A stretch of DNA of 32,918 nt from Actinomycetota bacterium (GTDB taxonomy: Bacteria > Actinomycetota > Acidimicrobiia > Acidimicrobiales > Ilumatobacteraceae). Both the position numbers and the translations under genes were made by a program. Shown here piece after piece: positions 1 through 32,918 of this stretch (positions are counted from its first letter, which is position 1; every line of letters starts with the position of its first letter). Location: positions 1 to 32,918 of the forward strand of contig RFST01000004.1 of the NCBI GenBank assembly GCA_009923855.1, read 5' to 3'. The notes under the pieces were generated by a model. The model ran no database searches, had not been told where the DNA came from, and worked only from the letters and a program-made list of their open reading frames with translations.

Positions 1-1011
1 GATGCGGTTCTGCGCGCGGATGTGACCGTCACTTTTGCTGTCTCCAAGCCCGGACTTCATCTGGGGATCGGCCCGGATGTAGCAGGTCGTATCGAAGTGG
101 TCGACATCGGACTCAACCCGCTGCCCGATGGAGTTGAACCGCATGCATGGTTGGTCACCGGTGCCGATGTGGCCGCTTGGTGGCCACGCCGTGCTCGCAC
201 TGCCCACAAGTGGTCGGCTGCAGTGCGGGTTGTCGCGGGTGGGCCCGGCATGCGCGGCGCCGCGCAGTTGGCGGCGTCGGCAGCATTGCGCGCTGGTGCG
301 GGCATGGTGCGGTTGTCATCACCTGGTGCACCCGATGGCGACTCCGCGCCGATCGAAGCGGTACACGAGTCGTTACCGATCGATGGCTGGGCGGCACAGG
401 TGTTCGAGGATCTGCATCGTTTCGGTTCGTTGGTGGTTGGCCCCGGTCTCGGACGCGCCGACGCGACGGCGGCCGAGGCTGCCCGGTTGGTTTTCGATAG
501 CGGTCTGCCCGCGGTGGTCGATGGCGATGGGCTGTTCGCGCTGTCGTGGAATCCGCATGGGGCGCCGGGGTCGTTGCGTGCACGAGGTGCACCGGTGGTG
601 CTCACCCCGCACGCGGGTGAGTTCGCCACCCTCACTGGTTCAGCCCCGGGGGCCGATCCGATCGCGGCCGCAAATGCGCTGGTGGCCGAGACCGGAGCCG
701 TGGTGCTGTTGAAGGGGCCGACCACGGTGGTGGCGGGCCCAGATGGCCGTACGTATCTGGTGACGCGTGGTGATCGCCGTCTGGCCACAGCTGGTACCGG
801 TGACGTGTTGTCGGGTGTCATCGGTGCGCTACTTGCGGGTGGCTGCCCGCCGGGGAAGGCCGCCGCCGCTGCCGCGTGGGTGCATGGTGATGCGGCTCGA
901 CGCTGCGGAGGGTCGCCGGTTGCTGGAGATCTGCCGGAGATGGTCGCAGAGGTTGTGGCCGAGCTGTTGTCACTGACCGGCCCATCGCACGCCGGGCAGT
1001 TCGCGGACTGA
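1..1011 (+). CDS. nnrD: NAD(P)H-hydrate dehydratase (C-terminal part of bifunctional NAD(P)HX epimerase/dehydratase), 5' truncated by window edge
   Basis: Frame open from base 1 (DAVLRADVTVTFAVSKPGLHLG...). GGPGMRGAAQLAASAALRAGAGMV, VVGPGLGR, LTPHAGEF, GTGDVLSGVIGALLA motifs typical of the YjeF C-terminal/NnrD domain. Confidence 0.9.
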   Translation, partial: DAVLRADVTVTFAVSKPGLHLGIGPDVAGRIEVVDIGLNPLPDGVEPHAWLVTGADVAAWWPRRARTAHKWSAAVRVVAGGPGMRGAAQLAASAALRAGAGMVRLSSPGAPDGDSAPIEAVHESLPIDGWAAQVFEDLHRFGSLVVGPGLGRADATAAEAARLVFDSGLPAVVDGDGLFALSWNPHGAPGSLRARGAPVVLTPHAGEFATLTGSAPGADPIAAANALVAETGAVVLLKGPTTVVAGPDGRTYLVTRGDRRLATAGTGDVLSGVIGALLAGGCPPGKAAAAAAWVHGDAARRCGGSPVAGDLPEMVAEVVAELLSLTGPSHAGQFAD

Positions 1012-2180
1012 TGCCGTACCCAGTGCACGGTCGCTCGACCGAGGTGGTGGTCGACACCGAGGTGATTGTGCACAACGTGCGGTTGCTCCGTTCGCTGGTC
1101 GCGCCCGCCGATGTCTGGGCTGTGGTCAAAGCCGATGGCTACGGCCATGGTGACGGCGATGTGGCACGGGCAGCGGTTGCCGCCGGCGCACGCGGACTGT
1201 GTGTCGCGCTGGTCGGCGAAGGAATGCGCCTACGTGAACGAGCCGCGATTCCCGAGACCACACCGATTCTGGTTCTGAGCGAACAACCGGAGGCTGAACT
1301 GGATGCGCTGGTGCGGCACCGGTTGGATGCCACGGTGTACACCGTCGACCAGGTGACAGCCCTCGCGGATGCGGCACGCCGCAGCGCGGTGGGCGCTGTG
1401 AGCGTGCATGTCAAAGTCGACACGGGTATGGGTCGAGTGGGTGTGGCACCCGCTGATGTGGCGGCACTGTGTGATGCGATTGATGCCGACGATGTGCTGC
1501 GACCGGCTGGCGTCATGTCGCATCTCGCAGTTGCCGACGAGCCCGATCATCCGGGCACCGATCAGCAGTTGGGAGTCTTCGCCGAGGTCGTCGCCGAGGT
1601 TCAGGCGCGTGGCGGGGCGTGGTCGCATGCGGCCGTGCATGTGGCGAATTCGGCCGCAGGGCTCACTCGTCCCGATGCGCATCGGGATCTGGTGCGCGCC
1701 GGTATCGCGCTATACGGCATCTCACCATCGCCTGCGGTATCGGCCGCCGCATCGGGCCTGCGTCCGGCTCTGTCGTGGGTGTCCAAGGTGTCGTTCGTGA
1801 AACGGGTGGCTTCGGGTACACCGGTCTCCTACGGATGGACGCACCTCTGCGAGGCCGCGACCACGTTGGCCACGGTGCCGGTCGGCTACGCCGACGGTGT
1901 GCCGCGCGATCTTGCAGGGCGCGGAGGTGTGGTGCTGATCGGTGGTCGCCGGTGCCGGATCGTGGGTCGGGTGACGATGGACCAGATGCTGGTTGATGTG
2001 GGTGACGCCGCCGTGGCGGTGGGGGATGAGGTCGTATTGATCGGCGCCGATGGTGATGTTGCGATCACTGTTGAGGAGTGGGCCGAGTGGTCCGACACCA
2101 TCGGTTACGAGGTGGTGTGCCGTATCGGCGGCCGGGTGCCGCGCCGCAGCTCCGTGGGTGCGGTGGAGCCACGCTCATAG
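1011..2180 (+). CDS. alr: alanine racemase
   Basis: AVVKADGYGHG PLP-lysine motif, HVKVDTGMGRVG, GYADGVPR, GRVTMDQMLVDV; start overlaps the previous stop. Confidence 0.95.
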   Translation: MPYPVHGRSTEVVVDTEVIVHNVRLLRSLVAPADVWAVVKADGYGHGDGDVARAAVAAGARGLCVALVGEGMRLRERAAIPETTPILVLSEQPEAELDALVRHRLDATVYTVDQVTALADAARRSAVGAVSVHVKVDTGMGRVGVAPADVAALCDAIDADDVLRPAGVMSHLAVADEPDHPGTDQQLGVFAEVVAEVQARGGAWSHAAVHVANSAAGLTRPDAHRDLVRAGIALYGISPSPAVSAAASGLRPALSWVSKVSFVKRVASGTPVSYGWTHLCEAATTLATVPVGYADGVPRDLAGRGGVVLIGGRRCRIVGRVTMDQMLVDVGDAAVAVGDEVVLIGADGDVAITVEEWAEWSDTIGYEVVCRIGGRVPRRSSVGAVEPRS

Positions 2181-2191
2181 CATCGGGTTCG

Positions 2192-2698
2192 ATGTTGTTG
2201 CAGGCCCGTTCGATCGCTGACACCCGCGCGATTGCGGCTGCGCTGGCTGCGTGGTTGCGATCCGGGGACATCGTCGTGCTGTCGGGGGAGATGGGTGCGG
2301 GAAAGACGGCATTCGCCCAGGGTGTCGGTACGGCGCTCGGGGTGGATCAGCCGTTGACGTCACCCACGTTCACGCTGGTGAACTCTTACGGCTGCGACCG
2401 CTTCACCTTGCACCATGCCGACCTGTATCGCTTGGAGCGCACCACCGAACTGGCAGATCTGGCGCTGGCCGAACTGGCGGAGTTCTCCGGTGTGGTCCTC
2501 ATCGAGTGGGGTGAGGTAGCTGCTGACGCGTTGGGCGATCACCTGTGGGTTCATCTTGAGATTGACGATGAGGCAGCAGACCTCGATGCTCCAGGTGACG
2601 CGCCACCTGAGGGGCGCACGATCGAATGTGGTGCGGTCGGCGATAGGTGGGTCGGTCGTTGGGACCGCGTGCGGGCAGCCATGGAGGCGGCATGTTGA
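2192..2698 (+). CDS. tsaE: tRNA t6A biosynthesis ATPase TsaE
   Basis: Walker A GEMGAGKTAFAQGV, SPTFTLVNSY, HHADLYRL, LIEWGE. Start re-assigned from the 2078 ORF start to ATG 2192 to reduce overlap with alr. Confidence 0.9.
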   Translation: MLLQARSIADTRAIAAALAAWLRSGDIVVLSGEMGAGKTAFAQGVGTALGVDQPLTSPTFTLVNSYGCDRFTLHHADLYRLERTTELADLALAELAEFSGVVLIEWGEVAADALGDHLWVHLEIDDEAADLDAPGDAPPEGRTIECGAVGDRWVGRWDRVRAAMEAAC

Positions 2699-3387
2699 TT
2701 CTCGCTCTTGAGACCGCCACCGAGTCGGTGGGGGTGGCGATCGGCACTTCCGATGGTCCGATGGCCTCTGTCGAGGTGGCGCGTGGTCGTCGCCACACCG
2801 AGACCCTGGTCCCCGCTGTGGAGTTCGTCTGCCGCCAGGCCGACGTCGCGTTGGCCGAGGTCACCTCGGTCGCTGTCGACATCGGGCCCGGGTTGTTCAC
2901 CGGTATGCGGGTCGGTATCGCAACCGCGAAGGCGTTCGCCATGGCCCTCGATGTGCCGATCGCGCCGGTCTCATCGCTCGACGTGCTCGCATGCGGTGTC
3001 GGCGATACGGACCGGGTGGTCGTGCCGGTGGTCGATACCCGAAAGGGCGAGGTGGCGTGGTCCATGGTGCGCATGGTGCACGGACGCATCGAGCAGCTGA
3101 TGGAGCCGGTGATCGGTCCGGTCGAGGACCTCGTGGCCGACATGATGGCGCGGGATCAGCCGAGCGTGTGCGTTGGGGATGGCGCGGCTCGGTACCGCGA
3201 CGAGATCACTGCCGGGGTGAATTGTGAGGTGGCGGGCCCTGTGCATCCTTCGCCGGTGGCGCTGCTGGCTGCGGCCGTAGCGATGGCCACCGACGAGGCT
3301 GTGTGTGCACCCCATCTGGTCGAGCCGATGTATCTGCGCGCTCCGGACGCCACGATCAATTGGGCGACGCGGCAGGTGCGCCCATGA
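2692..3387 (+). CDS. tsaB: tRNA t6A biosynthesis protein TsaB
   Basis: MLILALETATESVGVAI, GPGLFTGMRVGIATAKAFA; ATG 2692 overlaps the tsaE stop. Confidence 0.92.
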   Translation: MLILALETATESVGVAIGTSDGPMASVEVARGRRHTETLVPAVEFVCRQADVALAEVTSVAVDIGPGLFTGMRVGIATAKAFAMALDVPIAPVSSLDVLACGVGDTDRVVVPVVDTRKGEVAWSMVRMVHGRIEQLMEPVIGPVEDLVADMMARDQPSVCVGDGAARYRDEITAGVNCEVAGPVHPSPVALLAAAVAMATDEAVCAPHLVEPMYLRAPDATINWATRQVRP

Positions 3388-3929
3388 GGCTGCTCGGTGT
3401 GGGTGGCGCGGTGTGTGTCATCACGCCGATGCGACGCCGGCATCTGCGACGGGTGATGCGGATTGAGGCGCTGACCTATGAGCGGCATTGGACGCGGTCG
3501 GTCTTCGAGAGTGAGCTCGACCAGGTCGGCCGCGGTGGACGTCACTACGTGGTGGCCCGCAGCGATGGTGACATCGTGGGGTATGCGGGCCTGTGGGTGG
3601 TGGCCGGCGGCAGCGTTCCCACGGAGGCACACATCACCAACATCGTTGTTGACGAGGCGAATCGTCGCCGCGGTGTTGCCTCGGCATTGATGTGTCATCT
3701 GGGGCGCGTGGCCCGCGCCGAGGGCGCAACGGCGTGGACGCTCGAGGTACGCGCCACGGCAACGGGGGCCCATGAGTTGTATCGACGGTTTGGGTTCGCA
3801 CCCGCGGGCGTGCGTCGCGGCTACTACGAGAACGGGACCGATGCCGTGGTGATGTGGTGCCATGAACTTGGCGACGACGACTACGGGCATCGACTCGATG
3901 CACTCGATCCAAACCGGGGTGGACGATGA
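3384..3929 (+). CDS. rimI: ribosomal-protein-alanine N-acetyltransferase (GNAT)
   Basis: GNAT core NIVVDEANRRRGVASALM, ATAWTLEVRATATGAHELYRRFGFAPAGVRRGYY; position between tsaB and tsaD. Start ATG 3384 is in frame (ORF track starts at 3303). Confidence 0.88.
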   Translation: MRLLGVGGAVCVITPMRRRHLRRVMRIEALTYERHWTRSVFESELDQVGRGGRHYVVARSDGDIVGYAGLWVVAGGSVPTEAHITNIVVDEANRRRGVASALMCHLGRVARAEGATAWTLEVRATATGAHELYRRFGFAPAGVRRGYYENGTDAVVMWCHELGDDDYGHRLDALDPNRGGR

Positions 3930-4999
3930 ACAGCGACGCAGCGATGAGCGGAGGTGCGGGGCGGCCAGGTGTCGGCCCCGACACGTTGGTCCTCGGCATC
4001 GAGACCAGTTGTGATGAGACCGCGGCTGCGCTGGTACTTGGTGGTACCGACGTGGTGTCGTCGGTGGTGTCGAGCCAGATCGACCTCCATGCCGAATTCG
4101 GTGGCGTGGTGCCCGAAGTTGCATCGCGGGCCCATCTCGAGTCGCTGAACCCGGTGGTGGAACGCGCGCTCGCCGACGCCGGGGTTGGCCCCGAGCGGGT
4201 GGATGCAGTGGCGTGCACCGTGGGGCCCGGCCTGATCGGGGCGCTCATCGTGGGGGTGTCGGCAGCCAAGGCACTATCGCTGGCTTGGGAGGTTCCCTTT
4301 GTGGGGGTCAACCATCTCGAAGCTCATCTGTACTCGTCGTTCCTCGACCACGGCGACATCGGGTTTCCGTTGGTGGTGCTGTTGGTGTCGGGCGGGCACA
4401 CGATGCTGATCGAGATGCGCGGTCATGGTGACTATCGCTTGCTGGGCCGCACCATCGATGATGCGGCTGGCGAGGCCTTCGACAAGGTGGCACGCTTTCT
4501 TGATCTCGGATATCCGGGTGGCCCGGCGATCGACGCCGCTGCCGAATTGGGCGACCCCGAGCACATTGCGTTCCCTCGAGCGATGATGCATGACGGTCTC
4601 GATATGAGCTTCAGCGGTCTGAAGACCGCGGTCACGAATCATGTGCGGCGTCACCCCGACGTGGGTTCGGCCGATGTGGCGGCGTCGTTCCGCGCCGCAG
4701 TGGTGGACGTGCTGGTTGCCAAGACTCGCCGGGCGGCAGCCGAGGTCGACGCGGTGGGGATCGTGTTGGGTGGTGGTGTGGCTGCGAACGCCCTGTTGCG
4801 CACTGAGATGGCAGCTGCGGGTGCTGCAGATGGCCGAGCGGTGCTGTTGCCCAGCCGAGAGATGTGCACGGATAACGCAGCCATGATCGCTGCTGCTGGT
4901 TGGCATCGGCTTGGGGTCGACGGGCCGAGCCCTCTCGACATCGGTGCGTTCCCGACAATGCCGCTGGTGTCGTCCACATCGGAGGCTCATCGTGGCTGA
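3926..4999 (+). CDS. tsaD: tRNA N6-adenosine threonylcarbamoyltransferase TsaD
   Basis: LGIETSCDETAAAL, GVNHLEAHLYS, VLLVSGGHTMLIEM, GEAFDKVARFLDLGYPGGP, LGGGVAANALLR. Confidence 0.96.
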   Translation: MNSDAAMSGGAGRPGVGPDTLVLGIETSCDETAAALVLGGTDVVSSVVSSQIDLHAEFGGVVPEVASRAHLESLNPVVERALADAGVGPERVDAVACTVGPGLIGALIVGVSAAKALSLAWEVPFVGVNHLEAHLYSSFLDHGDIGFPLVVLLVSGGHTMLIEMRGHGDYRLLGRTIDDAAGEAFDKVARFLDLGYPGGPAIDAAAELGDPEHIAFPRAMMHDGLDMSFSGLKTAVTNHVRRHPDVGSADVAASFRAAVVDVLVAKTRRAAAEVDAVGIVLGGGVAANALLRTEMAAAGAADGRAVLLPSREMCTDNAAMIAAAGWHRLGVDGPSPLDIGAFPTMPLVSSTSEAHRG

Positions 5000-6176
5000 G
5001 CGTCGGCCGTTGACCATTGCCGGCCACACACCGGCGGCGCCGGTCGTGCTCGCCCCGATGGCCGGGGTGACGAACCGGGCGTTCCGGTCGATCTGTCGGT
5101 CATTCGCACCGGGACTGGTGTACGTCAATGAGATGGTGATGGCCACCGCGGTGCTGCACCGCAATCCGAAGACCGAGACGATGATGGCCTTCGGTGACGA
5201 TGAGCGGCCACGTTCGTTGCAGGTCTACGGCTCGGATCCCACCGATCTCGCTCGGGCGGTGGGTCAGTTGTGCGACGAGGGTCGGGTCGACCACGTCGAT
5301 CTCAATTTCGGCTGCCCCGCAGCGAAAGTCACCCGTCGGGGTGGAGGGGCCGCGGTGCCGGCCCGGCCAGCGCTGCTCCGTGCCATTGTCCGTGGTGCGG
5401 TGTCGGCAGCAGCGCCCTACGGGGTGCCGGTGACGGCGAAGTTCCGGATGGGCATCGATGATGACTGGCGCACCGATGTGCGCACCGGCTTGATCTGTGC
5501 CGACGAGGGGGCGCACTGGGTGGCATTGCATGCACGCACCGTGGCCCAGCACTATGCCGGTGATGCGCGCTGGACGGCGATTGCCGAGTTGCGCGCCGCC
5601 CTCGACGACGCCGGCCACGACATTCCGGTTCTTGGCAATGGCGACATCTGGGAAGCCACCGACGCAGTGGCGATGATGGATGCCACCGGGTGTGATGGTG
5701 TGGTGATCGGCCGTGGGTGTTTGGGGCGTCCGTGGTTGTTCTCGGACCTGGTCACCGTGTTGTCGGGTGGTGACCCTCCGCCGTCGCGCACCTTGGGCGA
5801 GGTGGCTGCCACCATGTCGGCACATGCGCGCGCACTGGTGGAGCACTTCGATGGTGCCGCGGTGCGCAGCACCGGCGAGGACCTCGCCATGCGCGATTTC
5901 CGGAAGCACTCCGGGTGGTACCTGAGCGGGTATCCGGTGGGACCGGAGATGCGACGACGCTTCTCGATGGTGAAGTCGTTGTGCGAGTTCGAGGATCTGC
6001 TGGGCCAGTTGGATCCGCAGGCGTGCCTGGTGGACGGTGGTGAGCGGATTCGTCGTGGCCATACCAATGGCCCGATCCGTCCAGCGTTGCCCGAGGGTTT
6101 CCGTGATGCTCCCGATGCCGACAGCGACATGAGCATCCCCGACGATGATCGGGCGATGGCGGTCTCGGGTGGCTGA
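4992..6176 (+). CDS. dus: tRNA-dihydrouridine synthase (DusB-like)
   Basis: LAPMAGVTNRAFRSICRSF, NFGCPAAKVTRRGGGAA, HARTVAQHYAGDARW, LGNGDIWEATDA. GTG start at 4992 overlaps the tsaD stop. Confidence 0.92.
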   Translation: MAERRPLTIAGHTPAAPVVLAPMAGVTNRAFRSICRSFAPGLVYVNEMVMATAVLHRNPKTETMMAFGDDERPRSLQVYGSDPTDLARAVGQLCDEGRVDHVDLNFGCPAAKVTRRGGGAAVPARPALLRAIVRGAVSAAAPYGVPVTAKFRMGIDDDWRTDVRTGLICADEGAHWVALHARTVAQHYAGDARWTAIAELRAALDDAGHDIPVLGNGDIWEATDAVAMMDATGCDGVVIGRGCLGRPWLFSDLVTVLSGGDPPPSRTLGEVAATMSAHARALVEHFDGAAVRSTGEDLAMRDFRKHSGWYLSGYPVGPEMRRRFSMVKSLCEFEDLLGQLDPQACLVDGGERIRRGHTNGPIRPALPEGFRDAPDADSDMSIPDDDRAMAVSGG

Positions 6177-6813
6177 GAACGCCTCAGGTTCTCACGGTGC
6201 TGTCGCCGCGGAAGCATCTCGTGGCGGAGCTGCGCCGGATGCGCCAGTGGTGTTGGCCTCGGCGTCTCCTCGTCGGCGCGAGTTGCTGACATCGATGGGG
6301 GTCGGGTTCATCATCGATCCTGCTGATGTCGATGAGTCGGTGATCGGCGACGAGTCGGCCGTGGAGTATGTGGCCCGCGTGTCGGCGCTGAAAGCCCAGC
6401 GTATTGCGGACCGCCACCATGATGCGGTGGTGCTCGCGGCCGACACCACTGTTGATCTCGATGGGCGCATCATGGCCAAACCGATCGATGCAAATGATGC
6501 GGTGGAGATGTTGATGTCGTTGTCGGACCGTTGGCATCGCACCCACACCGGGGTGGTGGTGTGCCGTGGCGCACAGGTGTGGTCGCAGGTGGTGACCACC
6601 GACGTCCGTTTCGTGCGCGTCACTCCCGAGGCCGCGCGCTGGTATGTCGATGGCGGGGAACCGCTTGATAAGGCGGGTGCCTATGCCGTGCAGGGCACCG
6701 GTGGAGTGTTCGTGGCAGAGATCTCCGGCAGCGTGAGCAACGTTGTGGGTCTTCCGCTAGCCGAGACCGCAGAATTGCTCCGCTGTGCTGGCGTGGTCGT
6801 CGCCGGCAGTTAG
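6169..6813 (+). CDS. maf: Maf family nucleoside triphosphate pyrophosphatase
   Basis: VLASASPRRRELLTSMG, ADTTVDLDGRIMAKP, DKAGAYAVQGTGGVFV, GSVSNVVGLPL; GTG 6169 overlaps the dus stop. Confidence 0.92.
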   Translation: MAENASGSHGAVAAEASRGGAAPDAPVVLASASPRRRELLTSMGVGFIIDPADVDESVIGDESAVEYVARVSALKAQRIADRHHDAVVLAADTTVDLDGRIMAKPIDANDAVEMLMSLSDRWHRTHTGVVVCRGAQVWSQVVTTDVRFVRVTPEAARWYVDGGEPLDKAGAYAVQGTGGVFVAEISGSVSNVVGLPLAETAELLRCAGVVVAGS

Positions 6814-6836
6814 CACTCTCGCCCTCCGGTTGCTAA
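6810..6836 (+). promoter_or_regulatory. CIRCE element 1 (putative HrcA operator), imperfect
   Basis: TTAGCACTC-N9(TCGCCCTCC)-GGTTGCTAA; left half matches the consensus, right half has 2 mismatches to GAGTGCTAA. Overlaps the maf TAG stop (6811-6813). Confidence 0.85.
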
Positions 6837-6859
6837 TCACTGGGCTACGCCTCTAGCAT
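6830..6859 (+). promoter_or_regulatory. putative groESL promoter (-35 TTGCTA 6830-6835; -10 TAGCAT 6854-6859; 18-nt spacer)
   Basis: Hexamers read directly; both hexamers overlap arms of the two CIRCE elements. Confidence 0.55.
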
Positions 6860-6885
6860 TGGCACTCGCTCGGGCAGAGTGCCAA
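6859..6885 (+). promoter_or_regulatory. CIRCE element 2 (putative HrcA operator), perfect inverted repeat
   Basis: TTGGCACTC-N9(GCTCGGGCA)-GAGTGCCAA, perfect 9/9 dyad upstream of groES. Confidence 0.93.
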
Positions 6886-6939
6886 CGCCCGGGTGTTTCC
6901 ACTGACATCCCACTGTTCACGCCAACGGAGGCATGCAAC

Positions 6940-7233
6940 ATGAACCTGAAGCCCCTCGACGACCGGATCGTGGTCAGGCCCGCAGAGGCCGAGACCCAGA
7001 CCGCTTCCGGCCTGGTCATCCCTGACACCGCCAAGGAGAAGCCCCAGCAGGGTGAAGTCCTCGCGGTCGGCCCCGGCAAGCGCGCCGAGGCCAGCGGCGA
7101 ACTGATCCCGCTCGACATCTCCGTCGGCGACACGGTGCTGTACTCGAAGTACGGCGGCACCGAGGTCACCGCCAATGGTGAAGACCTGCTCGTGCTCTCC
7201 AGCCGCGACGTGCTGGCCATCGTGGCGAAGTGA
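6940..7233 (+). CDS. groES: co-chaperonin GroES
   Basis: [47 protein letters not shown]...[14 protein letters not shown] 6940 chosen over the 6859 ORF start, which lies in the CIRCE. Confidence 0.97.
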
Positions 7234-7241
7234 GGAATTGA

Positions 7242-8882
<1,641 letters not shown>

Positions 8883-8906
8883 CGTCCGTCGTCCATTGAG
8901 ACGCCG

Positions 8907-8946
8907 ATGGTGCCCGGGGCTGTGTGCCCCGGGCACCATTGTTTTT
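8907..8946 (+). terminator. Rho-independent terminator of groESL
   Basis: Perfect 14-bp stem ATGGTGCCCGGGGC / GCCCCGGGCACCAT, 5-nt loop TGTGT, followed by TGTTTTT. Confidence 0.95.
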
Positions 8947-8994
8947 CAGGGTGGTCACATGGCAGCCGTGCGGGTCGCCTCGTAGGCTGGGAAC

Positions 8995-9168
8995 ATGTCG
9001 TTCGAGCGCCCCGCCCCCGATCTGAACAAGCTCGTTGCTGCCTGGGAGCAGTGGGAGACAGGTGAGCAGATGCCCGGCCGCGTGCTGGCCGATCTGAAGA
9101 CGGCTGGAATGGCTGAGGTGCTCGCCGAACTGGTAGCCACCGGGTGGACCCCGGGCGCAGCCTCCTGA
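8995..9168 (+). CDS. small protein (57 aa), unknown function; absent from the supplied ORF track
   Basis: MSFERPAPDLNKLVAAWEQWETGEQMPGRVLADLKTAGMAEVLAELVATGWTPGAAS*. TAGGCT (8983-8988) lies 6 nt before the ATG, consistent with a leaderless start. Confidence 0.75.
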   Translation: MSFERPAPDLNKLVAAWEQWETGEQMPGRVLADLKTAGMAEVLAELVATGWTPGAAS

Positions 9169-9196
9169 CTCTGATGCGCGCCGTCGTGACCGCGTC

Positions 9197-9871
9197 GTGA
9201 GCGACTCGAGCGAGGTCACCTCTCCGCGCCGTCGTGGTGGCGCCCAGGTGGTGCCTCGTCCTTCGGTGATCGGCGAGGGCCCTCCGCCACCGTGGGCGAC
9301 GGGTCCGGTCACCGGACTCGATGCGGTGCTCGCTCATGTTCGAGATGTAGAACGCCCGTTGGTGCCGGCCTTCGATGGGGCTCGTTCATCTGCTGTGCTG
9401 GTGCCGCTGCGTGTGGGCGTGCACGGCACTGAGGTGCTGCTCACACGACGTTCCCAGACCATGCGTCATCATCGGGGTGAGATCTCGTTCCCCGGTGGCC
9501 GTATGGACCCGGGGGAGACCCCGCTCGATACCGCTCTGCGTGAGGCGCATGAGGAGGTGGGCCTCGACCCTGACGCGGTGCGCGTCATCGGCGAGCTCGA
9601 TCATCTGAACACAGTGGTCAGTCGCTCGTACATCGTGCCGAAGGTGGCCGTGGTGGACCCGGCGGCCGAGGTGCGGCCGATGACGGGCGAACTCGACCGC
9701 ACCATGTGGGTGCCCCTCGACGAGTTGGTGGCTACGCACACGTACCACGGCGAGGTCTGGGGCGCCCCACCCACCGACCGCCTGTTGCACTTCTTCGAGT
9801 TGGTGGACGAGACGGTGTGGGGCGCGACGGGTCACATGCTGTTCGACCTATTGGCGCGACCGCACCGCTGA
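9197..9871 (+). CDS. NUDIX hydrolase (CoA pyrophosphatase-like)
   Basis: Nudix box GGRMDPGETPLDTALREAHEEVGL preceded by HRGEISFP; GTG start. Confidence 0.9.
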   Translation: MSDSSEVTSPRRRGGAQVVPRPSVIGEGPPPPWATGPVTGLDAVLAHVRDVERPLVPAFDGARSSAVLVPLRVGVHGTEVLLTRRSQTMRHHRGEISFPGGRMDPGETPLDTALREAHEEVGLDPDAVRVIGELDHLNTVVSRSYIVPKVAVVDPAAEVRPMTGELDRTMWVPLDELVATHTYHGEVWGAPPTDRLLHFFELVDETVWGATGHMLFDLLARPHR

Positions 9872-9896
9872 ACCACACCCACTGAACTAGGCCCAT

Positions 9897-9910
9897 CAGG
9901 CAACCGCCTG
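9897..9910. terminator. possible short hairpin between convergent genes
   Basis: CAGGC-AACC-GCCTG in the 9872-9934 convergent gap; no T-run. Confidence 0.3.
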
Positions 9911-9934
9911 GGTGCTCAGCGGCGCACGCAGACG

Positions 9935-11353
9935 TTAGCTGTGAGCGTGGATGTCATCCCACAGGGCATCGACGTGTTCCGCTGCGGTGGTGCGCGCCCC
10001 GATCGACACCCGCAGAAGCGACCGTCCGTCGACCTCGGTACGGGTGACGAGGTGGCGTCCGCTGGCGTTCACCGCGTCGATCAGTGCGTCGGTTGCGGCA
10101 TCACCGTCGATATGGCTCAGGCAGACCAGTCCCAGCCGAGGTGGCGCGGCGATCTCGAGGCGTGGATGAGCCGCCACGCGTGCTGCGAGGTCGTTGGCAA
10201 GGCGCAGGTGGTGTCGGAGCATCTCGATGATGGGTTCCACACCGTCGAGGCGCAGCACGAAGAGAAGTTTCAGCGCACGGAAACGCCGTCCGAGAGGGAT
10301 CTGCCAGTCTCGGTAGTCGATCGCACCACTGTCTGCGGCAGTCGAGCGCAGGTAAGCGGGCAAGATGCTGAGCGCGCCGAGCATGGCGTGGCGGTCCACC
10401 GTCCAGAACAGCGTGCAGTCGAAATTGACCCCCATCCACTTGTGCGGATTCGTGCAATACGAGTCGGCGCGGTCAACGCCGTCGTTCACCCACCGTTGAT
10501 CGGGGTCGAGGGCAGCGATGCCGGCCATGGCTGCATCGACGTGTAGCCATACACGATGTGTCCCCGCGCCGTCGACGGTGTCGATCGCGTCAGCGATGGC
10601 CGCCGTGGGGTCCATCGCGAGAGTGGAGGTGGTGCCGTGAGTGCTGCACACGAAGAACGGCTGCAGCCCGGCGTCAACGTCGGCCGTCATCTGACGAGCG
10701 AGATCGGCCGGATCCATGGCGAGATCGGCGTCGTGGGCCACGGTGCGGATGCGCTGCTCACCAATACCCGCGATGCGCAGACCCTTGTCGATCGAGGAGT
10801 GGGCCTGCGCGGTGCGGTAGGCGACGAGTCGGCTGGTGTCGCCGGTGTCGTTCACCGCGCCCTGCGTTGCGCGCCATCGCGCCGCGAGGATGGCGACCAG
10901 GGTGGCTTCGCTGGCTGAGCCCTGGATCACGCCGCCACCGGTGGCGGTGTCTGAGCGGAACGATCGCGGCAGGCCTAAGAGATCCAGCATCCAGTCGCAC
11001 ATCAACGTCTCGACTTCGGTGGCCGCTGGAGATGTCACCCAGCTCATGCCCTGCACACCGAGGCCGGCACTCAGCAACTCGGCGAGGATAGAGGCGTAGG
11101 AGGTGTTCGCGGGGAAGTAGGCGAACCAGCCTGGATGCTGCCAGTGGCTGAGATTGGGGATGATCACCCGGTCGATGTCGGCCATCAACGTGTCCACGTC
11201 GGTTGTGGTGGCTGGTGCGGTTGAGGGAAGCGCTGCGTACACATCGCCGGGGGCGATGTCGGGAACGATGCGTTGCTCTCCAACGCTGTCCAGATAGGCC
11301 GCAATGCGGTCGACCATGGCGTGACCGGCGGCACGGAACTCGTCGGGGGTCAT
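9935..11353 (-). CDS. pyridoxal-dependent decarboxylase (group II, aromatic-L-amino-acid decarboxylase-like)
   Basis: Schiff-base motif NPHKWMGVNFDCTLFW, HVDAAMAGIAAL, LSHWQHPGWFAYFPAN. Start ATG 11353 ([21 protein letters not shown]) rather than 11482; a 1-nt-upstream-codon GTG at 11356 is an alternative. Confidence 0.9.
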   Translation of the reverse strand: MTPDEFRAAGHAMVDRIAAYLDSVGEQRIVPDIAPGDVYAALPSTAPATTTDVDTLMADIDRVIIPNLSHWQHPGWFAYFPANTSYASILAELLSAGLGVQGMSWVTSPAATEVETLMCDWMLDLLGLPRSFRSDTATGGGVIQGSASEATLVAILAARWRATQGAVNDTGDTSRLVAYRTAQAHSSIDKGLRIAGIGEQRIRTVAHDADLAMDPADLARQMTADVDAGLQPFFVCSTHGTTSTLAMDPTAAIADAIDTVDGAGTHRVWLHVDAAMAGIAALDPDQRWVNDGVDRADSYCTNPHKWMGVNFDCTLFWTVDRHAMLGALSILPAYLRSTAADSGAIDYRDWQIPLGRRFRALKLLFVLRLDGVEPIIEMLRHHLRLANDLAARVAAHPRLEIAAPPRLGLVCLSHIDGDAATDALIDAVNASGRHLVTRTEVDGRSLLRVSIGARTTAAEHVDALWDDIHAHS

Positions 11354-11733
11354 CACGTGGGGCTGTCGGGCTCGGCGGAGGAGTTGCTGGCGGCGAGGTT
11401 CTTGCGCGCACCGGCGACGACGCGCCAGCCGATGAAGGCAAGTCCACCAACCACCAGGGCAAATATGGCGGTCTGGCGCCATCCGCCACGCGCCTCAGAG
11501 CCGCATCCGGGCTTGGGAACCGCCGAGATGCATTCGCTGAGGTCGCGCTCGGTGGGCACGAAATCGTTCACGGTCACGGTGGTGACATCCGTGTCGGACC
11601 CGTCGTTGTCTTGAGCGGTCACAGTGGCAGCGGGGAGCAACGCGGCGATCATGGCGGCCGATGCGACCAGCAGGCGGGCAAGGAACCGGCGTGGCGGATG
11701 AATCTGATGGGGGGCGGTGCGAGTGAGGACCAC
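11353..11733 (-). CDS. small secreted/membrane protein (signal peptide plus C-terminal TM helix), unknown function
   Basis: N-terminal [27 protein letters not shown], central ectodomain with two Cys, [23 protein letters not shown]; stop overlaps the decarboxylase start (ATGA). Confidence 0.7.
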
Positions 11734-11734
11734 A

Positions 11735-11753
11735 ACCGATGTCTACCATCGGT
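11735..11753. promoter_or_regulatory. dyad ACCGATG-N5-CATCGGT containing overlapping divergent -10 elements
   Basis: + strand TACCAT (11744-11749) 7 nt before GTG 11757 (guaA); - strand TAGACA (complement of 11740-11745) 6 nt before GTG 11733. Confidence 0.6.
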
Positions 11754-11756
11754 GTC

Positions 11757-13319
11757 GTGAGCACGGGAACCCCCTCTACCGCCCAGCACGCTGAGGTACT
11801 CGTCGTCGACTTCGGCGCGCAGTACGCACAGTTGATCGCACGCCGCGTGCGTGAACATCGGGTGCTCTCGCGCATCGTGCCGCATCGCATCACCGCCGAT
11901 GAGGTGGCAGCGGCTGCGCCAGCCGCCATTGTGCTGTCGGGTGGCCCGAAGAGCGTGCACGTCGATGGTGCCCCCACCCTCGACCCGGCGATCTATGAGC
12001 TCGGCATTCCCATTTTGGGCATCTGTTACGGCGCGCAGTTGATCGCCGAGCAGCTCGGCGGCCAGGTGGGTCGTGGCATGAATGGCGAGTACGGACGTGC
12101 CGTGTTGGAACGCAGCACCACCGGGGGCCTTCTCGGTGATACGCCGGGGACGCAGGACGTGTGGATGAGCCATTTCGATGCGATCGTGGAGGTGCCCGAT
12201 GGGTTCACGGCCACGGCAGCCACGCCCGATGCACCAGTGGCTGTGCTCGAATCGTCGTCGCGACGGATCTGGGGTGTGCAGTTTCACCCTGAGGTGGTGC
12301 ATTCGCCCTTCGGTGCCGATGTGTTGCGCACCTTCTTGCATGACCTCGCAGCCATCACCCCCGACTGGGAGATGTCGTCGGTGATTGCCGAGCAGGTGGC
12401 TGAGATCCGCGCTCGCGTCGGTGACGGCCGAGCGATCTGTGGTCTGTCGGGTGGTGTCGACTCGTCGGTGGCCGCGGCGTTGGTGCATCGCGCGATCGGC
12501 GCCCAGCTCACCTGCGTCTATGTCGACACCGGTCTGATGCGCAAGGGCGAGAGCGAACAGGTCGTGGAGACCTTCCGTCGCAACATGGGTATCGAGTTGA
12601 TCCATGTCGATGCGGGCGAGCGTTTCCTGTCTCGTTTGGCCGGGGTGACCGAACCCGAGGCCAAGCGCAAGGCGATCGGCGAGGAGTTCGTGCGGGTCTT
12701 CGAAGAGCACACCGGTGGTCTCGTCGAGGCCACCTTCTTGGTGCAGGGAACGTTGTATCCCGACCTCATCGAGAGCGGTGGAGTTGACGGCACCGCCGAG
12801 GTGATCAAGAGCCATCACAATGTGGGCGGTTTGCCCGAGGACATGGATCTCGAATTGATCGAGCCGCTGCGCGACCTGTTCAAAGACGAGGTTCGCGCCC
12901 TCGGCACCGAATTGGGTCTGCCCGATGAGATGGTGTGGCGCCAGCCGTTCCCCGGCCCGGGCCTCGGTGTGCGGATCATCGGTGAGGTGACCGCCGAGCG
13001 GGTGGCGTTGTTACAGGAGGCCGATGCCATCGTGCGGGCCGAAATCGCCGCTGCAGGGCTCGAACGCGAGATCTGGCAGTCGTTTGCGGTGCTGGCCGAC
13101 ATCCGATCGGTGGGGGTCATGGGCGACGAACGCACCTACGGTCATCCGATCATCATCCGCGCGGTGACCAGCGACGACGCGATGACTGCCGATTGGGCGC
13201 GGCTGCCCTATGACCTGTTGGAGCGGATGTCGCAGCGCATCATCAATGAGGTGCCGGGAATCAACCGCGTGGCCTACGACGTGACGTCGAAGCCGCCGGG
13301 CACCATTGAGTGGGAATGA
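11757..13319 (+). CDS. guaA: GMP synthase (glutamine-hydrolysing)
   Basis: [75 protein letters not shown]-terminal [14 protein letters not shown] 11757 preferred over ATG 11739. Confidence 0.98.
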
Positions 13320-13329
13320 ACGACTGGCC

Positions 13330-13593
13330 GTGAGTGCTGCAGTGGGTGACCAGGTAGACGTCGGTGCGACGCGTCGCGCGCGGACGCTCGAGTGGTTGGG
13401 AGTGATCTCGGCCATCGTTTACTCGTTGCTGGTCGCGGCGAACATCGGCGCCGAATTCATCGGCTTCGCGCTGTTGATGGTGTCGTCGGTGGCCATCGGT
13501 GTGTGGGCCCGGCTGTGTCGCCATCGCGGGATCTTGTTACTGCAGTTCTTCTATGCGACTGCGGCCCTCATCGGCATGATCCGCTGGCTCTGA
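13330..13593 (+). CDS. small integral membrane protein, unknown function
   Basis: About three hydrophobic segments (WLGVISAIVYSLLVAANIGAEFIGFALLMVSSVAIGVWARL, ILLLQFFYATAALIGMI); GTG 13330 follows guaA by 10 bp. Confidence 0.65.
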   Translation: MSAAVGDQVDVGATRRARTLEWLGVISAIVYSLLVAANIGAEFIGFALLMVSSVAIGVWARLCRHRGILLLQFFYATAALIGMIRWL

Positions 13594-13650
13594 TTCTCGT
13601 CCGCGTTGCCGTCGTCACCTGTTCGTAATATTCCATTGCGGAGCGGTAAC

Positions 13651-14841
13651 GTGTCGAACACGATGTCGCGGATCGCCCCCACCCCCCGTCGCCATGTCGG
13701 CATCGCCGACGACCGGGCGTTGACATTGCCTGTGGGTTCTCGTCGCCTTGGTGGGGTGATTCTGGCCACGATGGCCGTGGTGATGGCATTGATCCTGCCG
13801 CAGCAGGCAGCCGCGCAGTCCGTCGATGATCAGCGTCGCGAAGTGGAGCGCATCGTCGACGAACTCGAACGCCTTCACGAGCGCGCCGACATCTTGGCTG
13901 AGGACTACGCGGTGGCCGTCGACGACCAGCGGATGCTCACCGGCGATATTGCCATCGCGGAGGCGCGTGTTGCCGAGCGCCGAGCTGCCCTCGACGAGTT
14001 GCAGGGCGATCTCAGCGCCGTCGCGGTGCGGGCCTTCACCCGTTCGGGCACTGACGTGTTGGGCCCGCTGCTGTCGAATCCGGCTGATTACACCGATGAC
14101 CTGTCACGCGATCAGTACTCGCGAGTGGCGCTCAGCATCGGCACGGGTACCGGGGACGATCTCGGCGCTGCCATCACCGCCCTGCAGGCTGAACAGGCCG
14201 AACTCGATCGTCTGCGCGCGGAGTCGATCGCGCTCAGCGACAGCTTGTCGGCCCAACTCGACGAAGTGGAATCGAGCACCTCGGCATACGAACAGGCTCG
14301 CGCCGATGCCGAAGCACGCCTCGGCGAACTGATTCGCGCCGAGGAGGAACGTCGATCCCAAGAGGCCTTTGAGCGCCTGCAGGCCGAACAGGCCGCGGCC
14401 GGGATCGACCTGAGCGGCCCCTCTAACCCGGGAGCCAGTGCCGAAGATGCGGCCTCGGCTGAATTCGTGGCCAACTATCCGGCGCCGTCGGGAATGGCCG
14501 GGGTGGCCGTGCAGGCTGCACTCGGCCAGTTGGGTGTGCCCTATGTGTATGCAACAGCGCTGCCGGGGGTGTCATTCGACTGTTCCGGTTTGACCCATTG
14601 GGCGTGGGGCCAAGCTGGTGTGTACCTGCCACGCAATTCGCGTATGCAGGCCAACGCGCTACCACGGGTGCCGGTGGCCTCTGCCCAGCCCGGCGACTTG
14701 ATCTTCTACTACTCGCCGATCAGCCACGTCGGCATCTATCTCGGCAACGGCCAGTTGGTGCATGCGCCAAACTCGTCGACCGTGGTGAAGGTGTCGAATG
14801 TGAATTGGTCGAAGGTCGTCGCGGTCGGTCGGCCGGGCTGA
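13651..14841 (+). CDS. secreted NlpC/P60 peptidoglycan hydrolase with N-terminal coiled coil (RipA-like architecture)
   Basis: Hydrophobic leader LGGVILATMAVVMALILPQQAAAQ, coiled-coil region, NlpC/P60 catalytic FDCSGLTHWAWGQAG, QPGDLIFYYSPISHVGIYLGNGQLVHAP. TAATAT (-10-like) at 13626-13631; start GTG 13651 or ATG 13663. Confidence 0.88.
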   Translation: MSNTMSRIAPTPRRHVGIADDRALTLPVGSRRLGGVILATMAVVMALILPQQAAAQSVDDQRREVERIVDELERLHERADILAEDYAVAVDDQRMLTGDIAIAEARVAERRAALDELQGDLSAVAVRAFTRSGTDVLGPLLSNPADYTDDLSRDQYSRVALSIGTGTGDDLGAAITALQAEQAELDRLRAESIALSDSLSAQLDEVESSTSAYEQARADAEARLGELIRAEEERRSQEAFERLQAEQAAAGIDLSGPSNPGASAEDAASAEFVANYPAPSGMAGVAVQAALGQLGVPYVYATALPGVSFDCSGLTHWAWGQAGVYLPRNSRMQANALPRVPVASAQPGDLIFYYSPISHVGIYLGNGQLVHAPNSSTVVKVSNVNWSKVVAVGRPG

Positions 14842-14874
14842 GAGCACTGCGCGGTGGGCGGGTAGCGTCGGGGC

Positions 14875-15912
14875 GTGCCGACGACCGACATCCCCGGAAT
14901 CGATCACGACCGCGTCAGCGACTGGTTGGTCACCCACGTACCCGGTGCCACTGCGCCGTTCGACTTCGTGTTGATCGAGGGTGGACGCAGCAACCTCACC
15001 TATCGCGTCACCGGTGGTGACGGCACCCGGTACGTGCTGCGCCGGCCCCCGCTCGGCCATGTGCTCGCTACCGCGCACGACATGGCGCGTGAGCACCGCA
15101 TCATCTCTGCGGTGGGTTCGACCGGAGTACCGGTGCCCACCACACTCGGCCTGTGCACCGACGACGACGTGAACGGCGCGCCGTTCTACGTCATGTCGTT
15201 CGTGGACGGCGTCGTGCTCGACAGCCCCGACCTCGGTGCTACCGTGCCGGCCGCCACCCGGGTCGCGCTGTCGCACCACCTAATCGACGTTCTGGCCGAT
15301 CTGCATGCGGTCGACGTGGATGCGGTCGGCCTGGGCGACCTAGCGCGCCGAGATGGCTACGTGGAACGTCAACTGCGGCGGTGGACGACCCAGTGGGAGA
15401 AGTCCAAAACCCGTGAGCTGCCGGTGGTCGACGAGGTGGCGCGCACCCTGGCTGCCGATATCCCGACTCAGCAGGGTGCCTGCATCGCCCATGGCGATTT
15501 CCGCTTCGGCAACTGCTTGGTGGACGTTGCTGGCGAGCGGGTGGCCGCGGTGCTCGACTGGGAGTTGTGCACGCTCGGCGATCCCCTCGCCGATCTCGGA
15601 TATCTCGGTGTGTACTGGGCGGGTCCCGATGGGGTGAGCCGGCCGAACGATCCCACGGGTGCGGGTGGGTATCCGAGCCACGACGCTCTGGTGGAGCGCT
15701 ACGCCGCGCGAACGGGTCGTGATGTGAGCCGCATCGACTATTACGTGGCGTTCTCGGCGTTCCGTCTCGCCGTGATCTCCGAGGGGGTGTACGCCCGCTA
15801 CGTCAACGGGGCCATGGGCGATGACATCGAGTCGTCGATGTTGGAGCACTTTCGCACCGGGGTGGAAGAACTCAGTGTGTCGGCACTCGAGCGACTGCGA
15901 CGGGGGGCATGA
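14875..15912 (+). CDS. phosphotransferase family protein (APH/choline-kinase fold, acyl-CoA-dehydrogenase-associated type)
   Basis: SNLTYRVTGGDGTRYVLRRPP, CIAHGDFRFGNCLVD, AVLDWELCTLGDPLADLGYL. TAGCGT (14863-14868) 6 nt before GTG 14875. Confidence 0.88.
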   Translation: MPTTDIPGIDHDRVSDWLVTHVPGATAPFDFVLIEGGRSNLTYRVTGGDGTRYVLRRPPLGHVLATAHDMAREHRIISAVGSTGVPVPTTLGLCTDDDVNGAPFYVMSFVDGVVLDSPDLGATVPAATRVALSHHLIDVLADLHAVDVDAVGLGDLARRDGYVERQLRRWTTQWEKSKTRELPVVDEVARTLAADIPTQQGACIAHGDFRFGNCLVDVAGERVAAVLDWELCTLGDPLADLGYLGVYWAGPDGVSRPNDPTGAGGYPSHDALVERYAARTGRDVSRIDYYVAFSAFRLAVISEGVYARYVNGAMGDDIESSMLEHFRTGVEELSVSALERLRRGA

Positions 15913-16661
15913 CGATGAGCGACGTTCTAGCTGGCTGGGAGCGCGACAGTTTCACGGCTGCCGGTCTGACGCACGACTGGTACCGCCGTGGCAGCGGGCC
16001 AGCGGTGATCGTGGTGCACGAGTTACCGGGGATTACGCCGCGCGTGGTGGCGTTCGCCGACGAACTCGTCGCCGCGGGCATGACGGTGGCGATGCCCGAC
16101 CTCGTTGGACGTGCGGGGCAGGCGCCGAGTCGCGGCGCATTGGCGGCATCGCTGGCCAAGATCTGTATCTCACGCGAGTTCAGCACGTGGGCGGTGGGGC
16201 ACACCTCGCCGGTGGTGGCCTGGCTGCGCGCACTCGGCACGGCGCTGCATCGCGAGATCGGTGGCGTGGGCATCGGCGCGGTCGGCATGTGCTTCTCCGG
16301 TGGTTTCGCGCTGGCGATGATGGTCGACGACACCATGGTGGCGCCGGTGCTGTCACAGCCGTCGCTACCGCTGCCCGTCGGTGCGGCGCGTAGCGCTGAT
16401 CTCGGGTTGTCTCCTGATGATCGGCTGCAGGTGGCACGTCGTGCAGCCGATGGTTGCGGGGTGCTTGCCCTGCGCTATCGCGATGACCGAGCCGTGGGCA
16501 CACGGTTCGACACGCTCACCGAACTGCTGGGCGACGCGGTGGAGACGGTGGAACTCGACAGCCGGCGATCATCGGACCACTCGGTTCTCACCGAGCAGCG
16601 CAACGAGGCCGCCGTGGCCCGTGTGGTGGAGTTCCTTCGCCAACGCCTCGGCATCGCCTGA
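15909..16661 (+). CDS. dienelactone hydrolase family protein
   Basis: VIVVHELPGITPRVVAFADELVAAGMTVAMPDL, GIGAVGMCFSGGFALAM (nucleophile Cys/Ser elbow). Confidence 0.82.
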   Translation: MTMSDVLAGWERDSFTAAGLTHDWYRRGSGPAVIVVHELPGITPRVVAFADELVAAGMTVAMPDLVGRAGQAPSRGALAASLAKICISREFSTWAVGHTSPVVAWLRALGTALHREIGGVGIGAVGMCFSGGFALAMMVDDTMVAPVLSQPSLPLPVGAARSADLGLSPDDRLQVARRAADGCGVLALRYRDDRAVGTRFDTLTELLGDAVETVELDSRRSSDHSVLTEQRNEAAVARVVEFLRQRLGIA

Positions 16662-16700
16662 GGGCTCGCCCTGCGACTACCCGGTCGGTAGGTTGTGCGT

Positions 16701-16910
16701 ATGTCGACAAGCGACGCCATGACGTTCTCGGTACCGGGTATGACGTGCGGCCATTGCGAGGCTGCAGTCACCGCTGAAGTCGGCGCTCTCGATGGTGTGG
16801 CGAGCGTGCAGGTCGACCTTGAATCGAAAATGGTGACGGTGGCCGGGTCGGGCCTCGATCGGGCCCGCATCGTGGCCGCGATCGACGAAGCCGGCTTCGA
16901 TGTCGACTGA
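16701..16910 (+). CDS. copZ: heavy-metal-associated (copper chaperone) protein
   Basis: HMA motif [38 protein letters not shown] (16689-16694) 6 nt before ATG 16701. Confidence 0.88.
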
Positions 16911-19107
16911 CGCTGCGACCACCGGCACTGACGCCGAACTCGACATCTCCGGGATGACCTGCGCCGCCTGTGCGGCGCGCATCGAACGGCGCCTGAACCG
17001 CACCGACGGTGTGTCGGCAACGGTGAACTACGCCACTGAACGTGCTCGGGTTCGTTTCGACCCACAGATGATCGACATCGCCGCTGTGATCGCCGCGGTC
17101 GAGCGCACCGGATACGGCGCACGACTCTCCGACAACGACGCCGAGGCCGCCGCAGATGCACGTCTCACTGACCTGTGGCGCCGTCTGATTGTGGCGGTGA
17201 TCGGCGGGGTGCCGGTACTCGTGTTGTCGATGGTGCCACCCACTCAGTTCGATGGATGGCAGTGGGTGTCACTGGTACTCGCCACCCCGGTCACGTTGTG
17301 GTCTGCGTGGCCGTTCCACCGCGCGATGGCGGCGAATCTACGCCATCGTCAGGCCACGATGGACACGTTGGTCTCGGTCGGGGTGTCTGCTGCATGGGCA
17401 TGGTCGCTGTGGGCCCTGGTGGCCACACCTGCGGGCGACATCGGCATGACGATGTCGATGTCGTTCAGCATCTCTGCCGATGATGGTCACCACATCTATC
17501 TCGAGGTGGCGTCCACGGTTGTGGCCTTCATCCTTGCCGGCCGGTATTTTGAGGCGCGCGCGAAACGTCGTGCCGGGGATGCTCTTCGTTCGTTGATGGA
17601 TCTGGGTGCGGCCGAGGTCACGCGTGTGCGCACCGATGGCAGCAGCGAACGCGTCGGGGTCGACCTGCTCGAGGTCGATGATGTGTTCATCGTGGCGCCC
17701 GGTGAGAAGGTGGCCACCGATGGTGTAGTGATCGACGGTGTGTCTGCGGTGGACATGTCGTTGCTCACTGGGGAATCAATGCCGGTCGAGGTTCGTGTGG
17801 GAGACGACGTGGTCGGGGCGGCGGTGAATACCACGGGCGTTCTACGGGTGCGTGCCACAGGTGTGGGGGCCGATACGCGCCTTGCTCAGATGGCGCGGCT
17901 CGTCGCCGATGCCCAATCGGGCAAGGCGCCGGTGCAGCGCCTGGCGGATCAGGTGTCGGCCGTGTTCGTTCCGGTGGTGATCGTGCTGGCACTCGCCACG
18001 GTTGTGATGTGGGCCCTGGTCACTGGATCGTGGGAGCGGTCGTTCACCGCCGGTGTTGCCGTACTGATCATTGCGTGCCCGTGTGCGCTGGGCTTGGCGA
18101 CCCCCACCGCGTTGTTGGTGGGCACGGGCCGGGGTGCGCAGATGGGCATCCTCATCAAAGGGCCCGAGGTTCTGGAATCGACTCGTTCCATCGACACCGT
18201 GGTTCTCGACAAGACCGGCACGATCACCACGGGAGCGATGACGGTGGTCGCCGTCGAGGTGTCGACATCACCGATGGAGCGCTCGGTCGAACAGGTGATG
18301 ATGTGGGCGGCTGCGGTTGAGGCACACAGTCCGCATCCGGTGGCGCGGGCCATGGTCGATGCGCATCGGGCCACGGGCGCGGCGGAATTGGCCGCCACAG
18401 ACGTTGTCGACCACCCCGGTGTTGGCGTCAGCGGCATGGTGGATGGCCGGCGGGTCGAGGTTCGACGGGCGGCTGCAGACTCTCGGGTGGAGGCCGCACC
18501 AGCGTCCACACTCGCTGAGGTGGTTGTCGACGACGAGGTCGTCGGGTTGATCGCGGTTGCCGACGCTGTAAAGGACACCGCCGAGTCTGCGGTGCAGCGT
18601 TTCGCGTCGATGGGCATGTCGACGGTGCTACTCACCGGCGATCGCGCCGAGGTTGCCAACGCCGTCGCGCAACAGGTCGGGATCACCACCGTTCACGCCG
18701 ACGTCATGCCCGACGACAAACTGGCTGTGGTCACGGCGCTGCAGGCCGATGGACATCGTGTGGCCATGGTGGGTGATGGGGTAAACGATGCGGCGGCCCT
18801 CGCTGCTGCTGATCTCGGCATCGCGATGGGGACCGGCACCGACGTCGCCAAACACGCGAGCGATCTCACTCTGGTTCGTTCCGACCCGTTGGCCGTGGCT
18901 GATGCCATCGACCTGTCGCGGCGCACCCTGTCCACGATCAGGGTGAACCTGTTCTGGGCGTTCGCCTACAACGTGGCAGCCATTCCGCTGGCGATGACCG
19001 GCCGCTTGTCGCCGATGGTCGCTGGCGCGGCGATGGCCTTCTCGAGCGTGTTCGTGGTCAGCAACAGTCTGCGCTTGCGGCGTCGCCGTATCTCCGCCGC
19101 GCGCTAG
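16900..19107 (+). CDS. copA: P1B-type copper-translocating ATPase
   Basis: [40 protein letters not shown] (CPC), [45 protein letters not shown]; overlaps the copZ end. Confidence 0.96.
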
Positions 19108-19132
19108 TCGCCACGCAACCGAGATACGGCGA
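19083..19132. repeat. perfect 12-bp inverted repeat straddling the copA stop codon
   Basis: TCGCCGTATCTC (19083-19094) ... GAGATACGGCGA (19121-19132), 26-nt loop containing the copA TAG at 19105-19107. Confidence 0.85.
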
Positions 19133-19178
19133 TGTGATGCATGTGTGAGAGCCCGAGCGCTGTGGCATCGTGTGGGTT

Positions 19179-20273
19179 ATGAGCAGTGCTGTCGACGCCG
19201 GGGTGAGCCGGCGGCATCTCGATGCCATTCGTAACGCCTGGTCTGAGTTCGATGATGGTCGACGCATTGCCGACATCGTTGAACTGAGTGCGATGGTCTC
19301 GACGAACCGCGTGTACCGCCTGGTTCTCGACGATGGTGCGGCGATCATTGCGAAGTCATCGAACTACGGCTCGTTCTTCTTGTTCGCGGAGGATCATGAC
19401 CGGTTGCACCGGTGTACGCGGTTGCTTTCGGGTGGGCCGTATGAGGACTTCATGGCCGGCATGTTGACTGCGGACGACCGTCCGTTCATTTTCTATGACG
19501 GTGAGATGTGGGTGGTGTTCTACACCGAGGTGGAGGTGCGCGACCGACTGCCGGCCATATTGAGCGAGCCGCAGGTCGACAACCTGGGTGCGGAGATTGC
19601 GCGCTTTCACCGGGCGACACATTCGGTGGCGCGCCTGCTGCCGCCCACGTCGAAAACGGTCACCTCGGACGCGGTGAACCTGTTCGAGATGACGGCTAGT
19701 CGTCGTGCCGGAGAAGAGCTCGGCCTGGACCCGTCACGTCTTGACCTGGTGCGGCGGCATACGCACCGGTTCTTGATGGCGGTGCATGAATCGGGATACG
19801 ACTACTGGCCGAAGATGCCAGTGCTGATCGACTGGAACCTGGGGAATTTCTCCGTGGAGCCCGACCCCAGCGTGGCCGACGGCACCGGTTTCCGACTGTT
19901 TTCTCGTTGGGATTACGACTGGTTCCGCATCGAGACCCGACTTCTTGATTTCTATTTCTTGTCGCGGGTGTCGTCGCGCACCGGAGACCGCACCACATTC
20001 TCCTATGGCGTGCACACCTTGTTCGAACCCCGATTCCGCCGGTTCCTGCGGGCGTATCACGCCGTGTTCCCCCTCGCCGAGCGTGAGGTGCTGTTCTTAA
20101 AGGAGGCGTACCGGTTCTTCTTGTTGAACTATGTGGTGCGCGAAGGCCGCCACTTCTTCCGTGAGGACATCTGGCGGCACCTCCTGCGTGACGTCGTCGA
20201 TCGTCACCTTCCCGATCTTGATCGGCACGACTTCTCGAGTCTGCTCGTCGAGATCGAATCCGACGAGGAATAG
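19179..20273 (+). CDS. divergent APH/choline-kinase-fold protein, unknown substrate
   Basis: VYRLVLDDGAAIIAKSS (possible ATP-Lys), LIDWNLGNFSVE (like HGDxxxxN with His->Leu), RWDYDWFRIETRLLDFYFLSR (like the DWExA/metal-binding Asp region). Start ATG 19179 (MSSAVDAG). Confidence 0.6.
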   Translation: MSSAVDAGVSRRHLDAIRNAWSEFDDGRRIADIVELSAMVSTNRVYRLVLDDGAAIIAKSSNYGSFFLFAEDHDRLHRCTRLLSGGPYEDFMAGMLTADDRPFIFYDGEMWVVFYTEVEVRDRLPAILSEPQVDNLGAEIARFHRATHSVARLLPPTSKTVTSDAVNLFEMTASRRAGEELGLDPSRLDLVRRHTHRFLMAVHESGYDYWPKMPVLIDWNLGNFSVEPDPSVADGTGFRLFSRWDYDWFRIETRLLDFYFLSRVSSRTGDRTTFSYGVHTLFEPRFRRFLRAYHAVFPLAEREVLFLKEAYRFFLLNYVVREGRHFFREDIWRHLLRDVVDRHLPDLDRHDFSSLLVEIESDEE

Positions 20274-20287
20274 GGCACCCCTGCGAG

Positions 20288-20914
20288 TCACAGCCGCGAT
20301 TCGGCACCCGCAGCCAGTCGGCGGATATTGCCGGCATGACGCGCGAGAACGAGGGCGCAGATACCAACGGTGGCTGGCACTTCCCAGAGGCGACGGCCCA
20401 TCGTCCACACACCGACCGGCAACGCGGTGACCACGATGACCGAGGCCACGGCGGCGGTGCGGGTCAACCTCGACACCACGATCCAGGTGATGATGAGCAC
20501 GAGGAACACCACGGGCGAGAGCACTGCAAATGCGCCACCACCAGTGGCGACACCTTTGCCACCGCGGAACCGCCGAGTAACAGGGGCGACGTGGCCGAGA
20601 ACAGCTGCGGCCGCACCGGCGTAGGCCAAGGCCCGCCCGTCGATAGACGGGTTATCGCCCGCACCGATGAGCAGGCTGGCCGCCGCCGGAAGGGCACCCT
20701 TGGCTGCATCGAGAACAAATACCCAGATGCCGCGCCGCCAGCCGAGCACCCGGGCCACATTCGATGCCCCCGGATTGCCCGAACCGGCGGTGGTGATATC
20801 AACACCGTTGGCGCGTGCGACCAACACCGCACTGGGAAATGTCCCGACGATGTAGGCCGCGATGACGACCACAATCCAGATGGCGACCACCGCGGTGCTC
20901 GACAGGTCGCTCAT
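20288..20914 (-). CDS. plsY: glycerol-3-phosphate acyltransferase PlsY
   Basis: AYIVGTFPSAVLVAR, GSGNPGASNVARVLG, LDAAKGALP, HVAPVTRRFRGGKGVATGGG; polytopic. Start ATG 20914. Confidence 0.94.
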   Translation of the reverse strand: MSDLSSTAVVAIWIVVVIAAYIVGTFPSAVLVARANGVDITTAGSGNPGASNVARVLGWRRGIWVFVLDAAKGALPAAASLLIGAGDNPSIDGRALAYAGAAAAVLGHVAPVTRRFRGGKGVATGGGAFAVLSPVVFLVLIITWIVVSRLTRTAAVASVIVVTALPVGVWTMGRRLWEVPATVGICALVLARHAGNIRRLAAGAESRL

Positions 20915-20931
20915 GGCACTACTGCTGTTGC

Positions 20932-22062
20932 TCAGCGCCGTCCGAGCGTGACCGGCACGGCCGCGGCAGCAGCGTGGGCGCGGGCGCGTGAATGATCCTG
21001 ATCGGGTCGTGGGGCGGTGGTCGCCGCCGCCAGTGCGGCTGCGCCGTGACCCGACACACACTCGGGGTCAGGACCGTCGAGGGGAAGCCCGGTGAAGAAC
21101 TTGGCGGCCATGCAGCCGCCCTGACAGGCGTCGTAGGCCCCGCACGATGCGCAGGCCCCTGCGGATCCTGGCTCGCGGAGTTCGGCGAAGAGCTCGCTGG
21201 AATTCCAGACCGCAGCGAAACCGCCGGGGTCGCGCACGTTCCCGGCCCTGAATTCATCGTGGATCACGAATGGGCAGGCGTAGACATCGCCGACGGGGTC
21301 GATCAGGCACACCACGCGCCCGGCTCCGCACAGGTTCAAGCCCGGTAGTGGGTCGCCGAGAGCGTTGAGATGGAAGAACGAGTCACCGGTGAGGACCCGG
21401 TCGCCTCGTTCGAGCAGCCAGTGGTAGAGGTCGCGCTGCTGGGCGTCGGTGGGATGCAGTTGATGCCATGTGTCGGCGCCTCGACCGGCGGGGCGCAGGC
21501 GGGTGATGCGCAACTGCGCGCCGTAGCTGTCGGCAATGGTGAGCAAGTCATCGAGCTGGGTGACGTTCTCTCGGGTGACAACAACGGAGATCTTGAACTC
21601 GCCGAAGTCGGCAGCGGCGAGGGCATCCATGGCCCGTCGGGCGGTATCCCACGAACCCTGACCGCGGACTAGGTCGTTCGTGGCGGCGTCGGCACCGTCG
21701 ATGCTGATCTGCACGTCGAGGTAGTCCATGGCGGCCAGCCGGCGGGCCGCGTCGGTGTCGATGTAGGTGCCGTTGGTCGAGAACTTCACGCCGACACCGG
21801 AGGTGGTCGCGTGGTCGATGATGGTGAAGAAGTCGCGTCGCAGCATGGGTTCGCCACCGCCGATGTTCACGTAGAACACCTGCATTCGGCGCAGCTCATC
21901 GATGACGGCGATCGCCTCGTCGGTGGTCAGTTCACGGGGGTCGCGTCGGCCCGATGATGACAGGCAGTGCACACAGTCGAGATTGCAGGCGTAGGTCAGT
22001 TCCCAGGTGAGGCAGATGGGAGCGTCGAGGCCTCGCTTCATCTGGTCGGCGAGTGTGGTCAT
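20932..22062 (-). CDS. mftC: mycofactocin radical SAM maturase MftC (radical SAM/SPASM)
   Basis: GLDAPICLTWELTYACNLDCVHCLSSSGRRDPRELT (CX3CX2C), QVFYVNIGGGEPMLRRDFF, SPASM cysteines CGAGRVVCLIDPVGDVYACPF...CASCGAYDACQGGCMAAKFFTGLPLDGPDPECV. Confidence 0.95.
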   Translation of the reverse strand: MTTLADQMKRGLDAPICLTWELTYACNLDCVHCLSSSGRRDPRELTTDEAIAVIDELRRMQVFYVNIGGGEPMLRRDFFTIIDHATTSGVGVKFSTNGTYIDTDAARRLAAMDYLDVQISIDGADAATNDLVRGQGSWDTARRAMDALAAADFGEFKISVVVTRENVTQLDDLLTIADSYGAQLRITRLRPAGRGADTWHQLHPTDAQQRDLYHWLLERGDRVLTGDSFFHLNALGDPLPGLNLCGAGRVVCLIDPVGDVYACPFVIHDEFRAGNVRDPGGFAAVWNSSELFAELREPGSAGACASCGAYDACQGGCMAAKFFTGLPLDGPDPECVSGHGAAALAAATTAPRPDQDHSRARAHAAAAAVPVTLGRR

Positions 22063-22352
22063 GAGCTGTCCTTCTCGTCGTCGCGGGTGATCACAATGCC
22101 GGCCTCGGCCAGATTTGCGATCGCGCGTTGGAATGGCCCACGAAGTGTCTCGGCGATGTCGAGAGCGTCCATGGTCGTGTCGAGATCGGTGTGCTCATGA
22201 AGGGCATGCACGACATCGACCAATTGCGGGTGGCGCAAGAACACCAGCCGACGAGTGTCGTAGTGGTACGCGAGAGCTCCGAAGGGTTCGGGGCGCAGAG
22301 CGACGTTGGGATGTAACCGCAGTGCACCCATGGTGGCGGTGTGGACCGTCAT
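22059..22352 (-). CDS. mftB: mycofactocin peptide chaperone MftB (PqqD-like RRE)
   Basis: LRLHPNVALRPEPFGALAYHYDTRRLVFLRHPQLVDVV; located between mftA and mftC, 4-nt overlap with mftC. Confidence 0.92.
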   Translation of the reverse strand: MTVHTATMGALRLHPNVALRPEPFGALAYHYDTRRLVFLRHPQLVDVVHALHEHTDLDTTMDALDIAETLRGPFQRAIANLAEAGIVITRDDEKDSS

Positions 22353-22365
22353 GGTCCCGGCGGGC

Positions 22366-22500
22366 TCAGTACACCCCGCACATGCCGTCGATGGAGATCT
22401 CCTCGATGAGTTCGAGTTCGTCCTCGACGATCTGTTCGGCGCCGGTGTCGGGGGCGTCGTTCACGCTGACGTCGGTCGTGGAGTTCTCGTGCGGTGCCAT
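22366..22500 (-). CDS. mftA: mycofactocin precursor peptide MftA (44 aa)
   Basis: MAPHENSTTDVSVNDAPDTGAEQIVEDELELIEEISIDGMCGVY*; diagnostic C-terminus IDGMCGVY. Only visible in the track as the tail of a spurious 139-aa ORF (22366..22785). -10-like TACGCT (complement of 22507-22512) is 6 nt before the ATG. Confidence 0.95.
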   Translation of the reverse strand: MAPHENSTTDVSVNDAPDTGAEQIVEDELELIEEISIDGMCGVY

Positions 22501-22599
22501 GGGCCGAGCGTAGCGAACCAGCGGTCGCCGTGGCGCCGTCGGGGTCGAGGGGCGCTGCGGGGAGGCGCGCCGGTGTGTCTGTGGGGTACTGTGCGAGCA

Positions 22600-22612
22600 G
22601 CACCACTGGTGC
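22600..22612. promoter_or_regulatory. 13-bp palindrome GCACCA-C-TGGTGC in the mftA/ADH divergent region
   Basis: Perfect 6+1+6 inverted repeat just downstream of a -10-like TACTGT (22587-22592). Confidence 0.5.
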
Positions 22613-22625
22613 GCGGCGGGGGTCG

Positions 22626-22644
22626 CCGTGGGTGTCACCCACGG
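22626..22644. promoter_or_regulatory. 19-bp perfect palindrome CCGTGGGTG-T-CACCCACGG, candidate operator upstream of the alcohol dehydrogenase
   Basis: 9+1+9 inverted repeat ending 32 bp before ATG 22677. Confidence 0.65.
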
Positions 22645-22676
22645 GTCGTCGCAGACACGATCGACGGGGGTCGACC

Positions 22677-23804
22677 ATGAGGACACGTGCAGCCATCCTC
22701 CACGAGCGGAACGCGCCGTGGAGTGTCGAAGAGATCGAACTCGACCCGCCACGCGCTGGCGAAGTGCTGGTGAAGATGGCGGCATCGGGTATGTGCCACT
22801 CCGATGAACACCTGGTGACCGGTGACCTGGAGGGGGCCACCCCGCCGCTGCCGATTATCGGTGGCCATGAGGGAGCCGGAGTGGTGCTCGAGGTGGGCGA
22901 GGGCGTACGCGGCCTGGCCCCGGGTGACCATGTGGTGTTCGGTTTCATTCCGGCCTGTGGTCGTTGTGACTCGTGTGTTCAGGGCCATTCGAACCTCTGC
23001 GATGTGGGCGGCGAGTCGTTCCCGGCTGGCACCCAGATCACCGATGGCACGGCGCGGCATCACCTGCTCGACGGCACCGACCTCACGCTCATGTGCCTGC
23101 TCGGCACATTCGCCGAGCACACCGTGGTGAACGAGTCGTCGTGCGTGAAGATCGAGCCGGATTGGCCGCTCGACAAGGCCTGTCTGCTGGGCTGTGGCGT
23201 GGTCACCGGCTGGGGTTCGGCGGTGTATGCCGCCGATGTGAAGCCCGGCGAGTACGTGGCGGTTGTTGGCGCAGGCGGCATCGGCGCGAACGCCATCCAA
23301 GGCGCGAAGATGGCTGGTGCCCGCGCGGTGGTGGCCATCGATCCGGTGGAGTTCAAGCGTGAGAAGGCCATGGCGTTCGGCGCGACGCACACGTACGCCT
23401 CCATTGCCGAGGCCCTCGAGAACATGGGCGAGAGCACATGGGGTCGCGGTTTCGACAAGGTGATCATGACCGCGGGTGTGGGCAACGGCGATGTGCTCGG
23501 CGAGGCGTTCTGGCTGGGCGCGAAGAAGTCGCGCACCGTGGTCACGAACATCCACCCTGTCGCAGAACAGTCGATTGCAATTCCTGGGTCGTTCCTGACC
23601 CTGTTCGAGAAGGAACTGGTGGGGTCGCTGTTCGGGTCGGGCAACATCCGCCGTGACATTCCGCGCCTAATGGAGTTGTACACGCAGGGTCAGTTGAACC
23701 TCGATGATCTGGTGACACGGACCTACTCGCTCGACCAGATCAATGAGGGCTACGACGCGATGCGCAACGGTGAGAACATCCGTGGCGTGATCGTGTTCGA
23801 CTGA
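22677..23804 (+). CDS. NDMA-dependent (mycofactocin-type, Rxyl_3153-like) zinc alcohol dehydrogenase / nicotinoprotein
   Basis: MRTRAAILHERNAPWSVEEIELDPPRAGEVLVKMAASGMCHSDEH, GHEGAGVVLEVG, ACGRCDSCVQGHSNLC structural Zn site, GAGGIGANAIQGAKMAGA; adjacency to mftABC. Confidence 0.93.
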   Translation: MRTRAAILHERNAPWSVEEIELDPPRAGEVLVKMAASGMCHSDEHLVTGDLEGATPPLPIIGGHEGAGVVLEVGEGVRGLAPGDHVVFGFIPACGRCDSCVQGHSNLCDVGGESFPAGTQITDGTARHHLLDGTDLTLMCLLGTFAEHTVVNESSCVKIEPDWPLDKACLLGCGVVTGWGSAVYAADVKPGEYVAVVGAGGIGANAIQGAKMAGARAVVAIDPVEFKREKAMAFGATHTYASIAEALENMGESTWGRGFDKVIMTAGVGNGDVLGEAFWLGAKKSRTVVTNIHPVAEQSIAIPGSFLTLFEKELVGSLFGSGNIRRDIPRLMELYTQGQLNLDDLVTRTYSLDQINEGYDAMRNGENIRGVIVFD

Positions 23805-23813
23805 GTCGTCGCG

Positions 23814-24725
23814 ATGCCGCCACCGCCGGTCGCTGTTGTCGACCGTGCTCGTGAGATCGAATTGGTGCGTGCCGCCCTCGCAGCAGGGCGGCACGTGCTG
23901 CTCGAGGGGCCGCCGGGCACCGGCAAGTCGACGCTGTTGCGCTCGATCGCTGCGGGTGATGGCGCCGCATTCGAGTTCGTGGAGGGCACAGCTGAGCTGA
24001 CCCCGGCGCGCCTGGTGGGCCATTTCGACCCGGCGCGGGTCATGGCCGAGGGCTACGACCCGGATGTGTTCGTGGATGGGCCGTTGCTGCGCGCGGTGCG
24101 TGACGGTGCGCTGCTCTACATCGAAGAGATCAACCGGGTACCGGAGGAAACCCTCAACGTGCTGGTCACTGTGATGAGCGAGCGGGAGGTGACGGTGCCC
24201 CGACTTGGTCGGGTGCCCGCCGCGGCCGGTTTTCGTCTGGTGGCGGCGATGAATCCCTTCGACGCGATCGGCACCGCACGCATTTCCGGTGCGGTGTACG
24301 ACCGGGTGTGTCGGGTGGCGATGGGATACCAGGACGCACCCGCAGAGGAATCGATCGTGCTGGCCCAGGTGGCCATGGCGGGAGATGACATTGTGAGGCG
24401 CGCGGTGGGTGTGGTGCGCGATACCCGCGAACACGGTGATCTGGTCACCGGGTCGTCGGTGCGCGGTGCGATTGACATGTGCGCTATCGCGGTCGAATTG
24501 GCCGGCCTGCGCGACACCGGTGTGTCGGATCCGGCGGTCACCCTCGATGCAGCACTGGTGGCGCTGTCGGGCCGCGTACGGCGTCGCGATGGGGTGTCGC
24601 GTAGCACCGAGGACATCATCTCGGAGCTGTGGCAGCGGTGGTTTGTCGATCGGGCACCGTCCGATGACGGTGGGGATCCGGCGGCGGGAAAAGCCCCGAG
24701 CCCGGCGGGGAGTCCGACGGGCTGA
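23814..24725 (+). CDS. MoxR-type AAA+ ATPase
   Basis: Walker A LLEGPPGTGKSTLLRSIA, Walker B ALLYIEEINRVPEETLNVLVTVMSEREVTVP, sensor FRLVAAMNPFD; starts 9 bp after the ADH stop. Confidence 0.92.
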   Translation: MPPPPVAVVDRAREIELVRAALAAGRHVLLEGPPGTGKSTLLRSIAAGDGAAFEFVEGTAELTPARLVGHFDPARVMAEGYDPDVFVDGPLLRAVRDGALLYIEEINRVPEETLNVLVTVMSEREVTVPRLGRVPAAAGFRLVAAMNPFDAIGTARISGAVYDRVCRVAMGYQDAPAEESIVLAQVAMAGDDIVRRAVGVVRDTREHGDLVTGSSVRGAIDMCAIAVELAGLRDTGVSDPAVTLDAALVALSGRVRRRDGVSRSTEDIISELWQRWFVDRAPSDDGGDPAAGKAPSPAGSPTG

Positions 24726-24781
24726 GTTCGGCGCCGCCAGCGGCACATTCGGGTGCGCAGGCCCCACCGGGTCGTGCGGGG

Positions 24782-25651
24782 GTGTCGCGACGTGAACTCG
24801 CGGGGAACGACATGTTCGAGCGGGTGTCGCCCGAGGTGGGCGAGTTCGATGAGGGGGCCTTCGACGAGGCCATGGCCGCCGATCCGGATGCGGCGCTGGG
24901 CTTGTTGGCCACGTTGACTGCGGCTGTCGATGAACGGTTGCGAGCACGAGCGCGGGAGGTGGCCCGCACGGTGATCATCGCAGCGGCGCGTAGCGGGTCG
25001 CCTCGTCGCGGCCGGCCGGGACGATTGGTGTCGGCCCCACTGGCTCCGGGCGGTGACCTCGATGTGGATGCTGCCGTGGAGGCCCGTGTGGCCGCGGGCG
25101 GTGGGCGTCCCGCGGTGGAGGATCTCCGGGTGATCGAGTTGGAACGCCCCGATCTGTCGCTGTGCCTACTGATCGATCGGTCGGGGTCGATGCGTGGTGA
25201 TGCTCTGGCGACTGCGGCGATGGCGGCCGCCGCCGTGGCGCTGCGCGCCACGGGCGAGCACGCTGTCGTGGCCTTCGCCAACGATGTGGAGGTGCTTCGT
25301 CCAATGGCTCCCGCGGCGCCTACTCCCGATGGTGGTGCAGCACTCGTTGATGCCGTCCTTGGTCTCCGCGGACACGGAACGACCGATGTCGCGGCGGCGC
25401 TGTTGGCGTGTGCTCAGCAACTGGGCCGCTCGCGCGCGGGTCGTCGGGTGGGCATCGTGTTGTCAGATTGTCGATCGACCGAACCGGGCGATGTGGTGGC
25501 CGCGGCCGCATCGGTGGACGAACTGGTGATCATCGCGCCACGCGATGACGATGTGGCCGCGAGGGAATTGGCGGCGGCGTCCGGTGCGCGGGTGGCGACG
25601 TGGGCGGGGCCGTCGGAGATCCCAGCTGTGCTGCGCGACGTCGTGGGGTGA
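24782..25651 (+). CDS. VWA-domain (MIDAS) protein, partner of the MoxR ATPase
   Basis: LSLCLLIDRSGSMRGDALATAAM (DxSxS MIDAS), HGTTDVAAALLACAQQL, VGIVLSDCRST; GTG 24782. The frame is open back to 24668 without ATG/GTG. Confidence 0.87.
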   Translation: MSRRELAGNDMFERVSPEVGEFDEGAFDEAMAADPDAALGLLATLTAAVDERLRARAREVARTVIIAAARSGSPRRGRPGRLVSAPLAPGGDLDVDAAVEARVAAGGGRPAVEDLRVIELERPDLSLCLLIDRSGSMRGDALATAAMAAAAVALRATGEHAVVAFANDVEVLRPMAPAAPTPDGGAALVDAVLGLRGHGTTDVAAALLACAQQLGRSRAGRRVGIVLSDCRSTEPGDVVAAAASVDELVIIAPRDDDVAARELAAASGARVATWAGPSEIPAVLRDVVG

Positions 25652-25689
25652 CCCGTCAGTGGTCGTGCGCGTACGGGACAGCCGCTGGC

Positions 25690-27183
25690 TCAGTCACACA
25701 GCACGGAGGCGTCGGGCACCCACCCGATGGTGTTGTCGTCGGGGCTTGCGCTGTCGGCATCGTCCTGGTTGATCCAGCGGTTGATCGTTGCCGACTCGCC
25801 GGCGGGTGCGGGCAGCTCATCGCCGGCAACGGCATCGGCATCGCTGATGGCGGCATCAGCGTCGCTGTCGGTGGGTTCACCGGTTGCTGTGTCGTCAGTG
25901 GTCACGTCGTTCGTCAAGGCGTCGGTCACGGCGTCGTCACTGGTCACATCATCGGATGCTGCATCGCTGGTCGCGGCGACACTCGTGGTCGTGACATCAG
26001 CAGTCGTGGTCGAAGTGGCGGCGTCGATCTCGCTCAGGCGGATGGGCGAGCCTTCGATCGTGGCATCACCTTGGAAGATGTCCAAGATGTCCTCCATTTC
26101 ATTGCCGCGCAGCAGAGGGATCAGCACGGCCTGACCACCGACCGAACGCCCGGTCGCGGTGATCTGATACGACCCGATGGCACCGATGTCGATGCGGCGC
26201 AGCACATTGGCGAATTCGAGCATTGCGGTGATCGACAGATCGTCGTCGGTGACGACATAGTCGCGGTTCGATTCGATGAGCGCGGCGGCGACGGATGGTT
26301 GTGACAGTCCGCCGGCGACCATCTTCGACAATGTGCGGCGCAGAAAGTCCTGCTGGCGGCGGATGCGGCCGTAGTCCGATGTGGGGTCGATCACCCAGTC
26401 GCCGGAACCGGCTGGGTTTTCGTATTCGAGATATCGCGAACGTACATATGCAAGAGCATCATCACCGTCGAGGTTCACACATCCGGTGGCACCGATCGAC
26501 AGACCGGTGCCACGATCGCGAAGGGGGTAGGTCAGGGGGATACCCACGCCACCGACCGCATCGACCAAGGTCTTGAAGGCGCAGAAGTCGATCTGCACGT
26601 AGTGATCGGTCTCGATGCCGAAGTTGTTGCGAATCGTGTTGATCAGACGGTTTGGATCGGCGGGGTCGAAGGCCTGGTTGATGCGACCCTGCCGACCACC
26701 ATCGAGACGCACGTAGAGATCGCGTTGCATCGACAGTGCGGCGGTGGCACCGGTCTCGGGGTTGATGCGCCACATCATGATGACGTCGGCGCGTTCCCCG
26801 AAGCCTTCGCGGCCGAGGATGAAGGGTGCGTAGGGGGAGTCAGGGTCGATGCAGGCGTTGTTGTCGGTGCCGACCAACAAGAAGTTCGCCGCATCGGGTT
26901 CAGCGAGGCCATCGGTGACGATGGCCGCCGGCTCTGGGCTGTCGGGCAGTACCGACGCGGGGTCGTCATCGGAGCTGTCACCGGTATCTGCGAGGCCGTC
27001 GGTGTCGGGCAGTGGGGTGACGCTGTCGTCGATCTCGACGAGTTGGCGTTGTGACAGCAACCAGTGGCCGGTGGTGAGTGCAGCAGCCGAGGTGAACGAG
27101 GCGAGGGCGACGACGACGGCACCGGCGATGACCAGGCGCTGCGTCCAGGTGCGTCGCGTGGGTTGTCGTGTCGTGGGGGTCAT
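25690..27183 (-). CDS. LytR-CpsA-Psr (LCP) family cell-wall protein with acidic Asp/Thr/Ser/Ala tail
   Basis: N-terminal TM (LVIAGAVVVALASFTSAAALTTG), NFLLVGTDN, RADVIMMWRINPETGATAALSMQRDLYV, GRINQAFDPADPNRLINTI, HYVQIDFCAFKTLVDAVGGVGI, RSRYLEY, RIRRQQDFLR. Confidence 0.92.
   Translation of the reverse strand: MTPTTRQPTRRTWTQRLVIAGAVVVALASFTSAAALTTGHWLLSQRQLVEIDDSVTPLPDTDGLADTGDSSDDDPASVLPDSPEPAAIVTDGLAEPDAANFLLVGTDNNACIDPDSPYAPFILGREGFGERADVIMMWRINPETGATAALSMQRDLYVRLDGGRQGRINQAFDPADPNRLINTIRNNFGIETDHYVQIDFCAFKTLVDAVGGVGIPLTYPLRDRGTGLSIGATGCVNLDGDDALAYVRSRYLEYENPAGSGDWVIDPTSDYGRIRRQQDFLRRTLSKMVAGGLSQPSVAAALIESNRDYVVTDDDLSITAMLEFANVLRRIDIGAIGSYQITATGRSVGGQAVLIPLLRGNEMEDILDIFQGDATIEGSPIRLSEIDAATSTTTADVTTTSVAATSDAASDDVTSDDAVTDALTNDVTTDDTATGEPTDSDADAAISDADAVAGDELPAPAGESATINRWINQDDADSASPDDNTIGWVPDASVLCD
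25868..26040 (-). repeat. low-complexity coding tract (Asp/Thr/Ser/Ala-rich tail of the LCP protein)
   Basis: Translated tail SEIDAATSTTTADVTTTSVAATSDAASDDVTSDDAVTDALTNDVTTDDTATGEPTDSD; degenerate GTCGTCA/GTGGTCA-like motifs at DNA level. Confidence 0.7.
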
Positions 27184-27241
27184 CGATGCGCTGGTGGGTT
27201 GGCCTACGTGTGGTGGCGGGTGTGAGGCTCGGTGTTAGTGA

Positions 27242-29788
27242 TCATGATGCCACCGGTGCCAAGGTGACCTGACACGACAGGTCATCGCCGGCGATCAGAA
27301 CCAGTTCGGTGATCGACCCGGCGTTGCGCAGGTCACCCTCGCCGACGCTGAGCGCGGCACGAACGGCGTCGGTGGCATCGGCCGCAGCGACCTCCACCCG
27401 CTCGGCGACGGCGCGTTGGCTCACCTTGGCTTCGGTTTTTGCGCGGCGCACCTGGGCCAGCACCTCGAGAATCGGGTCGAGTACGTCGTCGGCGCCGATG
27501 CCCAGCGGTGTGGGCCAGTCGGCGGCGTGCACGCTGGTGTCGTGGCTCCAGCGCCAGGCCTCTTCGGTGGCGAATGGCAGCAGCGGCGCCAACAGGCGCT
27601 GCATGGTGTCAACAGCGATACGTAGTGCCGACAGCGCCGAGTTACGGCCTGGGTCGTCGATGTCGTAGGCGCGGCTCTTCACCAGTTCCACGTAGTCGTC
27701 GCAGAACCACCAGAACAGGCTCTCGGTGCGCTCCAGGGCGCGTGCATAATCGAAGTCACCGAAGGCACGGGTCGCCTCGGCCACGGTGTGATCGAGACGG
27801 GTCAACATCGAACGGTCGACCGGGTGGGTGACGTCGTCAATGGTGGCGGTGTGGTCGCTCGCCAGGTTCAACACGAACTTGGTGATGTTCAACATCTTGT
27901 TGGCGAACTTCCGCCCGACCTTCATCTGGTCTTCGCTGAAGGCGGTGTCGACACCGGGACGTGCGGACGCGGCCCAGTAGCGCACGGCATCGGTGCCGTA
28001 GGTGTCGAACAACGCCATCGGCGTGACCACGTTGCCTTTCGACTTCGACATCTTCTTGCGGTCGGGGTCGAGAATCCATCCCGACAGGGCCGCATTCGTC
28101 CAGGGCACGCCGCCATGTTCGTGATGCGAACGCACCATCGTGGAGAACAGCCAGGTGCGGATGATGTCGTGGCCCTGGGGCCGCATGTCCATCGGGAACA
28201 CCCTCTCGAAGAGGTCGCCGTCGTTCTCGCACCATCGTGCAGCGATGTGGGGTGACAGCGATGATGTGGCCCACGTGTCGAGCACGTCAGGGTCACCGGT
28301 GAACCCGCCGGGAACATCGCGTTGGTCGGCGGTGTAGCCGGCTGGCACATCGGTGGATGGGTCGATGGGCAAGTCGGTCTCATCGGGCAGCAACGGCGCG
28401 TCGTGGTTGGGTTCACCGTCGGCGTCGAGGGCGTACCACACGGGGAATGGCACACCGAAGAAGCGTTGACGGCTCACGAGCCAGTCGCCGTTCAGGCCCT
28501 CGACCCAGTTCTCGTACCGGTGGCGCATGTGGTCGGGATGCCAGGTCAGTTCGTGTCCCCGTGCCACCAGCGCGGCACGCAGGTCGGTGTCGCGACCGCC
28601 GTTACGGATGTACCACTGGCGGCTGGTCACGATTTCGAGCGGGCGTTCACCGCGCTCGTAGAACTTCACCGGATGTTGGATGGGGTCGGGATCACCGATC
28701 ATTTCGCCGCTGGCGACGAGTTGTTCCACCACCGCGCGTTGGGCCTGTTTCACGGTGAGGCCGGCAATGGTGGCAAAGGTGTCGGCGGGCACGTCGGTCG
28801 GCGGCTCGGACAGGATGCGTCCGTTGCGCCCGATGATGGCGCGGGTCGGTAGCGCCAGTTCGCGCCACCAGATCACGTCGGTGACGTCACCGAAGGTGCA
28901 GATCATCGCGATGCCGGTGCCCTTGTCGGGCTGGGCCAGCGGGTGCGCGCGCACGGGGACCTCCACGCCGTACAGCGGGGTGGTCACGGTGGTGTCGAAC
29001 AGCGGCTGGTAGCGCTCGTCGTCGGGGTGGGCCACGAGGGCAACACAGGCGGCCAGCAATTCGGGACGGGTGGTGTCGATCAGTACATCACCGCCACTGT
29101 CGGTGCGGTGGAAGGCCAAGGTGTGATACGCGCCGGGGCGTTCGCGGTCTTCCATTTCGGCTTGGGCGACGGCGGTTTGGAAGTCGACGTCCCACAGGGT
29201 GGGGGCTTCGGCGCTGTAGGCCTCACCGCGGGCAAGGTTGCGCAGGAAGGCCCGTTGGCTGACGCGACGTGAGCGTTCGTCGATGGTGGCGTAGAGCAAC
29301 GACCAGTCGACCGAGAGTCCGAGTCGTCGGAACAATTCTTCGAACACCTTTTCGTCGAGTTCGACGAGTTCGTCGCACAATTCCAAGAAGTTCGGCCGCG
29401 AGATCGGAATGGAGTGATGATCCTTGGGCGGGTCACCGCGGAACGGTGGGGTGAAGTTCGGGTCGTATGGCTGGCTGGGGTCGCATCGCACGCCGTAGTA
29501 GTTCTGCACGCGGCGTTCGGTCGGCAGGCCGTTGTCGTCCCATCCCATGGGGTAGAACACGTCGCGACCGCACATGCGCTGGAAGCGAGCGATGGCGTCG
29601 GTGTGGGTGTAGGAGAACACGTGCCCCATATGCAACGACCCCGACACGGTGGGCGGCGGAGTGTCGATGGAGAACACGTTGTCGCGGGTGGCCGAGCGAT
29701 CGAATGTGTGAATCGCTTCGGTGTCCCATACCGATGCCCAGTGATCCTCGATGCCGTCGAGAGTGGGCTTGTCGGGAACCTGTGCCAT
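27242..29788 (-). CDS. valS: valyl-tRNA synthetase
   Basis: TPPPTVSGSLHMGHVFSYTHTD (HIGH), DPDRKKMSKSKGNVVTP (KMSKS), GWDDNGLPTERRVQNYYGV. Start ATG 29788 (MAQVPDKPTLDG) chosen over 29848. Confidence 0.97.
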   Translation of the reverse strand: MAQVPDKPTLDGIEDHWASVWDTEAIHTFDRSATRDNVFSIDTPPPTVSGSLHMGHVFSYTHTDAIARFQRMCGRDVFYPMGWDDNGLPTERRVQNYYGVRCDPSQPYDPNFTPPFRGDPPKDHHSIPISRPNFLELCDELVELDEKVFEELFRRLGLSVDWSLLYATIDERSRRVSQRAFLRNLARGEAYSAEAPTLWDVDFQTAVAQAEMEDRERPGAYHTLAFHRTDSGGDVLIDTTRPELLAACVALVAHPDDERYQPLFDTTVTTPLYGVEVPVRAHPLAQPDKGTGIAMICTFGDVTDVIWWRELALPTRAIIGRNGRILSEPPTDVPADTFATIAGLTVKQAQRAVVEQLVASGEMIGDPDPIQHPVKFYERGERPLEIVTSRQWYIRNGGRDTDLRAALVARGHELTWHPDHMRHRYENWVEGLNGDWLVSRQRFFGVPFPVWYALDADGEPNHDAPLLPDETDLPIDPSTDVPAGYTADQRDVPGGFTGDPDVLDTWATSSLSPHIAARWCENDGDLFERVFPMDMRPQGHDIIRTWLFSTMVRSHHEHGGVPWTNAALSGWILDPDRKKMSKSKGNVVTPMALFDTYGTDAVRYWAASARPGVDTAFSEDQMKVGRKFANKMLNITKFVLNLASDHTATIDDVTHPVDRSMLTRLDHTVAEATRAFGDFDYARALERTESLFWWFCDDYVELVKSRAYDIDDPGRNSALSALRIAVDTMQRLLAPLLPFATEEAWRWSHDTSVHAADWPTPLGIGADDVLDPILEVLAQVRRAKTEAKVSQRAVAERVEVAAADATDAVRAALSVGEGDLRNAGSITELVLIAGDDLSCQVTLAPVAS

Positions 29789-29886
29789 GGGGCACAAGGT
29801 TAGGGGAGGGATTGCCCGGCACGAACGGCCGATGCCGGTATTCGTCATCGGGTCGTCCTCGGCGGGGTCGCAACTAGCCTTGCGGT

Positions 29887-31245
29887 GTGCTTCATCTGTA
29901 CGACACCGCCACCCGCGAGGTCCGCGAACTTGCTCTGCGCGAGCCGGGCCGGGTCAGCATCTACTTGTGTGGCCCCACTGTGTACGGCCCTCCGCATCTC
30001 GGCCACGGTCGCGCGACGCTGGTGTACGACATTTTGCGGCGGTATCTGGAGTGGTCGGGTCTTGAGGTGCGGTTGGTGTCGAACATCACCGATATCGACG
30101 ACAAGATCATTGACCGGGCCGAGCGTGAGGGTCGCGAATGGAGCGACATCACCGCCAAATGCGAGCGGGTGTGGTTCACCGCAATGGAAGGCATTGATGT
30201 TTTGCGGCCCACCGATGTGCCCCACGCCACCGAATACGTCGATGAGATGGTGGAGATGATCGGCGCTCTCGTCGATCGTGGAGCGGCATACGCCACGAGC
30301 GATGGCGTGTATCTCGCGGTGGAGCACGTGCCCGGATATGGGCTGCTCGCCCACCAGTCATTGGACGACATGCTCGCCGGTGGCGGTGATCGTGAGGTGT
30401 TCGGTGCCGGGGAGAAACGGCATCCGGCGGACTTTGCTCTGTGGAAGTTCTCCAAGCCTGGTGAGCCAGCGTGGGCATCGCCGTGGGGTGAGGGTCGTCC
30501 GGGGTGGCATTCGGAATGTGTGGTGATGAGCCTCGGGTTGCTCGGTGACGGCTTCGACCTGCACTGCGGTGGCCAAGATCTGCGGTTCCCGCACCATGAG
30601 AACGAACGCGCCCAGGCGGTGGCATTGGGTCGCGAGTTTGCGCGGCACTGGATGCACAACGGGTTCGTCGTCGACGCCGAGGGCGAGAAGATGTCGAAGT
30701 CGCTCGGCAACGTGTCGAACCTGTTGGACCTGATCGACACGTACGACCCGCGCACCTACCGCATGGTGTTGTTGCAGTCGCACTATCGCTCGCCGGTATC
30801 GATCTCGTTGACCGGCCTCGAGGCTGCGGGTCGGGCGATCGATGGTCTCGATGCCTTTGCGGCACGGGCGGCCGGCGTGGCAACAACCGCACCAGACGAG
30901 GCCTTGATGGCCGAGTTCCGCGCGGCAATGGATGATGACTTGGATACTCCGCGGGCAATGGCGGCCGTGTTCGATGCGGTGCGGCGTGCGAACAGCGCGA
31001 TCGATGCCGGTGATGCGGCCACAGCAGGCGCGTTGACCGCGGCGGTGATGGAGGTCTGTGCAGCGGTCGGTCTGCGTCTCGAGGGACCCGGCGAGGTGCC
31101 CGCAGAGGTGGCCGAGCGCGCTGCTGCTCTGGATGCGGCGCGTGCAGCGAAGGATTACGCCACGGCGGACGCGATCCGCGATGAGTTGACGTCACAGGGG
31201 TGGACGGTGGAGACCACCCGTGACGGCACCACCGTGCGTCGCTAA
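29887..31245 (+). CDS. cysS: cysteinyl-tRNA synthetase
   Basis: YLCGPTVYGPPHLGHGRATLVYDILRRYL, NITDIDDKIIDRA, LHCGGQDLRFPHHENERAQ, GEKMSKSLGNV; GTG start with TAGCCT (29875-29880) 6 nt upstream. Confidence 0.96.
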   Translation: MLHLYDTATREVRELALREPGRVSIYLCGPTVYGPPHLGHGRATLVYDILRRYLEWSGLEVRLVSNITDIDDKIIDRAEREGREWSDITAKCERVWFTAMEGIDVLRPTDVPHATEYVDEMVEMIGALVDRGAAYATSDGVYLAVEHVPGYGLLAHQSLDDMLAGGGDREVFGAGEKRHPADFALWKFSKPGEPAWASPWGEGRPGWHSECVVMSLGLLGDGFDLHCGGQDLRFPHHENERAQAVALGREFARHWMHNGFVVDAEGEKMSKSLGNVSNLLDLIDTYDPRTYRMVLLQSHYRSPVSISLTGLEAAGRAIDGLDAFAARAAGVATTAPDEALMAEFRAAMDDDLDTPRAMAAVFDAVRRANSAIDAGDAATAGALTAAVMEVCAAVGLRLEGPGEVPAEVAERAAALDAARAAKDYATADAIRDELTSQGWTVETTRDGTTVRR

Positions 31246-31285
31246 CGCATCACGCGCAGATCCTCATCGGGGTGGACGCGGTTCC

Positions 31286-31297
31286 TACCCGTGGGTA
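31286..31297. promoter_or_regulatory. short palindrome TACCC-GT-GGGTA overlapping the -10 (TAACTT 31296-31301) of the acyl-CoA dehydrogenase gene
   Basis: Read directly; the -10-like hexamer lies exactly 6 nt before ATG 31308. Confidence 0.45.
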
Positions 31298-31307
31298 ACT
31301 TGTGGCC

Positions 31308-32522
31308 ATGGCCGAGTTCTCTCTTGCACTCAATGACGATCAGCAGCAGATCCGTGACTGGACCCACGGCTTCGCCGAAGAGGTGATGCGCCCGGTCGCT
31401 CACGAGTGGGACGAACGCGAGGAGTTCCCGTATCCGGTCGTGGAAGAAGCCGCCAAGATCGGTCTCTACGGCTGGGAGTTCTTGATGAACTCATTCCAAG
31501 ACCCCACCGCGCTCACACTGCCGGTGGCGGTCGAAGAGTTGTTCTGGGGCGATGCGGGTTTGGGCATGGCCATCATGGGGTCGGGTCTTGCCGCGGCCGG
31601 TATTGCCGGCGTGGGCACACCTGAGCAGGTCATGGAATGGGTGCCGCAGTGCTACGGCGATGCGAACAAGGTGATGCTCGGCGCGTTCTGTGTGAGCGAG
31701 CCCGATGCCGGTAGTGATGTGTCGAACCTACGAACCCGCGCCGTGTACGACGAGGCAAACGACGAGTGGGTGCTGAATGGCACCAAGGCGTGGATCACCA
31801 ACGGCGGGATTGCCGATGTGCACGTGGTGGTGGCCGCCGTGGATCCGGAACTGCGTGGTCGCGGGCAGGCATCGTTCGTCGTGCCTCCGGGCACGAAGGG
31901 TCTGTCGCAGGGTCAGAAGTACATGAAGCACGGCATTCGTGCCAGCCACACCGCTGAGGTCGTGCTCGACGATGTACGCGTGCCCGGTAGCTGCCTGCTC
32001 GGTGGCAAGGAGCGTCTTGATGCGAAGTTGGCCCGCGCTCGCGAACAGGGCTCGACCGGCCAGAAGCAGCCGGCGATGTCCACGTTCGAGGCCACTCGAC
32101 CCACGGTGGGTGCCCAGGCGTTGGGCATTGCCCGCGCGGCCTATGAGTACTCGTTGGAGTACGCCAAGGAGCGTCAGGCGTTCGGTAAGCCGATCATCAT
32201 GAATCAGGCGATCGCGTTCAAGTTGGCGAACATGATCACCGAGATCGACGCCAGCCGTCTGTTGATTTGGCGTGCGGCATGGCTGGCCCGCAACGGCGGG
32301 TTCAAGAACGCCGAGGGTTCGATGTCGAAGTGGAAGGCGTCAGAGGTGGCGGTGCGGGTCACCGAGGAAGCCATCCAGATCCTCGGTGGGTACGGCTACA
32401 CGCGTGAGTACCCGGTGGAGCGTTGGCACCGTGATGCGAAGATTCACACCATCTTCGAGGGCACATCTGAGATCCAGCAGTTGGTGATCTCACGCGCCAT
32501 TTCCGGTTTACGCATCGAGTAA
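31308..32522 (+). CDS. acyl-CoA dehydrogenase
   Basis: LGAFCVSEPDAGSDVSNLRTRA, GTKAWITNGGIADVHVV, YAKERQAFGKPI, QILGGYGYTREYPVERWHRDAKIHTIFEGTSEIQQLVISRAI. Confidence 0.96.
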   Translation: MAEFSLALNDDQQQIRDWTHGFAEEVMRPVAHEWDEREEFPYPVVEEAAKIGLYGWEFLMNSFQDPTALTLPVAVEELFWGDAGLGMAIMGSGLAAAGIAGVGTPEQVMEWVPQCYGDANKVMLGAFCVSEPDAGSDVSNLRTRAVYDEANDEWVLNGTKAWITNGGIADVHVVVAAVDPELRGRGQASFVVPPGTKGLSQGQKYMKHGIRASHTAEVVLDDVRVPGSCLLGGKERLDAKLARAREQGSTGQKQPAMSTFEATRPTVGAQALGIARAAYEYSLEYAKERQAFGKPIIMNQAIAFKLANMITEIDASRLLIWRAAWLARNGGFKNAEGSMSKWKASEVAVRVTEEAIQILGGYGYTREYPVERWHRDAKIHTIFEGTSEIQQLVISRAISGLRIE

Positions 32523-32918
32523 TAAACACAAGGGTTTGAGTGCTTCCGTGCTCCGGCCGCGCGAAGAACCAGTCGTGATGTCAGCATTCTCGCATGCGTC
32601 AAAAGACGCTCCAGGATTTCTCGGGGTTTGTGCCGAATGTGTCAGTTCGCGTCAGCCAACTGGTCAGTGAAGCACCACTGCGCCGATTGGCCAGGAGTGC
32701 TGGGCGAGCACGCCTGAGTCCAACTCTCCATGGAACCGATCTTCTTCAGAACCGTTCTCTTTCGTGGTGCCGCCGCCCCGCGGTCAAGGTCCTCGTGTCT
32801 GGCGGAGCAATGTTCTTTTTCACCAAGAATGTTGTGGGTCAAATGTACCCTCGAGTCCTGTCATACAGATCTTCCAACGGAAGATGACTCCACGATCACC
32901 GGTTGGGTGCCTCCACAC

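Follow-up and report, generated by a model that had tools for sequence, protein, structure and literature searches.

The mycofactocin locus and its precursor gene

The window (the whole stretch analysed here, 32,918 nucleotides of an Ilumatobacteraceae assembly) carries mftA, the gene for the small peptide from which bacteria make the redox cofactor mycofactocin, followed on the minus strand by mftB and then mftC. An alcohol dehydrogenase (ADH) gene diverges from mftA across 176 bp, and genes for a MoxR-type ATPase and a vWA protein come after it. The features are:

20932-22062, minus strand: mftC, radical SAM/SPASM maturase, CxxxCxxC present (TIGR03962 617.9 bits, cut-off 265)
22059-22352, minus strand: mftB, peptide-binding chaperone, RRE-type (TIGR03967 93.9 bits, cut-off 33)
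22366-22500, minus strand: mftA, mycofactocin precursor, 44 aa (TIGR03969 35.8 bits, PF23709 43.2 bits)
22507-22512, minus strand: putative -10 element TACGCT, 6 nt ahead of the mftA ATG (TANNNT motif conserved in relatives)
22677-23804, plus strand: NDMA-dependent (nicotinoprotein) alcohol dehydrogenase (TIGR03989 533.4 bits, cut-off 440)
23814-24725, plus strand: MoxR-type AAA+ ATPase, its subfamily being associated with mycofactocin genomes (AAA_5 92.6 bits)
24782-25651, plus strand: vWA/CoxE-like protein with a DRSGS MIDAS motif (PF13519 37.0 bits, PF05762 33.9 bits)

The original prediction placed a 44-aa mftA on the minus strand, followed by an MftB-like RRE protein and MftC, and its position and translation proved exact. 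The reading runs from an ATG at 22500 to a TGA at 22368-22366 and gives MAPHENSTTDVSVNDAPDTGAEQIVEDELELIEEISIDGMCGVY. The profile search proposed as a check placed the peptide above the curated cut-offs of both precursor models (25 for TIGR03969, with an E value of 5.3e-9, and 27 for PF23709), and mftB and mftC also scored above theirs. The peptide is the sole TIGR03969 match in the genome, a 2.14-Mb assembly of 347 contigs that is 86% complete, and there were no matches in 14 control genomes. Among relatives, 70 of 120 have a TIGR03969 match, including 12 of the 15 genomes of the same genus. The expected conserved end, IDGMCGVY with its terminal Val-Tyr, is intact in the window and in relatives, and ISIDGMCGVY is identical in 18 loci from five genera. 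One locus (L020 of genome G052, positions 1410-1520) repeats the GMCGVY-stop end directly in a second short copy about 90 bp downstream of the gene; this copy may have been inserted or may be an assembly artefact.

The longest open reading frame in the mftA frame is 139 aa (22366-22785), and the original prediction was right to call its extension spurious. Its additional N-terminal part lies antisense to the beginning of the divergent dehydrogenase gene (ATG at 22677), and the 139-aa product is an artefact of choosing the longest frame. It is exceedingly improbable that the 44-aa frame arose by chance or is the relic of a decayed gene, or that the 139-aa frame encodes the true product. The longer frame is indeed open, but its upstream extension is unconserved and overlaps the dehydrogenase start, whereas the 44-aa peptide scores above the MftA family cut-offs, keeps its C-terminus in 18 loci and has a conserved TANNNT right ahead of its start. 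The warning that automated annotation may miss mftA was fair, although not new: mftA was already reported to be often missed by gene callers or annotated with a spuriously long N-terminus (Haft 2011, PMC3023750), and NCBIfam and Pfam now contain models able to catch it.

The start of mftA was compared across 46 distinct mftA loci, taking in each the ATG furthest 3' from which a peptide of about 34 aa or longer can still be translated. A TANNNT ends 6-8 nt ahead of this ATG in 40 of them. Shuffled upstream sequence gave a mean of 1.1 loci and a maximum of 6 over 2000 trials, a comparison that overstates significance because the mftA loci are related and not independent. The identical test on 18 loci found the motif at none of the mftB, mftC or ADH starts (0/18 each). 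The conserved TANNNT-N6-8-ATG arrangement gives independent support to the 44-aa start. In the window, TACGCT would put the first transcribed base at the A of the mftA ATG or very close to it, and the predicted product would be a leaderless mRNA. We rejected the motif as a trait of all mftA genes. The loci L112, L114 and L115, which belong to other groups of actinobacteria, are without it and have a purine-rich, Shine-Dalgarno-like sequence in its place, so the arrangement seems typical of Acidimicrobiia. Such a leaderless-type promoter helps explain why mftA starts can be miscalled in Acidimicrobiia.

Gene layout, remaining pathway genes and the divergent dehydrogenase

The mftC gene overlaps mftB by ATGA. 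The synteny vWA-MoxR-ADH / mftA-mftB-mftC-plsY is kept in 18 loci of the family wherever contigs extend; the contig of one (L071) ends within the ADH gene. The glycerol-3-phosphate acyltransferase gene plsY (20288-20881) is directly 3' of mftC in the window; 17 of the 18 loci have it close to mftC, and in the other (L064) the contig ends at mftC. Beside plsY, a 367-aa protein (19170-20273) has 74-79% identity to its counterparts in most genomes of the genus and no match in Pfam or NCBIfam.

Other pathway genes are encoded elsewhere in the genome. MftE scores 224.1 bits (cut-off 172) and MftD 627.2 bits (cut-off 470.85). The mftE gene adjoins an mftF-like gene on contig C90, and mftD is on contig C8. 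The mftF-like gene beside mftE encodes the best MftF candidate, with TIGR03965 as its top family at 228.3 bits, below the cut-off of 280. These genes are on short contigs of an 86%-complete metagenome-assembled genome and could in principle be binning errors. Within the 5-16 kb around mftA in the same genus, no mftD, mftE or mftF homologues were found, whereas in genera g6 and g25 mftE and mftF follow plsY. In this genus, then, mftABC are probably truly separated from mftD/E/F, and not only through fragmentation of the assembly.

The TetR regulator MftR was not recognised in the 86% complete genome, where the best score was 45.4 bits against a cut-off of 224.9. MftR is usual but not universal in mycofactocin systems, and the MftG dehydrogenase is present in about 75% of them. 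A 392-aa GMC oxidoreductase on contig C13 of the genome (G000; L080, 1129-2304) has the MftG models as its best family matches, all far below cut-off (TIGR03970 58.8 bits, cut-off 387.45). By these matches it is a possible divergent mycofactocin dehydrogenase and a remote MftG candidate.

The ADH frame as listed starts at 22494, and homology begins only at 22680, next to the ATG at 22677. It is the one TIGR03989 ADH above cut-off in this genome, of which about 14% is missing, and it is predicted to use mycofactocin. We do not claim a second dehydrogenase class: a genome-wide search for TIGR03971 short-chain dehydrogenases (SDR) gave 40 weak matches, none above cut-off. Haft 2011 (PMC3023750) names an iron-dependent dehydrogenase class too, and additional partner enzymes may exist. 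The compact layout, with one precursor, one dehydrogenase above cut-off and a 176-bp divergent intergenic region in a genome of roughly 2 Mb, suggests a simple mycofactocin economy.

A MoxR-vWA pair associated with mycofactocin genomes

By profile, the nearest solved proteins to the MoxR ATPase are midasin, NorQ and CbbQ. Models for the MadB ATPase (NF047784), GvpN and CobS were considered and rejected, all scoring far below cut-off. Loci whose MoxR is at least 53% identical number 51. In 49 of them a vWA relative lies next to the MoxR, and 39 have a related ADH. Four of the 12 loci without the ADH (L096, L103, L117 and L118) have mftE and/or mftF nearby, and another (L086) starts near a contig end. 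At 29 loci with remoter MoxR proteins, neither a vWA relative nor the ADH was found in any. The MoxR-vWA-mftE-mftF genes of L096 (CAMCTY010000005.1) are close to those of Acidimicrobiia; the record is titled as a Bifidobacterium breve metagenome-assembled genome, probably a mislabel.

Across 397 Actinobacteriota genomes, the MoxR subfamily is present in 32 at 338 bits or more, and the next match scores 275 bits. All 32 encode mftC, which is found in 73 of the 397, and all 32 encode a TIGR03989 ADH, found in 67. Fisher p values are 3e-27 for mftC and 9e-29 for TIGR03989, uncorrected for phylogeny and with the 32 genomes spread over 11 families. Coordinates place the start of MoxR within about 150 bp 3' of a TIGR03989 ADH, on the same strand, in 27 of the 32. 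There are 41 mftC-positive genomes without this MoxR, chiefly in families f81 and f22, and most have TIGR03989 dehydrogenases; the pair is therefore no general requirement of mycofactocin genomes.

We used a tree of the ADHs to ask whether the MoxR-adjacent members form one clade, and rejected this. MoxR adjacency changes 12 times on the tree, 11 of these changes being forced by well-supported branches, and shuffled labels gave a mean of about 21.5. The linkage was therefore gained or kept in several ADH lineages.

On its genomic association and by analogy with known pairs, MoxR-vWA is a probable lineage-restricted maturation pair. A little below an even chance, in our view, is the reading in which the pair is an unrecognised, lineage-restricted mycofactocin accessory; it would then mature or reactivate TIGR03989 ADHs, one possible way being to load or remodel their metal site or tightly bound NAD. 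It is rather unlikely that the two genes are merely inherited neighbours unrelated to mycofactocin or the dehydrogenase. Shared descent can account for synteny within one family, the Fisher test carries no correction for phylogeny, and the 41 genomes with mftC and usually the dehydrogenase do without MoxR. Against this, the subfamily occurs in 11 families always together with mftC and TIGR03989, it is directly 3' of the ADH in 27 of 32 genomes, the adjacent ADHs fall in several clades with at least 11 forced label changes, and some ADH-less loci have mftE and/or mftF nearby. Those few loci, with the pair beside mftE/mftF and no ADH near, would also fit a pair that acts on the making of mycofactocin or on some other protein linked to it. 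We consider a target other than the dehydrogenase improbable, the ADH being by far the commonest neighbour (39 of 51 loci, 27 of 32 genomes).

In a literature search that covered few subscription journals, no paper joined MoxR with NDMA-dependent enzymes, a weak sign of novelty. In the same scope, MoxR and mycofactocin appeared together only in an unrelated prophage study. MoxR and vWA are both absent from Haft 2011 and from the MftG paper. If functional, the association would identify a maturation step so far missing from the picture of nicotinoprotein dehydrogenases.

Proposed mechanism and comparison with known systems

We are highly confident that the locus is a genuine, standard mycofactocin precursor and maturation system; on the best reading, it makes mycofactocin in the ordinary way for a nicotinoprotein alcohol dehydrogenase. 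The identification of mftA is correct and ordinary, another case of a known cofactor family. The original prediction made no mention of the divergent dehydrogenase, the MoxR-vWA pair or the placement of mftD/E/F elsewhere in the genome; what is added here and deserves to be followed up is the leaderless-type start of mftA and the association with MoxR-vWA.

What was observed directly comprises the identities of the genes, their conservation and synteny, the motif ahead of mftA and the distribution across genomes; the biochemistry in the source organism, transcription from the motif and the role of MoxR-vWA are all inferred. The 44-aa MftA would be translated, probably, from a leaderless mRNA and bound by MftB, and MftC would decarboxylate and crosslink its C-terminal Val-Tyr. 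MftB binding, and decarboxylation and cyclisation of Val-Tyr by MftC, are established in other systems (e.g. PMC11778925). MftE, encoded elsewhere in the genome as is MftD, would release the product, which MftD would oxidise to premycofactocin and the MftF-like enzyme may glycosylate. Mycofactocin would accept the electrons of the NADH that the divergent TIGR03989 ADH binds tightly. The MoxR-vWA pair probably helps to mature or reactivate this ADH, or another mycofactocin-linked protein.

The system resembles mftA-F of Mycobacterium (Haft 2011, PMC3023750) in the IDGMCGVY end of MftA, in MftB, MftC, MftD and MftE that score above curated cut-offs, and in the presence of a nicotinoprotein dehydrogenase. 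It differs in that, in this genus, mftD and mftE-mftF stand apart from mftABC, MftF is below cut-off, MftR is unrecognised, MftG has only a remote candidate, and the mftA start is of the leaderless type. The ADH is like other TIGR03989 members in scoring above the family cut-off and in being near the mft cluster, as reported for Thermomicrobium and Haloterrigena (Haft 2011, PMC3023750). It differs in that only one is recognised per genome here, it is divergent from mftA, and MoxR-vWA comes after it.

The NorQ/NorD, CbbQ/CbbO and CoxD/CoxE-type pairs share with MoxR-vWA an AAA+ ATPase gene followed by that of a vWA protein with a MIDAS motif, beside a presumed client enzyme. However, the solved NorQ and CbbQ have only remote similarity to this MoxR (at most 62.3 bits), and the literature searched contained no such pair with a nicotinoprotein ADH as its client, as is presumed here. 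The role of NorQD is to help insert metal into nitric oxide reductase (PMC13036017, PMC9976466), and by analogy MoxR-vWA may mature or remodel the dehydrogenase.
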